NCBI RefSeq assembly: GCF_003725695.1
Contig: NZ_RJSE01000005.1
Coordinates: 161,096-225,095, forward strand
DNA from: Nocardioides marmoriginsengisoli
GTDB lineage: Bacteria; Actinomycetota; Actinomycetes; Propionibacteriales; Nocardioidaceae
DNA length: 64,000 nt
Direction of reading: 5' to 3'
Position 1 is the stretch's first letter. The number at the start of each line of letters is the position of its first letter. Shown in pieces: positions 1 through 64,000 of this stretch. Under the pieces are notes generated by a model. It searched no databases. It had not been told where the DNA came from and worked only from the letters and a program-made list of their open reading frames with translations. Made by a program: the position numbers and the translations under genes.

Positions 1-327
1 CGCGAGGAGATGCTGATCAACAAGCACCCGGTCACGGTCACCTGCATCCACCCGGGCGGCATCAAGACCGGGATCGCCCGCAACGGCCGCAAGACCGCGA
101 GCCAGGACGCCGGCAAGATCGACGAGCTCTTCGACAAGCGCCTGGCCCGGATGACCGCCGAGAAGGCCGCCGGGATCATCCTGGACAACGCGGTCAAGGG
201 GAAGGCGCGGGTCCTGGTCGGCATCGACGCGCACATCATCCACCACCTCGCCAAGGTCGCCGGCTCGCGCTACCAGGACGTGGTGGCGTGGGGCGCACCG
301 AAGACGATGCCCAAGCCCAAGAAGTAG
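1..327 (+). CDS. Short-chain dehydrogenase/reductase, C-terminal fragment
   Basis: The reading frame is open from the first base, so the gene begins upstream of the window; an ATG at 10 is internal. The fragment carries a C-terminal SDR block (CIHPGGIKTGIARNG), where the PG-I-T segment follows the catalytic YxxxK helix of Rossmann-fold SDRs. The nucleotide-binding GxxxGxG and the catalytic Tyr/Lys lie outside the window, so substrate cannot be guessed. The tail is Lys-rich (PKPKK). Family-level call only. Confidence 0.75.
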   Translation, partial: REEMLINKHPVTVTCIHPGGIKTGIARNGRKTASQDAGKIDELFDKRLARMTAEKAAGIILDNAVKGKARVLVGIDAHIIHHLAKVAGSRYQDVVAWGAPKTMPKPKK

Positions 328-352
328 GCAGGACCTCCGTAGGCTTGCCCGC

Positions 353-883
353 GTGACCGACCTCCGAGCCGTCCGCGTCCGCACCCGCAAGTGGCCCGAC
401 GAGCCGCACTGGGAGTTCGACGCGGTCCGGCTGGGGGTCGACGCGCTCGGGCACTGGCTCGGCGTCACCAGGGGCACCTGGCTCGCCAAGCCGGGCAAGG
501 GCTTCACCGCCTGGGCCGACCACGTGGTGCTGCTCCCCCACGACGACTGGTGGGTGGCCACCATCTACGGCAACGATGCCGACCGCCCGGTGGACTTCTA
601 CGTCGACATGACAACGCCCTGCACCTGGTCGGAGGACGAGTCCGAGGTCCGCTGCGTCGACCTGGACCTGGACGTGATCCGCGAGACCGACGGCCGGGTC
701 TGGATCGACGACGAGGACGAGTTCGCCGAGCACCAGGTCGCGCTGGGCTACCCGGCCGAGGTGATCGCCGGTGCCCGGGCGAGCTGCGACGAGGTCTTTG
801 CGGCGATGTCGGCGGAGAGGGCGCCGTTCGACGGCAGCGTGGCCCGCTGGCTGGCGAAGCTCGCCGAGATCCGCCAGCCGTAG
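353..883 (+). CDS. DUF402 (FomD-like barrel) domain protein
   Basis: This 176-residue protein with a GTG start fits the DUF402 family. It has the aromatic-rich barrel segment (PHDDWWVATIYGN), followed by a DFYVDMTTP strand and a DLDLDVIRETDG strand with acidic residues that in characterised relatives (nucleoside di/triphosphate phosphatases, FomD) bind divalent metal. The helical C terminus (about residues 130-176) is also typical. Known members hydrolyse nucleotide phosphates or CMP-phosphonates; the substrate here is unknown. It starts 25 nt after the SDR stop and ends 11 nt from the convergent VOC gene, so it may share the upstream transcript. Confidence 0.75.
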   Translation: MTDLRAVRVRTRKWPDEPHWEFDAVRLGVDALGHWLGVTRGTWLAKPGKGFTAWADHVVLLPHDDWWVATIYGNDADRPVDFYVDMTTPCTWSEDESEVRCVDLDLDVIRETDGRVWIDDEDEFAEHQVALGYPAEVIAGARASCDEVFAAMSAERAPFDGSVARWLAKLAEIRQP

Positions 884-894
884 TTCCCGTACAG

Positions 895-1578
895 CTAGAG
901 CACGCCGGTGTACGGGTCCCGGTCGGTGATGCAGTACGTCGCCCCGGACGGGTCGCGGAGCACCGTCCAGTGCTGCCGGGTGGCCTCCACCCGGGCGCCG
1001 AGCCCGCGGTGGCGATCGGTCTCGGCGGCACGATCGGTGGTCGCCAGGTCCAGGTGCGCACGGACCGGGCCGTTCTCCTCGTCCAGGCGCTGCAGCAGGA
1101 TCCGTAGCGGCACCTCGTCGGGCCGGGCCAGGAAGCGGAACTCGGGACGGCTGCCCTCGTGCAGCTCCCACCCGGTGGCGTCGGCCCAGAAGGCGCACTC
1201 CGCGTCGTACGCCGACGGGGGCACGTCCAGGCAGACCTGGTCGACCAGGCTGGCCTGTCCCCCGGCCCAGATCCGCGGCAACGGCCGGACGCCCGACTCG
1301 CCCTCGTTGAGGCAGTAGGGCAGCCCTCCGGGTGACCGCAGGACCTCCAGGTCGCGGTCGCCCTCGTGCAGGTCGAGGTGCACCCCGGCCGGTCCGGCGC
1401 CGATCCGCTGGAACCGGAGATAGGGATCGCCGTCGGGAGGCAGGAAGGTGGCGAACTCGCCGTCGGCGCCGCGCGTGCTCGAGAGCGTCGAGCCGGTGAC
1501 CCCGCACCAGAACGCCGCGGCCGCGGCCTGGCGGGAGGCGGGCACGTCCACGAAGGCGGTGATCCAGGCTGTCGTCAC
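895..1578 (-). CDS. VOC (glyoxalase-like) family protein, two modules
   Basis: About 227 residues from a GTG at 1578. Two successive vicinal-oxygen-chelate-like modules are visible: ITAFVDVPA...FWCGVTG...VHLDLHEGD, then VCLDVPPSAYDAECAFWADATGWELHEGS...VRAHLDLATTD. Both resemble the Glyoxalase_6 subfamily. Such proteins are often resistance or lyase-type enzymes or unassigned. Start choice: the frame stays open far upstream only because it is antisense to the next gene. GTG 1578 leaves room for the divergent ligase start, and a GGGAG lies about 11 nt upstream; ATGs at 1605 and 1611 are alternatives. Function is not assignable beyond fold. Confidence 0.72.
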   Translation of the reverse strand: MTTAWITAFVDVPASRQAAAAAFWCGVTGSTLSSTRGADGEFATFLPPDGDPYLRFQRIGAGPAGVHLDLHEGDRDLEVLRSPGGLPYCLNEGESGVRPLPRIWAGGQASLVDQVCLDVPPSAYDAECAFWADATGWELHEGSRPEFRFLARPDEVPLRILLQRLDEENGPVRAHLDLATTDRAAETDRHRGLGARVEATRQHWTVLRDPSGATYCITDRDPYTGVL

Positions 1579-1593
1579 CCTGGTGATGCTCCC

Positions 1594-2724
1594 ATGTGTC
1601 AGCATCCTCATGTGGCCATCGACTTCGCGGTATCGCCCCGGCCGACCCTTGGGGTCGAGTGGGAGTTCGCCCTCGTCGACCACCGCACCCGGGACCTGGT
1701 CAATGCCGCCTCCGAGCTCTTCGACCTGGTCGAGGAGCGCCACGGACCGGAGCCGCGGCTGCACAAGGAGCTGCTCCGCAACAGCGTGGAGCTGACCACC
1801 GGCATCTGCGAGAACACCGACCAGGCCATCGCCGAGCTCGTCGAGATGCTCGCCAAGGTGGTCCCGGTCGCGGCCGACCTCGGCGTCGACCTGTTCAGCG
1901 CCGGGACGCACCCGTTCGCGGCCTGGTCCGACCAGCTGCTCACGCCCGGGCACCGCTACGAGGAACTGATGGCCCGGACCCAGTGGTGGGGCCGGCAGAT
2001 GCTGATCTGGGGCGTGCACGTGCACGTCGGCGTCGCGAAGGACCAGGTGATCCCGCTGGTCTCGGCGCTGCTGAACTGGTACCCGCACCTGCAGGCGCTC
2101 TCCGCGTCCTCGCCGATCTGGGCCGGCCACGACACCGGCTACGCCAGCAATCGGGCGATGATGTTCCAGCAGCTGCCGACCGCGGGCCTGCCGTTCCAGT
2201 TCTCCGACTGGGCCGAGTTCGAGTCGTACGCCGACGACCTGCTCACCACCGGCGTAATCGAGAACATCGACGAGATCCGCTGGGACGTCCGGCCGGCGCC
2301 CCGCACCGGGACCGTCGAGATACGGATCTGCGACGGCGTGTCGACTCTCTGGGAGATGCGCGCGCTGGTGGCCCTGACGCACTGCCTGGTGGTCGACCTC
2401 TCCGAGCGGCTGACCCGGGGAGAGACGCTGCCGACGATGCCGCCGTGGCACGTCCAGGAGAACAAGTGGCGCGCGGCCCGGTACGGACTGGAGGCCTGGA
2501 TCATCCTGGACGCCGACTCGAACGAGCGGCTGCTGCGCGAGGACCTGACCGACCTGGTGGACCGGCTGATGCCGGTGGCCGCCCGTCTCGGGTGCGCCGA
2601 GGACCTGGAGCTGGTCCACGAGATCACCCGGCTGGGGGCGTCGTACCAGCGTCAGCGCGCGGTGGCCGAGGCGACCGGCGGCGACCTGGTCGCGGTCGTC
2701 GACGCGGTGGTGCGCGAGCTTTAG
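1594..2724 (+). CDS. Carboxylate-amine ligase / glutamate-cysteine ligase family 2 (YbdK-like)
   Basis: A 376-residue protein with the GCS2 signature: TLGVEWEFALVD near the N terminus (metal/ATP-binding acidic residues), ELLRNSVELTTGICEN, GTHPFAAW, WGVHVHVGV and TVEIRICDG. The family forms gamma-glutamyl amide bonds using ATP; YbdK-type members have weak glutamate-cysteine ligase activity, and the true substrate is often unknown. The start could be ATG 1594 or GTG 1612 (VAIDF), neither with an obvious Shine-Dalgarno, so a leaderless mRNA is possible. It is divergent from the VOC gene, and its stop codon overlaps the stop of the convergent lipase gene. Confidence 0.85.
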   Translation: MCQHPHVAIDFAVSPRPTLGVEWEFALVDHRTRDLVNAASELFDLVEERHGPEPRLHKELLRNSVELTTGICENTDQAIAELVEMLAKVVPVAADLGVDLFSAGTHPFAAWSDQLLTPGHRYEELMARTQWWGRQMLIWGVHVHVGVAKDQVIPLVSALLNWYPHLQALSASSPIWAGHDTGYASNRAMMFQQLPTAGLPFQFSDWAEFESYADDLLTTGVIENIDEIRWDVRPAPRTGTVEIRICDGVSTLWEMRALVALTHCLVVDLSERLTRGETLPTMPPWHVQENKWRAARYGLEAWIILDADSNERLLREDLTDLVDRLMPVAARLGCAEDLELVHEITRLGASYQRQRAVAEATGGDLVAVVDAVVREL

Positions 2725-3719
2725 GAGGACCAGGCGTAGCTCCGTAGCGGCGGCTCCGCGGCGACCGTGTCGGCTGCCCCGAGCCCGATGGTGTTGCCGA
2801 GGACCAGCGACGGCAGGCTGAGCGCGCCCAGGACCGGATCGAAGCCCGGCGGTGGCTTCGCGCAGCCCTGCGCGGCGACCCGCGCCGGGGAGGCCGGCCC
2901 GTCGTGATCGAGCGCGTCCAGGGCGAGCTGGAAGCCGACCAGGTCGATGGCACCCAGCAGGATGTGGTCGGACGGGTCCCCGGGGCAGATGTCCTGGAGC
3001 GCCACGTTGGTGATCCGGCCACCACCGCCGTGCAGGGACGAGCTGCCCCGGTCATCGGCGTTCGGCACGACGACCTTGTCGCGATGGGTGTACACGTTCG
3101 TGTAGGAGATCCGCGGGAACGTCTCCTGGCCGCTGTTCAGGGCCGCGATGAAGGCCGAGGTGCTCCGCTGCTGGAACTCGGCCGGCCGGCAGCCCTTGGT
3201 CGCGCACGCGGCGAACCCGGTGGTGCCGTGGTTCGACGGCGCCAGGCCGATCAGGTCGTCGACCATCGGGCGCAGGTCCGGCCAGAACCGCAGCGCCCAC
3301 CGCGGCAGCATCCCGCCCTGGCTGGCACCGATGATCGAGATCTTCCGCTCCGCCCGGCGGTGCAGCTCGCGGATCGCCCAGACGACGTACTCGGCGTTGA
3401 CCTGGATGTCGCCCGTCGCGCGGTAGGGCAGCTGGACCAAGCAGTACGGCGTCCGACTCGCCTTCAGCGCCGGCCGGTAGAGGAACGACCAGTTCTCCTC
3501 GGCGGTCACGCTCGTGCCGTGCACCAGGAGCACCGGGGTTCGGGTGGCGCGGTCGACGTTCGCCGAGCACACCAGAGCGGCACGGAGCACGGCCGGTGGC
3601 GTGGTGAGCGCCGGTCCCGGCCGGTCGACCGGCGGGTACCCGACCGTCGTTGCGTCCGCGGGCGCACCGAGCATGCCGACCATCAGCGCGGTGACGGTCA
3701 GGGCGAGGAACCTGTGCAT
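2721..3719 (-). CDS. Secreted lipase/esterase, alpha/beta-hydrolase fold
   Basis: About 332 residues from ATG 3719, with an N-terminal signal peptide (MHRFLALTVTALMVGMLG, then APADA). VLLVHGTSV is the oxyanion-hole segment, GASQGG (G-x-S-x-G) is the nucleophile elbow, and a later Asp (THRDKVV) and His (PSDHILLG) can complete the triad. This matches actinobacterial secreted lipases (LipA / lipase class 2-like) that hydrolyse acyl esters outside the cell. Upstream GTG 3740 and ATG 3737 are alternative starts. A 7-bp inverted repeat sits directly upstream and may be an operator. The stop overlaps that of the convergent ligase gene. Confidence 0.82.
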   Translation of the reverse strand: MHRFLALTVTALMVGMLGAPADATTVGYPPVDRPGPALTTPPAVLRAALVCSANVDRATRTPVLLVHGTSVTAEENWSFLYRPALKASRTPYCLVQLPYRATGDIQVNAEYVVWAIRELHRRAERKISIIGASQGGMLPRWALRFWPDLRPMVDDLIGLAPSNHGTTGFAACATKGCRPAEFQQRSTSAFIAALNSGQETFPRISYTNVYTHRDKVVVPNADDRGSSSLHGGGGRITNVALQDICPGDPSDHILLGAIDLVGFQLALDALDHDGPASPARVAAQGCAKPPPGFDPVLGALSLPSLVLGNTIGLGAADTVAAEPPLRSYAWSS

Positions 3720-3734
3720 GGCGAGAGCATTTCC

Positions 3735-3750
3735 CATCACGCCCGTGATG
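3735..3750. promoter_or_regulatory. Inverted repeat upstream of lipase (candidate operator)
   Basis: CATCACG and CGTGATG form perfect 7-bp arms around a CC centre, 16 nt before the ATG at 3719 on the minus strand. The flanking DNA is AT-rich for this genome (TAAATACT), as expected of a promoter. Binding by a dimeric repressor is inferred only. Confidence 0.35.
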
Positions 3751-3780
3751 TAAATACTCGTGACCTGAGGCGCTGGAGCG

Positions 3781-3972
3781 CTACGACCGCCGGAACAGAC
3801 GCCGCAGCAGGCTTCGCCGGCTCCTGCGCGGCGCCGGTGGCGTCGCGACGGCGTCCGTGCCGAGCCGGATGCCGTCCCGGTCGGCCCGCACCGGCACGTT
3901 GATCCCGCCGTCGCGGGTGACCTGCACCGCGCGGAGGTTCTTCCCGAGGTCTTCGCCGAAGGGTTTCGTCAC
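3781..3972 (-). CDS. Small basic hypothetical protein
   Basis: A 63-residue ORF that I do not recognise. Support comes from a very good Shine-Dalgarno (AGGAGG, 4 nt before the GTG at 3972) and from its position in an otherwise empty gap. The N terminus reads MTKPFGEDLGKNLRAVQVTRDGG, the middle is a short beta-like stretch, and the C terminus is strongly basic (RRSRRSLLRRLFRR), which could bind nucleic acid or the inner membrane surface. It sits between the lipase and the exporter-like gene on the same strand. Confidence 0.6.
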   Translation of the reverse strand: MTKPFGEDLGKNLRAVQVTRDGGINVPVRADRDGIRLGTDAVATPPAPRRSRRSLLRRLFRRS

Positions 3973-4019
3973 CGTTCCTCCTAGGTCTCACGCCAGTATG
4001 CGCCCCTTGGACGCGGTGC

Positions 4020-5138
4020 TCACTGGTCCCAGCCGATCGGCGGGATCGCATCGGTCGCTTCCAGCGGGTCCATGCCGCTGACCGCGAGCAGGTCGGCGAT
4101 CAGCGACCGGACGCTCGCCAGGACCACCTCGGCCGAGAGCATCGGCGTGCGCTCCAGGGTGGACGACGCCTGTCCCATCGCCAGCAGCGGGTCGCGGAGC
4201 CCGCTGGCCATCCGGTCGGCCTTCAGCTCGGCGGCCATCCCGTCGGTGACGTCGGCCAGGTCTCGGAGGAAGACGGCGTACCCGGCCGGGATCGGCTCCC
4301 GGCGGTGGCAGGCGACGGCGACCCGCCGGGCCAGGACGCGGGTGTTGCGCAGCGCGAAGTCGAGCGGTTCGACCAGCTCGGCCATCCGGCGCACACCGCC
4401 CTTGTGCCGGTAGCGGAAGGGCGAGGAGGCGAGCACCGAGAGGCCCTCGTCCGAGGCGGCCTGCAGTTCCGCGATCAGGGCATCGGTACGGCGGGCCTCG
4501 GCCAGCGTCGACAGCGCACGTTCGGCGTCGCCGTCCTCGATCCGGTCCGCCGACGCCCGGAGCAGCGCCGAGATCTTCCGGATCACCACCGAGACCTGCT
4601 CGCGCGGACGGCGCAACGGTGCCCGCGGGACCACGGTCGCAGCGACCAGCGCCACCGCTCCCCCGATCAGCGCGTCGCTCCAGCGCAGGAACGCCTTGCC
4701 CGGGTCCGGCAGCAGCGTGCTCACCACGATCGCCTGGACGGCCGCCTGGGTCACGAAGATCGCGCCGGCGTCCAGCAGCAGCGCCGAGACCATCGCGAGC
4801 GAGACGATCAGCGCGATCTGCCAGCCGCCCGAGCCGAGCAGGTGGGTCAGCGCATCGCCGAGGAAGACGCCGATCGCCACCCCGAGCGTCACCTCGGCCA
4901 CCCGCCGCAGCCGTTGCCCGTACGACGTCCCGAGACTCACCACCGCGGCGATCGGCGCGAAGAACGGGGTGTCGTGCCCGATCAGGTCGGCGGCGACGAA
5001 CCAGGCGACACCGGCCGCGATCGCGCACTGCCCGATCTGCCAGCCCTTCGACCGCAACCGGGCGAGGCGGGCCCGCAGCGACGTGCGGCTCCGGGTGAAG
5101 GCCAGGTCGAAAGTGGTGCCGCTACTTCTTCGATCCAC
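4020..5138 (-). CDS. FUSC-family / aromatic acid exporter-like membrane protein
   Basis: A 372-residue protein with an N-terminal block of hydrophobic helices (about residues 35-170, including WQIGQCAIAAGVAWFVAADL, FFAPIAAVVSLG, GVAIGVFLGDAL, GAIFVTQAAVQAIVV and GGAVALVAATVV). A long soluble, Arg-rich helical domain (about 175-372) follows. This is the layout of half-size FUSC / aromatic-acid-exporter (DUF939-type) proteins. The TSYGQRLRRVAEVTLGVAIG segment is characteristic of the family. The start overlaps the aldehyde dehydrogenase stop by 17 nt, so the two are probably co-translated. Substrate is unknown. Confidence 0.8.
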   Translation of the reverse strand: MDRRSSGTTFDLAFTRSRTSLRARLARLRSKGWQIGQCAIAAGVAWFVAADLIGHDTPFFAPIAAVVSLGTSYGQRLRRVAEVTLGVAIGVFLGDALTHLLGSGGWQIALIVSLAMVSALLLDAGAIFVTQAAVQAIVVSTLLPDPGKAFLRWSDALIGGAVALVAATVVPRAPLRRPREQVSVVIRKISALLRASADRIEDGDAERALSTLAEARRTDALIAELQAASDEGLSVLASSPFRYRHKGGVRRMAELVEPLDFALRNTRVLARRVAVACHRREPIPAGYAVFLRDLADVTDGMAAELKADRMASGLRDPLLAMGQASSTLERTPMLSAEVVLASVRSLIADLLAVSGMDPLEATDAIPPIGWDQ

Positions 5139-6621
5139 GCCCGTGCAGCATCGTGATCAGCTTGCCCAGTTGCTCCTCGGCCTTTTCGGTGCGCTGGAAC
5201 GTGGTCAGCGCGAGCAGCGGCTTCATCCGCTGCTTGGTGATCGCGTGGGCGTAGGTGAACTCCTTGAGGCCCTCGGGCCCGTGGATCCGCCCGAAGCCGG
5301 AGTCGCCGACCCCGCCGAAGGGCAGCGACGGCACCCCGGCGAAGGTGATCACGCCGTTGATCGCGGTCATCCCGACCCGGAGCCGCTCGGCGATCCGCAT
5401 CCCGTTGCGCTTGCTGAACACCGAGGAGCCGAGCGCGTACTTCGACGCGTTGGTGAGCGCGACCGCCTCGTCCATGGAGGCCACCTTGGTGACCGTCATG
5501 GTCGGGCCGAAGGTCTCCTCGGTGACGGCCGACGACGTCTCCGGCACGTCCACGAGGATCACCGGCTGCACGAACCGGTCGCCGACCGACTCGGGTCCGC
5601 CGAGGACCGCCTTGCCTCCGTCGGCGATCGCGCTGTCGATGTGCCGCTTGATGATGTCGATCTGGCTGGGCATCGTGATCGGGCCGATCTTGGCGTCGGC
5701 GTCGTTGGTGGCGTGCACCTCCTTGGTGCGCGCGATCACCTGGGCGAGGAAGTCGTCGTACACGCGCTCGTGCACGTAGACGCGCTCGACGCCGGCGCAG
5801 GTCTGGCCGGCGTTGGCGTTCGCGCCCCAGACGGCACCGTCCACGGCCGCCGCGACGTCGGCGTCCTCGTCGACGATCAGGGCGTCCTTCCCTCCGGCTT
5901 CGATCAGCACCGGCGTGAGCGTCTCGGCACAGGCGGCCATCACTCGCTTGCCGGTCGCGGTCGACCCGGTGAAGGCGACCTTGTTGACCCCCGAGCGGCA
6001 CAGCGCCGCGCCGGTGTCGCCGAGGCCGGTGACCACCTGGAGGACCGGCTGCCCGAAGACCTCGGCGGCGGTCTCGGCGAGCCAGACCCCGACGCCCGGG
6101 GTGTACTCGCTGGGCTTGAAGACGACCGCGTTGCCCGCAGCCAGGGCGTAGGCGATCGAGCCCATCGGGGTGAACACCGGGTAGTTCCACGGGCCGATCA
6201 CGCCGATCACGCCGAGCGGGCGGAACTCGACCGTCGCCTTCTGGTTGGCCATCACCAGACCGCTGGGCACCTTGTGCCGGCCGAGCACCTTGCCGGCGTG
6301 CCCGGCGGCCCAGGCCAGGTGATCGATCGCCAGCGCGCACTCGAGCATCGCGTCGCCGTGCGGCTTTCCGGTCTCGGCCTGCATGATCGCGGCGAGCTCG
6401 CCGACCCGCCGGGTGACCTCGCCCTTCCAGGCGTTCAGCAGGCCCTTGCGCTCGGCGAAGCTCAGCCCGCTCCACCAGTCGGCGGCCGTACGGGCCCGAG
6501 CGACCGCGGCGGCGACCTCGGCCTCGCCGGCGATCGGGTGGCTCGCGACCACGGCACCGGTCCGCGGGTTGATCGAGGCGAACGACGAGGAGGTCGCGGT
6601 GCTGGGGTCGGTGATCGTCAT
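5122..6621 (-). CDS. NAD(P)-dependent aldehyde dehydrogenase (succinate-semialdehyde dehydrogenase-like)
   Basis: At 499 residues this is full length for the ALDH superfamily. Visible motifs: GPWNYPVF, cofactor-binding FTGSTATGKRV, general base Glu in LIEAGGKD (about residue 241), nucleophile Cys in AGQTCAGVER (about 275) and EETFGPTM near 385. It oxidises an aldehyde to the acid; sequence flavour is close to the aldehyde/SSADH-like group but substrate cannot be fixed. ATG start at 6621. It is followed by a possibly co-translated exporter-like gene and divergent from a WS/DGAT gene, which makes a lipid- or aromatic-aldehyde role possible. Confidence 0.88.
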   Translation of the reverse strand: MTITDPSTATSSSFASINPRTGAVVASHPIAGEAEVAAAVARARTAADWWSGLSFAERKGLLNAWKGEVTRRVGELAAIMQAETGKPHGDAMLECALAIDHLAWAAGHAGKVLGRHKVPSGLVMANQKATVEFRPLGVIGVIGPWNYPVFTPMGSIAYALAAGNAVVFKPSEYTPGVGVWLAETAAEVFGQPVLQVVTGLGDTGAALCRSGVNKVAFTGSTATGKRVMAACAETLTPVLIEAGGKDALIVDEDADVAAAVDGAVWGANANAGQTCAGVERVYVHERVYDDFLAQVIARTKEVHATNDADAKIGPITMPSQIDIIKRHIDSAIADGGKAVLGGPESVGDRFVQPVILVDVPETSSAVTEETFGPTMTVTKVASMDEAVALTNASKYALGSSVFSKRNGMRIAERLRVGMTAINGVITFAGVPSLPFGGVGDSGFGRIHGPEGLKEFTYAHAITKQRMKPLLALTTFQRTEKAEEQLGKLITMLHGRGSKK

Positions 6622-6710
6622 GGCACGAACCTACTCCCGCCGGGCTCGGGTGTGCAGCCCCGTGCACCACCCTGCTTCCCAAACGCCACACGAGGCGCAA
6701 GGATCGCGAC

Positions 6711-8111
6711 GTGCCCACACCTATCGACCCCACCTCGCTCGGGTTCCTGCTCGCCGAGAACCGCAACCAGCCGATGCACGTCGCCGGTCTGCAGCTGTTC
6801 GAGAAGCCCGCCGATGCCGGCCCGCACTTCGCCCGCGAGCTCTACGAGGCCGCGCTCGACACCGAGGAGATCGCGCCGCTGTTCCGCAAGCGCCCGTCGC
6901 GGAGCATCAGCAGCCTCGGCCAGTGGGTCTGGACCGACGACGCCGAGTTCGACATCGAGCACCACGTCCGGCACAGCGCGCTCCCCGAGCCGGGCCGGAT
7001 CCGGGAGCTGCTCGAGCTGGTCTCGCGGCTGCACGGTCAGATGCTCGGCCGGGAGCGGCCGCTCTGGGAGGCGCACATCATCGAGGGGCTCGCCGACGGC
7101 CGGGTCGCGATGTACACCAAGCTGCACCACTCCTTGGTCGACGGGATCTCGGCGATGAAGCTGATGCAGAGCGTGCTCAGCACCGACCCGGACCGCCGCA
7201 ACATGCCACTCCCCTTCGACGCCCGCGCGGTCCGGTCGAAGAAGGTGCGCGAGCCGTCCGCCCGGGACCTGACCTCGGTCCCGATGGACACCCTGCGCAG
7301 CGCGATGGGCCTGGCCGCGGACGCCGGCGGGCTGCCGGCCGCGCTGATCCGCACCCTCAACAAGGGCGTCAAGAACGAGGCGTCGGCGCTGTCGTTCTAC
7401 GCCCCGAAGTCGATCTTCAACGTGAACATCACCGGGTCCCGCCGATTCGCCTCGGACGGCTGGGCGCTGGACCGGCTGCGGGCCATCTCCAAGGCCAGCC
7501 GGACCACCTTGAACGACGTCGTGCTGGCGATGTGCGGCGGCGCGGTCCGCAACTACCTGATCGAGCTGAACTCCCTCCCCGACACCTCCCTGGTCTCGAT
7601 GGTCCCGGTCGGGCTCAAGTCCCGAGGCTCCGACTCCGAGGCCGGTGGCGGCGGGAACGCGGTCGGCTCGGTGATGGTGAAGCTCGGCACCGACCTGGCG
7701 GACCCGGCCGACCGGCTCGCCGCGATCCACGCCTCGATGAAGGCCGGCAAGGCGGCCCTGGAGTCGATGACGCCGAACCAGATCGTCGCGATGAGCGCGC
7801 TCGGCATGGCCCCGTCGCTGGCGATCCCGATGCTGCGGCTCAACGGGGTCGTCCGGCCGCCGTTCAACCTGATCATCAGCAACGTCCCCGGGCCGCGCAG
7901 CACCCAGTTCCTCAACGGCGCCCGGCTGACCGGCACCTACCCGGTGTCGATCCCGATGCAGGGCATGGCTTTGAACATCACCTGCAACAGCTACGCCGAG
8001 GACATGTGCTTCGGGCTGACCGGCGACCGCCGCCGGGTACCGCACCTGCAGCGGCTGCTGGTGCACCTGGACAGCGAGCTGACCGCTCTGGAGCAGGCTG
8101 TCGGGGCCTAG
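6711..8111 (+). CDS. Wax ester synthase / diacylglycerol O-acyltransferase (WS/DGAT)
   Basis: A 466-residue protein with the catalytic HHxxxDG motif (HHSLVDG, about residues 137-143) and the C-terminal NVPGPRS region (the ND motif of the family is [11 protein letters not shown] here). It transfers acyl groups from acyl-CoA to diacylglycerol or fatty alcohols, making storage triacylglycerol or wax esters at the membrane. Start is GTG 6711 ([13 protein letters not shown]), which aligns with typical family N termini. Its TAG stop shares CTAG with the stop of the convergent ABC-F gene. Confidence 0.92.
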
Positions 8112-9721
8112 AGCGCCAGGACGGCGCCCTGCCAGCGACGGCGCAGCCAGCGGTCGTGCGAGGTCATCAGGACCGTGCCGGGCGTGGCCCGGAGGGCGTC
8201 CTCGATCTCGGAGGCCAGCGCCAGGGAGAGGTGGTTGGTCGGCTCGTCCAGGAGCAGCAGGTCCGGCTCCGCGGCGACTGCCAGGGCCAGCGCCAGCCGG
8301 CGCCGTTGACCCACGCTGAGGTCGCCGATCGGGCGGGTCAGGTCCTGGGGAGCGAGCAGCCCGAGTGACCGCAACGAGGTGCGTCCGCTGCCCGGGGCGG
8401 CCGCGAAGGTCGCGGCCGCGCTCAGGTCCATCCGGGCGAACACCGGGTCCTGCTCGACCATCGCCACCTGTCGGGCCGTCACGGTCACGGTGCCCGCGTC
8501 GGGCTCGATCCGGCCGGCGATCGCGGCCAGCAGGGTCGACTTGCCGCTGCCGTTCGGTCCGACGACCAAGAGCTGGTCGCCGTGGCGCAGGTCCAGCTCG
8601 TCGAGAGCGACCCGCGGACCTGACGGTCCGTCCACCCGGAGCCCGCGGACCGAGACCGCCGGCCCGGTCCCGCCGCCGTGGGCGAGCCGGCCCGCGAAGG
8701 CGATCCGCTTCGGGGGCTTGCGGACCTGGGAGCGCTCGGCGAGGTCGAGCCGTCGCTGGGCATCGTTGACGCGGCGGGCCTGGGCGCGCTCGACGTTGCC
8801 GCCCTTGAACTGGTGGATGAACTTGTCGTTGTCGCGCGGGCCCCGGCCGCGGGCGATCGCGTCGGTGCCGATCCGGGTCTTCTCGCGCAGGCGCTCGAGC
8901 TCGTCCTGCTCGGCGGCGTACTGCTCCTCCCAGCGCCGCCGGCTCTCGGCCTGGTGCTCCAGGTACGCCGAGAACGAGCCGCCGAAGCGGCGGCCGCCCT
9001 TCCCGTCGCTCCCGAGCGCGCCGGCATCGAGGTCGACGATCTCGGTGCAGACGGTGTCCAGGAAGGTGCGGTCGTGGCTGGCCGCGACGATCACGCCGTG
9101 CTGCCGGACCAGCGACTCCTCCAGCAGGCGCAGCGCGTCGCCGTCCAGGTGGTTGGTCGGCTCGTCGAGGAGCAGAACCGCGGGCCTCCGGACGAGCGCC
9201 GCCGCGAGCGCCAGCCGGCTCCGCTGACCCCCGGAGAGCGTCGAGAGCGGACGCTCCCGATCGAGGTCCGCGAGACCGAGGCCGGCCGCCGTGACCACCG
9301 CACGGCGCTCGGCGTCCCACGCATCGTGCTGCGTCGCCCAGGCCAGCACCCGGTCGTAGCGGTTCGCCGCGTCCGGGTCCGTCCCCAGCCGGCCCGCGAG
9401 CTGCTCCAGCTCCGCGACCGCGGCCCGCAACGGCTGCAGCGCCCCGTCGAGGAGGTCGCCGACGGTCCCGGTGACCTGCGGGTCGGGCTCCTGGGGCAGG
9501 TAGACCAGGTCAGCCGGGGCCCGCACCTCGCCGGCGTCCGGGAGATCGATCCCGGCGAGCACCCGGAGCAGGGTGGACTTCCCGGAGCCGTTCTCGCCGA
9601 TCAGGCCGACCCGGGATCCGGGCGCTGCGGTCATGCTCAGGTTGTCGAGGACGGTGCGGACCCGGTCACGGGTGGCGTAGCGCCGGATCAGGTCGGTGGC
9701 GACGAGCGGGGACGGTTTCAT
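8108..9721 (-). CDS. ABC-F family ATPase (possible antibiotic target-protection protein)
   Basis: A 537-residue protein with two ABC cassettes and no membrane segments. The first Walker A (GENGSGKST) is at residues 42-50, signature LSGGQRSR at about 163, LLDEPTNHL follows, then a charged linker (about 225-330), a second Walker A ([10 protein letters not shown]), LSVGQRRR and a second [14 protein letters not shown] proteins bind the ribosomal E site; the ARE subset displaces macrolide, lincosamide or streptogramin drugs. Membership of the ARE subset is inferred, chiefly from the leader peptide and stem that precede the gene, which resemble inducible resistance genes. The Shine-Dalgarno GGAG (9731-9734) and the first base of the ATG lie in or beside the predicted stem. 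Confidence 0.88.
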
Positions 9722-9790
9722 GACGACGTGCTCCAGGAACGGAACGAGGCAGGTCGGGCACGGCCACGGGCACCTGCGGGGACGTCGTCA
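9721..9790 (-). promoter_or_regulatory. Candidate translational attenuator stem covering the ABC-F start
   Basis: In mRNA sense, TGACGACGT (9790-9782) and ACGTCGTCA (9729-9721) are perfect 9-base complements about 52 nt apart. The 5' arm includes the stop codon of the MKI leader; the 3' arm includes the A of the ABC-F ATG and lies just 3' of its GGAG. An inner 6-bp inverted repeat (9749-9754 with 9772-9777) nests inside. A ribosome stalled on the leader would cover the 5' arm and release the start. The mechanism is inferred; the base pairing is read directly. Confidence 0.6.
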
Positions 9791-9799
9791 GATCTTCAT
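9788..9799 (-). CDS. Three-codon leader peptide MKI upstream of ABC-F gene
   Basis: ATG AAG ATC TGA lies 67 nt before the ABC-F ATG. It begins 9 nt after a TAGGGT -10-like element, so the mRNA may be leaderless or nearly so. Its stop codon is inside the 5' arm of the stem that covers the ABC-F start. Very short leader peptides with a basic second residue are known regulators of erm and ABC-F resistance genes. Translation here is inferred from position, not demonstrated. Confidence 0.5.
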   Translation of the reverse strand: MKI

Positions 9800-9808
9800 G
9801 ATGGAACC

Positions 9809-9868
9809 ACCCTACCGAGGCCGGCACCGGGACCAAACCCCTTTTCCGGGCCCGGCCGTCGGTAGGGT
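9809..9868. promoter_or_regulatory. Divergent promoters with mirrored -10 elements
   Basis: ACCCTACCGA (9809-9818) and TCGGTAGGGT (9859-9868) are a perfect 10-bp inverted repeat, extended by GGCCGG (9819-9824) / CCGGCC (9852-9857). Each arm supplies a TAGGGT -10: minus strand at 9814-9809 toward the MKI leader, plus strand at 9863-9868 six bases before the DUF1801 ATG. On the minus strand TTTGGT (9837-9832) is a possible -35 with 17-bp spacing. An AAAA tract (9845-9842) sits four bases farther upstream, reminiscent of WhiB7-type promoters. Promoter and regulator assignments are inferred. Confidence 0.5.
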
Positions 9869-9874
9869 TCGCTC

Positions 9875-10216
9875 ATGGCTGCTGACTGGAGATCCGAGCT
9901 TGTCGACCTGATCCGCACGCTGATCCTCCAGGCCGCGCCGGACGCGGTCGAGGAGGCGAAGTGGCGCAAGGCCTCCAACCCGGACGGCGTGCCCACGTTC
10001 TCGCGCTCCGGGTTGATCTGCACGGTGGAGACCTACAAGGACAAGGTCAAGGTCACCTTCGCCAAGGGCGCCTCGCTCGCCGACCCGGACGGGCTGTTCA
10101 ACGCCAGCCTCGACGCCGGAACCCGTCGGGCGATCGACGTCTTCGCAGGCGACAGCCTCGACCAGGACGCGTTCGCGGACCTGGTCCGGGACGCGGTCGC
10201 GCTCAACCAGGCCTAG
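9875..10216 (+). CDS. DUF1801 domain protein
   Basis: A 113-residue protein with the DUF1801 pattern: an N-terminal helix (LVDLIRTLILQAAPDAVEEAKWRK), then a YKDKVKVTFAKGASLADPDGLFN strand block and a C-terminal helix. The family has a YdhG-like fold and no established biochemical role. The ATG at 9875 is six bases after a TAGGGT -10, suggesting a leaderless transcript. It is divergent from the ABC-F gene with a shared symmetric promoter, and convergent with the dehydratase gene 3 bases downstream. Confidence 0.8.
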   Translation: MAADWRSELVDLIRTLILQAAPDAVEEAKWRKASNPDGVPTFSRSGLICTVETYKDKVKVTFAKGASLADPDGLFNASLDAGTRRAIDVFAGDSLDQDAFADLVRDAVALNQA

Positions 10217-10219
10217 ACG

Positions 10220-11149
10220 TCACTCCTGGGCGAGCGTCGCCGGATCGGTGTTGGCGCCGCAGATCAGGACCGCCACCCGCTCGCCGGGTTCAGGGACGTA
10301 GGCGCCGGAGGTGAGGGCGGCGTAGGCCGCCGCCGCGCCGTACTCGGCCGGGATCCGGTAGCGCCCCCACAGGGCGGTGCGCGCTGCCGTGATGTCGTCG
10401 TCGCCGACCAGCACGGAGGTCGGACCGGTGCGCTGGGCGACCTCGAACGCGATCTCACCGACCCTCCGGGCGCCGAGGGAGTCGGCGGTGATGCCGGAGA
10501 CGGTCACGTCGACCGGACGGCCGGCGTCCAGGGCGGAGCGCAGCGTCGGGATGCTCGTGGGTTCGACTGCCACGATCCGGGCCCGGTCGTGCGCCGCCGC
10601 CGCGACGCCGGCGTACAGGCCGCCGCCGCCGACCGCGACCACGATGGTGTCGATGCTCGGCTCGTCCTCGAGGATCTCCAGCCCCAGGGTGCCCGCCCCG
10701 GCGACGACCTCGGACTGGTCGTAGGCGTGCACGAAGACGGCGTCCTGCTCGGCGGCGTGGGTGGTGGCCGCGTCGTACGCGTCGGCGTACTCGGTGCCCA
10801 CCTGGTGCACGACCGCGCCGTAGGCCCGTAAGCGGTCGACCTTCACCGCAGGCGCGTTCGCGGGCACGAAGACCGTGGCCGGGACGCCCAGCACGGAGGC
10901 GGCGTACGCGTTGGCCAGCCCGGCGTTGCCGCCGGAGGCGACCACGATGCCGTTCCGGTCGTCGAGCTCACCGCGCTCCCGGGCGGCCAGCTGCCGGTTG
11001 AAGGCACCGCGGGTCTTGAAGACCCCGGCGTGCTGCAGGAACTCGCACTTGATCCAGAGCCGGCCGTCGCCGGTGTCCAGCAGCGGCGTACGGCGGATCC
11101 GGCCCGCGATGCGCGCCTGGGCAGCCTCGACCTCGACCCGGGTGACCAA
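10220..11149 (-). CDS. PLP-dependent serine/threonine dehydratase family protein
   Basis: A 309-residue fold-type II PLP enzyme. The Schiff-base Lys is in FKTRGAFN (K45). ASGGNAGLANAYAA matches the substrate-binding S-G-N motif, and AVGGGGLYAG is the glycine loop for PLP phosphate. It lacks the C-terminal ACT-like regulatory domain of biosynthetic IlvA, so it resembles catabolic or short threonine/serine dehydratases. The only plausible start in frame is TTG 11149, four bases after the clgR stop, implying coupling to clgR. Substrate (Thr, Ser or another hydroxy-amino acid) is unproven. Confidence 0.85.
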   Translation of the reverse strand: MVTRVEVEAAQARIAGRIRRTPLLDTGDGRLWIKCEFLQHAGVFKTRGAFNRQLAARERGELDDRNGIVVASGGNAGLANAYAASVLGVPATVFVPANAPAVKVDRLRAYGAVVHQVGTEYADAYDAATTHAAEQDAVFVHAYDQSEVVAGAGTLGLEILEDEPSIDTIVVAVGGGGLYAGVAAAAHDRARIVAVEPTSIPTLRSALDAGRPVDVTVSGITADSLGARRVGEIAFEVAQRTGPTSVLVGDDDITAARTALWGRYRIPAEYGAAAAYAALTSGAYVPEPGERVAVLICGANTDPATLAQE

Positions 11150-11153
11150 GCGA

Positions 11154-11462
11154 TCAGGCAGCGGAGGCGACGACGTTGCCGCCGCGCGCAGGGACGCGTT
11201 CGACGGCGGCCTCGGCGATCAGGCGGGCCTCCTCGACGGCGACGGTGTCGCTGACCTCGCGGAGCACGTCGGAGAGCGGGACCTCGAGGGCTTCGCAGAG
11301 CGAGGCGAGGAGCTCGGAGGAGGCTTCCTTCTGACCGCGCTCGATCTCGGAGATGTAGCCCAGACTGATCCGGGCGTCCGAGGAGAGCTCGCGCAGGGTC
11401 ATGCCACGACGCATCCGCTCAGCGCGCAACACGTCACCGAGTTGCCGGCGAAACAGCACCAT
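11154..11462 (-). CDS. clgR: ClgR-type XRE-family transcriptional regulator
   Basis: 102 residues from ATG 11462, chosen because AGGAG lies 8 bases upstream and because family members begin MVLFRRQLGDVLR. The helix-turn-helix (MTLRELSSDARISLGYISEIERGQKEASSELLASLCEAL) and the PLSDVLREVSD extension match ClgR, the actinobacterial activator of clp protease and chaperone genes. The C terminus ends in VASAA; nonpolar Ala-Ala ends are typical ClpP degradation signals, and ClgR is a known Clp substrate in Streptomyces. A perfect palindrome overlaps the likely -10. Confidence 0.88.
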   Translation of the reverse strand: MVLFRRQLGDVLRAERMRRGMTLRELSSDARISLGYISEIERGQKEASSELLASLCEALEVPLSDVLREVSDTVAVEEARLIAEAAVERVPARGGNVVASAA

Positions 11463-11496
11463 CCCGCGATCTCCTCTTCGTCCTGCTGAGCCCAAC

Positions 11497-11508
11497 GCTA
11501 CCGGTAGC
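11497..11508. promoter_or_regulatory. 12-bp perfect palindrome in the clgR promoter
   Basis: GCTACCGGTAGC is self-complementary and lies about 35 bp before the clgR ATG. On the minus strand TAGCGT overlapping its edge could serve as the -10. It does not closely fit the CGC-N5-GCG ClgR box, so the bound factor is unknown. Confidence 0.4.
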
Positions 11509-11552
11509 CAGGTTCTTCCCGACCAGAACTCGACCAACGGGACGGACTTTCT

Positions 11553-12053
11553 CTACGGAATTGTCCGGTACCGGCCCCGGCGGTGCTCCAGCGGGCTCTC
11601 GTCGTCGACGATCAGCAGGTCCTCGATGCTCGTCACGACCAGCTGGGACCAGGCTTCCTCGCGCAGCTCTTCGACGCGGACCAGCGCCCGGGTCCGGTCG
11701 GCCAGGACCGGCCCGTGCTCGGTCTGCTCCCACTCCCCCGTCCGGAACGGTCCGCCGGGGGCCGGTGCGGTGCCGGCGAAGGCCTCGGCCAGGTCGCGAT
11801 CGGCCCAGGTCAGCAGCTGGACGACCGCGCGGCCACCGGGTGCGAGCGCCTCGGTCAGCGCCGCGTCGGGGTCGAGCAGCCCGAGGATCCGACCCGGGTC
11901 CCCGTTGGCGACCATCAGCGACGACACGGTGAGCCCGACCCGGTCCGCGCCGGAGCCGGCGGTCCACAGCGAGACCGCCCCGCCGAGGCGACCGCGGAAG
12001 CGTCGTACCGGGTCCGGCGGCTCGGCGAAGGGGTTCGTGGAGTGGATCGTCAA
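11553..12053 (-). CDS. Flavin reductase-like / FMN-binding split-barrel protein
   Basis: 166 residues with the flavin_reductase-like pattern: RLGGAVSLWTAGSGADRVGLTVSSLMVANGDPGRILGLLDPDA, in which T-VSS is the isoalloxazine-contact segment. It probably binds FMN; no partner oxygenase is adjacent. Its TTG start (12053) overlaps the acyltransferase stop as TTGA, so translation is coupled. The C-terminal half (ALVRVEELREEAWSQLVVTSIEDL) completes the barrel. The reaction is not assignable. Confidence 0.75.
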   Translation of the reverse strand: MTIHSTNPFAEPPDPVRRFRGRLGGAVSLWTAGSGADRVGLTVSSLMVANGDPGRILGLLDPDAALTEALAPGGRAVVQLLTWADRDLAEAFAGTAPAPGGPFRTGEWEQTEHGPVLADRTRALVRVEELREEAWSQLVVTSIEDLLIVDDESPLEHRRGRYRTIP

Positions 12054-12841
12054 GATGCTTGCGGCTCGGCGGCCCGGGAGTCGTCGCCGTCGTCGTCGGC
12101 AGCGGTCTCCGGGGCCGGCTCAGCGGCCGCGGCCTTCTCGGCGGCCTTCGCGGCGACCTCGGCCTTCTTCTGCTCCTCCTTGGCCCGGGAGGCGTACATG
12201 TCGACGTACTCCTGGCCGGAGAGGCGCATGATCTCGTACATGATCTCGTCGGTGACCGAGCGCAGGATGTAGCGGTCGTTCTCCATGCCCTCGTAGCGCT
12301 CGAAGTTCAGCGGCTTGCCGAACCGGACCACCGGACGGGTGATGGTGCCGAACTTCTTGCCCGGAGGGGCGACCACGTCGGTGCCGATCACCGCGACCGG
12401 GATCACCGGGACCCCGGTCTCCAGGGCCAGCCGGGCGACGCCGGTCTTGCCGCGGTAGAGCCGGCCGTCGTGCGAGCGGGTGCCCTCGGGGAAGATCCCG
12501 AACATGTCGCCCTCGGCGAGGATCCCCTTCGCCGAGCTGAGCGCACCCTCGGCGGCTGAGGCACCGGAGCGGTCGATCGGCACCTGGCCGGCGCCGGAGA
12601 AGAACAGCTTCTGGAACCAGCCCTTGATGCCGGGGGTGTTGAAGTACTCGGCCTTGGCCACGAAGGTGACCCGGCGCGAGAGCGTGAGCGGCATGAAGAG
12701 CCAGTCCGCGTAGGAGAGGTGGTTGCTCGCCAGGATGGCCGGACCCTCGACCGGGAGGTTCTCGGCGCCCTCGGTGCGCGGCCGGAAGACGACCCGCAGC
12801 AGCGGCCCGATCGCCACGAACTTCAGGAACCAGTAGAACAA
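12050..12841 (-). CDS. 1-acyl-sn-glycerol-3-phosphate acyltransferase (PlsC family)
   Basis: A 263-residue protein with acyltransferase block I NHLSYAD (H-x4-D), block III FPEGTRS and block IV VPVIPVAVIG. It acylates lysophosphatidic acid or a related lysolipid at the membrane. The TTG start at 12841 is fixed by a near-perfect AGGAGGTG about 6 bases upstream. About 40 C-terminal residues form an Ala/Glu/Lys-rich acidic tail that family members usually lack. By gene order it corresponds to the M. tuberculosis Rv2182c position. Confidence 0.9.
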   Translation of the reverse strand: MFYWFLKFVAIGPLLRVVFRPRTEGAENLPVEGPAILASNHLSYADWLFMPLTLSRRVTFVAKAEYFNTPGIKGWFQKLFFSGAGQVPIDRSGASAAEGALSSAKGILAEGDMFGIFPEGTRSHDGRLYRGKTGVARLALETGVPVIPVAVIGTDVVAPPGKKFGTITRPVVRFGKPLNFERYEGMENDRYILRSVTDEIMYEIMRLSGQEYVDMYASRAKEEQKKAEVAAKAAEKAAAAEPAPETAADDDGDDSRAAEPQAS

Positions 12842-12947
12842 CTCGTCACCTCCTCGACACCTGAACGGTCACCCGAACCCTAGCCCCTCCACCAGGTGCG
12901 TGAAACGATGAGTGCATCTGCTGATACACCGCCGAAGTGAGGTTCTC

Positions 12948-13715
12948 GTGTCCTTGGCCCCCCACGCCGAGCCGTTCTACGCCGACGGTACGCCGGACGC
13001 CTCCGGACGTCGCGTCGGCGTCCTGCTCAGCCACGGTTTCACCGGGTCCCCGGCGTCGGTCGTCCCCTGGGGTCGGCACCTCGCCGGACTCGGCTACGCG
13101 GTCGCCGTACCGCGGCTGCCGGGGCACGGCACCACCTGGCAGGAGATGGCCGAGACCCGGTACGACGACTACTACGCGGCGATCGAGTCCGAGTTCGAGG
13201 CGCTCAAGGCCCGCTGCGACGTCGTGGTGGTCGGCGGCCTCTCGATGGGCGGCTGCCTGACGCTGAACCTGGCCGAGCGGCGCGCCGGAGAGATCGCCGG
13301 ACTGGTGATGGTGAACCCCGCCGTCGCGAGCACCAACAAGCAGCTGTTGCTGCTCCCGGTGATGAAGCACCTGACCAAGGCGTTCCCCGCGATCGGCAAC
13401 GACATCAAGAAGGACGGCGTCCTCGAGTACGCCTATCCGAAGACGCCGCTGAAGCCGCTCGCCTCGATGCTCGCGGCCTGGAAGCAGGTCCGGGCAGACC
13501 TGGCCAAGGTGACCGCGCCGGTGCTGCTGTTCCGCTCGGCCGACGACCACGTGGTGGATCCGTCCTCGGCCGCGATCATCCTGGCGGGGGTCTCCTCCAC
13601 CGAGGCGACCGAGCGGGTCCTGACCGAGAGCTATCACGTGGCCACCCTGGACAACGACGCCGAGACGATCTTCACCGAGTCGGCCGACTTCATCGCCCGG
13701 GTGACGGCGCCGTGA
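12948..13715 (+). CDS. Alpha/beta hydrolase (carboxylesterase / monoacylglycerol lipase-like)
   Basis: 255 residues from GTG 12948 (GAGG five bases upstream). VLLSHGFTGSP is the oxyanion loop, GGLSMGG the nucleophile elbow (Ser), SADDHVVDP gives Asp and ESYHVATLD gives His. The short cap region fits bacterial carboxylesterases of the Est30 type, acting on small acyl esters in the cytoplasm. Its TGA overlaps the GTG of the next gene, starting a three-gene coupled operon. Confidence 0.88.
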   Translation: MSLAPHAEPFYADGTPDASGRRVGVLLSHGFTGSPASVVPWGRHLAGLGYAVAVPRLPGHGTTWQEMAETRYDDYYAAIESEFEALKARCDVVVVGGLSMGGCLTLNLAERRAGEIAGLVMVNPAVASTNKQLLLLPVMKHLTKAFPAIGNDIKKDGVLEYAYPKTPLKPLASMLAAWKQVRADLAKVTAPVLLFRSADDHVVDPSSAAIILAGVSSTEATERVLTESYHVATLDNDAETIFTESADFIARVTAP

Positions 13716-14149
13716 GCGTCGGCGACGAGAGCGCCCGCCGGGCGCAGGAGGACGCGGACTTCCAGCGGATCGTCGAGGGGTACGGCGAGCGCCCGGAGTT
13801 CCCGGAACTGGTGGTCCCGGAGGTCGTCGAGCCGCAGGCCGAGCTGGCCGGGCCGGTCATCGACGGACCTCCCGAGCTGGCCGAGTCGCCGTGGGCGGAC
13901 GACGACCACTTCGTGCCACCGCCGCCTCCCGCCGCGCCGATGCCCCGAGGTATCCGCGGGCTGGCCTGGAGCGGGCTGTTCGGCGTCCCGATCCTGGTGC
14001 TGATCTCGATCATGGTGGACGTGTCGCTGCCGACGCCGATCCCGTTGCTGCTGCTGATCTGGTTCGTCGGCGGCTTCGGCTACCTGGTCGCCACGATGGC
14101 CGGCGGCCCCGACCCGGACTCGGGCTGGGACGACGGGACCGCCCTGTGA
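13712..14149 (+). CDS. Hypothetical two-helix membrane protein
   Basis: 145 residues, not recognised. The N-terminal 85 residues are acidic and Pro/Glu-rich (VVPEVVEPQAEL, then PPPPPAAPMP), probably disordered. Two hydrophobic helices follow (about 90-107, LFGVPILVLISIMVDV; about 112-130, LLLLIWFVGGFGYLVA), then an acidic tail (DPDSGWDDGTAL). Overlaps of GTGA type at both ends show coupling to the hydrolase before and the TIGR00300 protein after. Comparable small proteins are common in actinobacteria without assigned role. Confidence 0.7.
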   Translation: MSVGDESARRAQEDADFQRIVEGYGERPEFPELVVPEVVEPQAELAGPVIDGPPELAESPWADDDHFVPPPPPAAPMPRGIRGLAWSGLFGVPILVLISIMVDVSLPTPIPLLLLIWFVGGFGYLVATMAGGPDPDSGWDDGTAL

Positions 14150-15381
14150 CGTCCACCGACACCGTCGAGATCAGCGGCCACCTGATGGACTCGGGGATCC
14201 TCTCCCGGGTCCTCGACGACATCCGCGAGTACGGCGGCGACTACGTGATCGTCCGCTTCGACCTCGGTCACGACGCCGGCGACATCTCGCACGCCGAGCT
14301 GAAGGTCTCCGCCGAGGACGACGAGGCGCTGCAACGGCTGCTGATGCGGCTGCAGACCCGCGGCGTCAACCAGGTCGACCCGGGGGTCGCGGCGGTCAAG
14401 GTCACCGAGCAGGACGGGGTCTTCCCGGACGGGTTCTACTCCAGCACCAACCTGGAGACCCAGGTCCGCCTGGACAAGTCCTGGCTGCCGGTCGCGAACC
14501 CGGAGATGGACTGCGGGCTGATCGTCGAGGACACCGAGGGCGAGCCCCGGATCCACACGCTGCCGATGGCGGACGTGCGCGCCGGGATGAAGGTGATCTG
14601 CGGGGCCTCCGGGATCCGGGTCGACGTCCCGGTGGTGGCGGACACGGGCGGATTCGGCTTCATGGAGTCCGACGTGTCCAGCGAGAAGCCCCAGGCAGTC
14701 CTGGTCCGGCAGGTGGCCGACGGGATGCGCGAGGCGAAGGCAGCCGGCAAGAAGGTCCTCTGGGTCGGCGGGCCGGGCGTGGTGCACACCGGAGCTGCCC
14801 CGGCGATGGTCGAGCTGGTCAACGCCGGGTACGTCGACGTGCTCTTCGCCGGCAATGCGCTGGCGACGCACGACATCGAGTCCGCCCTCTACGGCACCTC
14901 GCTGGGCATCGACCTCGCCCGCGGCCAGGGCGTCGAGCACGGCCACGAGCATCACATCCGGGCGATCAACACGATCCGCAAGGCCGGCTCGATCCGTGCC
15001 GCCGTCGAGACCGGGGTCCTGACCGGCGGGATCATGCACGCCCTGGTCAAGCAGGAGAAGTCGTTCGTCCTGGTCGGCTCGGTCCGCGACGACGGGCCGT
15101 TGCCGGACGTCTACACCGACGTGATCGACGGCCAGAGGGCGATGCGCGCCGAGCTCACCGACGTCGGCTTCTGCCTGATGGTCGCGACCATGCTGCACTC
15201 GGTCGCCACCGGGAACATCCTGCCGGCCTCGATTCCGCTCGTCTGCGTGGACATCAACCCCGCGACGGTGACGAAGCTCGCGGACCGGGGCTCGTCCCAG
15301 GCCCGCGGGATCGTCACGGACGTCGGGTTGTTCCTGGAGCAGCTGGCCGGGGAGCTGGTGCCGGAGTACCGGCGGCGGTAG
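14146..15381 (+). CDS. TIGR00300-family LOR/SDH protein (alternate ornithine cyclodeaminase-like)
   Basis: 411 residues from GTG 14146, overlapping the preceding stop. The N-terminal LOR/SDH segment (SGHLMDSGILSRVLDDIREYGGDYVIVRFDLGHD) is followed by a Rossmann-like C-terminal domain with VLWVGGPGVVHTGAAPAM and DVLFAGNALATHDIESALYGTSLG. Characterised relatives include a methanogen alternate ornithine cyclodeaminase and the C-terminal half of cyanobacterial ArgZ/AgrE. Ornithine-to-proline conversion is therefore the best guess. The usual N-terminal arginine dihydrolase domain is absent. The neighbouring esterase offers no obvious metabolic link. Confidence 0.82.
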   Translation: MTSTDTVEISGHLMDSGILSRVLDDIREYGGDYVIVRFDLGHDAGDISHAELKVSAEDDEALQRLLMRLQTRGVNQVDPGVAAVKVTEQDGVFPDGFYSSTNLETQVRLDKSWLPVANPEMDCGLIVEDTEGEPRIHTLPMADVRAGMKVICGASGIRVDVPVVADTGGFGFMESDVSSEKPQAVLVRQVADGMREAKAAGKKVLWVGGPGVVHTGAAPAMVELVNAGYVDVLFAGNALATHDIESALYGTSLGIDLARGQGVEHGHEHHIRAINTIRKAGSIRAAVETGVLTGGIMHALVKQEKSFVLVGSVRDDGPLPDVYTDVIDGQRAMRAELTDVGFCLMVATMLHSVATGNILPASIPLVCVDINPATVTKLADRGSSQARGIVTDVGLFLEQLAGELVPEYRRR

Positions 15382-15435
15382 TCGTAGAGGAGCCCGCTCG
15401 TCCGAGCATGCAGGTGTGCGTCGCCACCGTTTCGT

Positions 15436-16005
15436 TCACGGCGGCGAGGAATGCTCGCAGGCTTCCTTACCTAGCAACAGGTCATCGAACTCAGACGGAT
15501 TCACGCAGATGCCCTGCGACTCTCGAAGGAGCCTGACGAGGGAGGGTGGCGGTGTCCAGAGGCCACCGGGAACCCATCCGAGATGTTCTCGAACCGTGTC
15601 GTCATCGAGCTCGGGGAGGACCCACCTAGTGACGCCATGAGCGCCACTGAATCCCTCAAGAACCCAAACCCAATCTCGATCAGCAGTCACCGAGCTTCCT
15701 TCCCGGAACAGAGGGCCCCGGGTAAGGGGATCACCGCGGCCGCCTGCGGACATAAATATCAGAGATCGGCCCGGCCGTCGCCGCGGCGAACGGATGGCGG
15801 CCGTTGCGCTGTAACCGGTGATGACGTCGTACGACGCGGGAGACCCGCGCTCCGAGGTGCTGCTACACGACGGCGCCGAGTGGTGGTGGCGGTCGTAGAC
15901 GAAGGTCGCGGACGGAGTAGCCGCAACGGCCGATGCCTCGGCCTGGTGCCAGATCCCTATCCAGGCAAAGACCATGGCCATGGCCGTGGCAAGCGCCCGA
16001 AGCAT
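15436..16005 (-). CDS. Orphan hypothetical protein in a low-GC patch
   Basis: An open frame of 189 residues that I do not recognise. From ATG 16005 it starts with a secretion-like segment (LATAMAMVFAWIGIWHQAEASA). An internal ATG at 15753 begins MSAGGRGDPL, parallel to MSAGRRGDLL at the start of the next ORF, and both ATGs sit at the same place in a 65-bp direct repeat. The real gene may therefore be 15436-15753 (105 residues). Later text includes ADRDWVWVLEGF and HLGWVPGGLWTPPPSLVRLLRE. Base composition is visibly less GC-rich than the flanks, suggesting recent acquisition. Confidence 0.45.
   Translation of the reverse strand: MLRALATAMAMVFAWIGIWHQAEASAVAATPSATFVYDRHHHSAPSCSSTSERGSPASYDVITGYSATAAIRSPRRRPGRSLIFMSAGGRGDPLTRGPLFREGSSVTADRDWVWVLEGFSGAHGVTRWVLPELDDDTVREHLGWVPGGLWTPPPSLVRLLRESQGICVNPSEFDDLLLGKEACEHSSPP
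15731..15795. repeat. 65-bp direct repeat, copy 1
   Basis: Matches 16479-16543 at 61 of 65 positions (offset 748). It includes the identical run covering ATATCAGAGATCGGCCCGG and on to CGAACGGAT. On the minus strand it ends in a GATATT-like element and an ATG (15753), so each copy carries what looks like a promoter plus the first codons of an ORF. Confidence 0.85.
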
Positions 16006-16021
16006 CGGTCGACACGCGCGG

Positions 16022-16501
16022 TCACTTCGTGAACTCCTGTCCGATCAAGGTCCCTGTGCTCGGCGAGATCAGGACCCGGTAGCCGCTCCAGGTTGACGCG
16101 GCAATCAGCCCTTTCTCGGTGAGTTCGATCGAGACGAATGCGTCTGACTCTCCTGTTGTGGGGAGCTCGGCTCGCCAGGAGACGTGGGCGTCCGGTCCCA
16201 CCCCGACCAAGTTCCTCACGGCTGCGTGTCCGCCAGGCGGGTCCAACAACACGACGGCCGCCGTACCGGATGACAACGCGATTAGGTCAAGCACCGGCAA
16301 ACCATCGAGCATCCCCTCCCATGCGATTGAAGGATCGTCGCGTGAAACCCGAAGTCGCCCGTCGTGCACCGAGAACCAAGCTGTCATTGGAGCGGCACTC
16401 CCTTGCCGAAGCTCGACAGCGGAATTCGAACCCAGGAGTATCCAGTCATGATCCGCACCTTCTCCCCCGAGTAGGAGGTCGCCGCGGCGACCTGCGGACA
16501 T
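16022..16501 (-). CDS. Orphan hypothetical protein, beta-rich
   Basis: 159 residues, not assignable to a family with confidence. The pattern of short beta-strands (DHDWILLGSNSAVELRQGS, TAWFSVHDGRLRVSRDD, TEKGLIAASTWSGYRVLISPSTGTLIGQEFTK) resembles beta-propeller or sandwich proteins. The WSGYRVLI-P-TG ending is a form seen in small bacterial hypotheticals. ATG 16501 lies inside repeat copy 2 with no Shine-Dalgarno, only an AT-rich TGATATTC before it. Composition is lower in GC than neighbours. It is followed after 16 nt by the other orphan ORF on the same strand. Confidence 0.5.
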   Translation of the reverse strand: MSAGRRGDLLLGGEGADHDWILLGSNSAVELRQGSAAPMTAWFSVHDGRLRVSRDDPSIAWEGMLDGLPVLDLIALSSGTAAVVLLDPPGGHAAVRNLVGVGPDAHVSWRAELPTTGESDAFVSIELTEKGLIAASTWSGYRVLISPSTGTLIGQEFTK

Positions 16502-16543
16502 GAATATCAGAGATCGGCCCGGCCGTCGCCGCGGCGAACGGAT
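16479..16543. repeat. 65-bp direct repeat, copy 2
   Basis: Partner of 15731-15795, with four mismatches. It spans most of the gap between the TadG-like gene stop (16557) and the start of the 159-residue ORF, and includes that ORF's first codons. The arrangement suggests duplication of a 5' region with its gene, followed by divergence of the coding parts. Confidence 0.85.
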
Positions 16544-16556
16544 CTTTGTCCAGCAG

Positions 16557-18269
16557 CTAGGGAAGCCGGATCAGCTTGATCCCCGCGGACGCCTGCGACA
16601 GAGCGGTCTTGAAGATCGGCGCCATGTCGGTGCCCGACGCGGCGCAGAAGAAGTAGTCGCCGTCGCTGTTCTCGGCGTCCCGGCCGGTCGTCGTACCGCA
16701 GTCCTTGTCGTTGACGCTCGGGGCGCCGTCCGCTGTCGGCGAGGCGACGTTCGCGAGGACCCCGGTGACCTGCTCTCCGGTCGGTCCGACCCAGACGGTC
16801 CTGGTGATGGTCCGGTTGACGGTCTGCAGGATCGTGCGGACCTTGCCGACCAGGACGTCGCTGACCGGGATGATCGCGCTGTCGACGGTGGTCGACGTCG
16901 GCGCCGGCGGGTTCGGGTTGTTCAGGTCGCAGGTGATGCCGGAGAGGTTGTAGGCGATCGTGACGACCAGGATCCCGGCAGCCTTCGCGTTGGCCGCGAC
17001 CGACCCCAGGTTGGTGCAGGCGTTCTGCCCTCCGACGTACGTGTTGGTCGTCGTCTTGGTGGTGGTGTTGTACGTCGTGGTCGTGTTGATCGTGATCTTC
17101 AGGCTCCCGGAGCCGACGGTGGTGGTGACCGTCACCGGGTTCGCGACCGGACCGACGGTCGCGTTCGACGTGGTCACCGAGTCGGAGTTCGAGAACAGGT
17201 CCGAGCTCGACGACAGCGACGGCGTCCCCGCGGTGGCCGCAGTCTCGTTCGGCTGCCCGTCGGTCTCGAAGATCAGCACCTTCCGCGGCGTACCGGAGTT
17301 CCGCGCCGGGAGTGAGCCGAGGTTGTTGGTCGCCCCTACCGCCGATCCGAGGAGGTAGCGCGCCGCCGACTTGAACGGTGCCGCCAGCGACGTCCCGGTG
17401 CTCGACGCGGTCAGGCAATTGACGTCCTTGACCAGCTGGTTCGAGGTGTTCACGTCGGTGCCGGCCGCGTTCAGGTAGCCAGTGGTGAACGGCGTCGGGA
17501 TCCACGGCCCGGTCGTGGTGGTGCTCCCGGTGGGACTGCTCTTGCACGACGACGGCGCCGACGGCCCCGCGCGGCCGATCGTGCCGAGCGCGACGTACTG
17601 CTGGGACGGCGTCATCACCTTGAGCATCCCCTTGATGCCGGTGACCATCGCCGCACGGTCCGTCGAGGACATGCTGCCGGTCCGGTCGGCCACGATCGCC
17701 ACGTCCAGCGGGTTCGGCGGGATCGTGCCGCACGAACCCTTGCAGGCGACCGACTGGGTCGCCCCGGTGCTGCCCTGGTCGATCCCGAGCGCTCGCGCGA
17801 AGGTGAACGGGACGTCCCTCGCGTCGGTGAGCCGGATCGTGTTGCAGAGGTCCCCGGAGAGCGGCCGGCACGGGATCGAGCAGATCGACGGACCGCAGCG
17901 CAGTCCGGTGTAGACGCTGCCGAGCTTCGACGAGGCCGGGTTGCAGACACCCGGGATCTGGCTGGCGTCCAGCACCCAGGCACTCCCGCTCTTGATCGAT
18001 CCGACCACGCAGAAGTAGTCGACGTCCGGCGTCGAGGTGGCGTCCGCAGCCTTGGCGAACGCGATCGCGTCGCTCTGGGACTTCATCCCGTTCGTCGGCA
18101 GCTGGTACGCGCCGGCCTGGGCACCGGCGTCCATCGAGTCCTGGAGCTTCTGGCGTTCGTTAACCTGGGAGGCGAAGTCGACGCCGAGCGCGGCGATGCC
18201 CATGAGCACGACCGCGAGCAGCCCGAACATGATCGCGATCGCGCCGGACTCGTCGCGACGGCGCCTCAC
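16557..18269 (-). CDS. TadG-like pilus assembly protein with von Willebrand factor A domain
   Basis: 570 residues from GTG 18269, overlapping the TadE stop as GTGA. After a basic N terminus comes a TadE/TadG-type helix (ESGAIAIMFGLLAVVLMGIAALGVDF). Unlike TadE it has no Glu at +5 after the Gly, so prepilin-peptidase cleavage is doubtful. A vWA domain follows, with MIDAS variant DRTGSMSS (about residue 230) and LIFETDGQPNET. It is interrupted by Thr/Ser/Asn-rich low-complexity stretches (TTTTYNTTTKTTTNTYV). The many Cys residues suggest extracellular disulfides. It is probably a minor pilus or adhesive surface protein working with the Tad system at 23.9-33.1 kb. Confidence 0.85.
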   Translation of the reverse strand: MRRRRDESGAIAIMFGLLAVVLMGIAALGVDFASQVNERQKLQDSMDAGAQAGAYQLPTNGMKSQSDAIAFAKAADATSTPDVDYFCVVGSIKSGSAWVLDASQIPGVCNPASSKLGSVYTGLRCGPSICSIPCRPLSGDLCNTIRLTDARDVPFTFARALGIDQGSTGATQSVACKGSCGTIPPNPLDVAIVADRTGSMSSTDRAAMVTGIKGMLKVMTPSQQYVALGTIGRAGPSAPSSCKSSPTGSTTTTGPWIPTPFTTGYLNAAGTDVNTSNQLVKDVNCLTASSTGTSLAAPFKSAARYLLGSAVGATNNLGSLPARNSGTPRKVLIFETDGQPNETAATAGTPSLSSSSDLFSNSDSVTTSNATVGPVANPVTVTTTVGSGSLKITINTTTTYNTTTKTTTNTYVGGQNACTNLGSVAANAKAAGILVVTIAYNLSGITCDLNNPNPPAPTSTTVDSAIIPVSDVLVGKVRTILQTVNRTITRTVWVGPTGEQVTGVLANVASPTADGAPSVNDKDCGTTTGRDAENSDGDYFFCAASGTDMAPIFKTALSQASAGIKLIRLP

Positions 18270-18727
18270 TCGATCCTCATCTCGACGGTCTTGGTCAGCT
18301 CGACGCCGTCGCCGAAGGTGCTGCCGACCGGGGTGATCCAGGAGTGGTCGAGCGCCACCGTCACGATCACGGTGCCGCCGGCCACCGCGTCGGTCGCGAA
18401 GTTCGTGCATACCGAGTCGTCCGGCCTGCGGCACCCGACGGTGACGGTGATCTTGGACGGCGTCTGGCCGACCGGTTCGATCGACACCAGGCTGTTGCGC
18501 ACCGCGGCGACGATCGCGGCCTGGTCCGGGTCCAGCGACCCTTCACGAGCGCCTTCGCGGGCGGCGTTGTTGACCAGGGTGTCCCGGTTGATCGCCCAGC
18601 CGAAGTCGACGATGCCGAAGACGACCATCACCAGGATGGGCACGATCAGGGCGAACTCCAGCGCAGCCGCACCGCGCTGATCGCGATGGCGGCGCCGCGT
18701 GCTCGGAGTGACACGTCCGTGTGGCAT
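18266..18727 (-). CDS. tadE: TadE-family pseudopilin
   Basis: 153 residues. Basic leader, then RG|AAALEFALIVPILVMVVFGIVDFGWAINRD: a class of prepilin site with Glu at +5 after Gly, so cleavage by a TadV/CpaA peptidase is expected. The remaining domain is beta-rich with a Cys pair (VGCRRPDDSVC). GGGAGG about 8 bases before ATG 18727 supports the start. It is the first gene of a two-gene operon; the upstream 83 bp contain an AT-richer stretch that probably holds the promoter. Confidence 0.88.
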   Translation of the reverse strand: MPHGRVTPSTRRRHRDQRGAAALEFALIVPILVMVVFGIVDFGWAINRDTLVNNAAREGAREGSLDPDQAAIVAAVRNSLVSIEPVGQTPSKITVTVGCRRPDDSVCTNFATDAVAGGTVIVTVALDHSWITPVGSTFGDGVELTKTVEMRIE

Positions 18728-18810
18728 CGCCAGCCCCCTCCCTGGGACCGGACGAGCCTAACAAAGAAACGGACATTTAGGACACGTTTGTGCCAAATGC
18801 CTAGGTGGCC
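18728..18810 (-). promoter_or_regulatory. Promoter region of tadE operon
   Basis: Between the glucokinase stop and the tadE ATG. Read on the minus strand it has an AT-rich core (GTCCTAAATGTCCGTTTCTTTG), unlike the surrounding DNA. ACATTTAGG (plus strand, 18772-18780) is also found at 23739-23747 before cpaB. No clean -35/-10 pair can be fixed by eye. Confidence 0.4.
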
Positions 18811-19767
18811 TCAGGGACGACGTGCGAGATCCGCCGCACCGATCAGGCCGGCCTCGTTGCCGAGCGCCGCCCGGGCGATCACCGGAGCGGGACGGTGCCC
18901 GAACCCGGTCTCCGCCCCCTCGAACGCGGTCCGGATCGTCTCCATGTCCAGCCAGCTCGACTCGCTGACCCCGCCGCCGACGATGATCACGTCCGGGTCC
19001 AGGATCGCCGTCAACGACCCCAGCCCCTCCCCGATCCAGCGGCCCAGCTCGGCGAAGCTGGTGAGCGCAGCGCGGTCACCCCTGCCGGCGGCCTCGGAGA
19101 CCATCGGCCCCTCGATCGCGGCCGCGTCGCCGCCGGCCAGCTCCAGCAGGATCGCAGCACCGGCCGGGTCCTCGATCGCCAGCTCGCGGGCTCGCGTCGT
19201 CAGTCCGGTCCCGGAGCCGTACTGCTCCCAGCACCCGCGCAGCCCGCAGGCGCACGTCCGCCCGCCCGGTACGACGCGCATGTGCCCGAACTCCGCCGCG
19301 ACCCCGAACCCGCCGCGGAACACCGCGCCGTTCTCCGGCCCGCCGAGCACCAGGCCACCACCGATCCCGGTGCCGATCGTGACCATGGCCAGCGTGCGCG
19401 CACCCTGGCCGGCCCCGAACCGGTACTCCGCCCAGGCCGCGGCATTCGCGTCGTTCTCGATCACCGTCGGCAGCGAGACCCGGTCGGCCACCAGCTGGCG
19501 CAGCGGCTCGTCGCGCCAGGCCAGGTTCGGCGCGAACATCACCTCGGTCCGGGCCAGGTCGATGAATCCCGCGGCAGCGACGCCGACGCCGGCGATCTCG
19601 TGCTCACCGGCGTACTCGGCAACCAGGGCGCCGATCGCATCGGCGATCGCGGCCGGGTGCTCGGCCGGCGACTCCCGGCGGGTGGTCTCCAGGACGGTGC
19701 CGTCCTCGGCCACCACCCCGGCGGCGATCTTGGTGCCGCCGACGTCAATCCCTACGGTCAGCGTCAC
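18811..19767 (-). CDS. glk: ROK-family glucokinase
   Basis: A 318-residue protein. N-terminal phosphate motif GIDVGGTKIAAG, sugar-contact NDANAAAWAE, ROK signature with zinc ligands EFGHMRVVPGGRTCACGLRGCWEQYGSG, and a C-terminal DVIIVGGGVSES segment. It phosphorylates glucose with ATP, or polyphosphate in some actinobacterial relatives, in the cytoplasm, and contributes to carbon-catabolite control in Streptomyces. Start ATG/GTG at 19767 overlaps the stop of the DUF5304 gene, placing it at the end of an SRPBCC-ArsA-DUF5304-glk operon. Confidence 0.92.
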   Translation of the reverse strand: MTLTVGIDVGGTKIAAGVVAEDGTVLETTRRESPAEHPAAIADAIGALVAEYAGEHEIAGVGVAAAGFIDLARTEVMFAPNLAWRDEPLRQLVADRVSLPTVIENDANAAAWAEYRFGAGQGARTLAMVTIGTGIGGGLVLGGPENGAVFRGGFGVAAEFGHMRVVPGGRTCACGLRGCWEQYGSGTGLTTRARELAIEDPAGAAILLELAGGDAAAIEGPMVSEAAGRGDRAALTSFAELGRWIGEGLGSLTAILDPDVIIVGGGVSESSWLDMETIRTAFEGAETGFGHRPAPVIARAALGNEAGLIGAADLARRP

Positions 19768-20159
19768 GACTCGTCCCAGCCGCCGTCGTCGTCGAGGTTG
19801 ATCTTCTCGACCGGCGAGGTCTTGGCGTCGCTCGGGACCTGGGTGGCGAGCACGCCCGCGGCGGCCTGCATCAGCGAGCTGGCGGCGACCGCGAGGTGCG
19901 CCTTCACCTCGGGACTGGTCGTGCGTACGACCGTGATCAGCTGGCAGACGGGGCAGTACTTGCAGTCCTCACCGCCGGTCGCGATGTGCTCGTTGAGGTT
20001 GTGCATCGCGTCCGACATCGCACCGGCGGCGGACGCCGACGTACCGGAGAAGTCCGTGCCCGCGCCCTTGGCGAGCCCGGAGAGCGCGGCGAAGAGCTTC
20101 GCAGCCTCCTCGCCGACGCTGCCGATCGGTTCGCCGTTCGGTCCGGTCTCGTCACTCAC
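19764..20159 (-). CDS. DUF5304-like small protein with CxxC pair
   Basis: 131 residues. Contains a helix-rich N terminus and a GGEDCKYCPVCQLITVVRTTSPEV segment; the CKYCPVC cluster could bind a metal. The acidic tail is DDDGGWDES. Proteins of this type sit beside the ArsA-like ATPase in many actinobacteria. It overlaps both the upstream ATPase stop and the downstream glk start by 4 nt, so all three are translationally coupled. Function unknown. Confidence 0.75.
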   Translation of the reverse strand: MSDETGPNGEPIGSVGEEAAKLFAALSGLAKGAGTDFSGTSASAAGAMSDAMHNLNEHIATGGEDCKYCPVCQLITVVRTTSPEVKAHLAVAASSLMQAAAGVLATQVPSDAKTSPVEKINLDDDGGWDES

Positions 20160-21349
20160 GGCTGCTCCTGGGGATCGTCGTTGTCACTGCGGAACTTCAC
20201 TTGCAGGGAGCCGGCCTCCACACGGGCGCCGGTCACGGTGTGCCGGGCCAGCGCGGCCGGCAGTGCGAGCAACCGACGATAGGACCCGACGGTCACCACC
20301 AGCTCGTCGCCGTGCCGGGCCAGGTCGACATCCTCCTTGGCCGCGAACGGCAGCGCGATCCGCAGGACCGCACCGCCCTCGGTACGGGTGATCGTCATCG
20401 GGCCGTCCCCGGACGGGATCGCGAGCGGGTCGCTGTCGCCGTACGCCGCCTCGGCGAACGCCGCGAGCGCCTCGGCGCCCATCGGCTCACCCGGCTGGTA
20501 CGACGACGTCCAGATCGGCAGATCGACGAAAGACTGCCGCACCTCGGCCAGCACACCCTCCTGGGCGGCCACCCAGGCGTCGCGCCAGGCATCGGCGCCG
20601 TCGCTGGGAAAGACCCGGTTGGCGATCACGCCGTCGACCCGGTAGCCGTAGAGCGACAACGTCGTCAGCGACCGGCGCGCCTCGGCGACCACGACGGCCT
20701 CCGGGGTCAGCACCAGCCGGACGCTGGCGTCCTTGTCGGACAGGATCTGCTGGACCTCCTCGAGGTCGCGGTGCAGCCGCTCGACGGCGTCGAAGACCGA
20801 GTCCTCGGGCATCGGCACCCCGGCAGCCCGGGTCAGCACCGGTCGGAGCGCCCGCATCACCTTGCGCTGGACGCCGAACATCCGGGACATGTACCAGTTC
20901 AGCGCCTCCGGGAGCGCCAGCAGCCGCAGCGTCTCGGCGGTCGGGGCGCAGTCGACGACGATCACGTCCCACTCCCCCGACAGCGCGTGCTGGCGCAGCT
21001 CCAGCAGGGCGAGCACCTCCTCGGCACCCGGGATCACGGTCAGCTCCTCGGCCGTGATCGGGTCCACCCCGGCGGCGTCGAGCACCGACATCAGGTAGCC
21101 CTGGATGTCGCCCCAGGAGAGCTCGAAGCGGCGCTGGGCGTCGACCTGGTGCACCCAGAGGTTCGGGGCCACCGGGGTCGGCTCGGCACCGATCACGCAG
21201 GCGAACGCGTCCCCGAGCGAGTGTGCGGCATCGGTGGACATCACCAGGGTGCGCTGACCGCGGCCCGCGGCGAGCGTCGCCGTACCGGCTGCGGACGTGG
21301 TCTTGCCGACGCCGCCCTTGCCGGTGAACAGGATGATCCGCACGCCCAT
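20156..21349 (-). CDS. ArsA/Get3-family ATPase
   Basis: A 397-residue protein with deviant Walker A FTGKGGVGKTT near the N terminus, STDAAHSLGDAF (switch I) and VVDCAPTAETLRLL (switch II). The C-terminal 80 residues have an alpha-crystallin-like, beta-rich stretch (AVLRIALPFAAKEDVDLARHGDELVVTVG), seen in Get3-type proteins of actinobacteria and plants. It corresponds by context to Rv2184c. It is probably a dimeric ATPase handling a hydrophobic client or metalloid; arsenite extrusion is unlikely with no ArsB nearby. Confidence 0.85.
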   Translation of the reverse strand: MGVRIILFTGKGGVGKTTSAAGTATLAAGRGQRTLVMSTDAAHSLGDAFACVIGAEPTPVAPNLWVHQVDAQRRFELSWGDIQGYLMSVLDAAGVDPITAEELTVIPGAEEVLALLELRQHALSGEWDVIVVDCAPTAETLRLLALPEALNWYMSRMFGVQRKVMRALRPVLTRAAGVPMPEDSVFDAVERLHRDLEEVQQILSDKDASVRLVLTPEAVVVAEARRSLTTLSLYGYRVDGVIANRVFPSDGADAWRDAWVAAQEGVLAEVRQSFVDLPIWTSSYQPGEPMGAEALAAFAEAAYGDSDPLAIPSGDGPMTITRTEGGAVLRIALPFAAKEDVDLARHGDELVVTVGSYRRLLALPAALARHTVTGARVEAGSLQVKFRSDNDDPQEQP

Positions 21350-21353
21350 CAGG

Positions 21354-21791
21354 TCACCCCAGGGACTCGACGCGCTTCTTCAGACCCTTGAGCGCGGTGT
21401 CGATGATGACCTTCTCGGCCTTGCGCCGCAGCAGGCCGATCATCGGGATCGCGACGTCGACGGAGAGCTGGTAGGTCACCTCGGTCCGGGCGCCGACCGC
21501 GGCGAGCTCGTAGGAGCCCTCCATCGCGCGGAGCATCTTGCCCTCGGCCAGGGTCCAGCGGAGGACGTCGTCACCGGCGTAGGTGTACGCGAGGGTGTAC
21601 GAGTCCCGGATCGGCGTGGCCTCCAGCTCGAAGTGCACCTTGTCGGCACGTCCGGCGGCGTCCCGGCCGACGACCTCGGCGGCCTTCATCCCCTGCGCCC
21701 ACGCGGGGTAGGACTCGAAGTCGACGATCACCGCCATCACCTGGGCGGGAGTCGCATCGATCTCGATGCTCGAGGTGGTCTGTTCGGCCAT
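21354..21791 (-). CDS. SRPBCC (polyketide cyclase/START-like) family protein
   Basis: 145 residues from ATG 21791. Typical start: SIEIDATPAQVMAVIVDFESYPAWAQGMKAAEVVGRD, then antiparallel strands and a long C-terminal helix (MIGLLRRKAEKVIIDTALKGLKKRVESL). The fold makes a hydrophobic ligand cavity. It corresponds to the Rv2185c position upstream of the ArsA-like ATPase. The gap to the ATPase start is 4 nt. Ligand is unknown; the divergent acyl-CoA synthetase hints at a lipid. Confidence 0.85.
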   Translation of the reverse strand: MAEQTTSSIEIDATPAQVMAVIVDFESYPAWAQGMKAAEVVGRDAAGRADKVHFELEATPIRDSYTLAYTYAGDDVLRWTLAEGKMLRAMEGSYELAAVGARTEVTYQLSVDVAIPMIGLLRRKAEKVIIDTALKGLKKRVESLG

Positions 21792-21875
21792 GGATGGGAG
21801 GCTATCCGATGCCGGACGCCCCCTAGTACCGTGCAGGTGCTGGATGAGCAGCAGGTCACATCGATGAGGAGAAGC

Positions 21876-23666
21876 GTGCGCGAGTACTCCACCCCCCAAC
21901 AGGTCACCATCCCGGACGTCGGGAACCTGACCGACGACGTCGTCACCAACGGGGTCGAGCACCCGGAAACGGTCGTCTTCGCACGTCGTTCCGGCGACTC
22001 CTGGGTCGATGTCACCGCCGCCGCGTTCCTCGACGAGGTGCGTGCCGTGGCGAAGGGGCTGATCGCCGCAGGCGTCGAGGCCGGCGACCGGGTCGCGTTG
22101 CTCTCGCGGACCCGCTACGAGTGGACCCTGTTCGACTACGCGATCTGGTTCGCCGGTGCCGCGACGGTGCCGATCTACGAGACCTCCAGCGCCGAGCAGA
22201 TCGAGTGGATCCTGTCCGACTCCGGTACCCGCGCGGTGATCGCCGAGACCCCGGAGCACACCGGCCGGCTCAAGGCGATCCGCGACCGGCTGCCCGAGGT
22301 CCACCACGTCTGGTCGATCGACGACAACGCGGTCGCGGTCCTCACCACGCTCGGCAGCGAGATCAGCGACGAGGACCTCGAGGCCCGCCGTACGGCGAAC
22401 GGCCCGGACGCGCTGGCGACGCTGATCTACACCTCGGGCACCACCGGACGGCCCAAGGGCTGCATGCTCACCCACGGCAACTTCATGTTCGAGCTGGGCG
22501 TCGCCGTCGACGAGCTGGACAAGCTCTTCACCGGCGACGAGGCCTCCACGCTGCTCTTCCTGCCGCTGGCGCACGTCTTCGCCCGGATCATCCAGGTCGG
22601 CTGCGTCAAGGCCCGGGTCCGGATGGGGCACTCCGCGGACATCAAGAACCTGCTCGACGACTTCGCGGCGTTCAAGCCCACCTTCATCCTCGCGGTCCCC
22701 CGGGTCTTCGAGAAGGTCTTCAACACCGCCTCCCAGCGGGCCGCCGCCGACGGCAAGGGCCGGATCTTCAACCGGGCCGCCGAGGTCGCGATGGCCTACT
22801 CCCGCGGCCTGGAGACCGGCAAGGTCGGCCTCGCGGTGAAGGCCCAGCACTCGGTCTTCGACAAGCTCGTCTACGCGAAGCTCCGGACCGCCCTCGGCGG
22901 CCGCTGCGAGTACGCCGTCTCCGGCGGCGCGCCGCTCGGCGACCGGCTTGGGCACTTCTACCGGGGCATCGGCGTGAACGTCCTGGAGGGCTACGGGCTC
23001 ACCGAGACCACCGCCGCGCTGACCGTCAACCTCCCCGACGCCCAGAAGGTCGGCACCGTCGGGCGTCCGATCCAGGGCACCGGGGTCCGGGTCGCCGACG
23101 ACGGCGAGCTGCTCTTCCGCGGCGGGCAGGTCTTCGCCGGCTACTGGAACAACGAGGCGGCCACCGCTGAGGCCAAGGACGCCGACGGCTGGTTCCACAC
23201 CGGCGACGTCGGCGAGATCGACGAGGAGGGCTTCGTCCGGATCACCGGCCGGAAGAAGGAGATCCTGGTGACGGCCGGCGGCAAGAACGTCGCACCCGCG
23301 GTCCTCGAGGACCGGCTGCGCAGCCACCTGCTGATCGACCAGTGCGTCGTGGTCGGCGACGGCCGGCCGTTCATCGGCGCGCTGATCACCCTGGACCGGG
23401 AGACCGTTCCGGGCTGGGCGGAGAGCAACGGCAAGCCCACCGACATCGCGAAGCTCCTCGACGACCCGGACCTGTACGCCGCCGTCGAGGGCGCCGTCGA
23501 GGACGCCAACAAGGCGGTCTCGAAGGCGGAGTCGATCCGCAAGTTCGTGATCCTCGGCGACGAGTGGACCGAGGAGGGCGGGCAGCTCACCCCGAGCCTG
23601 AAGCTCAAGCGCAACGTGGTGATGCGGGAGAACGTCGACGAGGTCGAGGCGCTCTACTCGCGCTGA
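21876..23666 (+). CDS. Long-chain fatty-acid-CoA ligase (FadD15-like)
   Basis: 596 residues from GTG 21876 (GAGGAG just upstream; ATG 21864 is the alternative). Adenylation motifs: LIYTSGTTGRPKGCMLTH (P-loop), EGYGLTETTAA, DGWFHTGDVGEID and the C-terminal GRKKEILVTAGGKNVAP hinge. It activates long-chain fatty acids to acyl-CoA via acyl-adenylate. Length and motifs match the actinobacterial FadD15/AMP-dependent synthetase group. It is divergent from the SRPBCC-ArsA operon. Confidence 0.92.
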   Translation: MREYSTPQQVTIPDVGNLTDDVVTNGVEHPETVVFARRSGDSWVDVTAAAFLDEVRAVAKGLIAAGVEAGDRVALLSRTRYEWTLFDYAIWFAGAATVPIYETSSAEQIEWILSDSGTRAVIAETPEHTGRLKAIRDRLPEVHHVWSIDDNAVAVLTTLGSEISDEDLEARRTANGPDALATLIYTSGTTGRPKGCMLTHGNFMFELGVAVDELDKLFTGDEASTLLFLPLAHVFARIIQVGCVKARVRMGHSADIKNLLDDFAAFKPTFILAVPRVFEKVFNTASQRAAADGKGRIFNRAAEVAMAYSRGLETGKVGLAVKAQHSVFDKLVYAKLRTALGGRCEYAVSGGAPLGDRLGHFYRGIGVNVLEGYGLTETTAALTVNLPDAQKVGTVGRPIQGTGVRVADDGELLFRGGQVFAGYWNNEAATAEAKDADGWFHTGDVGEIDEEGFVRITGRKKEILVTAGGKNVAPAVLEDRLRSHLLIDQCVVVGDGRPFIGALITLDRETVPGWAESNGKPTDIAKLLDDPDLYAAVEGAVEDANKAVSKAESIRKFVILGDEWTEEGGQLTPSLKLKRNVVMRENVDEVEALYSR

Positions 23667-23906
23667 CTGCTCTCGCTGCGGGCAGGCGGCATAGCCCGTT
23701 CGGACTACCCTTTTTCTGACTATCTAGACAGAAAGTGCACATTTAGGTGCAGATGCCCGAATTGTCGGGCATTGTTCATGGTGCGACCGGCACTGGAGGG
23801 TGTGCCGGGCAATCACTTCGGTGCTCGCGTGCGAATGCCCTCCGGCGCCTTCGCGCCGGACGAGGACGCCGTACACGGGACGCCATGAACGAAGGGGGTC
23901 CCTCAG
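23667..23906 (+). promoter_or_regulatory. Upstream region of the tad operon
   Basis: 240 bp without a gene, including an AT-rich block at about 23711-23747. TTTCTG (23713-23718) and CAGAAA (23729-23734) form a 6-bp inverted repeat. ATGCCCGA-ATTG-TCGGGCAT (23753-23772) is a perfect 8-bp stem with a 4-nt loop, which may end transcripts from the acyl-CoA ligase gene or act in the cpaB 5' UTR. The 10-mer TTTCTGACTA (23713-23722) recurs at 39687-39696. The operon promoter is presumably here. Confidence 0.5.
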
Positions 23907-24641
23907 ATGGATCGAAGGAGAGCTCTGCTGATTGGCGCCGCGGTCATCGCCGCGCTGGGCACGCTGCTGGTCTTCCTCTACGTCCGGAGCGCCGACACCC
24001 GCGCCGCGGACAAGTTCGAGGCGGTGCCGGTGCTGATCGCCACCAAGCAGATCAACGCCGGTGAGTCGATCGCCGCGGCCCAGGCGGCCGGCAAGATCCA
24101 GGAGGGTTCGGTCGGTGACGGTCAGCGCCTCGCCGACGCCCTGACCTCGCTCGACGGGATCAGCACCCAGGTCGCCCAGACGACCATCTACCCGAACGAG
24201 CAGATCATCGCCTCGAAGTTCGCCGCGACCCCGGCCTCGACGAGCACGCTGACCATCCCGAAGGGGATGATGGCGGTCTCGATCAACCTGACCGACACGG
24301 CCCGCGTCGCCGGGTTCGTGAACCCCGGTGACGAGGTGGCGGTCTTCCTCAACACCAGCGGCGCGGCCGGCCTCGACTCCGCCAACAAGCTCCTGCTGCC
24401 CAAGGTCGAGGTGATCGCGGTCGGCACCACCACCGTCGTCGCCACCACCACGACCGATGCGACCGGAGCCCAGACGACCGAGCAGCTGCCTCGTACGCTG
24501 TTCACCCTGGGGGTCTCCCAGGCGCAGGCACAGCGGCTGATGTTCGCCACCGCGAACGGTGAGCTCGCCTTCGGCCTGCTCAACAAGGACTCGGTCGTCA
24601 CCCCGCGCGAGGCTGTCGACGCCGGCAACCTCTTCCGATGA
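23907..24641 (+). CDS. cpaB: Flp pilus assembly protein CpaB/RcpC (SAF domain)
   Basis: A 244-residue protein with one N-terminal transmembrane helix (ALLIGAAVIAALGTLLVFLYV). A SAF domain follows (VLIATKQINAGESIAAAQAAG ... YPNEQIIASKF), then the RcpC/CpaB C-terminal domain (GMMAVSINLTDTARVAGFVNPGDEVAVFL). It acts at the cell surface in Tad pilus assembly or stability. AAGGGGG eight bases before ATG 23907 supports the start. First gene of the main tad operon. Confidence 0.92.
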   Translation: MDRRRALLIGAAVIAALGTLLVFLYVRSADTRAADKFEAVPVLIATKQINAGESIAAAQAAGKIQEGSVGDGQRLADALTSLDGISTQVAQTTIYPNEQIIASKFAATPASTSTLTIPKGMMAVSINLTDTARVAGFVNPGDEVAVFLNTSGAAGLDSANKLLLPKVEVIAVGTTTVVATTTTDATGAQTTEQLPRTLFTLGVSQAQAQRLMFATANGELAFGLLNKDSVVTPREAVDAGNLFR

Positions 24642-24667
24642 CCAGGCCCTAGCGAAAGGACATCGGA

Positions 24668-25861
24668 ATGCCAGTCCTCGTCGAACCTGATGCCGGGTGG
24701 GCCACCGCCCTGGCCGTCGCTCTGCCCCTGGGCACCCAGGTGGTGGAGGACTCCGACCAGTTGGCCAAGTGGCTCGTCGACAACGACCGCGAGTACGTCG
24801 TCCTGATCGGTCCCAGCACGGACCTGGCGACCGCACTCGCCGTCGGGGCCGCGCTCCGCTCCACGCACCCCGCGCTCGGGGTGGTGCTGCTCCGCGAGCA
24901 GGCCACCGCGGACGTGTTCCAGGCAGCGATGCAGGTCGGCGTCACTGCGGTCGCGAGCGCGCACGACCAGGACAGCATCGCCGCCGCCGTCGACCGGAGC
25001 CGGCAGACCTGGGAGGCGATCCGGGGCCCGATCGGCGAGCAGGACGGCCGTGAGGGCAAGGTCATCACGGTGTTCTCGCCCAAGGGCGGCGTCGGCAAGA
25101 CCACGGTCGCGGTCAACCTGGCGGTCGCGCTCAGCAGCGGCGGCGCCTACCGGTCCTGCATCGTCGACCTCGACCTGGCCTTCGGAGACGTCGCGATCAC
25201 CTTGCAGGTGATCCCGGACCACACCATCTCCGAGGCGATCGAGGCCGAGGAGCACCTGGACTTCAGCCTGCTCGAGACGCTGCTCACCGTGCACGAGAAC
25301 TGCTCGATCCTGGCGGCGCCGACGCACCCGGAGGCCAAGGACCGGGTCTCCCCCGCGCTGGTACGGCGGGTGCTGCGGATCCTGCGCGAGCAGTTCGACT
25401 ACGTCGTGGTCGACACCTCGCCGGCCTTCGACGACCAGGTGCTGCACGCCTTCGACGAGACCGACGACTGCATCCTGGTCGCCACCCTCGACGTGCCGAC
25501 CGTGAAGAACGTCAAGGTCGCGATCGAGACCCTCGACGCGCTGAACCTGGTCGAGGGGCGGCGGCACCTGCTGCTCAACCGCGCCGACGACGAGGTGGGG
25601 CTCTCCCCGCAGGTCGTCGAGGGGCTGCTGAAGATGAAGGTCACCACCGCACTGCCCTCGGCCCTGGCCGTGGCGAACGCGACCAACCACGGGCGGCCGA
25701 TCGTGCTGAGCCGCCCGGACCACCCGGTCAGCAAGGCGCTGGTCCGGCTGGCGCAGGACCTGCGCACGACCAACACCGACGGATCGCCGATCCGGAGCGC
25801 GCACGCACGGCCCGTGGAGCCGGCACCCAAGCGTCGCGTCTTCGGCCGGCGTCGCAAGTAA
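24668..25861 (+). CDS. cpaE: CpaE/TadZ-type pilus localisation ATPase (MinD-like)
   Basis: A 397-residue protein. The N-terminal 120 residues look like an atypical receiver domain. A ParA/MinD ATPase domain follows with FSPKGGVGKTTVAVNLA (deviant Walker A, about residues 138-152), DLDLAFGDVAI and VVDTSPAFDDQVL. TadZ/CpaE proteins place the Tad machine in the cell. AAAGGA seven bases before ATG 24668. The C terminus is very basic (KRRVFGRRRK). Confidence 0.9.
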   Translation: MPVLVEPDAGWATALAVALPLGTQVVEDSDQLAKWLVDNDREYVVLIGPSTDLATALAVGAALRSTHPALGVVLLREQATADVFQAAMQVGVTAVASAHDQDSIAAAVDRSRQTWEAIRGPIGEQDGREGKVITVFSPKGGVGKTTVAVNLAVALSSGGAYRSCIVDLDLAFGDVAITLQVIPDHTISEAIEAEEHLDFSLLETLLTVHENCSILAAPTHPEAKDRVSPALVRRVLRILREQFDYVVVDTSPAFDDQVLHAFDETDDCILVATLDVPTVKNVKVAIETLDALNLVEGRRHLLLNRADDEVGLSPQVVEGLLKMKVTTALPSALAVANATNHGRPIVLSRPDHPVSKALVRLAQDLRTTNTDGSPIRSAHARPVEPAPKRRVFGRRRK

Positions 25862-25885
25862 CCACACACGGGGGGCTGGGGAGCA

Positions 25886-27454
25886 ATGAGCGATTTTTCG
25901 GACCGACTCGCAGAACTGATGCGGACGTCGCAGCCGCCGGCATCGGACCAGCCGGCCGCGCCGGCAACCGATGCCGGGACCGCGACCCGGCCCACGGCGG
26001 CCGCGCCCACCGTGGCCGCAGCAGCACCGGCACGCGCCGCCCGGCCCGCCCGGGCCGCGACCACCGCGGCGCCCGCCGCGCCTGCCAAGACCGCGCCGAC
26101 GCACTTGGCGACCCCGCCCGGTCGGGACGTCGTCGCCCCGACCTCCGCGGCCGCCGTACCGGCGAAGGGGAAGCCTGCCAAGGACCGGTTCGACGACCTC
26201 AAGGGCTCGGTCCACGAGGAGCTCCTGGTCCAGCTCGGCCCCAAGCTGTACGACGCCAACCTGACCGCCGCCGAGCTCGAAGCGATGGTCCGCCAGGCAC
26301 TGGCCGACGTGATGGCCGCCAGCGACCGTCCGCTCACCGCCAACGACCGGCAGCGGATCACCCAGGAGATCGCCGACGACATCCTCGGCTACGGCCCGCT
26401 GGAGCCCTACCTGCGTGACGAGAGCGTCGCCGAGGTGATGGTCAACGGTCCGTTCGACATCTGGCTGGAGCGCAACGGCAAGTTGGTCCGGGTCGACGGC
26501 ACCTTCAACGACGAGGCGCACCTGCGCCGCACCATCGACAAGATCGTCTCCCGGATCGGCCGGCGCATCGACGAGGCGTCCCCGATGGTCGACGCCCGGC
26601 TCCCCGACGGCAGCCGTGTCAACGCCGTGGTCCCCCCGCTGGCCATCGACGGCAGCTCGCTGACCATCCGGAAGTTCGCCACCGACCCGCTGACGGTGCA
26701 GAACCTGATCGACTTCGGCTCGATGTCCCGCAAGACCGCCGACTTCCTGGAGGCCTGCGTCAAGGGCCGGCTGAACGTGATCGTCTCGGGCGGTACCGGT
26801 GCCGGCAAGACCACCACCCTGAACGTGCTCTCCTCGTTCATCCCCTCCGACGAGCGGATCGTGACGATCGAGGATGCCGCCGAGCTTCAGCTCAAGCAGG
26901 ACCACGTCGTCCGGCTGGAGTCGCGCCCCTCGAACATCGAGGGCAAGGGCGAGGTCAGCATCCGCGACCTGGTCCGCAACTCCCTCCGGATGCGGCCCGA
27001 CCGCATCGTCGTCGGCGAGGTCCGGGACGCCTCGGCGCTGGACATGCTGCAGGCGATGAACACCGGTCACGACGGCTCGATCTGCACCGTCCACTCGAAC
27101 GGTCCGCGCGACACCCTGGCCCGGCTGGAGACGCTGGTGCTGATGGCCGGCATGGACCTGCCGATGCGCGCGATCCGGGAGCAGGTCGCCTCCGCGGTCG
27201 ACCTGATCGTCCACCAGGCGCGCCTCAAGGACGGCAGCCGGCGGATCACCCACGTCACCGAGGTCGAGCGGATGGAGGGCGACGTGATCACCCTCCAGGA
27301 CATCTTCCTGTTCGACAACAACGCCGGCTTCGACGCCGACGGACGCAGCCTCGGCACCCTGAAGGCCACCGGTCTGCGACCGAGCTTCCTGGAGAAGATG
27401 GCGCACTCCAACGTGACCATCGACCCGCGCACCTTCGTCCCGGAGTCGTTGTGA
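25886..27454 (+). CDS. cpaF: Tad pilus assembly ATPase CpaF/TadA
   Basis: A 522-residue protein. An Ala/Pro-rich N-terminal tail (about 1-100) precedes the conserved secretion-ATPase core: [24 protein letters not shown], Walker [14 protein letters not shown] (about 305), Asp box [10 protein letters not shown], Walker [15 protein letters not shown] and His box STVHSNG-like [12 protein letters not shown]. It powers pilin assembly from the cytoplasmic face. Its TGA overlaps the GTG of the next gene. Confidence 0.95.
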
Positions 27455-29388
27455 GGACCTCCTGGCGGCTGCTGGCCGCGACCGGGGTGGCCGCCCTGGG
27501 CCTGCTGGCTCCCGGTACGGCGCACGCAGCGGGCGACGCGACCATCGACCACTCAGAGCTGCGCGGGGACACCCTGCGACTGCTGGTCTCGGTGCGCGGC
27601 GACGCCGACGTCGACCTCGGCTCGACGAAGGTCACCCTCGGTGGGGACGCGGTCGAGGCCACGGCCGAGCTCGCGGCCTCCAGCGACAAGGTGCGCCGGA
27701 CGACCGTGCTCGCGATCGACACCAGCAACAGCATGAAGGGCGCCCGGATCGCCGAGGCGAAGAAGGCCGCGCTCACCTACCTGAACGCCGTTCCGACCAA
27801 CGTCCGGGTCGGCATCGTGACTTTCGACGACAAGGTCGTCGTCCGGCAGGCCCCCAGCCTGGACCGGGCGCAGTCCAAGTCCGTCATCGACGGCCTGACC
27901 CTGCGCCTGAACACCGCGCTGTACGAGGGCGTCCAGACCGCGATCGACGCCACCGGTGAGGCGGGGGGCCAGCGCCAGGTGCTGGTGCTCTCCGACGGCG
28001 AGGACAACACCAAGGCGGACCTGCAGCCGGTCGTCGACCGGATCGCCGGATCCGGGGTGAAGGTCGACGTGGTCTCGCTGGAGCAGGGCGCCGACGCGCC
28101 GGCGCCGCTGGCCGCGATGGCCGAGGCCGGCGAGGGCGTCGTGATCGCCGCGGCCGACCCGAAGGCGCTGACCACCGCGTTCACCGCCGAGGCCGGTGCC
28201 CTCGCCCGGCAGGTCCTGGTGACCGCCACGGTGCCGTCCTCGGTGACCGCCAACGACGCCACCGTCGCCGTCACCCTGACCGCAGGGGGCAGCACCCACA
28301 CGGCCGACGCCTTCGTCTCCGTCCGGGACGCCGGCTCGCCTGCGGCCGGTACGTCGAAGGTCTCCGACGTCGTCAACGGGTCGATGGCGATCTCGCAGCC
28401 GCTGATGTACGCCGCGGTGCTGGCCATCGGCGTCGGGATGATCGGTCTGATCGTCGCCCTGGCCGGTGGTTCGCCGCGCGAGGCCAAGGTGCCGCTCTCG
28501 GACCAGTTCGACCTCTACACCGCGACCGCGCCGGTCGGAGGCCCGACCCGGTCCCAGGTGCTCGCGAACCAGGCCGCAAGCCACACGCTGGCCGAGCAGG
28601 CCCGGCAGGCGGCGAGCACCGTGCTCTCCTCCAACGCCGGCATGGAGGCCAAGATCGCGCGGCGGCTCGAGGGCGCGGGGATGGCGCTCAAGTCCTCGGA
28701 GTGGCTGCTGATGCACCTCGGCATCACCTTCCTGGCCGGCATCGTCGGGCTGCTCGGCACCGGCGGCAACGTGCTGGCGATGCTGCTCTTCGTCGTACTC
28801 GGCGCGATCGGTCCGTGGGTCTACCTCGGGGTGAAGCGCGCCAAGCGGCTCAAGGCGTTCGGCGCCGGACTGGCCGACACCCTGCAGCTGATGTCCGGGA
28901 GCCTCTCCGCGGGGCTGTCGCTGGCCCAGTCGATGGACACGATCGTGCGCGAGGGCGCCGAGCCGATCACCTCCGAGTTCAAGCGGGCGATCGTCGAGAG
29001 CCGGCTCGGGGTCGGCCTCGAGGACGCGCTCGACGGCGTCGCCGACCGGATGGGCAGTCGCGACTTCAAGTGGGTCGTAATGGCGATCCGGATCCAGCGC
29101 GAGGTCGGCGGCAACCTGGCCGAGCTGCTGCTCACGGTCGCCGGCACGCTCCGCGAGCGCGAGTACCTGCGCCGGCACGTGCAGGCGCTCTCCGCCGAGG
29201 GGCGGCTGTCCTGCTGGATCCTCGGCGGACTGCCGCCGGCGTTCCTGGTGTACCTCACGCTGACCAAGCCGGAGTACGTGAAACCGATGTACACCACGCC
29301 GATCGGCTGGTTGATGTGCGCCGGGATGGGCATTCTTCTGGGTGTGGGCATCGTCTGGATGTCGAAGGTCGCAAAGGTGGACGTGTGA
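27451..29388 (+). CDS. vWA-TadB fusion: secreted von Willebrand A domain plus type II secretion F domain
   Basis: 645 residues from GTG 27451. Signal peptide (WRLLAATGVAALGLLAPGTAHA), then a vWA domain with MIDAS DTSNSMKG (about residue 90), TFDDKVVV and VLSDGEDN. A transmembrane helix (MYAAVLAIGVGMIGLIVALAGG, about 315-335) leads to a cytoplasmic segment and a TadB/GspF domain (about 415-645: GLADTLQLMSGSLSAGLSLAQSMD, REVGGNLAELLLTVAGTLRERE, final membrane helices). One chain thus joins an extracellular adhesion or sensing module to the inner-membrane platform that works with CpaF and TadC. Canonical TadB lacks the vWA part. Confidence 0.9.
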   Translation: MRTSWRLLAATGVAALGLLAPGTAHAAGDATIDHSELRGDTLRLLVSVRGDADVDLGSTKVTLGGDAVEATAELAASSDKVRRTTVLAIDTSNSMKGARIAEAKKAALTYLNAVPTNVRVGIVTFDDKVVVRQAPSLDRAQSKSVIDGLTLRLNTALYEGVQTAIDATGEAGGQRQVLVLSDGEDNTKADLQPVVDRIAGSGVKVDVVSLEQGADAPAPLAAMAEAGEGVVIAAADPKALTTAFTAEAGALARQVLVTATVPSSVTANDATVAVTLTAGGSTHTADAFVSVRDAGSPAAGTSKVSDVVNGSMAISQPLMYAAVLAIGVGMIGLIVALAGGSPREAKVPLSDQFDLYTATAPVGGPTRSQVLANQAASHTLAEQARQAASTVLSSNAGMEAKIARRLEGAGMALKSSEWLLMHLGITFLAGIVGLLGTGGNVLAMLLFVVLGAIGPWVYLGVKRAKRLKAFGAGLADTLQLMSGSLSAGLSLAQSMDTIVREGAEPITSEFKRAIVESRLGVGLEDALDGVADRMGSRDFKWVVMAIRIQREVGGNLAELLLTVAGTLREREYLRRHVQALSAEGRLSCWILGGLPPAFLVYLTLTKPEYVKPMYTTPIGWLMCAGMGILLGVGIVWMSKVAKVDV

Positions 29389-30329
29389 TGAGTGCTCTCG
29401 TGATGATCCTCGGAATCGCGCTGATCTTCGGTGCGCTCGTGATCGTGATCGCCGCCCTGGCGCTCTCCCCGCGCGGTGACCTGGGCGTGAACCGGTCGAT
29501 CGCGGTCCTCGAGGCGCTCACCTCGGCGCCGAAGGAGATGACCAAGGAGATCGACGCCCCGTTCGCCGACCGGGTGCTGATCCCGCTGCTGTCGAAGGCC
29601 CAGGGCCTCGGCAAGCGGCTGACCCCGGACGACGCGAACGAGCGGATCCACCAGAAGCTGGAGCTGGCCGGCAACCCCCAGGGCTGGACGGCCGATCGGG
29701 TCAGCGCCGGCAAGGTGGTCTGCTTCTTCGCCACCCTCGGCCTCTCCCTCGCGCTCACGCTGGCGATGGGGCTCGCCTTCCTGCCGACGCTCGTCATCGT
29801 CGTCGGCCTCTCCGTCCTCGGCTACCTGGCACCGAACTTCTACCTCTACCAGCGCGCCTACGACCGTTCCGAGACGATGCAGCGCGCCCTGCCGGACGCG
29901 ATCGACCTGCTGACCATCTCGGTCGAGTCCGGGCTCGGCTTCGACGCCGCGGTCGCCCAGGTGGCCCGGAACACCGAGGGTCCGCTCGCCGAGGAGTTCG
30001 CCCGGATGCTGCAGGAGATGCAGATCGGCCGCGGCCGGACCGAGGCGCTGCGCTCGATGGCCGAGCGCACCAACCTGCCCGACCTGCGCTCGTTCGTCAG
30101 CGCGATGGTGCAGGCGGACTCCTTCGGCATCCCGATCGCCCAGGTGCTCCGGGTGCAGTCCTCCGAGATCCGGGTCAAGAAGCGGCAGTGGGCCGAGGAG
30201 ATGGCCCAGAAGGTGCCGGTCAAGATCCTGATCCCGCTGATCTTCTGCATCCTGCCGTGCCTCTTCATCGCCGTGCTCGGCCCGGCCGGCATCCAGATCA
30301 TGAACAGCTTCGACGGCACCATCAAGTGA
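29388..30329 (+). CDS. tadC: Tad pilus platform protein TadC (type II secretion F domain)
   Basis: 313 residues from ATG 29388, overlapping the preceding TGA by one base (TGATG). N-terminal membrane helix, then two further helices (about 105-150) and the F domain with PDAIDLLTISVESGLGFDAAVAQVARNTEGPLAEEFARMLQEMQIGR and SFGIPIAQVLR. The C-terminal helix is LIPLIFCILPCLFIAVLGPAGI. It pairs with TadB as the inner-membrane platform of the pilus. Confidence 0.93.
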   Translation: MSALVMILGIALIFGALVIVIAALALSPRGDLGVNRSIAVLEALTSAPKEMTKEIDAPFADRVLIPLLSKAQGLGKRLTPDDANERIHQKLELAGNPQGWTADRVSAGKVVCFFATLGLSLALTLAMGLAFLPTLVIVVGLSVLGYLAPNFYLYQRAYDRSETMQRALPDAIDLLTISVESGLGFDAAVAQVARNTEGPLAEEFARMLQEMQIGRGRTEALRSMAERTNLPDLRSFVSAMVQADSFGIPIAQVLRVQSSEIRVKKRQWAEEMAQKVPVKILIPLIFCILPCLFIAVLGPAGIQIMNSFDGTIK

Positions 30330-31831
30330 CCGAGCTGCTGCGGGTCGCGGCCGCGGCCAGGGTCTTCACCCTGGCCGTGATCGCGTCCACAGCACTCGTC
30401 GGCGACGTCACCCTCAACGGGCTCTGGTACGTCGCCGCGCTGGCTGTCGCGGCCGAGGTGCTCTCCTGGCGCCGGGTCCTGCCGGACCGGACGATCGTGA
30501 TCCTCGAGGGCGCCCTCACCGGCGTCGTCGCCGTGTGGGCCTACCCCGAGCACCAGGCCGCGATGCCCTACCTCGCCATCCCGGTGCTGATCGCCGGGAT
30601 CGCCGGCGGTGCGCGCTGGGTCGGCGCGGTGCTGGTCGTCGAGGCCGCTGCGATGAGCCTCGGCGGCTGGTTGCTGGTCGGCAGCTACGACGAGGACCTG
30701 GCCAGTGCGGCGGTGACCTGGCTGACCACCGGCCTCGGCCTGGGCGGTCTCGGCGCGTACACCCGGCGGCACGTGACCAGCACCGGGACCGATGCGTCGT
30801 ACCGGAGCGCGTTGGGGTTGATCCGGCAGCTGCACTCGCTGTCGGGTCGACTGACCTCGGGCCTGGACCCGGTCGACCTGGCCGACCAGGCGATGGCGGT
30901 GGTGGCCGAGGAGGTCGTCGTACGGCGTGCCGTCGTGCTGCAGCGCCAGGGCAGTGAGTTCGCACCGCTGCGCTACTCGACCGGGGCGATGAGCTTCCCG
31001 GTCGACGACGTCCACCCGCTCCTGGAGCAGTGCTGGCAGACCCAGCGGCCGGTGCTCAACGCACCCCTGCTCGTCCTGCCGCTGACCACCGGCACCGAGA
31101 AGGTCGCCGTCCTGCTGGTCGAGTGCGCCGCTCCCCCGGACCCGAAGACGATCGCCGACGTCGCGGCGCGCCTGGAGCCGGCAGCCGTCCAGCTCAGCGC
31201 GGCGCTGCTGTTCAGCAGCGTGCACGAGAGCGCCACGGCCGAGGAGCGCCGGCGGCTCGCGCGCGAGGTGCACGACGGCGTTGCCCAGGACGTCGCCTCG
31301 CTGGGCTACCTGGTCGACAACCTGGCCGCCTCCACGGTGGATCCGCAGCAGGCCGAGGACGTGGCGCTGCTCCGCAAGGAGGTCTCCCGGGTGGTCGCCG
31401 AGCTGCGCAACTCCGTCTTCGACCTGCGCAACGAAACCGCGCCCGGGCAGGGCCTGGGGCAGAGCATCGCGCTCTTCGCCCGCCACGTCGGATCGCACTC
31501 GCCGCTCACGGTGCACGTGACCCTGGACGAGTCCGAGGCGCTGCGGTTGCCGCCGGCCGTCGAGGCCGAGCTGCTCCGGATCGCCCAGGAGGCGATCAAC
31601 AACGCCCGCCGGCACTCGGACGGGTCGAACCTCTGGGTCGGCTGCCGGGTGCACCCGCCGTACGCCGAGATCACCGTGAGCGACGACGGCGACGGACTGC
31701 GCTCGCCGCGGGTGGACTCGCACGGGTTGCGGATCATGAAGGAACGGGCTGAACGGATCGGTGCGGAGCTGACCGTGGAGTCTCCGATCCTGGACGAGCG
31801 CGGAACCCGCGTGTCGATCCGCCTGGCGTGA
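30326..31831 (+). CDS. Membrane sensor histidine kinase (HisKA_3 type)
   Basis: 501 residues from GTG 30326, coupled to tadC by a GTGA overlap. Four or five N-terminal membrane helices (residues about 5-145), a GAF-like region (about 165-290), the dimerisation/phosphoacceptor segment RRRLAREVHDGVAQDVASLGYLVDNLA with the His, then the ATPase domain (LLRIAQEAINNARRHSDG, SDDGDG, GLRIMKERAERIGAEL). This is the NarL/DesK-type kinase architecture. Its partner is the next gene. Position inside the tad operon suggests control of pilus genes; the signal is unknown. Confidence 0.92.
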   Translation: MTELLRVAAAARVFTLAVIASTALVGDVTLNGLWYVAALAVAAEVLSWRRVLPDRTIVILEGALTGVVAVWAYPEHQAAMPYLAIPVLIAGIAGGARWVGAVLVVEAAAMSLGGWLLVGSYDEDLASAAVTWLTTGLGLGGLGAYTRRHVTSTGTDASYRSALGLIRQLHSLSGRLTSGLDPVDLADQAMAVVAEEVVVRRAVVLQRQGSEFAPLRYSTGAMSFPVDDVHPLLEQCWQTQRPVLNAPLLVLPLTTGTEKVAVLLVECAAPPDPKTIADVAARLEPAAVQLSAALLFSSVHESATAEERRRLAREVHDGVAQDVASLGYLVDNLAASTVDPQQAEDVALLRKEVSRVVAELRNSVFDLRNETAPGQGLGQSIALFARHVGSHSPLTVHVTLDESEALRLPPAVEAELLRIAQEAINNARRHSDGSNLWVGCRVHPPYAEITVSDDGDGLRSPRVDSHGLRIMKERAERIGAELTVESPILDERGTRVSIRLA

Positions 31832-32526
31832 CCGCGTTCGACCTCGGCACCGACTACTCTGCCGGGAAAGAAGAGGGGTCCGCCTTGCCCACGTCCGTAG
31901 TACTCGTCGACGACCACGAGCTGATCCGTCACGGCCTGGCCGTCGCCTTCGCCCGCGAGGACGGCTTCGTCGTCGTAGGCGAGGCCGCCACCATCGCCGA
32001 GGCGCACCTCCAAACGGGGGCCCTGCGCCCGGATGTCGTCGTGATCGACCTGCGGTTGCCCGACGGCTCCGGACTGGACCTGGTCCGCTCCCTGCGCAAG
32101 GAGCGCGACGACCTCGGCCTGGTGGTGCTGACCATGTACGCCGGCGACGAGCAGATCTTCGCCGCGATGGACGCCGGTGCCTCCGCCTTCGTCGGCAAGG
32201 ACGCGCCCAGCGGCGAGGTGATCGCGGCCGCCCGGCACGCTGCGGTGGCACCGCGCTCGTTCACCTGCGCCGGTCTGCCGGAGGCGATGATGCGCCGGCT
32301 GTCCTCCACCACTCCCCGCCTCTCCGACCGCGAGCGCCAGGTCCTCGACCTGCTCGCCGACGGACTCGGCGTGGCGACCATCGCTACCAACCTCTACATC
32401 AGCGAGTCGACCGCCAAGACCCACATCGCGAAGGTCTACGAGAAGCTCGGCGCCGGCAACCGGGCCCAGGCCCTGGTCGCTGCGATGCGGATGGGCCTGA
32501 TCGACGCGACGCCGCCGCCCAGCTGA
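31828..32526 (+). CDS. LuxR/NarL-family response regulator
   Basis: A 232-residue protein. The receiver domain has VVLVDDHELIRHG (acidic pair), phospho-Asp in VVIDLRLPDGSG and the Lys in FVGKDAPS. The HTH is LSDRERQVLDLLADGLGVATIATNLYISESTAKTHIAKVYEKLG. GTG 31828 overlaps the kinase stop. A TTG at 31885 with AAGAGGGG six bases before it would give a shorter, conventional N terminus (MPTSVVLVDDHE) and may be the true start. It probably regulates the flp promoter just downstream. Confidence 0.92.
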   Translation: MTAFDLGTDYSAGKEEGSALPTSVVLVDDHELIRHGLAVAFAREDGFVVVGEAATIAEAHLQTGALRPDVVVIDLRLPDGSGLDLVRSLRKERDDLGLVVLTMYAGDEQIFAAMDAGASAFVGKDAPSGEVIAAARHAAVAPRSFTCAGLPEAMMRRLSSTTPRLSDRERQVLDLLADGLGVATIATNLYISESTAKTHIAKVYEKLGAGNRAQALVAAMRMGLIDATPPPS

Positions 32527-32699
32527 CCTTTTCCGCCTGTCCCCTTCCGGCCCCGTTCGTGCCACGCGGCATGGTCCGAAATGACTATATGGTTCAAACC
32601 GGACATATCAGCCCTTTACCCTCTCAAAGTGACATAGTGAGCAAATCGACGGTCAGCCGTCACCGCTCACAGCACCATCACACGGGGAGGGAAACCCAA
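32527..32699 (+). promoter_or_regulatory. Promoter region of the Flp pilin genes
   Basis: 173 bp with an AT-rich core (32578-32650) including TGACTATATGG, a GGACATATCAG stretch and GTGACATAGTGAG. Pilins are usually made in excess of assembly proteins, so an independent promoter is likely. The regulator encoded immediately upstream is the natural candidate binder. No hexamers can be assigned securely. GGGAGGG lies about 9 bases before the ATG. Confidence 0.5.
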
Positions 32700-32906
32700 A
32701 TGCTTGAGTTCTTCCGCAACATCACCAGCCGGCGTGACGAGGACGGCGCGTCCGCCGTCGAGTACGGCCTGCTCGTGGCCGGTATCGCCGCGCTGATCGT
32801 CGCCGTGGTGTTCATCTTCGGTGGCGTCATCCGGGACGCGTTCAAGTCGACGTGCAGCACCGTCGCCAACAACGGCAACCCGACCGCCGCCGCCACCTGC
32901 AACTGA
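32700..32906 (+). CDS. Flp/Fap-type major pilin, copy 1
   Basis: 68 residues from ATG 32700. Short basic leader, then DG|ASAVEYGLLVAGIAALIVAVVFIFGG: the Flp processing site with Glu at +5 and Tyr at +6 after Gly, followed by the hydrophobic pilin helix. The mature protein is about 50 residues and ends with two Cys (STCS...ATCN) that could form a disulfide. The ATG is preceded by GGGAGGG. It is almost identical in its N-terminal half to the next gene, so a tandem duplication. Confidence 0.93.
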   Translation: MLEFFRNITSRRDEDGASAVEYGLLVAGIAALIVAVVFIFGGVIRDAFKSTCSTVANNGNPTAAATCN

Positions 32907-32938
32907 TCCATCCACCTGAACCCTGAAGGAGTAACACC

Positions 32939-33142
32939 ATGATCGAGTTCTTCCGCAACCTCACCAGCCGCCGTGACGACGAAGGCGCCTCCGCTGTCGA
33001 GTACGGCCTGCTGGTCGCCGGTATCGCCGCGCTGATCGTCGCGATCGTCTTCGTCTTCGGTGGCGTCATCCGCGACGCCTTCAACGACACCTGCGGCAAG
33101 GTCAAGACCGGCGCGGCCACCACCGCTGCCACGTGTAGCTGA
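32939..33142 (+). CDS. Flp/Fap-type major pilin, copy 2
   Basis: 67 residues with the same cleavage motif EG|ASAVEYGLL and pilin helix as copy 1. The C-terminal tail differs (DTCGKVKTGAATTAATCS) but keeps two Cys with similar spacing. AAGGAG about 9 bases before ATG 32939. The divergence between copies is confined to the surface-exposed tail, as expected if the two subunits build distinct or mixed fibres. The gene is followed by a strong terminator. Confidence 0.93.
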   Translation: MIEFFRNLTSRRDDEGASAVEYGLLVAGIAALIVAIVFVFGGVIRDAFNDTCGKVKTGAATTAATCS

Positions 33143-33158
33143 CCCACACGCCTGGGGG

Positions 33159-33202
33159 GCACCACGACCACGACGCTTCGGCGCCGTGGTCGCGGTGCTT
33201 TT
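33159..33202 (+). terminator. Rho-independent terminator after the pilins
   Basis: Arms 33159-33176 and 33181-33198 pair at 16 of 18 positions around a TTCG tetraloop closed by C-G, followed by TTTT. It ends the pilin transcript and separates it from the convergent M48 peptidase gene. Confidence 0.85.
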
Positions 33203-33210
33203 CGGCGTTC

Positions 33211-34455
33211 TCAGCGCCCGGCGGGCGCCGCCGCCACCGCTTCGGCCATCCCGATCCGCTGCAGCACCGTCGGGTGCGAGCCGAACCAGAACTGGCTCAG
33301 CCGGGGCGGGGTCGGGTCGGCCAGCGACCGGAGCGCCAGCTGCCGCTGCATCGCGATGAAGGTGGCGCTGTCCCCGGTGGTCTCCAGGGCAGTGCGGTCG
33401 GCCCGGGCCTCGATCGCCCGGCTGATCGTGTTCTGGGCCGGGCTCGCCAGGAACGCGCCCACCGCGACCAGCGCGAGCAGGAGCGGTACGGCGCGCGGGT
33501 CACCGACGCCGTCGGTGCCGGTACGCCGCAGCAGCCACCCGCTGCTGAACAGCAGCCCGAGCAGGCCGACCCCGAGGATCGACCCGACCGCCCCGAGGAC
33601 AGTCCCGGTGAGCACGTCGCGGTGCTTCGCGTGGCCGAGCTCGTGGGCGACGATCGAGGCCACCTCGGGCCGGCTCAGGGTGCTCAGCACGGTGTCGTAG
33701 ACGACCACCCGGCGGGTGCTGCCGAACCCGGAGACGTACGCGTTCAGCGTCGTCGTACGGCGGGACGCGTCGGCGACCAGGACGTCGTCGATGGGCACGT
33801 TCTCGGCGCGCGCCAGCGCGAAGATCTCGGTGCGCATCGGGCCGGCCGGCATCGAGGTGAAGTCGTTGAAGAGCGGCTCGACCACCACCGGGTAGACGAA
33901 CGAGCCCAGCATCGTCAGAGCCGCCGCGGAGGCCGCCGCCCAGACCGGCCAGCTGCGCGGGAGCCGGCGGGCGAGCAGCATCACCGCGAGCAGGCCGATC
34001 GCGGTGAACACCCAGGCCACCCCGAACGAGAGCGCCTGGTCGCTCGCCCAGCCTCCCCAGCCCTGGGTGCTGAGCCCGGCGTCGACCTGCAGGTGGTGTG
34101 CACGGGCGGACAGCGGCACCTGCACCACCGAGCCGACGAGCATCACCAGGCCGCAGCCGACGAGCGCCATCAGCCACCACGGCCCCGGCAGTCGCGCGAC
34201 CAGTCGCGACCCGGAGCGGGTGAAGCCGAGCCAGCACGCCACCACCAGCCCTAGCGCCAGGTTCCCCCAGCCGGAGATCCGGAGCATCCAGGAGAGGTGC
34301 TCGGCCCGGTCGATCTGCGCCGGCGTGAAGACGGCGTCGGCCGGCACCGCGTGCACGGACTGGCCCGGGAGCCAGTGCCACGGCACCAGCACGACGGCGA
34401 GGACCACGAAAGCCACTCCCCCGACGACGGCGACGGCAGCGCTCAGTCGTCTCAT
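33211..34455 (-). CDS. M48-family membrane zinc metallopeptidase (Ste24/HtpX-like)
   Basis: A 414-residue protein with several membrane helices. The zinc motif is in EVASIVAHELGHAKHRDVL (HExxH), with a downstream Glu in IEARADRTALE as third ligand. The overall layout, with N-terminal helices and cytosolic peptidase domain, matches CAAX prenyl protease 1-like (Ste24) members found in actinobacteria. In bacteria these probably act in membrane-protein quality control. ATG 34455. The next gene on the strand, a lipoprotein with its own HExxH motif, ends 4 nt upstream. Confidence 0.9.
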   Translation of the reverse strand: MRRLSAAVAVVGGVAFVVLAVVLVPWHWLPGQSVHAVPADAVFTPAQIDRAEHLSWMLRISGWGNLALGLVVACWLGFTRSGSRLVARLPGPWWLMALVGCGLVMLVGSVVQVPLSARAHHLQVDAGLSTQGWGGWASDQALSFGVAWVFTAIGLLAVMLLARRLPRSWPVWAAASAAALTMLGSFVYPVVVEPLFNDFTSMPAGPMRTEIFALARAENVPIDDVLVADASRRTTTLNAYVSGFGSTRRVVVYDTVLSTLSRPEVASIVAHELGHAKHRDVLTGTVLGAVGSILGVGLLGLLFSSGWLLRRTGTDGVGDPRAVPLLLALVAVGAFLASPAQNTISRAIEARADRTALETTGDSATFIAMQRQLALRSLADPTPPRLSQFWFGSHPTVLQRIGMAEAVAAAPAGR

Positions 34456-34459
34456 GCCG

Positions 34460-35719
34460 TCAGCCTCCCACGCTCCCCGAAACGCCTGCCCGGGCCAGGT
34501 TCCGGGAGTCGGCGCTCCACCGCTTCACGAAAGCAGCCTGGGTCGTGCCGAGCACCTGCCGGAACGCCTGCTCGGCGCTCGTGCCCCCATCCACGGCGTC
34601 GTAGAAGGCGACCAGCTTCTTCTCGCCGTAGCTCTGCGCGATGAACCGGGTCGCCAGCCAGGCCTCCTCGTACGTCGCCCCGAGTCCGGCCGCCGTGGGC
34701 GCCAGGTCGTCGGCCGTGGGCAGGTGGTCCGGAGGACCGTCCTTTCGGATCCGGGCCAGGATCTGCGAGGCGGCGGTGCGGACCGGGATCCCGGCGTGGG
34801 CCAGCGCGACGTAGTCCGCGAAGCCCTCGAGCAGCCAGGTCGGCATCGACACGAAGGTCGCCTCGGTCGCGACGTGGGTCGACTCGTGGCTGACCACCAC
34901 CTGGGCGCCGCGCGGCCCGAGCGCATCGAAGACCCGCGGGTTGAGGAAGACGTGCACCGGGGAGCCGGGATCCAGCGAGCCGTCCACCGACGCGGTCACC
35001 GCCGCGATGTTGGCGTACTCGTCCTGGGAGGCGCCGAGCGCGCGGTCGAGACCTTCCTCGTCGGAGGGCGCCTCGATCACCAGGGTGCCCTTCCAGCGCG
35101 GCAGCACCTTGCCGACAGCGACGACGGCTTTCCGGGCCAGCGCCGAGTAGCGCGTCGCACCGGCTTGCGAGCCGCCTTGGGCCACCACCAGCGTGCGGCC
35201 GCTCGCCACCGCCTTGACCGGACCGGTCAGCCACAGCGGCGTCCGCCCGCTGGTGCCGCCGATCCCGGTGATCACCTGGCCGTGCTCGCCGGGCGCGAAG
35301 GTGAAGGTGGTCTCGACGGTGGTCGTGCCCTGGTCCCAGTCCCGGAGCCGGTACCTGACCTCGACCGTCCCGCGCCAGGCACCGGTCTCGCTGACGTCGG
35401 CGACGTCCGAGCGCTCGTCGACGAACCGGAGACCGAGGTCGACCAGGTGCAGAGCGCCGACGTTCGCGGCGGCGGCCTCGAGCATCGGGCCGGCCGGGCC
35501 GAGCCCGGTCGCGGCGGCGGCACCTGCGTCGCCGGAACGGAGTGCCTTCTCCAGCGCGGCGACCGTCACGGCCGCCGCTGCCGAGCGGCTCGTCGAGGAG
35601 TCGCTGGACGCGGTCGGCGGCGTGATGCTGGTGTCGTCGGAGCACCCGCCGACCCCGAGGAGGAGGGCGAGCAGGAGTGCGCCCGGGAGGGCGCGCAGGT
35701 CAGCCGGGGCGGACGGCAC
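34460..35719 (-). CDS. Lipoprotein with HExxH zinc-peptidase-like motif
   Basis: 419 residues from GTG 35719 (35758 is possible). Hydrophobic leader and lipobox-like LLLGVGGC, then a Ser/Thr linker, an NTF2-like region (AAVTVAALEKALRSGDA...VRYRLRDWD), and a C-terminal gluzincin-like domain: VVVSHESTHVATEATFVSMPTWLLEGFADYVA. HESTH fits HExxH and Glu in EGFADY the third ligand. This resembles the DUF4157/peptidase MA-like group. Predicted extracellular, membrane-anchored. It overlaps the NlpC/P60 gene end by 20 nt, so a joint role in cell-wall processing is possible. Confidence 0.75.
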   Translation of the reverse strand: MPSAPADLRALPGALLLALLLGVGGCSDDTSITPPTASSDSSTSRSAAAAVTVAALEKALRSGDAGAAAATGLGPAGPMLEAAAANVGALHLVDLGLRFVDERSDVADVSETGAWRGTVEVRYRLRDWDQGTTTVETTFTFAPGEHGQVITGIGGTSGRTPLWLTGPVKAVASGRTLVVAQGGSQAGATRYSALARKAVVAVGKVLPRWKGTLVIEAPSDEEGLDRALGASQDEYANIAAVTASVDGSLDPGSPVHVFLNPRVFDALGPRGAQVVVSHESTHVATEATFVSMPTWLLEGFADYVALAHAGIPVRTAASQILARIRKDGPPDHLPTADDLAPTAAGLGATYEEAWLATRFIAQSYGEKKLVAFYDAVDGGTSAEQAFRQVLGTTQAAFVKRWSADSRNLARAGVSGSVGG

Positions 35720-36701
35720 CGACGTACGGCATCGCGTGCAGCGAGGTGACCCGGACACCCGAGCGCGGGTTCTCGGCGTTCACGATCAGGCCGTTGCCGA
35801 TGTACATCCCGACGTGGCTGACGGGGCTGTAGTAGAAGACCAGGTCGCCCGGCTGGAGGTCGCTCTCGGCGACCCGCATGCCGGAGCCCTGCTGGGCCCG
35901 CGAGGAGTGCGGCAGGCCGACCCCGGCGGCGCCCCAGGCGCGCATCGTCAGGCCGGAGCAGTCGTAGGAACTCGGACCGGAGGCGCCGTACACGTACCTC
36001 TTGCCGACCTGCGCCATCGCGTACCGGATGGCGACCGCGGCGCGGCCGTTGGCCGGGACGCTCGGAAGCGCGCCGGTGTACTCGCCGCCGAGGAGCTTGG
36101 CCCGGGCGTCGGCCTCGAGGTCGTCGAGGACGGCACGTGCCTTGGCGGCCTTCTTGTCGATCTCGGCCTTGTCGGCCTTCATCCGCTTCTCGAGCTTGCC
36201 GAGGCGGTCGGCTTCCGCCTTCACGGCGCTCTTGCGCAGCTTGAGGCGGCTCAGCTCGGTGCTGAAGTCCTTCATCACCTGGCCGCGCTGGCTGTTGTAC
36301 GCCGCGACGGTGTTGAGGTTCTCCAGGAACGCGTCCGGGTTGTCGGAGAGGATCACCTGCGAGGTGGTGGAGAGCGCGTCGCCCTTGTACTGGTCGACGA
36401 CCATCGCGGCCACCTGCTTGCGCATCCCGTCGACGAGGGACTGCTGGCGGGCCAGGTCGGAGTTCAGGGCGGAGAGCCGGGTGTGGGTCTCGGCGACCTT
36501 CACCTTGGCGTCGTTGTAGCGCTCGGAGGCCGCCTCGGCCTGCTGGTCCAGCTTCTCGACCTGCTTCTTCACGGTCTCGAGGTCGGGCTTGGCGGTGGCC
36601 GTCGGGGACGCGGCGAGGCCGATTCCCACGGTCACGAGCGCTGTCAGAAGGGCAATCAGGGACGCCACGATCGTGGCGGTGCGGTTGCGGCCGTGAAGCA
36701 C
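35700..36701 (-). CDS. NlpC/P60 peptidoglycan endopeptidase with coiled coil (RipA/CwlO type)
   Basis: 333 residues from GTG 36701. Signal peptide (ATIVASLIALLTALVTVGIGLA), a long coiled-coil (about 40-215, LETVKKQVEKLDQQAEAASERYNDAK on), then NlpC/P60 with catalytic Cys in SYDCSGLT, His in VSHVGMYIG and the third polar position in VNAEN. It cleaves stem-peptide D-Glu-mDAP bonds during growth or daughter-cell separation. The start was chosen because a c-di-AMP riboswitch ends at about 36725, leaving AGAGGAG as ribosome-binding site. It corresponds to Rv2190c by context. Confidence 0.92.
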   Translation of the reverse strand: MLHGRNRTATIVASLIALLTALVTVGIGLAASPTATAKPDLETVKKQVEKLDQQAEAASERYNDAKVKVAETHTRLSALNSDLARQQSLVDGMRKQVAAMVVDQYKGDALSTTSQVILSDNPDAFLENLNTVAAYNSQRGQVMKDFSTELSRLKLRKSAVKAEADRLGKLEKRMKADKAEIDKKAAKARAVLDDLEADARAKLLGGEYTGALPSVPANGRAAVAIRYAMAQVGKRYVYGASGPSSYDCSGLTMRAWGAAGVGLPHSSRAQQGSGMRVAESDLQPGDLVFYYSPVSHVGMYIGNGLIVNAENPRSGVRVTSLHAMPYVGAVRPG

Positions 36702-36724
36702 GAGCGGACGAGCTCCTCTTTGTA

Positions 36725-36949
36725 GAACGCTTACCAGGTGAGCTGACGGATTCGGGCGCAAAGATCGCCCTACCAGCACCTCCAGGACGTGGTGCTCGTC
36801 CTGAGCGGTGCCGGATTCACCCCATGGAAACTTGGGTCCCCGGCTCCGGATCCATGCTCTCCGAGAAGCACGGCGCCAGATTCAACGCGGTCCCTGAGTC
36901 ACCCGGTCGGCGACTCGTGCAGGGACCTAGCCATGAACCCTAAGCGAAC
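36725..36949 (-). ncRNA. c-di-AMP riboswitch (ydaO/yuaA class)
   Basis: On the minus strand the conserved blocks appear in order: CGCTTA at the 5' end, GCCGGGGACCCAAG with CCATGGGGTGAATCC, then GCGCCCGAATCCGTCAGCT, and TAAGCG at the 3' end. CGCTTA (36946-36941) pairs perfectly with TAAGCG (36732-36727) to close P1. This class senses cyclic di-AMP and usually turns off cell-wall hydrolase and osmolyte genes; in actinobacteria it often precedes resuscitation or NlpC/P60 genes. It accounts for most of the 346-bp gap upstream of the gene. Confidence 0.92.
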
Positions 36950-37047
36950 GTTCACGACGTGCCAAACCTGCCTGTCGTGTCCCGGTGTGTTTCGAGACAC
37001 GTTGGCCACACGAGCCCCAGAAGCCACATCAAGCACAGGAAGCACGG

Positions 37048-37254
37048 CTAGGCCGACCCGACCTGCAGCTGCTCGGTCGGCGTGACCATCCGCAGCGGCG
37101 GCACCAGTCCGGACTCGGCCAGCACCGCGAGCGCCTGCTGCTCGTCGTGGTCGAAGCTCAGCTCGGGCGGAGGTCCGAGCAGCACCGTGACCACGCAGTC
37201 GTGGCAGGACAGTCCGCGGACCGCGCAGCTGTCGCAATCGATGAGCACGCTCAT
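37048..37254 (-). CDS. Small Cys-rich conserved hypothetical protein
   Basis: 68 residues. N terminus MSVLIDCDSCAVRGLSCHDCVVTVLLG has four Cys and a His (C-x2-C-x6-C-x2-C), a likely zinc or metal site. The rest is a hydrophobic/acidic helix (EQQALAVLAESGLVPPLRM). AAGGAG nine bases before ATG 37254 supports it. Small proteins of this form occur near the NlpC/P60 and DEDDh genes in many actinobacteria; function is not known. Confidence 0.75.
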   Translation of the reverse strand: MSVLIDCDSCAVRGLSCHDCVVTVLLGPPPELSFDHDEQQALAVLAESGLVPPLRMVTPTEQLQVGSA

Positions 37255-37323
37255 GGCTTCACTCTCCTTCGGTGCCCGTCGTCGTGACGAGCTGGAACGA
37301 GAGTGGCAGGGACCGCCGACACG

Positions 37324-37581
37324 TCACGCGCCCGGCGAGGACTCCGCGTCGACGTCGTTGCGGTCGACCAGCTCGATCGCGTCGTTGCGCCCGCACCACC
37401 GGCAGGTGACCGCCTCAACCGTCTCCTCGCGCAGCTCGGTCTCCTCGACCCGGTGCTCCCCGGCCAGGTCGAGGTGCCAGAACTCCGTCGTACGACGGGT
37501 GCGGGTCACGTCAAACCGCGTCAGGTTGCCGCAGCCACCGCAACGCCAGCGCTGGTGCGGCTCGGGAAGGGCGACGGTCAC
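37324..37581 (-). CDS. Small zinc-ribbon-like hypothetical protein
   Basis: 85 residues from GTG 37581 (AGGAG five bases upstream; a longer frame to 37611 is less likely). RWRCGGCGNLTRFDV and VTCRWCGRNDAIEL give two CxxC knuckles about 47 residues apart, the pattern of a rubredoxin-like zinc ribbon. Between them is a strand-rich region (TTEFWHLDLAGEHRVEETEL). No known domain can be named. It is transcribed toward the 68-residue protein, and is divergent from the exonuclease fusion. Confidence 0.75.
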   Translation of the reverse strand: MTVALPEPHQRWRCGGCGNLTRFDVTRTRRTTEFWHLDLAGEHRVEETELREETVEAVTCRWCGRNDAIELVDRNDVDAESSPGA

Positions 37582-37669
37582 GCGATCTCCTAGGTGGTCG
37601 ACGAACATCACGCAGCCTAGTGTGCGCGTCGCGAGCGGATGTGTCGGCGGTCTTTCCTACCGTCAGAAC

Positions 37670-39388
37670 ATGACCGCACTGGCCCACCAGATGAGCTTCG
37701 ACGAGCTCGGCCGGCCGCTGCGCGACCTGACCTTCTGCGTGGTCGACCTGGAGACCACCGGGGCCGCGATCTCGCAGGGATCGATGATCACCGAGATCGG
37801 CGCGGTGAAGGTCCGGGGCGGTGAGGTCCTCGGCGAGTTCCAGACGCTGGTCAACCCGCACACCGCGATCCCGCCGTTCATCGCAGTCCTGACCGGGATC
37901 ACCAACGGCATGGTCGCGCAGGCGCCGCCGATCGAGTCGGCACTCCCGGCGTTCCTGGAGTTCGCCCGGGGCTGCGTGCTGGTCGCGCACAACGCTCCCT
38001 TCGACGTCGGCTTCCTGCGGCACTTCTCCGAGAGCCTCGGGCACGCGTTCCCCCGGTTCGAGGTCCTGGACACCGCCAGGCTGGCTCGCCGGATCGTGAC
38101 CCGGGACGACGCTCCGAACTGCAAGCTGAGCTCGCTGGCCATCGCCTTCGGCTCGACGACCACGCCCAACCACCGCGCGCTCTCCGACGCGCGCGCCACC
38201 GTCGACGTGCTGCACGGACTCTTCGAACGGCTCGGCAGCCTCGGGGTGCACACCCTGGAGGAGCTGCAGACCTTCTCCTCGCGGGTGAGCACGGCCCAGC
38301 GCAAGAAGCGGCACCTGGCCGAGGCCCTGCCGCACGAGCCCGGGGTCTACCTGTTCCGCGACGACAAGCAGCAGGTGCTCTACATCGGCACCTCCCGCGA
38401 CCTGCGCACCCGCGTCCGCTCCTACTTCACCGCCTCGGAGACCCGGTCCCGGATGGGCGAGATGGTCGGCATCGCCAGCCGGGTCGACGGCATCACCTGC
38501 GCGACACCGCTGGAGGCCGAGGTCCGCGAGCTGCGGCTGATCGCCCAGCACAAGCCGCCGTACAACCGCCGCAGCCGGTTCCCGGAGAAGGTGCACTGGC
38601 TCAAGCTCACCAACGAGGCCTGGCCGCGGCTCTCGCTGGTGCGCAAGGTGCTCGACGACGACGCCGACTACCTGGGCCCGTTCTCGTCGCGCAAGCGGGC
38701 CGAGAAGTCGCTGGCAGCGTTGCACCAGACCTTCCCGGTGCGGCAGTGCAGCGAGAAGCTGCCGCTGGCGCCCTCGCGGTCCGCCTGCGTGCTGGCCGAG
38801 ATGGAGCGCTGCCTCTCCCCCTGCGACGGCAGCGTCGACCTCGACTCCTACGCGCTGATGGTCGCCGACCTGCGCGCGAACTTGCTCGCCCGGGCGGACG
38901 AGGTGGTCGACGCGATCTCGGTCAAGATGGACGAGCTCAGTGCCGAGGAACGCTTCGAGGACGCCGGGATCCACCGGGACCGGCTGGCGGCGTTCGTCCG
39001 CGCGGCCTCCCGCACCCAGCGGCTCAGCGCGCTGACCCGTTGTGCCGAGGTGTCCGCCGCCCGACGCGAGGACGACGGCCGCTGGGCCGTGCACGTGATC
39101 AGGTTCGGACGGCTCGCCGGCGCCGGCGTGATCCCGCCGGACGCGCACGCCGGCGAGTACGTCGAGCTCCTCCGGGCCTCCTCGGAGACGGTCCCCGCCG
39201 GGCTCGGGCCGACCCCGGCGGCGACGGCCGAGGAGACCGAGAAGGTGCTGCGCTGGCTGGAGAGCCCCGGCGTCCGCCTGGTCCGGGTCGACGGCGACTG
39301 GGTCTGCCCGGTGCGGGGTGCCACCCGGCACCTGGCCGTCCACGACGCGGTCGAGCAGTCCCGGAAGACGCTGGCGCCGTTCGAGTAG
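37670..39388 (+). CDS. DEDDh exonuclease / GIY-YIG endonuclease fusion (UvrC-like)
   Basis: 572 residues from ATG 37670. The N-terminal exonuclease domain has CVVDLETTGA (ExoI DxE), VAHNAPFDVGFL (ExoII) and HRALSDARATVDVL (ExoIII, DEDDh). The GIY-YIG nuclease starts at about residue 220 with EPGVYLFRDDKQQVLYIGTSRDLRTRVRSYF, followed by a UvrC-type C-terminal region including a UVR-like segment (ISVKMDELSAEERFEDAGIHRDRLAAF). It combines features of the DnaQ epsilon subunit and UvrC/Cho, and corresponds to Rv2191. Likely DNA repair. TACCGT six bases before the ATG suggests a leaderless transcript. Confidence 0.92.
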   Translation: MTALAHQMSFDELGRPLRDLTFCVVDLETTGAAISQGSMITEIGAVKVRGGEVLGEFQTLVNPHTAIPPFIAVLTGITNGMVAQAPPIESALPAFLEFARGCVLVAHNAPFDVGFLRHFSESLGHAFPRFEVLDTARLARRIVTRDDAPNCKLSSLAIAFGSTTTPNHRALSDARATVDVLHGLFERLGSLGVHTLEELQTFSSRVSTAQRKKRHLAEALPHEPGVYLFRDDKQQVLYIGTSRDLRTRVRSYFTASETRSRMGEMVGIASRVDGITCATPLEAEVRELRLIAQHKPPYNRRSRFPEKVHWLKLTNEAWPRLSLVRKVLDDDADYLGPFSSRKRAEKSLAALHQTFPVRQCSEKLPLAPSRSACVLAEMERCLSPCDGSVDLDSYALMVADLRANLLARADEVVDAISVKMDELSAEERFEDAGIHRDRLAAFVRAASRTQRLSALTRCAEVSAARREDDGRWAVHVIRFGRLAGAGVIPPDAHAGEYVELLRASSETVPAGLGPTPAATAEETEKVLRWLESPGVRLVRVDGDWVCPVRGATRHLAVHDAVEQSRKTLAPFE

Positions 39389-39397
39389 ATTGCCCCC

Positions 39398-39676
39398 ATG
39401 ATCACTGCCATCGTTTTCGTGAAGGCGGATGTCGCCCGCATCCCGGAGGTCGCCGAGGCGATCGCCGCTCTCGAAGGAGTCAGCGAGGTCTACTCGGTGA
39501 CCGGTCAGATCGATCTGATCGCGATGGTCCGGGTGCGCGACCACGACGCCGTCGCCTCGACGATCGCCGACAAGCTCAACAAGGTGCCCGGCGTCCTCGA
39601 GACCGAGACCCACATCGCCTTCCGCGCCTACTCCCAGCACGACCTGGAGTCGGCGTTCTCGCTCGGCCTGGACTGA
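39398..39676 (+). CDS. Lrp/AsnC-type ligand-binding (RAM) domain protein
   Basis: 92 residues with no DNA-binding domain: MITAIVFVKADVARIPEVAEAIAALEGVSEVYSVTGQIDLIAMVRVRDHDAVASTI is the alpha-beta sandwich of the AsnC C-terminal RAM domain. Such stand-alone RAM proteins form oligomers and bind amino acids. It starts 9 bases after the exonuclease stop, with TAGATT just upstream of ATG 39398 as possible -10. The partner regulator is unknown. Confidence 0.88.
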   Translation: MITAIVFVKADVARIPEVAEAIAALEGVSEVYSVTGQIDLIAMVRVRDHDAVASTIADKLNKVPGVLETETHIAFRAYSQHDLESAFSLGLD

Positions 39677-39820
39677 GCCCTAGTCATTTCTGACTACTCA
39701 GCAGCACCTTTCGGGCCTATTACGCCCTTTGCACCCTTTATTTCGTAATATCCCTTTTGGTCCCCCGTCTCCTTGGGGCACGATCACTGCAGAGCAGTGG
39801 TGTCCAGGGGAGGTCTGCTC
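39677..39820 (+). promoter_or_regulatory. AT-rich upstream region of the glycosyltransferase cassette
   Basis: 144 bp, clearly less GC-rich than the surroundings. It holds TTTCTGACTA (39687-39696, also at 23713-23722 before cpaB), repeated CCCTTT tracts, and a 6-bp inverted repeat ATTACG ... CGTAAT. It presumably carries the cassette promoter. GGGGAGG about 7 bases before ATG 39821 is the ribosome-binding site. Confidence 0.5.
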
Positions 39821-40519
39821 ATGGGGAACGGCGGCAGCTACGACGACGTCTGCGTCATCGTGCCGGTGTACAACGAGGCGACGACGATCGCCGACGTGGT
39901 GGTGTCCCTGCGCGCCCGTTTCGCCGACGTCGTCTGCGTCGACGACGGCAGCTCCGACGAGTCCGCCGCGATCGCCCGCGCCGCCGGCGCCACCGTGGTC
40001 CGGCACGCCATCAACCAAGGGCAGGGCGCCGCGCTGCAGACCGGTTTCGACCACGTGCTCCGGAACACCGACGCGACCTACGTGGTCACCTTCGACGCCG
40101 ACGGCCAGCACGTCGTCGAGGACGCGGTCCGGATGGTCGACACCGCGCGCGCCGAGGGCGTCGACGTGGTGCTCGCCTCCCGCTTCACCGGCACCAGCAC
40201 CGAGATGCCCGCCGTACGACGACTGGTGCTGAAGGCGGGCACCGGCTTCACCCGGTGGAGCGCCAAGCTCGAGGTCACCGACACCCACAACGGCCTGCGG
40301 GTGCTCAACCGCACCGCGCTCCGACGGATCCGGTTGACGATGCCGCGGATGGCCTACGCCAGCGAGCTGCTCTCCGCGATCGTGCCCAACGGGCTGAGCT
40401 ACACCGAGGTCTCCACCACGGTGAACTACACCGAGTACTCCCGCGCCAAGGGGCAGACCAACCTCAACGCGGTCAACATCCTCTTCGACCTCGCGGTCCG
40501 CCGGATGCGTGCGTCGTGA
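39821..40519 (+). CDS. Glycosyltransferase family 2 (polyprenyl-phosphate type)
   Basis: 232 residues from ATG 39821. GT-A core: CVIVPVYNEATTIADVV, VDDGSSDESAAIA, NQGQGAALQTGFDH and DADGQHVVED (DxD). Short length with no C-terminal membrane helices resembles dolichol/polyprenyl-phosphate mannosyl- or glucosyltransferases. Likely cytoplasmic-face transfer of sugar to a lipid carrier. It is the first gene of a tightly coupled four-gene set with overlapping stops and starts. Confidence 0.88.
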   Translation: MGNGGSYDDVCVIVPVYNEATTIADVVVSLRARFADVVCVDDGSSDESAAIARAAGATVVRHAINQGQGAALQTGFDHVLRNTDATYVVTFDADGQHVVEDAVRMVDTARAEGVDVVLASRFTGTSTEMPAVRRLVLKAGTGFTRWSAKLEVTDTHNGLRVLNRTALRRIRLTMPRMAYASELLSAIVPNGLSYTEVSTTVNYTEYSRAKGQTNLNAVNILFDLAVRRMRAS

Positions 40520-40866
40520 TCGTCATCAAGGTGCTGCTGATCAGCGCCACCCTGCTCTTCGGGCTGATGACGCTACGCGAGCGCCAGCTCGCCACCCACC
40601 AGGCCGTACGACGGATCGCCCTGCTGGTGCTGGTGCCGGTGGGCATCGTCGCCGTGGCCTTCCCGGACACGACCGTCTGGGCGGCGCACCTGGTCGGCGT
40701 CAAGCGCGGCACCGACCTGCTGCTCTACATCTTCGTGATGACGTTCCTCTTCACCACGCTGGCCACCTACCAGCGACTGCACCGGGTCGAGCGGCAGCTC
40801 GTCGAGCTGACCCGGGAACTCGCCCTGCGGCCGGAGCCGGACCACCAGCGGGAATCCGCGCGGTGA
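40516..40866 (+). CDS. DUF2304 small membrane protein
   Basis: 116 residues from GTG 40516, overlapping the GT2 stop. Three hydrophobic helices (VIVIKVLLISATLLFGLMTL; RRIALLVLVPVGIVAVAF; DLLLYIFVMTFLFTTLATY), then a charged C-terminal helix (HRVERQLVELTRELALR). DUF2304 proteins nearly always accompany GT2 enzymes of this type and are thought to be their membrane partners. Confidence 0.9.
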   Translation: MIVIKVLLISATLLFGLMTLRERQLATHQAVRRIALLVLVPVGIVAVAFPDTTVWAAHLVGVKRGTDLLLYIFVMTFLFTTLATYQRLHRVERQLVELTRELALRPEPDHQRESAR

Positions 40867-42335
40867 ACGCGGCCGACCACCGCCTGCGCAGCACGCTCCT
40901 CGCCGGCGCCGGCCTGCTGCTGGTGCAGCTGGGCTGGATCCTCAGCCTGGCGCCGCACTACGGCATCGACGAGTTCGACCACGCCCTGCGAGCCAGCTCG
41001 GTCGCTGCCGGGCACTGGCAGCCGGGCGACGACCTGGTCTCCGGCGAGGACGGCCGCGGCGACCTGATCCCGGTCCGCGCCGACGTGGCCCGGTCGGTAC
41101 GCGCGTCCTGCGAGTCCCGGCCGTACACCGGCCCGCTCAACTGCCGCCCGAAGGCGGACCTCGGCAACGGCGAGGTCCTGATCGCCAGCGCCGCGGCGCG
41201 CTACAACCCGACCTACTACGCCGTGGTCGGCACGGTCGCGAAGTCGTTCCACGGCGACGCCAACCTCTATGCGCTGCGGATCGTGAGCGCCCTGCTCTGC
41301 TGCCTCCTCTTCATGCTGACCCTCTGGCTCGCCCTCGGCGGTGCCCGGACGCTCTGGCCGCTGGCCGGCATGCTGCTGGCCGCCCTGCCCACGACCGTCT
41401 ACTCCTCGACCGTCGCGGCTCCGAACGGGCTGGAGATGTTCGCCGGCCTCGGGGTCTGGGTCGCCCTCGGGGTGGTGGTCGCCGGGCCGGCGGGGCGGCA
41501 GCGGCGCGGGTCGGCGTACGGGGTGCTGGCGCTGAGCGCTGCGGTCCTGACGAACACCCACACCCTCGGACCCGTCTGGCTCGTCCTGATCCTCGCGGTC
41601 ACCGCCGTCGTGCACGGACCCGTGCGCACGGTCCGCTCGCTGTGGCCGAGACGCGGCACCGAGGTCGTGCTCGCAGTCGCCGTGTCGGCCGCGGTCGCCT
41701 TCGCGGTGGGCTGGATCGTGCTCTCCGGCGTGAACGACCCGGCCACCGAGGGAACCACCTACCCCGGCAGCCCGTGGCCCTCGATCCTCCGCGGCCTCGT
41801 GCTCTGGCCCCTCCAGACGATCGGCGCCTACCCGCTGCGCGACGACGAGGCGCCGCTGCTCGTCTACGGACTGATGGTCACGTTGCTCGGGCTGCTGGTC
41901 GTCCACGCCGTACGCCGGCTCGGGCTGCGGTCGCGGACGACGCGGGGCATCGTCCTGACCGCTGTCATCGCCTTCGCCGTGCCGGCCGTGCTCACCGCGC
42001 GCACCTTCCACCAGATCGGGGCCGCCTGGCAGGGCCGGTACGCCGCCCCGTTCGTCGTCGGCATCATCCTCCTGGCTTGCGCAGCCCTCGACCGGCACCG
42101 GAGCCGGCTCCCCCGCGGGGTCGTGGTCGGCGGAGTCGCCGTGCTGCTGCTCTGCGAGCTGGTCAGCCAGTGGTCGGTGATGACCGCGCAGGACTGGGAT
42201 CCGCCCCCGACCGTGCTGCTGCTCCTGCTCGCCCTCGGGGCCGCCGGGTGCTGGGCGGCTGCGACCCAGGTCTTCCGGCCTGCCGTCGTACCGCTGCCGG
42301 TCGCGCCGCACGAGGACCTGGTGGCCGGCCGATGA
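40863..42335 (+). CDS. DUF2142 multi-pass membrane protein
   Basis: A 490-residue, GTG-start protein with about ten membrane helices. A short N-terminal periplasmic loop has GIDEFDHALRASSVAAGHWQPG, like the acidic loop of GT-C glycosyltransferases. RYNPTYYAVVGT and GRYAAPFVVGIILL are further DUF2142 marks. Predicted GT-C-type glycosyltransferase or polysaccharide protein using polyprenyl-linked sugars outside the membrane, served by the preceding GT2. Overlaps both neighbours by 4 nt. Confidence 0.85.
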   Translation: MNAADHRLRSTLLAGAGLLLVQLGWILSLAPHYGIDEFDHALRASSVAAGHWQPGDDLVSGEDGRGDLIPVRADVARSVRASCESRPYTGPLNCRPKADLGNGEVLIASAAARYNPTYYAVVGTVAKSFHGDANLYALRIVSALLCCLLFMLTLWLALGGARTLWPLAGMLLAALPTTVYSSTVAAPNGLEMFAGLGVWVALGVVVAGPAGRQRRGSAYGVLALSAAVLTNTHTLGPVWLVLILAVTAVVHGPVRTVRSLWPRRGTEVVLAVAVSAAVAFAVGWIVLSGVNDPATEGTTYPGSPWPSILRGLVLWPLQTIGAYPLRDDEAPLLVYGLMVTLLGLLVVHAVRRLGLRSRTTRGIVLTAVIAFAVPAVLTARTFHQIGAAWQGRYAAPFVVGIILLACAALDRHRSRLPRGVVVGGVAVLLLCELVSQWSVMTAQDWDPPPTVLLLLLALGAAGCWAAATQVFRPAVVPLPVAPHEDLVAGR

Positions 42336-43231
42336 TCGACATCATGCTGCCCTTCTACGGCGACGCCGCGCTGCTCCGGCAGGCGGTCGAGAGCGTGCTC
42401 GCGCAGAGCGACCCGAGGTGGCGGCTGCACGTCGTCGACGACTGCTACCCCGACCCCGGTGCCGCGGCCTGGGTGGCGGCCATCGCGGACCCCCGGGTCA
42501 CCTTCGAGCGCAACGAGCGCAACCTGGGCGTGAGCGCGAACTTCGCCCGCTGCCTGGCGACCGCCACCGCCGACCACGTGGTCTTCCTCGGCTGCGACGA
42601 CGTGATGGCGCCGACCTACGTCGCGGACGTCTCGGCCGCGATCGAGACGCACCCGCAGGCCGCCGTCATCACGCCGCGGGTGCGGGTGATCGACCGGGAC
42701 GGGGCTCCGGCCCGGACTCCGGCCGACCGCGTCAAGGCCGTGCTGACGCCGCGGCGCTCCCCCGACGGCAGCGCCGTGGTGCTCGGCGGCGAGGCCCTCG
42801 CCGGCAGCCTGATGCACGGCGACTGGTTGTACTTCCCGGCGATCACCTGGCGACGCGAGCTGATCGCCGCCGCCTCGTTCCGGACCGACATGGAGACCGT
42901 CCTCGACCTGGCCCTGCTGATGGACCTGGTCCTCGACGGCCACCGGTTCGTGCTCCTCGACACCGCGTCGTTCAGCTACCGCCGGCACGGGGAGAGCGCC
43001 TCGTCGGTCTCGGCGCGGACCACCCGCCGGTTCGACGAGGAGGCGCAGCTCTTCTCCGAGGTCGCCACCGCCTGCCTCCGTCGGGGCTGGACCCGAGCGG
43101 CCCGGGCGGCCCGGCTGCACGCCACGTCACGGATCCACGCCGCGGTCCTGGTCCCGGCCGCCCTGCGCTCGCGCGACCGTACGGCGGCAGGGGCGCTGAT
43201 CCGGCACGCCACCAGGAGCGCGTCCCGCTAA
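42332..43231 (+). CDS. Glycosyltransferase family 2
   Basis: A 299-residue GT-A enzyme: IDIMLPFYGDAALLRQAVESVLAQ, VDDCYPD, NLGVSANFARCLATA, GCDDVMAP (DxD-like). The C-terminal half (FSYRRHGESASS) matches rhamnosyl- or other sugar transferases of surface glycans. Probably adds a sugar to the glycan or carrier lipid processed by the preceding genes. ATG overlaps the DUF2142 stop (ATGA). Confidence 0.88.
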   Translation: MIDIMLPFYGDAALLRQAVESVLAQSDPRWRLHVVDDCYPDPGAAAWVAAIADPRVTFERNERNLGVSANFARCLATATADHVVFLGCDDVMAPTYVADVSAAIETHPQAAVITPRVRVIDRDGAPARTPADRVKAVLTPRRSPDGSAVVLGGEALAGSLMHGDWLYFPAITWRRELIAAASFRTDMETVLDLALLMDLVLDGHRFVLLDTASFSYRRHGESASSVSARTTRRFDEEAQLFSEVATACLRRGWTRAARAARLHATSRIHAAVLVPAALRSRDRTAAGALIRHATRSASR

Positions 43232-43240
43232 CCTCGGTCC

Positions 43241-43852
43241 ATGAGTTGGCTCGACGCGCTCGGCTGGATCGGCTCGGCCCTGCTGATCTACTCGGTGATG
43301 CAGGCCCGGGTGCTGCGGTTCCGGGTGCTCAACCTGGCGGCCTGCGTGGTCCTCACCGGGTTCAACGCGGCCCTGGAGATCTGGCCGATGGTGGCGATGA
43401 ACATCGCGTTGTGCGCGATCAACCTCTGGCACATCCGGGCGCTGGTCAGCACCCGGCACGACGTCGAGGCCTACGCGGTGCTCGAGGTCGGTGCCGGTGA
43501 CGCGTACCTCCGTCACCTCCTGGCCGTGCACCGCGCCGACCTACTGCGGTTCCAACCCGACCTCGACACCCTCGGGGACCCGGACCTGGCCTTCGTCGTC
43601 CAGCGCGGCGACGAGACCGTCGGCGTGGTGCTGCTCCGGGTCGAGGGCGGCACCGCGCACGTGCTGCTCGACTACGTGACGCCGCGCTACCGGGACTTCT
43701 CCCCCGGCCAGTTCATCTGGCGGCACAGCAACGTGCTCGCCGGCCGCGGCCTGGCCAAGGTCGTCACGTCACCGACGATGGTCGGCGCGTACTACGCGCG
43801 GCTCGGTTTCGAGGCCCGCGGCGACGGCTCCTTCGAGCTCGCGCTGACCTGA
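43241..43852 (+). CDS. YgjV-like membrane domain fused to a GNAT-like domain
   Basis: A 203-residue protein. N-terminal 75 residues form three membrane helices of the YgjV/inner-membrane type (LGWIGSALLIYSVMQARVLRFRVLNLAACVVLTGFNAALEIWPMVAMNIALCAINLWHI). The remaining 120 residues look like an acetyltransferase: DPDLAFVVQRGDETVGVVLLRVEGGTAHVLLDYVTPRYRDFSPGQFIWRH, and YYARLGFEARGDG. Acceptor is unknown. It begins 9 nt after the GT2 gene, and its stop is 3 nt from the convergent trpD stop. Confidence 0.8.
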   Translation: MSWLDALGWIGSALLIYSVMQARVLRFRVLNLAACVVLTGFNAALEIWPMVAMNIALCAINLWHIRALVSTRHDVEAYAVLEVGAGDAYLRHLLAVHRADLLRFQPDLDTLGDPDLAFVVQRGDETVGVVLLRVEGGTAHVLLDYVTPRYRDFSPGQFIWRHSNVLAGRGLAKVVTSPTMVGAYYARLGFEARGDGSFELALT

Positions 43853-43855
43853 CGG

Positions 43856-44887
43856 CTAGTGCGCGGCCGCGGCGACCCAGCGGTCCAGGGTCGCCTGCGC
43901 GGCACCGGAGTCGAGTGCGGCGGCGGCTCGCTCCATCCCGGCTGCGACCCGGTCGACCAGCGAACCGGCCTCGTCGGCGTGCACGGCCAGGGCCGCGCCG
44001 GCATTGAGGACCACCGCGTCCCGGACCGGGCCGACCTCACCCGCGAGCAGGCGCCGGACGACGTCGGCGTTGTAGGCGGCGTCCTGTCCGCGGAGCCCCT
44101 CGGCGGTCCCGGCGGGGATGCCGAGCGCCGCCGGGTCGAGCGACTCCTCGACGACCTCGCCCGCGCGCACCGTCCAGATCCGCGAGGTGGTGGTCGTGGT
44201 CAGCTCGTCGAGCCCGTCGTCGCCACGGAACACCCAGGCGTCGACGCCCCGGCGGGCGAAGACGCCCGCCATCACCGGTGCCATCCGCGGGTCGGCGCAG
44301 CCGATCGCCTGAGCGGCCGGCTTCGCCGGGTTGGCGATCGGGCCGAGGAAGTTGAAGGTGGTGCCGATGCCGAGCTCGCTACGGGCGACCGCGGCGTGAC
44401 GCAGCGCCGGGTGGAACGCGGCGGCGAAGGCGAAGGTGATCCCCGCCTCCGCGGCGACCGCGGCGACCCGGTCGGCGGGCAGGTCGAGGTGGATCCCGAG
44501 CAGCTCGAGCACGTCGGCACTCCCGGCCTTGCTCGAGGCGGACCGGTTGCCGTGCTTGACCACGGTGACCCCGGCGCCGGCGGCCACGATCGCCGCCATC
44601 GTGGAGATGTTCACCGAGAACGAGCGGTCGCCGCCGGTGCCGACGATGTCGAGGGTGCGGCCCTCGACCGCGAGCGGCGCAGCATGCTGGTACATCGCGT
44701 CGACGAGGCCCTGCATCTCGTCGACCGTCTCGCCCTTGGAGCGCAGCGCGACGGCGAACCCGGCGATCTGGACCGGGGTCGCGGCGCCGGCGAGGATCTC
44801 GCCCATCGCCCAGGACGTCTGGTCGGCCGAGAGGTCGGTCCCGGCCACGAGGGCCGTGAGCACCTCCGGCCAGGTGTGGCCGGACAT
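43856..44887 (-). CDS. trpD: Anthranilate phosphoribosyltransferase
   Basis: A 343-residue enzyme. [52 protein letters not shown] carries the PRPP-binding GTGGD, the NxS/T and KHGNR motifs, and LGPIANPA is also diagnostic. It makes phosphoribosyl-anthranilate for tryptophan biosynthesis. No other trp gene is adjacent, which is the usual actinobacterial situation (trpD near ctaE). ATG 44887 overlaps the stop of the upstream pseudo-receiver (TGATG). Confidence 0.95.
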
Positions 44888-45312
44888 CAGGCCTCGGCGG
44901 GAACCCGCGAGCGCAGGATGCGGATCACCGCGTCGGCGAGCTCGATCGGGTCCAGCGGGTGCGACACGGCCGCCTCGGCGCGCGACCAGGTCGCCAGCCA
45001 CCGGTCGTCCGGCCGGCCGGTGAGCACCAGCGCCGGCGGCGCCTGGTAGATCTCGTCCTTGAGCTGGCGGGCGATGCCCAGGCCGCCGGCCGGGGTGGCC
45101 TCGCCGTCGAGGATCGCCAGGTCGATGGTGCCGGAGTCGAGCTGCTGCCAGACGACGGGCTCGGTGGCCACCTCGACGTACTCCAGCTCGGGCAGGTCGG
45201 GGTGGACGCGGCGACCGAGTCCACTGATGACCTGGGAGCGGGTCTCGGAGTCGTCGCTGTAGACGAGGACGCGGAGCGGCGCGGCAGAGTTCTGGTTCAC
45301 CTTCTGGGTCAC
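44887..45312 (-). CDS. Degenerate response-regulator receiver-like protein
   Basis: A 141-residue protein. A receiver fold is suggested by [16 protein letters not shown] (acidic pair), [13 protein letters not shown] (Asp in the phosphoacceptor place) and [12 protein letters not shown] (Thr). The conserved Lys before the fifth-helix turn is replaced (SHPLDP), so normal phosphorylation switching is doubtful. No output domain. Coupled to trpD by a one-base overlap and close to the ctaG/ctaE promoters. Role unknown. Confidence 0.7.
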
Positions 45313-45325
45313 GCGCCCGATGCTA

Positions 45326-46270
45326 CTAGTCCCCGTCGCCGGCCGCGGCTGCGCGTTCCGCGTTGCGCTCGAGGAGGTCCAGGCGCCGGTCCTCGCGCTC
45401 GGCCTCCTTCATCGACGACCGCACCCACTGGACGAAGAGCACCGCGAAGAACATCAGCCCGATCAGGTCGCCGGAGCTCCACAGGATGCCGCCGGCGACG
45501 TGCTGGTCGTCGAGCGGGTCCGGCAGCCAGGAGAGGGTCCGGTGCAGGTTCGGGTACCAGTCGCCGCCGATCAGGTCCGACTGGCCCATGATCGTGATGC
45601 CCAGGAACGCGTGGAACGGCAGCGTCAGCACGACGATGAGCATCCGTACCGGGTAGCCGAGCCGGTTGGGCAGCGGGTCGATGCCCATCAGCGGCCAGAA
45701 GAACAACGACCCGACGAGCACCAGGTGCACGTGCATCAGCTCGTGCTGGTACGTCGAGTGCAAGGTCGCGGAGTACCAGTCGGTGAAGTAGAGCGCCCAC
45801 GGGCTGACGACGTACAGGGCCAGGGTGAGCGGCGCGAAGGTGAGCACCTTCGCGACCTTGGAGTGCAGCACCTTGAGCAGGACGCCCCGCGGCGCCTTCG
45901 GCAGGGTCCGCAGCGCCAGCGTTACCGGCGCGCCGAGCGCCAGGAACAGCGGCACCACCATGCCGAGGATCATGTGCTGGACCATGTGCACCGAGAGCAG
46001 GGTGGTGTCGTAGGCGCCGATCCCCGACGACGTCGCGACGTAGAACGAGCCGGTCCCGCCGACCACGAAGGCCAGCGTCCGGCCGAGCGGCCAGTGGTCG
46101 CCGCGGCTGCGCAGCGTCCAGACCCCGAGCAGGTAGAGGCCGGCGATCCAGACGGTCCCGATGAACAGCAACGGGTCGACACCCCACTGGGTGAAGACCG
46201 CCGCGGCGCTGAACCGGGGCAGATCGGACGCGCCGCTGTCCAGCGGCAGGGGTGACATCAACACTCGCAC
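45326..46270 (-). CDS. ctaG: Cytochrome c oxidase assembly factor CtaG (caa3 type)
   Basis: A 314-residue protein with seven or eight membrane helices. Conserved His/Met-rich sites: SVHMVQHMILGM, TYQHELMHVHLVLVG and PFHAFLGITIMG are typical copper-handling residues of CtaG_caa3 proteins. It delivers copper to the oxidase. C-terminal 35 residues are charged and cytoplasmic. ATG 46270 or 46258. Divergent from ctaE. Confidence 0.9.
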   Translation of the reverse strand: MRVLMSPLPLDSGASDLPRFSAAAVFTQWGVDPLLFIGTVWIAGLYLLGVWTLRSRGDHWPLGRTLAFVVGGTGSFYVATSSGIGAYDTTLLSVHMVQHMILGMVVPLFLALGAPVTLALRTLPKAPRGVLLKVLHSKVAKVLTFAPLTLALYVVSPWALYFTDWYSATLHSTYQHELMHVHLVLVGSLFFWPLMGIDPLPNRLGYPVRMLIVVLTLPFHAFLGITIMGQSDLIGGDWYPNLHRTLSWLPDPLDDQHVAGGILWSSGDLIGLMFFAVLFVQWVRSSMKEAEREDRRLDLLERNAERAAAAGDGD

Positions 46271-46402
46271 AGCGTAGAAGCAGGCGGAAACACGTGAGTC
46301 ACGCCACCCCCTTCAGCCCCACGGCCAGCATCCACCGGGATAGTCGCTCCCAAATCGGGGGGTCGGGGTGCCGTCGGAGTTGAGTATCGACATAATGGCG
46401 CT

Positions 46403-47041
46403 GTGGCGACGACATCCGCGATCCCAGTATCCCGCCTGCACGGGCATCACGACCGACCGAGCATGGTCAGCGTAGGCACCATCATCTGGCTTTCGAGCGA
46501 GCTGATGTTCTTCGCGGCCCTGTTCGCGAGCTACTTCACGATCCGTGCGGTGAGCCCCGAGCTGTGGGCCGAGACGACCAGCCAGTTGAACGTGCCGTTC
46601 GCCTCGGTGAACACCACGATCCTGGTGCTCTCCTCGGTGACCTGCCAGCTCGGCGTGTTCGCTGCCGAGCGCGGTCAGGTCGGTCGCACCGGCGCGCTCC
46701 TGAACATGAAGCTCTGGGGCCTGCGCGAGTGGTTCGTCCTCACCTACATCATGGGCGCGATCTTCATCGGCGGCCAGGCGTTCGAGTACGCCGAGCTGAT
46801 CCACGAGGGCATCACGATCCCGGCGTCGTCGTACGGGACGATGTTCTACCTGACGACCGGCTTCCACGGCCTGCACGTCACCGGCGGTCTGATCGCCTTC
46901 CTCTTCGTCCTCGGCCGGACCCTGGTGGCCCGCCGCTTCACCCACGAGCAGGCCGTTACCGCCATCGTCGTGTCCTACTACTGGCACTTCGTCGATGTCG
47001 TCTGGATCGGCCTGTTCGCGACCATCTACATCATCAAGTAA
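46403..47041 (+). CDS. ctaE: Cytochrome c oxidase subunit III
   Basis: A 212-residue protein with five membrane helices. [51 protein letters not shown] and [19 protein letters not shown] are the hallmark subunit III motifs. Starts at GTG 46403 and ends 22 nt before qcrC. The ctaE-qcrCAB operon encodes parts of the bc1-aa3 supercomplex that carries electrons from menaquinol to oxygen. Confidence 0.96.
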
Positions 47042-47063
47042 GCCTGAACCGATAGGACCTGTT

Positions 47064-47945
47064 GTGCGACTGCTCACGCGCAAGATCTCAGCTCGGCTCT
47101 CGGCACGTCGGCGCAGCCGTCTCGCCGCGCCTGCCGTTCTCATCCTCGGCCTGCTGGCCGCGGGCGGTGTCGCCCTGGCGATGAATTCCGCGGTCAGCCC
47201 GGCGACCGCCCACGACTCGACCCAGGACGCCGAGGCCATCAAGGCCGGCCGCGCCCTGTTCGCGGTCAGCTGCTCGTCGTGCCACGGCATGAACGCCGAG
47301 GGCATCATCACCAAGCGCGGCACCAACTACGGCCCGTCGCTGATCGGCGTCGGCGCCGCGGCGGTCGACTTCCAGCTGGAGACCGGCCGGATGCCGATGG
47401 CCCAGCCCGGCGCCCAGGCCGTCAAGAAGCGCCCCGTCTTCACCGAGGACGAGGTCGCGGCGATCGCGGCGTACGTCGCCTCGCTGGGCCCCGGCCCGGC
47501 GATCCCGGACAAGGAGGCGTACGACGTCTCCGAGGCCACCACCGAGGAGATCGTCAAGGGTGGCGAGTTCTTCCGGACCAACTGCACCGCCTGCCACAAC
47601 TTCGCCGGCACCGGCGGCGCGCTGCCCAAGGGCAAGTTCGCTCCGTCCCTGATCGGCGTCACCGGCAAGCACATGTACGAGGCCATGGTCACCGGCCCGC
47701 AGCAGATGCCGGTGTTCTCCGACGCCGTCCTCTCCCCCGAGGACAAGCGCGCGATCATCGCGTACCTGAAGAACCAGGAGAAGACCCCGAACTACGGCGG
47801 CTTCGACCTGGGCTCGTTCGGCCCGGTCTCCGAAGGCATGTTCGCCTGGCTCCTCGGGATCGGCGGCCTCACCGTCGCCGGCATCTGGATCACCTCGCAG
47901 ACCGCCCGTTCCAAGAAGACGATCAAGAAGGGGGCGGACGCGTGA
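47064..47945 (+). CDS. qcrC: Menaquinol-cytochrome c reductase diheme cytochrome c subunit
   Basis: 293 residues from GTG 47064 (AGGA seven bases upstream). Basic N terminus and signal/anchor helix (LAAPAVLILGLLAAGGVALAM). Two heme c sites, CSSCH (about residue 72) and CTACH (about 175), and a C-terminal membrane anchor (MFAWLLGIGGLTVAGIWITS). In actinobacteria this diheme protein replaces a soluble cytochrome c by wiring bc1 directly to aa3. Confidence 0.96.
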   Translation: MRLLTRKISARLSARRRSRLAAPAVLILGLLAAGGVALAMNSAVSPATAHDSTQDAEAIKAGRALFAVSCSSCHGMNAEGIITKRGTNYGPSLIGVGAAAVDFQLETGRMPMAQPGAQAVKKRPVFTEDEVAAIAAYVASLGPGPAIPDKEAYDVSEATTEEIVKGGEFFRTNCTACHNFAGTGGALPKGKFAPSLIGVTGKHMYEAMVTGPQQMPVFSDAVLSPEDKRAIIAYLKNQEKTPNYGGFDLGSFGPVSEGMFAWLLGIGGLTVAGIWITSQTARSKKTIKKGADA

Positions 47946-48994
47946 GCACCGACAACCACGACGAGGGCCACGAACTGGTTCCCGCTGAACCGCTGGCCGA
48001 TCCCGGCCTGCCGGAGCACCTCCCGCGCCCGACCGACGTCGACGAGGGTGCCGCGAAGCGCGCCGAGCGTCAGGTGGCGACCCTCTTCGGTCTCTCCTCC
48101 GTCTTCGCGCTGCTCTTCTGCGTGAGCTACTTCGTCTTCGACATCGGCGACGACCCGGACACCGTCGGCGGCCTCGGTGCCTCCAACGTGTTCCTCGGCA
48201 GCTGCCTCGGCCTCGCGCTGCTCTGCATCGGCATCGGCGCCATCCAGTGGTCGCGGAAGCTGATGAGCGACCACGAGATCGTCGAGTTCCGGCACCCGGC
48301 CGCTTCTCCGCAGGAGGACCGCGACGAGGCGCTCGCCGCGCTGGACGCCGGCATCACCGACTCCGGCATCGGCCGCCGACCCCTGGTGCGCAACTCGCTC
48401 CTCGGTGCGATGGCGGTCCTCGGCCTGCCGGCGATCGTCGCGCTGCGCGACCTCGGCCCGCTGCCCGGCAAGAAGCTGGAGCACACCGTCTGGAAGAAGG
48501 GCATGAAGGTCGTCCAGGACGTCGACGGCACGCCCATCAAGCCCGACATGATGGAGATCGGCCAGCTGGTCAACGCCGAGCCCGCGGTCTTCTTCCCGCA
48601 GGACGGCGAGCCGGAGCTCTCCGGTCACAAGATCCTCGCGGAGAAGGCCAAGGCCGCGGTGATCCTGGTCCGGATGCACCCCGACGACATCAAGCCGACC
48701 GAGCTGCGCAAGAACTGGGGCGTCGACGGCATCCTCTGCTTCTCGAAGATCTGCACCCACGTCGGCTGCCCGATCTCGCTGTGGGAGCAGCAGACGCACC
48801 ACCTGCTCTGCCCGTGCCACCAGTCGACCTTCGACCTCGCCGACAACGGCCGGGTCATCTTCGGACCGGCCGCTCGTCACCTGCCGCAGCTCCCGCTGGA
48901 GCTCGACGCGGACGGCTACCTCGTCGCCCAGAGCGACTTCACCGAACCCGTTGGCCCGAGCTACTGGGAACGAGACAGGACTGATCTGAAGTGA
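47942..48994 (+). CDS. qcrA: Menaquinol-cytochrome c reductase Rieske iron-sulfur subunit
   Basis: 350 residues from GTG 47942, overlapping the qcrC stop. Acidic N-terminal extension, three membrane helices (about 45-65, 78-98, 150-170) and a C-terminal Rieske domain with CTHVGC and CPCHQS binding the 2Fe-2S cluster. The three-helix N terminus is characteristic of actinobacterial QcrA. Confidence 0.96.
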   Translation: MSTDNHDEGHELVPAEPLADPGLPEHLPRPTDVDEGAAKRAERQVATLFGLSSVFALLFCVSYFVFDIGDDPDTVGGLGASNVFLGSCLGLALLCIGIGAIQWSRKLMSDHEIVEFRHPAASPQEDRDEALAALDAGITDSGIGRRPLVRNSLLGAMAVLGLPAIVALRDLGPLPGKKLEHTVWKKGMKVVQDVDGTPIKPDMMEIGQLVNAEPAVFFPQDGEPELSGHKILAEKAKAAVILVRMHPDDIKPTELRKNWGVDGILCFSKICTHVGCPISLWEQQTHHLLCPCHQSTFDLADNGRVIFGPAARHLPQLPLELDADGYLVAQSDFTEPVGPSYWERDRTDLK

Positions 48995-50724
48995 GCGCAG
49001 TCTCCAACGGCACCACGCCTGCCGCGACCCCCAAGCCGAACCCCGCCGGCGCCGTCGCCAACTGGGCGGACGAGCGTCTCGGCATCGCGACCGCGACCAA
49101 GAAGCAGCTCCGCAAGGTCTTCCCGGACCACTGGTCCTTCATGCTCGGCGAGATCGCGCTGTGGAGCTTCGTGATCCTGCTGCTCACCGGCGTCTTCCTG
49201 TCGCTGTGGTTCAAGCCGAGCATGGGCGAGGTCGTCTACAACGGCTCCTACGACCAGCTCCGCGGCATCCACATGTCCGAGGCCTACGAGTCGACGCTGC
49301 ACATCAGCTTCGACGTCCGCGCCGGACTGCTGATGCGGCAGATGCACCACTGGGCAGCGATGCTCTTCATCGCCGCGATGCTGGTGCACATGATGCGGGT
49401 CTTCCTGACCGGCGCCTTCCGCAAGCCCCGTGAGCTCAACTGGATCATCGGCGGCGTGCTGCTGCTGCTCGGCATCCTCGAGGGCTTCGCCGGCTACTCC
49501 CTCCCCGACGACCTGCTCTCGGGCACCGGTCTGCGGATCGCGGACGGCCTGGTGAAGGCGACACCGGTCCTAGGGTCCTACATGTCGTTCTTCATGTTCG
49601 GCGGCGAGTTCCCGGGAGACGTGATCATCCCGCGCCTCTACACGGCGCACATCCTGCTGATCCCCGGTCTGCTGCTGGCACTGATCGCGGCGCACATGCT
49701 GCTGCTCGTCTACCACAAGCACACCCAGTGGCCCGGGCCCGGCCGCACCGAGCAGAACGTCGTCGGCTACCCGATGATGCCGGTGTACGCCGCCAAGGCC
49801 GGCGGGTTCTTCTTCATCGTCTTCGGTGTCGTCGCCCTGATGGGCGGTCTGATGACCATCAACCCGGTCTGGCGGTACGGGCCCTACAACCCGGCCGAGG
49901 TGACCGCGGGCTCGCAGCCCGACTGGTACATGGGCATCGCCGAGGGCCTGCTCCGGATCATGCCCGGCTGGGAGACGCACATCTTCGGCGTCACGCTGAG
50001 CTGGAACGTCTTCCTGCCCGGCCAGATCGCGCCGATCGCGCTGCTGATGCTGGTGCTCGCGTACCCGTTCATCGAGCAGTGGATCACCGGGGACAAGCGG
50101 GAGCACCACCTGCTCCAGCGTCCGCGCAACGCCCCGACCCGGACCGCGTTCCTGGCCGCGATGATCACGCTGTACGGCCTGCTCTGGGCCGCCGGCGGCA
50201 ACGACATCCTGGCCACGGTCTTCCACCTCGACCTGAACACGATCACGTACTTCATGCGAGGCGCGATCTTCGTGATCCCGCCGCTCGTGTTCATCCTGGC
50301 CAAGCGCTGGTGCATCTCGCTGCAGCGTCACGACAACGAGATGCTGCTGCACGGCTACGAGAGCGGCATCATCATGCGGGACGCCCAGGGCGGTTACACC
50401 GAGAAGCACCTGCCGCTCAGCGAGGACCGGGCCTACACGCTCACCGCTCGCGCCCGCGACGAGGTGTACGCCGGGATGAGCGGCGAGGACGCGAACGGCG
50501 TCAGCGCTCCGAAGGCGCGGATGGACCAGCTCCGGGCGAAGGCCTCCAAGGCCTGGTTCGCGACCAACGTGCAGAAGCCGACCGCGGAGGAGTTCGAGGA
50601 GGCGCACCACCACGCCGAGCTCGAGCACGCGCACGACGCTCCGCTCGAGGGTCACGCCGCGGACGGTCACCAGTTCGACGGTCGCCACGATGTCGCCGGA
50701 GACGACCTGACCCACAAGCACTAG
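48991..50724 (+). CDS. qcrB: Menaquinol-cytochrome c reductase cytochrome b subunit
   Basis: 577 residues from GTG 48991, overlapping the qcrA stop. Eight or nine membrane helices with heme b ligands in MRQMHHWAAMLFIAAMLVHMMRVF and in the IAAHMLLLVYHKHTQWPG segment; GFAGYSLPDDLLSGTG is the quinol-site region. A His- and Asp-rich cytoplasmic tail (EEFEEAHHHAELEHAHDAPLEGH) is an actinobacterial extension. The stop codon is followed without a gap by a giant hairpin. Confidence 0.96.
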   Translation: MSAVSNGTTPAATPKPNPAGAVANWADERLGIATATKKQLRKVFPDHWSFMLGEIALWSFVILLLTGVFLSLWFKPSMGEVVYNGSYDQLRGIHMSEAYESTLHISFDVRAGLLMRQMHHWAAMLFIAAMLVHMMRVFLTGAFRKPRELNWIIGGVLLLLGILEGFAGYSLPDDLLSGTGLRIADGLVKATPVLGSYMSFFMFGGEFPGDVIIPRLYTAHILLIPGLLLALIAAHMLLLVYHKHTQWPGPGRTEQNVVGYPMMPVYAAKAGGFFFIVFGVVALMGGLMTINPVWRYGPYNPAEVTAGSQPDWYMGIAEGLLRIMPGWETHIFGVTLSWNVFLPGQIAPIALLMLVLAYPFIEQWITGDKREHHLLQRPRNAPTRTAFLAAMITLYGLLWAAGGNDILATVFHLDLNTITYFMRGAIFVIPPLVFILAKRWCISLQRHDNEMLLHGYESGIIMRDAQGGYTEKHLPLSEDRAYTLTARARDEVYAGMSGEDANGVSAPKARMDQLRAKASKAWFATNVQKPTAEEFEEAHHHAELEHAHDAPLEGHAADGHQFDGRHDVAGDDLTHKH

Positions 50725-50810
50725 TTGAGTGGGCCCTTTCTGAGGGTCGAAACGGCCCGAATCTCGTTCGAGATTCGGGCCGTTTCGACGTTCGGAAAGG
50801 GCCCACTCAA
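50725..50810. terminator. 86-nt near-perfect hairpin after qcrB
   Basis: Outer arms 50725-50740 and 50795-50810 (16 bp, TTGAGTGGGCCCTTTC) and inner arms 50746-50766 and 50769-50789 (21 bp) are perfect complements. The five-base joints add two pairs and two G-U wobbles, leaving one mismatch and a 2-nt loop. It begins at the base after the TAG. It should terminate or protect the qcrB mRNA; its size and symmetry also fit a small palindromic repeat element. Confidence 0.85.
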
Positions 50811-50894
50811 CCTTTTCGGGAAGAATGCAACCGAAGGCCCCGCCCACGCGTATCTGCTGTGACACCACCCCTACACCCCCCTCGGAAGGGTTCC

Positions 50895-51401
50895 ATGGAC
50901 GAGGCAGAGTTCGACGAGTTCTACACCGCGTCGTTCGCCCGGATCACCGGCCAGCTCTACGCGATGATCGGCGACCGCGACGAGGCGCAGGACTGCGTCC
51001 AGGAGGCGTTCGTGCGCGGCTGGGCCCAGCGCCGCAAGCTGGCGAAGGCCGACCACCCCGAGGCCTGGATCCGGACGGTCGCCTACCGGCTGGCGGTCAG
51101 CCGCTGGCGGCACCGGAGCCTCGCCCGGCGGCCGTCCGACCGGGCCCTCTCCCCGGACACCCGCACCGAGGCGGTCGACGAGTCCAGAGTGGCCCTGGTG
51201 ACCGCTCTGCGGCGGCTGCCGGCCAACCAGCGCCAGGCCCTGGTGCTGCACCACCTCTGCGACCTGCCGGTCCGAGCAGTCGCCCGCGAGGTCGGCGTAC
51301 CCGAGGGGACCATCAAGGCCCGCCTCTCCCGGGGACGCGCTGCCCTGGCCGTCCTGCTCTCCCCCACCGACGTGACAGACCCGGGAGCCCACCATGTCTG
51401 A
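50895..51401 (+). CDS. ECF-type RNA polymerase sigma factor (SigE-family)
   Basis: 168 residues from ATG 50895 (AAGGG upstream). Region 2 (FDEFYTASFARITGQLYAMIGDRDEAQDCVQEAFVRGWAQRRKL) and region 4 (ALRRLPANQRQALVLHHLCDLPVRAVAREVGVPEGTIKARLSRGRAAL) are clear. The short layout fits SigE-family ECFs of actinobacteria. It overlaps the next gene by 8 nt; that membrane protein is probably its regulator or effector. Confidence 0.92.
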   Translation: MDEAEFDEFYTASFARITGQLYAMIGDRDEAQDCVQEAFVRGWAQRRKLAKADHPEAWIRTVAYRLAVSRWRHRSLARRPSDRALSPDTRTEAVDESRVALVTALRRLPANQRQALVLHHLCDLPVRAVAREVGVPEGTIKARLSRGRAALAVLLSPTDVTDPGAHHV

Positions 51402-52401
51402 CCACCGCGACCCGATCGAAGAACTCATGAGCTTCCGCACCGGCGGCATCGCCGCTCCCCCGCTGCCCGCGAACGAGGTCCGCCGCCTGGGCGACCGCCG
51501 GCGTACCCGGCGCAACGCCGTCCTGGCCGGCACTGCGGCACTCGCCCTCCTCGCCGTCGTCGTCCCGGTCGCGTTCCTGGCGAACCGCGGTGACGACACC
51601 GTGACGCCGAGCCCGCCGGTTCCGACGGCCACCGGTGATGCCGGCGTGGCCAGGGTGATCACCTACCCGGAGCCCGGCATCGAGGTCGTCGACCAGGGAG
51701 ACGTCGGCAAGCTGACCGGCACGACCGCCGAGTTCAAGGCCTTCATCGGGCAGCTGGCCGAGAAGCAGGCCGACGACGGCGCGTCCTGCCCCGGTGCCTT
51801 CCACGGCGTCACCGTCCAGAAGTACGCCACCGCCGGCTACGCGCTCGGCGGGGTCAGCAGCTGCGGCGGGTACGTCGCACTCTGGGCGCTGCGCGACGCC
51901 GGCTGGCAGGAGGTCGCCGGCGGCCAGGAGGCCTTCGACTGCGACCAGCTCCGGTACTACGACGTCCCGGCCTCGTTCGCCGGCGGCTGCTACGACTACA
52001 AGGGCGACTTCGGCCCCGCGACGGCGAACGGGTTGCGGCTCGGGATGTCCCCGACGGAGGTGCTGGCGACCGGCGCGACGATCCGGCCCGGTGATCCCGA
52101 CCAGTGCCGCACCGTGGTGCCGAACGGGCTGACCCCCGAGGAGGACCGGATCGACGCGTTCCTCTCGCCCACCCTCGGCGTGGTCGGGATCGGCGCCAGC
52201 CCGGGGACGAAGACCCCGGAGGGCATCGGACTCGGGTCGACCCTGGCCGAGGTGAAGGCCGCCTACCCGGACGGAGCGCTGCAGAACGGCTACTGGGTGG
52301 TGCCGCTGGCGCCGGGCACCGAGTACGAGATCGGCATCGAGTCCAGCGGGCTGGTGGGCGAGCTGATGCTGGCCAACGGCAACCAGGACTGCTTCGGGTG
52401 A
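51394..52401 (+). CDS. Membrane protein with extracytoplasmic domain, partner of the ECF sigma factor
   Basis: A 335-residue protein. Short cytoplasmic N terminus with basic stretch (RRLGDRRRTRRN), one membrane helix (AVLAGTAALALLAVVVPVAFLA, about 39-60), a Pro/Thr linker and an extracytoplasmic domain with several Cys (GASCPGAF, VSSCGGY, FDCDQL, GGCYDY, DQCRTV, NQDCFG). No zinc-binding HxxxCxxC anti-sigma motif is visible, so if it is an anti-sigma factor it is atypical. Coupling to the sigma gene is the main functional hint. Confidence 0.75.
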   Translation: MSDHRDPIEELMSFRTGGIAAPPLPANEVRRLGDRRRTRRNAVLAGTAALALLAVVVPVAFLANRGDDTVTPSPPVPTATGDAGVARVITYPEPGIEVVDQGDVGKLTGTTAEFKAFIGQLAEKQADDGASCPGAFHGVTVQKYATAGYALGGVSSCGGYVALWALRDAGWQEVAGGQEAFDCDQLRYYDVPASFAGGCYDYKGDFGPATANGLRLGMSPTEVLATGATIRPGDPDQCRTVVPNGLTPEEDRIDAFLSPTLGVVGIGASPGTKTPEGIGLGSTLAEVKAAYPDGALQNGYWVVPLAPGTEYEIGIESSGLVGELMLANGNQDCFG

Positions 52402-52408
52402 TCTCACC

Positions 52409-52441
52409 AACTGGTCATACCACTTGACCAGTTGACCAGTT
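52409..52441. promoter_or_regulatory. FadR-type operator upstream of the GntR gene
   Basis: AACTGGTC (52409-52416) is followed by GACCAGTT at 52426-52433 and again at 52434-52441, giving three half-sites. TGGTCATACCA (52412-52422) fits the GntR/FadR pattern TGGT-N3-ACCA. It lies 18 bp before the regulator's ATG, consistent with autoregulation. Binding is inferred. Confidence 0.6.
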
Positions 52442-52459
52442 GCGGGTGATCCTCGTGGC

Positions 52460-53209
52460 ATGGCACTCACCCCGATCACCAAGCGCCTCGTCCCGGACGA
52501 CGTCTTCGAGCAGCTGATGACCGAAGTCGTCGACGGGTCCTTGAGCCCCGGCGACGCGCTGCCCAGCGAGCGACGCCTGGCCGAGCTGCTCGGCGTCTCC
52601 CGGCCGGCGGTGCGGGAGGCGTTGCAGCGCCTGTCGGCGACCCGGCTGGTCGAGGTGCGGCACGGCGGCGCCACGGTGGTGCGGGATCTCCAGCGGCACG
52701 CCGGGCTCGACCTGCTCCCCCGGCTGCTGGTCCGCGACGGCGAGCTCGACCCGACGGTGGCCCGCAGCATCGTCGAGGCCCGGCTCTCGATCGCCCCCGA
52801 CGTCGCCCGGATGGCTGCTGAGAGAGCCGATCGAGCCTCGGAGACGGCACGGGACGGGCTGCTCAGCGCCCAGCAGACGCTCGCCGAGGCGGAGGACCCG
52901 GTAGCGCGCCAGTACGCCGCCCTGGCCTTCTGGGACGCGGTCGTCGACTGCGCCGACTCGATCGTCTTCCGGCTGATGTTCAACAACCTGCGCCAGGCCT
53001 ACGAGCCCGCGATCGAGCCCCTCGCTCCGCTTCTCGACGGCGAGGTCAGCAACGTCGAGGGCTACCGCGACGTCAGCGCAGCCGTGCTCGCCTGCGACGG
53101 TCCGGCGGCCTCAGCGGCAGCCGACGCCCTGCTCCGGCCGGCGACCGAGGCGATGGTCGGATTCCTCGACGCGTTCCAGGACGAGCCCGATGAAGGAGAA
53201 GCACGATGA
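52460..53209 (+). CDS. GntR-family (FadR/FCD) transcriptional regulator
   Basis: A 249-residue protein. Winged helix at residues about 12-75 (VFEQLMTEVVDGSLSPGDALPSERRLAELLGVSRPAVREALQRLSATRLVEVRHGGATVV), then an all-helical effector domain of the FCD/FadR type (ARSIVEARLSIAPDVARMAAERAD...). Its last codons overlap the ATG of the fatty-acid hydroxylase gene, so it likely controls that gene in response to a fatty acid or acyl-CoA. A FadR-like operator precedes it. Confidence 0.9.
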   Translation: MALTPITKRLVPDDVFEQLMTEVVDGSLSPGDALPSERRLAELLGVSRPAVREALQRLSATRLVEVRHGGATVVRDLQRHAGLDLLPRLLVRDGELDPTVARSIVEARLSIAPDVARMAAERADRASETARDGLLSAQQTLAEAEDPVARQYAALAFWDAVVDCADSIVFRLMFNNLRQAYEPAIEPLAPLLDGEVSNVEGYRDVSAAVLACDGPAASAAADALLRPATEAMVGFLDAFQDEPDEGEAR

Positions 53210-53931
53210 CCCAGCACAACTTCAAGGCGACCCCGGAGATCGAGGCGGTCGCGCAGGAGCGCCTCGCCGCGGAGGAGCGCCGGATCACCGGCGCCGGCCG
53301 GAAGACGGTCGGCCTCGGCGAGACCTTCGCGGAGTTCCTCCGCCACCCCAGCCCCTGGATGATCGCCGGGGCCCTGGCGACCGCGGTGACCTGGCGGATC
53401 GTCGAGGGCGACTGGCGACTCACCGACCTGTGGGCGCCGGTGATCCTGGTCGCGCTGTTCCCGGTGCTGGAGTGGGTCATCCACGTCTTCATCCTGCACT
53501 GGCGGCCGCGCAAGGTCGCCGGGGTGATGATCGACAGCGAGCTGGCCAGGGACCACCGCCGCCACCACGCCGACCCGCGGGACATCCCGCTGGTCTTCAT
53601 CCCGTGGAGGTCGCTGGTCGTGGTGATCGCCGCCGACTTCGCGATCGCGCTCTTCGCCTTCCCCCGCCTCGGGCAGGGGCTCACCTTCATGGCTGCCGTC
53701 GCCGCCACCGGGTTGATCTACGAGTGGTCGCACTACCTGATCCACAGCGACTACAAGCCCCGGACCGCGACGTACAAGGCGATCTGGCGCAACCACCGGC
53801 TGCACCACTACAAGAACGAGCACTACTGGTTCACGGTGACCAGCACCGCGACCGCGGACCGGCTCTTCGGCACCTACCCGGACCCGGGCGAGGTCAAGGC
53901 GTCACCGACCGCCAAGAACCTGCACGGCTGA
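53206..53931 (+). CDS. Sterol desaturase / fatty acid hydroxylase family membrane di-iron protein
   Basis: 241 residues with four membrane helices and the eight-His di-iron clusters: WVIHVFILHW, ARDHRRHHADP, WSHYLIHSDYK and HRLHHYKNEHYWFTVT. It probably hydroxylates or desaturates a lipid acyl chain. It overlaps the FadR-like regulator by 4 nt (ATGA). Confidence 0.9.
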   Translation: MTQHNFKATPEIEAVAQERLAAEERRITGAGRKTVGLGETFAEFLRHPSPWMIAGALATAVTWRIVEGDWRLTDLWAPVILVALFPVLEWVIHVFILHWRPRKVAGVMIDSELARDHRRHHADPRDIPLVFIPWRSLVVVIAADFAIALFAFPRLGQGLTFMAAVAATGLIYEWSHYLIHSDYKPRTATYKAIWRNHRLHHYKNEHYWFTVTSTATADRLFGTYPDPGEVKASPTAKNLHG

Positions 53932-53981
53932 TCCCCGGACGTCGAGCGATCCCCGGACGTCGAGCCTGTCGAGACGCGGTG
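53931..53981. repeat. Tandem 17-bp repeat with palindromic end
   Basis: ATCCCCGGACGTCGAGC occurs at 53931-53947 and 53949-53965, followed by CTGTCGAGACGCGG. The TCGAGCCTGTCGAGAC ending resembles a palindromic unit often seen in convergent gaps of related actinobacteria. It separates the hydroxylase and Ldt gene ends and might act as a bidirectional terminator. Confidence 0.6.
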
Positions 53982-53984
53982 CCC

Positions 53985-55184
53985 TCAGAGCGCCGAGTTC
54001 TGGGCGTACTCCGCGAACGGCACGTTCCAGTCACCGAAGCCGTTGCTCAGCGTCATCTGCTTGCTGGTCCCGGTGTACTCGATGACGTCGCCCACGATGC
54101 TGTTGTCGTAGAGCCAGCCGGCGTTCGCGGTGCTCATGCCGGTGCACCCGTGGCTGACGTTGGCCCGGCCCTGGGAACCCACCGACCACGGCGCGGCGTG
54201 CACGAACTCGCCGGAATAGGTCAGCCGCATCGCGTACTCGACGTCGTCGAGGTCGTAGCCGTCAGCACTGTCGACAGGGATGCCGACGGTCTCGGAGTTC
54301 ATCCGCTTGTGCCGGAACTTCTCGACGATGACCTTGATCCCCGAGCGGGTGGTGAACTTCGGCTGCTCGCCGGTGGTGATCGGGATCGTCCGGATCAGCT
54401 TGCCGTTCTTGAACACCTTCATCTGGTGGGTGTTCATGTTCACCTTGCTGACCATCGAGCGGCCGATGGTGAACTTGTTGACCCGGCTCTTCTGACCGAA
54501 GACCCCGTTGCCGGCCGGGACGCTGTCGATGTCCGCGTCCACGGTGACCTTGGTGCCGGCCTTCCAGTACTTCTTGGGACGCCAGTGCACCTCGGTGTCG
54601 GAGATCCAGTGGAACGCGCCGACCTGGGCGGGCACGCTGGTGACCTTGATGTGCTTCTGGATCGACTCGTGGTCGGTGACCGGGACGTCGAACCGGATGA
54701 TCACCGGCAGGCCGACGCCGACGGTGGAGCCGGAGGTCGGGAAGAAGCTCGGGAAGGTCTGCTTCTCGAGGGTCAGGGCCTCGGTGCGGAACCGCGACTT
54801 GTACGTCGTCTGCTCACCGCGCTCGTCGGTGGCGATCCCGTTGACCCGGTACAGCTCGCCGGGCTGAAGCCGGCCGGTGCTCTGCCAGCTGAGCTTGTCG
54901 GCGGACAGGCTGCCCTGCACCGAGCCGGACTTGCTCTTCACGGTGACCGAGTCGAAGGTGCCGTCGGTGACGTTGAGCCGCACCGAGCGGTTGATCTTCA
55001 CGTTGCGGGCGCCCGCGGCGATGCTCGAGGTGATCGCGGCGTCCGACACCGGGGCGGCCGACGAGCTGTTCGTCGCCCCCGGCTTCGGGTCGTCCTCAGC
55101 CTTCTTGGAGGCACCGCCGCAGGCAGCGGTGGTGGCCATCAGCAGGGCAACGGATACCGCTGCCCAGGTACGTCGCGAACGCAT
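53985..55184 (-). CDS. L,D-transpeptidase lipoprotein (LdtMt2-like)
   Basis: A 399-residue protein. Lipoprotein signal (AAVSVALLMATTAACGG; lipobox TAAC), Ser/Pro linker, two Ig-like domains (about 55-150 and 150-250), then YkuD catalytic domain (about 250-375) with active-site motif SHGCTGMS (His-Gly-Cys). It forms 3-3 crosslinks in peptidoglycan outside the membrane. Domain order matches LdtMt1/LdtMt2. Confidence 0.93.
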   Translation of the reverse strand: MRSRRTWAAVSVALLMATTAACGGASKKAEDDPKPGATNSSSAAPVSDAAITSSIAAGARNVKINRSVRLNVTDGTFDSVTVKSKSGSVQGSLSADKLSWQSTGRLQPGELYRVNGIATDERGEQTTYKSRFRTEALTLEKQTFPSFFPTSGSTVGVGLPVIIRFDVPVTDHESIQKHIKVTSVPAQVGAFHWISDTEVHWRPKKYWKAGTKVTVDADIDSVPAGNGVFGQKSRVNKFTIGRSMVSKVNMNTHQMKVFKNGKLIRTIPITTGEQPKFTTRSGIKVIVEKFRHKRMNSETVGIPVDSADGYDLDDVEYAMRLTYSGEFVHAAPWSVGSQGRANVSHGCTGMSTANAGWLYDNSIVGDVIEYTGTSKQMTLSNGFGDWNVPFAEYAQNSAL

Positions 55185-55293
55185 GGGTCTCCCGATTCAG
55201 GGACAACTGGACCCCGCAAGCCTAACAACACAGCCGTCAGGTTCTGGGCTCCACGAGCGTGCGGAACGTCACGGTTTGCGCTGTCACGAAGCG

Positions 55294-55689
55294 TCAGTGC
55301 GCGTGTTCTCCGCGGTAGTACTCGAAGACCAGGCCGATCAGGGCCACGGTGCCGAGGACGGAGCCGATGATCACCAGCCACCAGCCGATGACGACCCCGA
55401 CCACGATCAACGCCAGCGTCAGACCGCACCACAGCGGCCACCAGCTGTACGGCGGGAAGAAGCCCAGCTCGCCCGCACCGTCGGCGATCTCGCCGTCCTT
55501 GCGGTCCTCGGGGCGAGGCTCCATCTTCCGGGCGTGCGCACCGAGGTAGAAGCTGACCAGCAGCGTCAGCAGCGCGGTCATCACCAGCGCCGAGGTCCCG
55601 GTCGGGTCCTCCGTGACGAACCAGTACGCCGGCGCCACCAGCACGAAGAAGAACGTGCAGATCACGAAGAACCAAGTCTCGGACTTCAT
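55294..55689 (-). CDS. ctaF: Cytochrome c oxidase subunit IV (actinobacterial CtaF)
   Basis: A 131-residue protein with four membrane helices: SETWFFVICTFFFVLVAPAYWF, ALVMTALLTLLVSFYLGAHARKMEPRPEDRKD, SWWPLWCGLTLALIVVGVVIGWWLVII and LGTVALIGLVFEYYRGEHAH. Matches the small fourth subunit specific to actinobacterial aa3 oxidases. Its ATG overlaps the ctaD stop by one base. Confidence 0.93.
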   Translation of the reverse strand: MKSETWFFVICTFFFVLVAPAYWFVTEDPTGTSALVMTALLTLLVSFYLGAHARKMEPRPEDRKDGEIADGAGELGFFPPYSWWPLWCGLTLALIVVGVVIGWWLVIIGSVLGTVALIGLVFEYYRGEHAH

Positions 55690-57434
55690 CAGGCGTCGTC
55701 TCCTTCACGGCGGTTCTCGTCCAGGTTGGCCTTGCGACCTTCCATCTCAGGCGCGTCGGCAATGCCGGCGGACTCGAGGTTGTCGTTGGCCTCGTACTCC
55801 AGCGCGGCGATCTCCGGGTGGTGGAGGTCGAACGCCGGCGACTCCGAGCGGATCCGCGGGATCGAGACGAAGTTGTGGCGCGGCGGCGGGCAGCTGGTGG
55901 CCCACTCGAGCGAGCGGCCCCAGCCCCACGGGTCGTCGACGGTGACCTTCGGGGCGCGCCGCGACTTGTAGACGTTCCAGAGGAACGGCAGCGTCGAGGA
56001 CGCCAGCAGGAAGGCGCCGACCGTGGAGATCTGGTTCAGGACGGTGAAGCCGTCGTCCTTGCCGTAGTCGGCGTACCGACGCGGGAAGCCCTCGACACCG
56101 AGCCAGTGCTGGACCAGGAAGGTGACGTGGAAGCCGATGAAGAGCAGCCAGAAGTGGATCTTGCCCAGCCGTTCGTCGAGCATCCGGCCGGTCATCTTCG
56201 GCCACCAGAAGTAGAAGCCGGCGAACATCGCGAACACCACGGTGCCGAACACCACGTAGTGGAAGTGCGCCACCACGAAGTACGAGTCGGAGACGTGGAA
56301 GTCCAGCGGCGGCGACGCCAGGATGATGCCGGTCAGGCCACCGAAGAGGAAGGTCGTCAGGAAGCCGATCGACCACAGCATGGGGGTGTCGAAGGACAGA
56401 GATCCCCCCCACATCGTGCCTATCCAGTTGAAGAATTTGACGCCGGTGGGCACCGCGATCAGGAACGTCATGCCGGAGAAGAACGGCAGGTCGACCGCGC
56501 CGGTGACGAACATGTGGTGGGCCCAGACCGCGACCGAGAGGATCGCGATGCCGAGGGTGGCGCCGACGAGGCCGACGTACCCGAAGATCGGCTTGCGGCT
56601 GAACACCGGCAGGATCTCGGTCACGATGCCGAAGAACGGCAGCGCGATGATGTACACCTCGGGGTGCCCGAAGAACCAGAACAGGTGCTGCCAGAGGATC
56701 GGTCCGCCGTGCACCGCGTCGAAGACGTGGGCGCCGAACTTGCGGTCGGCCTCCAGCGAGAGCAGCGCACCGGCGAAGATCGGGAACGCGATCAGCACGA
56801 GCAGGCTGGTGACCAGGGTGTTCCAGACGAAGATCGGCATCCGGAACATGGTCATGCCGGGCGCGCGCATGCAGATGATCGTGGTGATGAAGTTGACCGC
56901 ACCGAGGATCGTGCCGAGACCGGCGAGCCAGAGGCCCATGATCCAGAGGTCACCGCCGACGCCCGGCGAGCGGACGGCGTCGGAGAGCGGCGCGTAGGCG
57001 AACCAGCCGAAGTCGGCGGCGCCGGACGGGGTCAGGAAGCCCGAGGCGGCGATCAGGCCGCCGAAGAGGAACATCCAGTAGCTGAGCATGTTGAGCCGCG
57101 GGAACGCCACGTCGGGCGAGCCGATCTGCAGCGGCATGATCACGTTGGCGAAGCCGAAGAACAGCGGCGTCGCGAACAGCAGCAGCATGATCGTGCCGTG
57201 CATCGTGAACAGCTGGTTGTAGACCTCGTCGTTGACGAGCTGCTGGCCCGGGAACGCGAGCTCCGAGCGGATCAGTAGCGCCATCACGCCGCCGATCATG
57301 AACCAGGCGAACGAGGTGCCCAGGTAGAGCTTGCCGATCAGCTTGTGGTCGGTCGTCGTCAGGACCCGGACGACCTGCTGCCCCAGGGTGCGGGTCGGGG
57401 CGCCCACGGCGGGCGCGTCAGAGACGGCGGTCAC
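55689..57434 (-). CDS. ctaD: Cytochrome c oxidase subunit I
   Basis: A 581-residue protein with twelve membrane helices. [23 protein letters not shown] (heme a ligand), [20 protein letters not shown] (CuB His-Pro-Glu-Val-Tyr), WAHHMFVTG and [19 protein letters not shown] (heme a3 and heme a ligands) are all present. Catalytic core that reduces oxygen and pumps protons. GTG 57434 with AGGAG upstream; overlaps ctaC by 4 nt. Confidence 0.97.
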
Positions 57435-58321
57435 TCTTCTCCTCCGTTGCTGTGGTCACCCAGACCGGGGACCTCCTGGATCATTTCGCCACCGAGGTTG
57501 ACCCCCGTGTTGCCCTCGGCCTTGAGCCGGGCCATGTGCGCGTCGAAGGTGGCCTGGTCGGTCACCTCGACGTTGAAGAGCATCCGCGAGTGGTAGACGC
57601 CGCAGAGCTCGGCGCAGCGACCGTCGAAGGTGCCCGCGCGGTTCGGCGTGAACGTGAAGTGGTTGTACTTCTCGCGACCGGGCACGACGTCCATCTTGTA
57701 GAGGAAGTTCGGGACCCAGAAGGAGTGGATGACGTCGGGAGAGTAGAGGTCGATCGAGACGCTCTGGCCCTCGACGAGGTACAGCGTCGGCCGCTTCTCG
57801 GTGGTGCCGGCCTCCCAGACGGGCTGGCTCTCGATCGCGCTGTTGCCCTTGGTGTAGTTGAACGTCCAGGACCACTGCTGACCGACGACGGTGACGTTGA
57901 GGTCGGCCTCGGCGTTGGCCGCGACCAGGTCCTTCGGCGCGTGGTGCACCTTGTCCTGGGTCTCTACAGTCCAGAAGAAGAAGACGATCACCATCATCAC
58001 CGGGGCGACGGTGTAGAAGATCTCGATCGGCAGGTTGTACCGGGTCTGCACCGGCACCTCGGACTCGTGGCGACGGCGGTACTTGATGAAGACGTAGAAC
58101 ATCAGTCCCCACGTCACGACACCGGTGATCATCGCGGCCAGCCAGGACCAGGCCCAGAGGTCGTAGATGTACTGGGCTTCCTTCGTTGAAGGAATCGGCA
58201 TCGCGAGACGCATGACATCGGAGTTCTCATCGACTGAGCAGCCGGACAGCAACAGGAATGCCGAACCAGCAATGACACCAAGTGACAGCTTCCGCGCACG
58301 CTTGGGGAGTTCCAGACCCAC
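57431..58321 (-). CDS. ctaC: Cytochrome c oxidase subunit II
   Basis: 296 residues from GTG 58321 (AGAGGG upstream; 58366 is less likely). Lipoprotein-like signal ([17 protein letters not shown]), two membrane helices, then the cupredoxin domain with the CuA site [14 protein letters not shown] and upstream His in [12 protein letters not shown]. It accepts electrons from QcrC cytochrome. First gene of ctaC-ctaD-ctaF. Confidence 0.96.
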
Positions 58322-58473
58322 GAACGAGCCCTCTCTCTTGACCGAACATCTTCTTGAGACGGACAACCGAACCCTACTACTGAGTGACCCTGCTTCGACG
58401 CACAGGGAGGGGGTTGGACGGGTGTGCCGCCCGCCACTCCTCGGCTTGCCGGGCCGCCCGCTAGTTTTCAGGG

Positions 58474-59571
58474 GTGACGACGTACCTGGACACGGCCTCC
58501 GGCGAGCCGCTGCACCCTGCCGCGCGGGCCGCCCTGGAGCAGGCCCGCGAGCACGGGTACGCCGACCCGCGGCGCCTGCACGGCCCCGCCCGTAATGCCC
58601 GGATTCTCCTGGACAACGCGCGGGAGGCGACGGCCGAGGCGCTCGGGATCCGGGCCGACGAGGTCACCTTCACGCCGAGCGGCACCCATGCCGTGCACCT
58701 CGGTGTCCTCGGCCTGCTGCTCGGCCGGGCCCGCCAGGGGAACCTGCTGCTCGCGAGTGCCGTCGAGCACGCGTCGGTGATGCACGCCGGTCAGTGGCAC
58801 CAGGCCCGCGGCGGTGCGTTCGAGACGCTGCCGGTCGACGCTCTCGGACGGGTCCGCGTCGACGACGCCGAACGCGCGACCGTCCTGGCCGTGCAGACCG
58901 CCAACCACGAGGTCGGCACCGTGCAACCCGTCGCCGACCTCGCCCAGCACGCCCCGGTCTTCACCGACGCCTGCGCATCAGCCGGCCGGCTGCCGCTGCC
59001 GGAGGGCTGGTCGGCAGCCGCGGCGTCGGCGCACAAGTGGGGCGGACCCGCCGGGGTCGGCCTGCTCCTGGTCCGCAAGGGTGCCCGCTGGCGCAACCCC
59101 TTCCCCGGTGACGACCGGGTCGACGAGCGCGCCACCGGGATGGAGGACGTCGCCGGGGCGCTCGCCGCCGCTGCCGCCCTGCAGGCGGTGGTGGCGGAGC
59201 GCGAGGAGACCAACGCCCGGCAGGCGGCGCTGATCGACCGCCTGAGGGCCGGGGTGACCGCGATCCCGGACACCGACGTCGTCGGCGACCCGGTCGACCG
59301 GCTCCCCCACCTGGTCACCTTCTCGTTCCTGTACGTCGACGGCGAGGCGATCGTGACCGAGCTCGACCGCCGCGGTTTCGCCGTCGCCAGCGGATCGGCC
59401 TGCACCGCCAGCACCCTCGAGCCGAGTCACGTGCTCACCGCGATGGGCGCGCTCACCCACGGCAACCTGCGGGTCTCGGTCGGCCGTGAGAGCACCGAGG
59501 CCGACGTCGACAGGCTGCTGGCGGCGCTGCCCGAGGTGGTCGCCGGGATCCGCCGGGACGCCGGGCTGTGA
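58474..59571 (+). CDS. Cysteine desulfurase-like PLP enzyme (class V aminotransferase)
   Basis: A 365-residue NifS/IscS-type protein. YLDTASGEPLHP start, VEHASVMHAG, NHEVGTVQP, FTDACASAGRLPL, Schiff-base Lys in ASAHKWGGP, and active Cys in ASGSACTASTLEPSHVL. It removes sulfur from cysteine as persulfide. It is shorter than IscS and directly coupled to a TusA-like acceptor. Divergent from ctaC. Confidence 0.88.
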   Translation: MTTYLDTASGEPLHPAARAALEQAREHGYADPRRLHGPARNARILLDNAREATAEALGIRADEVTFTPSGTHAVHLGVLGLLLGRARQGNLLLASAVEHASVMHAGQWHQARGGAFETLPVDALGRVRVDDAERATVLAVQTANHEVGTVQPVADLAQHAPVFTDACASAGRLPLPEGWSAAAASAHKWGGPAGVGLLLVRKGARWRNPFPGDDRVDERATGMEDVAGALAAAAALQAVVAEREETNARQAALIDRLRAGVTAIPDTDVVGDPVDRLPHLVTFSFLYVDGEAIVTELDRRGFAVASGSACTASTLEPSHVLTAMGALTHGNLRVSVGRESTEADVDRLLAALPEVVAGIRRDAGL

Positions 59572-59801
59572 ACCCCGACCTCGAGCTGGACTGCCGCGGG
59601 ATGCTCTGCCCGCGGCCGATCATCGAGCTGGCCCGGCACCTCGGGGACGTACCCGTCGGTGGGGAGATCGTGGTGTACGCCGACGACGTCGCGGCAGCTA
59701 GCGACGTCCCGGCCTGGTGCCGGATGCGCGCGCAGGAGTACGTCGGCGTGCAGAACGCCGACGACGGCGTACCCGGCTACCGGGTCCGCCGCCTCAGTTG
59801 A
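59568..59801 (+). CDS. TusA/SirA-family sulfur carrier
   Basis: 77 residues. ELDCRGMLCPRPIIELARHL has the CPxP motif with the sulfur-carrying Cys. GTG 59568 overlaps the desulfurase stop, so persulfide transfer from desulfurase to this protein is likely. Final acceptor (tRNA, molybdopterin or other) is unknown. Overlaps the convergent kinase gene end by 8 nt. Confidence 0.9.
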   Translation: MNPDLELDCRGMLCPRPIIELARHLGDVPVGGEIVVYADDVAAASDVPAWCRMRAQEYVGVQNADDGVPGYRVRRLS

Positions 59802-60768
59802 GGTGCTTGCCGACCTCGGTGCCGGCGTCCTCGCCGTACGACGCGCCGAGCCGCGCCACGAACTCCTCGCGGGTGAACGCGTACTCCTGGGTGCCGACGG
59901 TCTCGACGACGTAGGCGGCGAGGGTGCAGCCGACCTGGGCGGCCCGCTCGTGCGACAGACCCCACTCGGTGGCGGCCAGGAAGCCGGCCCGGAAGGCGTC
60001 GCCGACGCCGGTGGGCTCGACCGCGTTCACGTTGTCGAGCGCCGGGACCACGATCGGGTCCTGGCCCTTCGCGACGATCTTCACACCGTCCTTGCCCAGC
60101 GTGATCACCTGGGTGCCGACCAGGTCGAGGATCTCCTCGGCGCTCCAGCCGGTCTTCGACTCGATCAGGTGCGACTCGTACTCGTTGCTGAACAGCAGGG
60201 TCGCGCCGTCGATCAGCTTGCGGATCAGGTCGCCCTCACCGAACGCGAGCTGCTGGCTCGGGTCGGCGATGAAGGCGAACCCGCGCTGGCGGCACTCCTC
60301 GGTGTGCCGGAGCATCCCGTCGGGGTCGTCCGCGCCGATCAGCACGAAGTCCGGGGCGCCGACGCGCTCGACGATCGGTCCGAGCTCGATCAGCCGGGCC
60401 TCGCTCATCGCGCCCGGGTAGAAGGACGCGAACTGCGCCATCGTGGTGTCGGTCGTGCAGACGAACCGCGCGGTGTGCTTGCTGTCGGAGACGTGCACGG
60501 ACTCGCAGTCGACGCCGTGGCGCTCCAGCCAGGAGCGGTAGTCGGCGAAGTCCTCGCCGACCGCGCCGACCAGGACCGGGCTCAGACCGAGCTGGCCGAG
60601 ACCGAAGCAGATGTTCGCCGCGACACCGCCGCGGCGGATCTCGAGGTCGTTGACGAGGAAGCTCACCGAGAGCTTGTCGAGCTGCTCGACGACGAGCGAG
60701 TCGGCGAACTTCCCCTCGAAGGTCATCAGGTGGTCGGTGGCGATGGAACCGGCGATCAGGAGCGGCAT
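59794..60768 (-). CDS. PfkB-family carbohydrate/nucleoside kinase (adenosine kinase-like)
   Basis: A 324-residue protein. RRGGVAANICFGLGQLG near the N terminus, VEPTGVGDAFRAGFLAA at the C-terminal anion hole (GVGD with catalytic Asp), and TLGKDGVKIVAKG. By position it corresponds to Rv2202c (CbhK/AdoK), a bacterial adenosine kinase. Ribokinase-type alternatives cannot be excluded. Confidence 0.85.
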   Translation of the reverse strand: MPLLIAGSIATDHLMTFEGKFADSLVVEQLDKLSVSFLVNDLEIRRGGVAANICFGLGQLGLSPVLVGAVGEDFADYRSWLERHGVDCESVHVSDSKHTARFVCTTDTTMAQFASFYPGAMSEARLIELGPIVERVGAPDFVLIGADDPDGMLRHTEECRQRGFAFIADPSQQLAFGEGDLIRKLIDGATLLFSNEYESHLIESKTGWSAEEILDLVGTQVITLGKDGVKIVAKGQDPIVVPALDNVNAVEPTGVGDAFRAGFLAATEWGLSHERAAQVGCTLAAYVVETVGTQEYAFTREEFVARLGASYGEDAGTEVGKHLN

Positions 60769-60894
60769 AAGTCCTCAGCTTGGGGAGCCAACAATGGGTG
60801 GTCAGGCGGCGCGAAGATGTGCGCCTCGTGAACTCTGGAGCCTACCGGCCGGTACAGGTAGGAGTACTGGAAAGTAGCCAATAGCGTCGATCAC

Positions 60895-61131
60895 ATGAGT
60901 TACGAACGGCTTGCCTACGACGACCAGGACACCGCCCTCCAGATGCGCACCGACTGCACCGCCTGCGCCTCCGAGATGGGCATCCCCGAGCAGCGGATCA
61001 TGCCCGACGCGCTCGGCGCGGCACCGTCGATCGCGTTCGCCGACTTCCCCCGCGAGATCCGCAAGCCCGAGATCACGGTCAGCGACGCGGCGGCGCACCT
61101 GGCGTCCCGGATCCACCTGCACTGGGACTGA
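60895..61131 (+). CDS. Small conserved hypothetical protein
   Basis: 78 residues: SYERLAYDDQDTALQMRTDCTACASEMG has a CTAC pair, then PEQRIMPDALGAAPSIAFADFPREIRKPEITVSDAAAHLASRIHLHWD. No known domain. It begins at ATG 60895, divergent from the kinase, with GGAAAG upstream, and is followed by a strong terminator. Nothing indicates its role. Confidence 0.65.
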   Translation: MSYERLAYDDQDTALQMRTDCTACASEMGIPEQRIMPDALGAAPSIAFADFPREIRKPEITVSDAAAHLASRIHLHWD

Positions 61132-61144
61132 CCCCGGACACGAC

Positions 61145-61176
61145 AAAGGGCCGCACCCCTCGGGGTGCGGCCCTTT
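61145..61176. terminator. Bidirectional Rho-independent terminator
   Basis: AAAGGGCCGCACCCC and GGGGTGCGGCCCTTT are perfect 15-bp complements around TC. A/T tracts at both ends let it act on the 78-residue gene and on the convergent erpA gene. Confidence 0.92.
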
Positions 61177-61188
61177 CGTCTGCTCAGA

Positions 61189-61560
61189 TCAGTGGAAGCT
61201 GTCGCCGCAGGCGCAGGACCCGGTGGCGTTCGGGTTGTCGATCGTGAACCCCTGCTTCTCGATGGTGTCGACGAAGTCGATGGTCGCGCCGTTCAGGTAC
61301 GGGACGCTCATCCGGTCGCAGACGACGCTGACGCCGTTGAAGTCGGTGACGACGTCGCCGTCGAGGGTGCGCTCGTCGAAGAAGAGCTGGTAGCGCAGGC
61401 CGGAACAGCCGCCGGGCTGGACGGCGATGCGCAGCGCCAGGTCGTCGCGGCCTTCCTGCTCGAGGAGGCTCTTGACCTTGGCGGCCGCGGTGTCGCTGAC
61501 GTTGATGCTGTCGGTGCGGTGCTCGGTCGTCGCGGTCGTGGACTCGACCTGTTCGGTCAT
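61189..61560 (-). CDS. erpA: Iron-sulfur cluster insertion protein ErpA (HesB/IscA family)
   Basis: 123 residues from ATG 61560 (GGGAGA upstream). SINVSDTAAAKVKSLLEQEG, GGCSGLRYQLFFDE (first Cys) and GSCACGDSF (Cys-x-Cys) are the three ligand Cys of A-type carriers. It passes 4Fe-4S or 2Fe-2S clusters to apo-enzymes; nearby clients could include NadA (4Fe-4S) and QcrA. Corresponds to Rv2204c. Confidence 0.94.
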   Translation of the reverse strand: MTEQVESTTATTEHRTDSINVSDTAAAKVKSLLEQEGRDDLALRIAVQPGGCSGLRYQLFFDERTLDGDVVTDFNGVSVVCDRMSVPYLNGATIDFVDTIEKQGFTIDNPNATGSCACGDSFH

Positions 61561-61658
61561 GGTGCTCTCCCGGGTGTGTTCGTGGTGGTCCGCCGGAGTG
61601 GTTTCTACGGACCCTTCAACAGGCTCAATCGTCTCACACGGGTGGATATTCCCGGGTC

Positions 61659-62750
61659 TCAACGTCCCCACGTGCGGGCGACTCGCTCGGCGAGGTCGGC
61701 CAGGGCCTCGGCGGGCGCCGAGAACGCACGTTCCGCACCCACCCGGTCGACCACCGAGTACGCCGCCTCGATCCCGAGCGCCCGCATCTCCCGGGAACCC
61801 ACCAGCACCTGGCCGGCCAGCGCGATGCACGGCACCAGCGCCGAGGTGGCGGCCTGGGCGACGCCGTACGGGACCTTGCCGGAGCGGGAGGAGAAGTCGA
61901 AGGCGCCCTCGCCGGTGATCACCAGGTTCGCCCCGGCGAGGTGCCCGGCCAGGTCGACGGCCTCCGCCACGACGTCCACCCCGGCGGTGCGGGTGGCGCC
62001 GAGCAGCATCAGCGCGTAGCCGATCCCGCCCGCGGCGCCGGCCCCCTTCGCGTCGGCGAGCTTGCGATCGGTCGCCTCCGCCAGCTCCCGGAGCCGGCCG
62101 TCGACGAGCAGCAGCTCCTCCTCGGAGAGACCCTTCTGCGGGCCGAAGGTCTTGGTCGCGCCGAGCAGGCCGAGCAACGGGACGTCGACGTCGGAGGCGA
62201 GGACCAGCTCGACCCCGGCCAGCCGTTCGCGAGCCGCGGCGAGGTCGATCGCGGCGATCCCGCCGAGCGCGACCGGTCCGGCGTCCAGGGGCTTGTCGGC
62301 GGTGGCGCCGAGGGCGGCGAGCAGGCCCGCTCCCCCGTCGTTGGTGGCGGTGCCGCCGGCGCCGATCACCACCCGGCGAGCGCCCGCGTCGAGGGCGGCG
62401 AGCAGCAGCTCCCCGACACCACGGCTGGAACCGGCCAGCGGGCGGCGCTCCGGCTCGGGGGTCAGGTGCAGTCCGACCGCCTGCGCGGTCTCCACGTACG
62501 CCGTCGCGCCCACCACCAGCACGGCCGCCGGAACCGGTTCGCCGTACGGGTCGGGGACGGTGGTGGCGACCAGCTCACCGCCGAGGGCGGCGTGCAGGAC
62601 GTCGACGAACCCGGGTCCCCCGTCGGACATCGGCACCTCGACGATCTCGGCGTCCGGGACCCGCCGGATCCAGCCCGCGCCGATGGCAGCCGCGGCCTCG
62701 ACCGCGCTCAGGGTGCCGGCGAACTTGTCCGGGGCGATCACGACACGCAT
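61659..62750 (-). CDS. Glycerate kinase (type I, GarK/GlxK family)
   Basis: 363 residues from ATG 62750. MRVVIAPDKFAGTLSAVEAAAAIGAGW, PMSDGGPGFVDVL, GAGGTATNDGGAGLLAALGA and ITGEGAFDFSSRSGKVPYGVA are the family motifs. Converts glycerate to 2- or 3-phosphoglycerate. Corresponds to Rv2205c. Divergent from nadA. Confidence 0.93.
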   Translation of the reverse strand: MRVVIAPDKFAGTLSAVEAAAAIGAGWIRRVPDAEIVEVPMSDGGPGFVDVLHAALGGELVATTVPDPYGEPVPAAVLVVGATAYVETAQAVGLHLTPEPERRPLAGSSRGVGELLLAALDAGARRVVIGAGGTATNDGGAGLLAALGATADKPLDAGPVALGGIAAIDLAAARERLAGVELVLASDVDVPLLGLLGATKTFGPQKGLSEEELLLVDGRLRELAEATDRKLADAKGAGAAGGIGYALMLLGATRTAGVDVVAEAVDLAGHLAGANLVITGEGAFDFSSRSGKVPYGVAQAATSALVPCIALAGQVLVGSREMRALGIEAAYSVVDRVGAERAFSAPAEALADLAERVARTWGR

Positions 62751-62832
62751 GCGGCCATCCTGCCGTAGCCGGAATGACCGCCGGCCAGCGGCGGTTAGCC
62801 GAGTGAGACCGCCACCGTGGGAGGATGAGGAC

Positions 62833-64000
62833 ATGACCATGATCGACCTGCCGCTGCTTCCGCTGGGCCGGGGCAAGGACCTCTCCGCCGAGCGCGGGGT
62901 GGAGTGCCCCGGCGACCTGCCACCGGCCTCCGACCCGGACCTGGTGGCCCGGGCGGTCGCGGCCAAGAAGGCCCTCGGCGACAAGGTGTTCATCCTCGGC
63001 CACCACTACCAGCGCGACGAGGTCGTGCAGTTCGCCGACGTGATGGGCGACTCCTTCAAGCTCGCCAAGGACGCGGCGGCACGGCCCGAGGCCGAGTACA
63101 TCGTCTTCTGCGGCGTGCACTTCATGGCCGAGTCCGCCGACATCCTCACCGGCGACGACCAGAAGGTGATCCTGCCCGACCTGGCCGCCGGCTGCTCGAT
63201 GGCCGACATGGCCCGGCTCGGCCAGGTCGAGGACGCCTGGGACGCGCTGACCGATGCCGGCATCGCGGACGTCGTCGTCCCGATCACGTACATGAACTCC
63301 TCGGCGGACATCAAGGCGTTCTGCGGCCGGCACGGCGGTGCGGTGTGCACCTCGTCGAACGCGGACGTCGCGCTCGAGTGGGCCTTCGCCCAGCACGGCC
63401 CCGAGACCAAGCTGCTGTTCTTCCCCGACCAGCACCTCGGCCGGAACACCGCCGTCCTCAAGCTCGGCTACTCCCTGGATGACTGCATCGTCTGGAACCC
63501 GCTGCTGCCCAACGGCGGCAACACCGTCGAGGAGCTGCGCGCGGCGAAGGTCATCCTCTGGAAGGGGCACTGCTCGGTGCACGGCCGGTTCTCCGCCGAG
63601 GTCGTCGACGAGCTCCGCGCGACCATTCCCGACGTGCAGATCCTGGTGCACCCGGAGTGCGCGCACGAGGTCGTCCTCAAGGCCGACCTGGTCGGCTCGA
63701 CCGAGTTCATCATCAACACCATCGAGGCGGCTCCGGCCGGCTCGTCGTGGGCGATCGGCACCGAGCTCAACCTGGTCAAGCGGCTGGCGAACGCGCACCC
63801 GGACAAGAACATCGTCTTCCTCGACAAGACCGTCTGCTACTGCTCGACGATGAACCGGATCGACCTGCCGCACCTGGTGTGGGCGCTGGAGTCCCTGGTC
63901 GAGGGCACGGTCGTCAACCAGATCCAGGTCGACGGCGAGACCGAGAAGCAGGCCAAGATCGCGCTGCAGCGGATGCTGGACCTGCCGGGACGGTCGCACC
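62833..64000 (+). CDS. nadA: Quinolinate synthase (partial, 3' end beyond window)
   Basis: Open from ATG 62833 to the window end (about 389 codons seen). ILGHHYQRDEVVQFADVMGDSFKLAK, VFCGVHFMAESADILTG, ITYMNSSADIKAFCG, VLVHPECAHEVV-type VHPECAHEV, VCYCSTMNRI. Cys residues at these places hold the 4Fe-4S cluster. First step of NAD synthesis from iminoaspartate and DHAP. GAGG precedes the ATG. Only the C terminus is missing. Confidence 0.95.
   Translation, partial: MTMIDLPLLPLGRGKDLSAERGVECPGDLPPASDPDLVARAVAAKKALGDKVFILGHHYQRDEVVQFADVMGDSFKLAKDAAARPEAEYIVFCGVHFMAESADILTGDDQKVILPDLAAGCSMADMARLGQVEDAWDALTDAGIADVVVPITYMNSSADIKAFCGRHGGAVCTSSNADVALEWAFAQHGPETKLLFFPDQHLGRNTAVLKLGYSLDDCIVWNPLLPNGGNTVEELRAAKVILWKGHCSVHGRFSAEVVDELRATIPDVQILVHPECAHEVVLKADLVGSTEFIINTIEAAPAGSSWAIGTELNLVKRLANAHPDKNIVFLDKTVCYCSTMNRIDLPHLVWALESLVEGTVVNQIQVDGETEKQAKIALQRMLDLPGRSH

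Follow-up and report, generated by a model that had tools for sequence, protein, structure and literature searches.

The gene discussed here lies on the minus strand of the window, the 64,000-nucleotide stretch of Nocardioides marmoriginsengisoli DNA that was analysed, and encodes an ABC-F protein. It is preceded by a leader with a promoter, a three-codon upstream open reading frame (uORF) and three RNA stems (P1, P2 and P3), positioned as follows.

8108..9721, minus strand: ABC-F gene, 537 amino acids, ATG at 9721-9719
9721..9729, minus strand: 3' arm of P1, ACGTCGTCA, the last base being the A of the ABC-F ATG (from sequence and fold)
9730..9745, minus strand: P3, a small hairpin GUUCC/GGAGC predicted from the fold of the single sequence, containing the Shine-Dalgarno GGAG (9734-9731)
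9749..9777, minus strand: P2, a conserved bulged central hairpin with a GCAGGU/ACCUGC stem, then CG and GGC/GCC pairs
9782..9790, minus strand: 5' arm of P1, TGACGACGT, the first bases being the uORF stop codon (from sequence, fold and covariation)
9788..9799, minus strand: uORF ATG AAG ATC TGA, Met-Lys-Ile-stop, a short uORF kept in orthologs
9809..9814, minus strand: -10 box TAGGGT (from sequence)
9832..9837, minus strand: -35-like hexamer TTTGGT, 17 bp before the -10 box (from sequence and column preferences in 98 leaders)
9841..9846, minus strand: WblC/WhiB7-like box GAAAAG, with one mismatch to the published GAAAWY

Reading of the minus strand bears out the order given in the preliminary description, with the -10 box, nine bases (9808-9800) and ATG AAG ATC TGA following one another. 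The complementarity it claimed between a segment opened by the uORF stop codon and the bases ending at the A of the ABC-F ATG is exact, with TGACGACGT (9790-9782) and ACGTCGTCA (9729-9721) matching over 9 bp. The distance of 52 nt from leader stop to ABC-F start has to be corrected, as 52 nt is the length of the loop between the two arms and the actual gap is 66 nt. From the promoter sequence, transcription is expected to start 0-3 nt ahead of the uORF ATG, making the uORF apparently leaderless.

The NCBIfam model scoring highest with the ABC-F protein is TlrC/CarA/OleB/SrmB (NF000171), at 389.5 bits against a curated cut-off of 800 bits; the score with NF000355 (ribosomal protection-like ABC-F family), 319.3 bits, is likewise under its cut-off of 380 bits. 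The closest solved structure by sequence is EttA (218.6 bits). Judged from these scores, the protein is a relative of the producer-type TlrC/CarA/OleB/SrmB ABC-Fs and not a member of that group. It is probably a ribosome-protection protein and may confer resistance. The neighbouring genes (7-12.5 kb), judged by eye, show no sign of an antibiotic cluster. At E values up to 1e-90 the gene is found in 100 of 341 genomes of the bacterial family and, of the 394 class genomes sampled, in 75; within the genus, matches at this level are confined to the window genome, and two further genomes among the 24 of the genus have matches of 36-37% near 1e-61.

A perfect helix of at least 9 bp joining the leader's first 25 nt to its last 25 nt arose in 16 of 20,000 dinucleotide shuffles. 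The fold of positions 9721-9791 has an energy of -31.5 kcal/mol (z = -3.25), equalled by 2 of 200 shuffles, and the window leader folded alone is predicted to form a three-way junction of P1, P2 and P3. Among seven stretches folded, two of them from the window, z ranged from -3.25 to -1.87, except for one ortholog leader (L129; z = +0.27) whose fold is not more stable than its shuffles. Searching positions 9600-9950 with the Rfam covariance models gave no match at E up to 1.

Conservation of the uORF in orthologs, which the preliminary description had named as a test that could refute it, is pronounced. Upstream sequences were taken from 98 of the 100 ABC-F matches in the family (of the other two, G088 was read by eye and has the uORF MWI, and G254 was left out), and 16 class matches at E 6.6e-97 and weaker were left out of the upstream set. 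A strict pattern, defined as TAnnnT, 8-10 nt, ATG, 2-4 more codons and TGA, occurs in 79 of the 98 family upstreams, compared with 0.1 on average, and never more than 1, in each of 20 shuffled sets. Outside the family it occurs in 19 of 67 upstreams, and a looser filter kept 35 of the 67. The best candidate uORF of each family leader ends in TGA in all 98 cases and starts with ATG in 93, and the gap between -10 box and uORF start is 9 or 10 nt in 90 of the 98, candidates that were themselves chosen partly on -10 box and spacing. Five-codon uORFs are present in 70 family leaders and three-codon uORFs in 28, including that of the window. The encoded residues vary among family leaders, with peptides such as MWIQD, MLILA and MKISR in one length class and MKN, MWI, MKI, MEL, MKL and others in the other; those outside the family include MRI, MLI, MKL and MEL. 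MWIQD is the commonest family uORF, with 26 of the 98. Among 80 named loci, of which the scripts took in six (L012-L017) and 17 were inspected, L012 from Catellatospora sichuanensis, with the uORF MKL, is by eye the only clear leader of this kind. Twelve leaders between L221 and L235 (family f21) can be read as carrying either the start-stop ATG TGA or, mostly, GTG ATC TGA in the other register.

Pairing of each leader's own uORF and main-start arms was compared with that of permuted arms in 129 of the 165 upstreams (94 of 98 in the family, with L101, L125, L199 and L203 dropped, and 35 of 67 others), giving 121 unique arm pairs. Own arms pair at -19.05 kcal/mol compared with -16.16 kcal/mol for permuted arms (sd of permuted means 0.25), and the best of 10,000 permuted means was -17.09 kcal/mol. 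The excess is clear for three-codon leaders of the family (n = 25; own -18.5, same class -14.9) and for non-family leaders whose uORFs have three codons or fewer (n = 32; own -20.4, same class -16.6), none of 5000 within-class permutations being equal in either group. In the MLxxx leaders (n = 15) 419 of 5000 permutations were as good within the class and 129 of 5000 against all, in the MKxxx leaders (n = 7) 4217 and 82, and in the other MWxxx leaders (n = 15) 100 and 919, respectively. The MWIQx leaders (n = 26) show no own-arm excess (-17.8 for own arms, -18.0 for arms from the same class; 4596 of 5000 permutations did as well within the class and 3987 of 5000 against all) and may therefore work differently. 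The conservation of pairing sought in orthologs is thus present in the three-codon leaders and absent from the MWIQx subclass. Covariation support for P1 in five-codon leaders is weaker, and these may have a different register, with the uORF itself containing the 5' arm (e.g. MLILA, L114).

The stem opened by the uORF stop codon, as the preliminary description drew it, divides along the same line. In the 134 of 165 leaders used for this count, helices of at least 6 pairs (G-U allowed) between the stop-codon arm and the main start occur in 40, all among the 62 leaders whose uORFs have three codons or fewer and none among the 72 with longer ones, indicating that the exact geometry of the window leader belongs to the three-codon class. 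Thirteen of the 40 are family leaders. The whole chosen start codon is paired in 27 of the 40, the chosen starts of f18 leaders being possibly not the true ones, and its pairing often comes with a matching change in the other arm (GACAC with GTG, GACAT with ATG, and G-U versions). A compensatory change, which had also been sought, is found in the ninth pair of the nearest ortholog, L092 (TGACGACGC/GCGTCGTCA). In minimum free energy folds of 120 of the 121 leaders, P1 of at least 5 pairs formed in 95%, compared with 77% of 600 arm-swapped controls; these pair counts are given little weight because the swapped controls pair too.

The readiness of GC-rich leaders to pair, evident in that 77%, is what speaks for a chance origin, in which GC-rich DNA simply happens to hold a brief ATG..TGA frame together with a 9-base inverted repeat. 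The ortholog pattern far above its shuffled mean, the rarity of the 9-bp helix among shuffles and the covariation of both P1 and P2 all stand against it, and we reject this explanation as having next to no probability.

P2 was assessed in an alignment (A1) of 58 of 75 picked leaders, the other 17, mainly f18-type, odd or redundant, having been left out by hand. Its 12 pairs are formed in 96% of cells, 70 cells are double-changed compared with 18.1 in shuffles, and the paired share drops to 33-45% when the pairing is slid. Some letters in the bulges and inner pairs of P2 are nearly invariant, beyond what pairing alone explains.

WblC is reported to bind GAAAWY 3 nt upstream of the -35 element of promoters with 16-19 bp spacing (PMC7157823), and the AT-hook of WhiB7 to bind an AT-rich motif just upstream of the -35 element (PMC3905903). 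The window promoter, GAAAAG-GGG-TTTGGT-17 bp-TAGGGT, resembles these whiB7/wblC regulon promoters, fitting both the box position, 3 nt before the -35-like hexamer, and the spacer, with one mismatch in the box. With up to one mismatch allowed within a 6-position window, 65% of the 98 leaders have the box there, compared with 7% for a control window, and two Wbl proteins of the window genome carry a GRPRK AT-hook. The leader is probably under WhiB7 control. The uORF and fold could then be real and yet only set a constant low level of ABC-F, or answer a general translation defect, with WhiB7 alone responsible for induction. The presence of a WhiB7-like box in roughly two of every three of the 98 leaders, the ABC-F genes in the direct WhiB7 regulon described for Mycobacterium abscessus (PMC10727445) and the variable uORF residues would suit such an arrangement, but the covarying pairing of uORF stop and main start, together with the fixed place of the uORF, would be superfluous for WhiB7 control alone, and we regard it as improbable. 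The whiB7 leader is itself described as subject to uORF-mediated control (PMC10727445) and in this resembles the window leader; unlike the latter, it is long and has a terminator at its end. The two AT-hook proteins of the window genome are WhiB7-like; by eye, one of them, L254, has a long uORF upstream, as expected of whiB7, and the other, L255, not obviously so.

We read the leader as a translational attenuator in which a ribosome stalled on an apparently leaderless three-codon uORF exposes the ABC-F start, and put the probability of this at about 75%. Transcription from the WhiB7-type promoter would begin at the uORF AUG or no more than about 3 nt from it. Unhindered ribosomes would translate Met-Lys-Ile and depart, leaving the RNA to fold into the three-way junction, in which P1, joining the uORF stop region to the main start, and P3 would mask the ABC-F start codon and Shine-Dalgarno. 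If a ribosome were detained on the uORF, as a drug blocking the first peptide bonds might do, its footprint would extend over the 5' arm of P1, and with this arm covered the start site would be freed for ABC-F synthesis. The modelled cost of opening the start site of the window leader is 16.4 kcal/mol when the leader is free and 7.7 kcal/mol with a ribosome on the uORF start. The mean modelled drop in cost for own compared with swapped arms is 5.7 vs 2.1 in family three-codon leaders, 5.0 vs 1.7 in the class from outside the family, 6.3 vs 1.2 in MLxxx, 8.8 vs 3.2 in MKxxx, 3.8 vs 1.7 in other MWxxx and 2.5 vs 1.2 in MWIQx leaders. In the model, then, a stall at the start codon would suffice for opening, which fits drugs blocking the first peptide bonds.

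By eye, none of the stems P1, P2 and P3 in the window is followed by a T-run, and translational control is therefore favoured over intrinsic termination, with an involvement of Rho still conceivable. Attenuation of transcription, with the hairpins serving as terminator, pause or Rho signal and stalling on the uORF letting the polymerase pass, seems unlikely to us. It would accord with the strength and conservation of P2, with the missing P1 covariation in MWIQx leaders and with the induction at the transcription level reported for lmrC and are5sc (PMC8546547, PMC12421871), the transcriptional reporter of tiaA being described as constitutive (PMC12421871). However, the window hairpins lack the T-run, and in many three-codon leaders the main start codon is part of the covarying arm or lies next to it, an arrangement for which a terminator would have no use. 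More tentatively, and with the odds still well against it, the leader could be a new structured RNA family of actinobacteria in which P2 does more than act as a spacer and is recognised by the ribosome, by RNA polymerase or by the ABC-F protein itself, making a leaderless uORF of 1-3 codons a sufficient drug sensor; in one genus this RNA would precede another gene, that of a 58-amino acid basic protein.

A covariance model of the leader (R1), searched in 394 class genomes, has matches in 39. These include 33 of the 75 genomes holding the ABC-F gene, each match lying directly upstream of the ABC-F (by-eye comparison of coordinates); 17 of the 33 are outside the training alignment, though with close relatives inside it, and all nine family genomes among the 75 are matched. 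The remaining 42 of the 75 have no R1 match, and their leaders differ or are lost. Six of the 319 genomes without the ABC-F gene at that threshold are matched: in G409, G473 and G426 the matches are also ABC-F leaders (weaker homolog or contig end), and in G401 and G415 the leader lies upstream of a 58-amino acid basic protein. The covariance-model leader is thus almost confined to the neighbourhood of the window-type ABC-F. The match in G576 (E 0.003) looks like chance, as do those in the genus outside the window genome (E 0.4-0.8).

In erm attenuators, a ribosome stalled on the leader peptide frees a hidden start site; their peptides are longer, and there are usually four pairing segments, unlike the window leader with its one closing stem and nested hairpins. 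Canestrari and colleagues reportedly described in 2020 leaderless poly-cysteine short-ORF attenuators of mycobacteria (referred to in PMC13236596), cysteine-sensing by their title. The window leader resembles these in having an apparently leaderless, putatively regulatory short ORF in an actinobacterium and differs in that its uORF has three codons, none repeated, and an ABC-F gene as its target. The tripeptide uORF before an ABC-F gene is shared with cplR, vmlR and vmlR2, which are resistance ABC-F genes. For cplR of Clostridioides difficile, a Met-Arg-Ile uORF and a 212-nt leader with an intrinsic terminator are described, the main Shine-Dalgarno being sequestered and opened by uORF stalling, and the uORFs given for vmlR and vmlR2 are MIN and MK[L/Q] (PMC10201436). 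Unlike cplR, the window uORF is seemingly at the 5' end, no T-run is present, and the arm pairing with the main start begins with the uORF stop. In Streptomyces, are5sc, tiaA and lmrC are actinobacterial ABC-F genes that likewise have uORFs. The uORFs of are5sc (MLV; 5'UTR of 232 nt) and tiaA (MVGDDDISG; 194 nt) are reported from toeprints to hold ribosomes at the start codon in the presence of lincosamides, streptogramin A and pleuromutilin (PMC12421871). In contrast to the window leader, the 5'UTRs of are5sc and tiaA are long, and lmrC and are5sc use a transcriptional switch; the proteins are ARE5, whereas the window protein scores best with the TlrC/CarA group.

Tripeptide uORFs ahead of ABC-F genes are therefore already known (MRI, MIN, MK[L/Q], MLV). 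In the literature searched, which left most subscription papers outside its scope, no description of this leader was found, nor, in a search on tlrC, a leader peptide with attenuation. New, as far as that literature goes, are the apparently leaderless design, the stem joining stop and start codons, the conserved P2, the WhiB7-like promoter and the occurrence in several actinobacterial families. If the attenuator reading is correct, a leaderless uORF with no more than three codons is enough for ribosome-stall sensing, actinobacteria place such a stall sensor before a widespread, little-studied ABC-F group, and the attenuator, being probably under WhiB7, adds a second layer of control. MRI/MKL-type tripeptides recur in Bacillota ABC-F leaders and here, making readout of a three-residue uORF directly testable.

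Several leaders depart from the common arrangement. L292 (reverse strand) and L293, from one genus of family f29, have a leader with the uORF GTG ATC CTC TGA and P2 in front of a 58-amino acid basic protein, which takes the place of the ABC-F. This protein is conserved between the two genomes (MRNVFPY...GRQGK...YRRH). Neither small basic protein matched Pfam, and a search of eight genomes and their five-genome family gave strong matches in the two source genomes only; those in G000 (E 0.0015) and G367 (E 5e-4 and 0.005) were weak. In L137, L146 and L148 (family f20), the ABC-F gene directly follows an ABC-type ATPase gene (C-terminus identified by eye); no clear uORF is present, and the P2 hairpin is kept between the genes (model E 5e-5 to 1.5e-3). 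L135, L143 and L213 (family f18), with MRN uORFs, have a four-segmented, erm-like look by eye, TGACATCGAGACC pairing with GGTCTCGATGTC. In L143 a later segment, CATCGAGGCCCACC, could by eye pair either with this segment or with a GGGTGG close to what is probably the true start.
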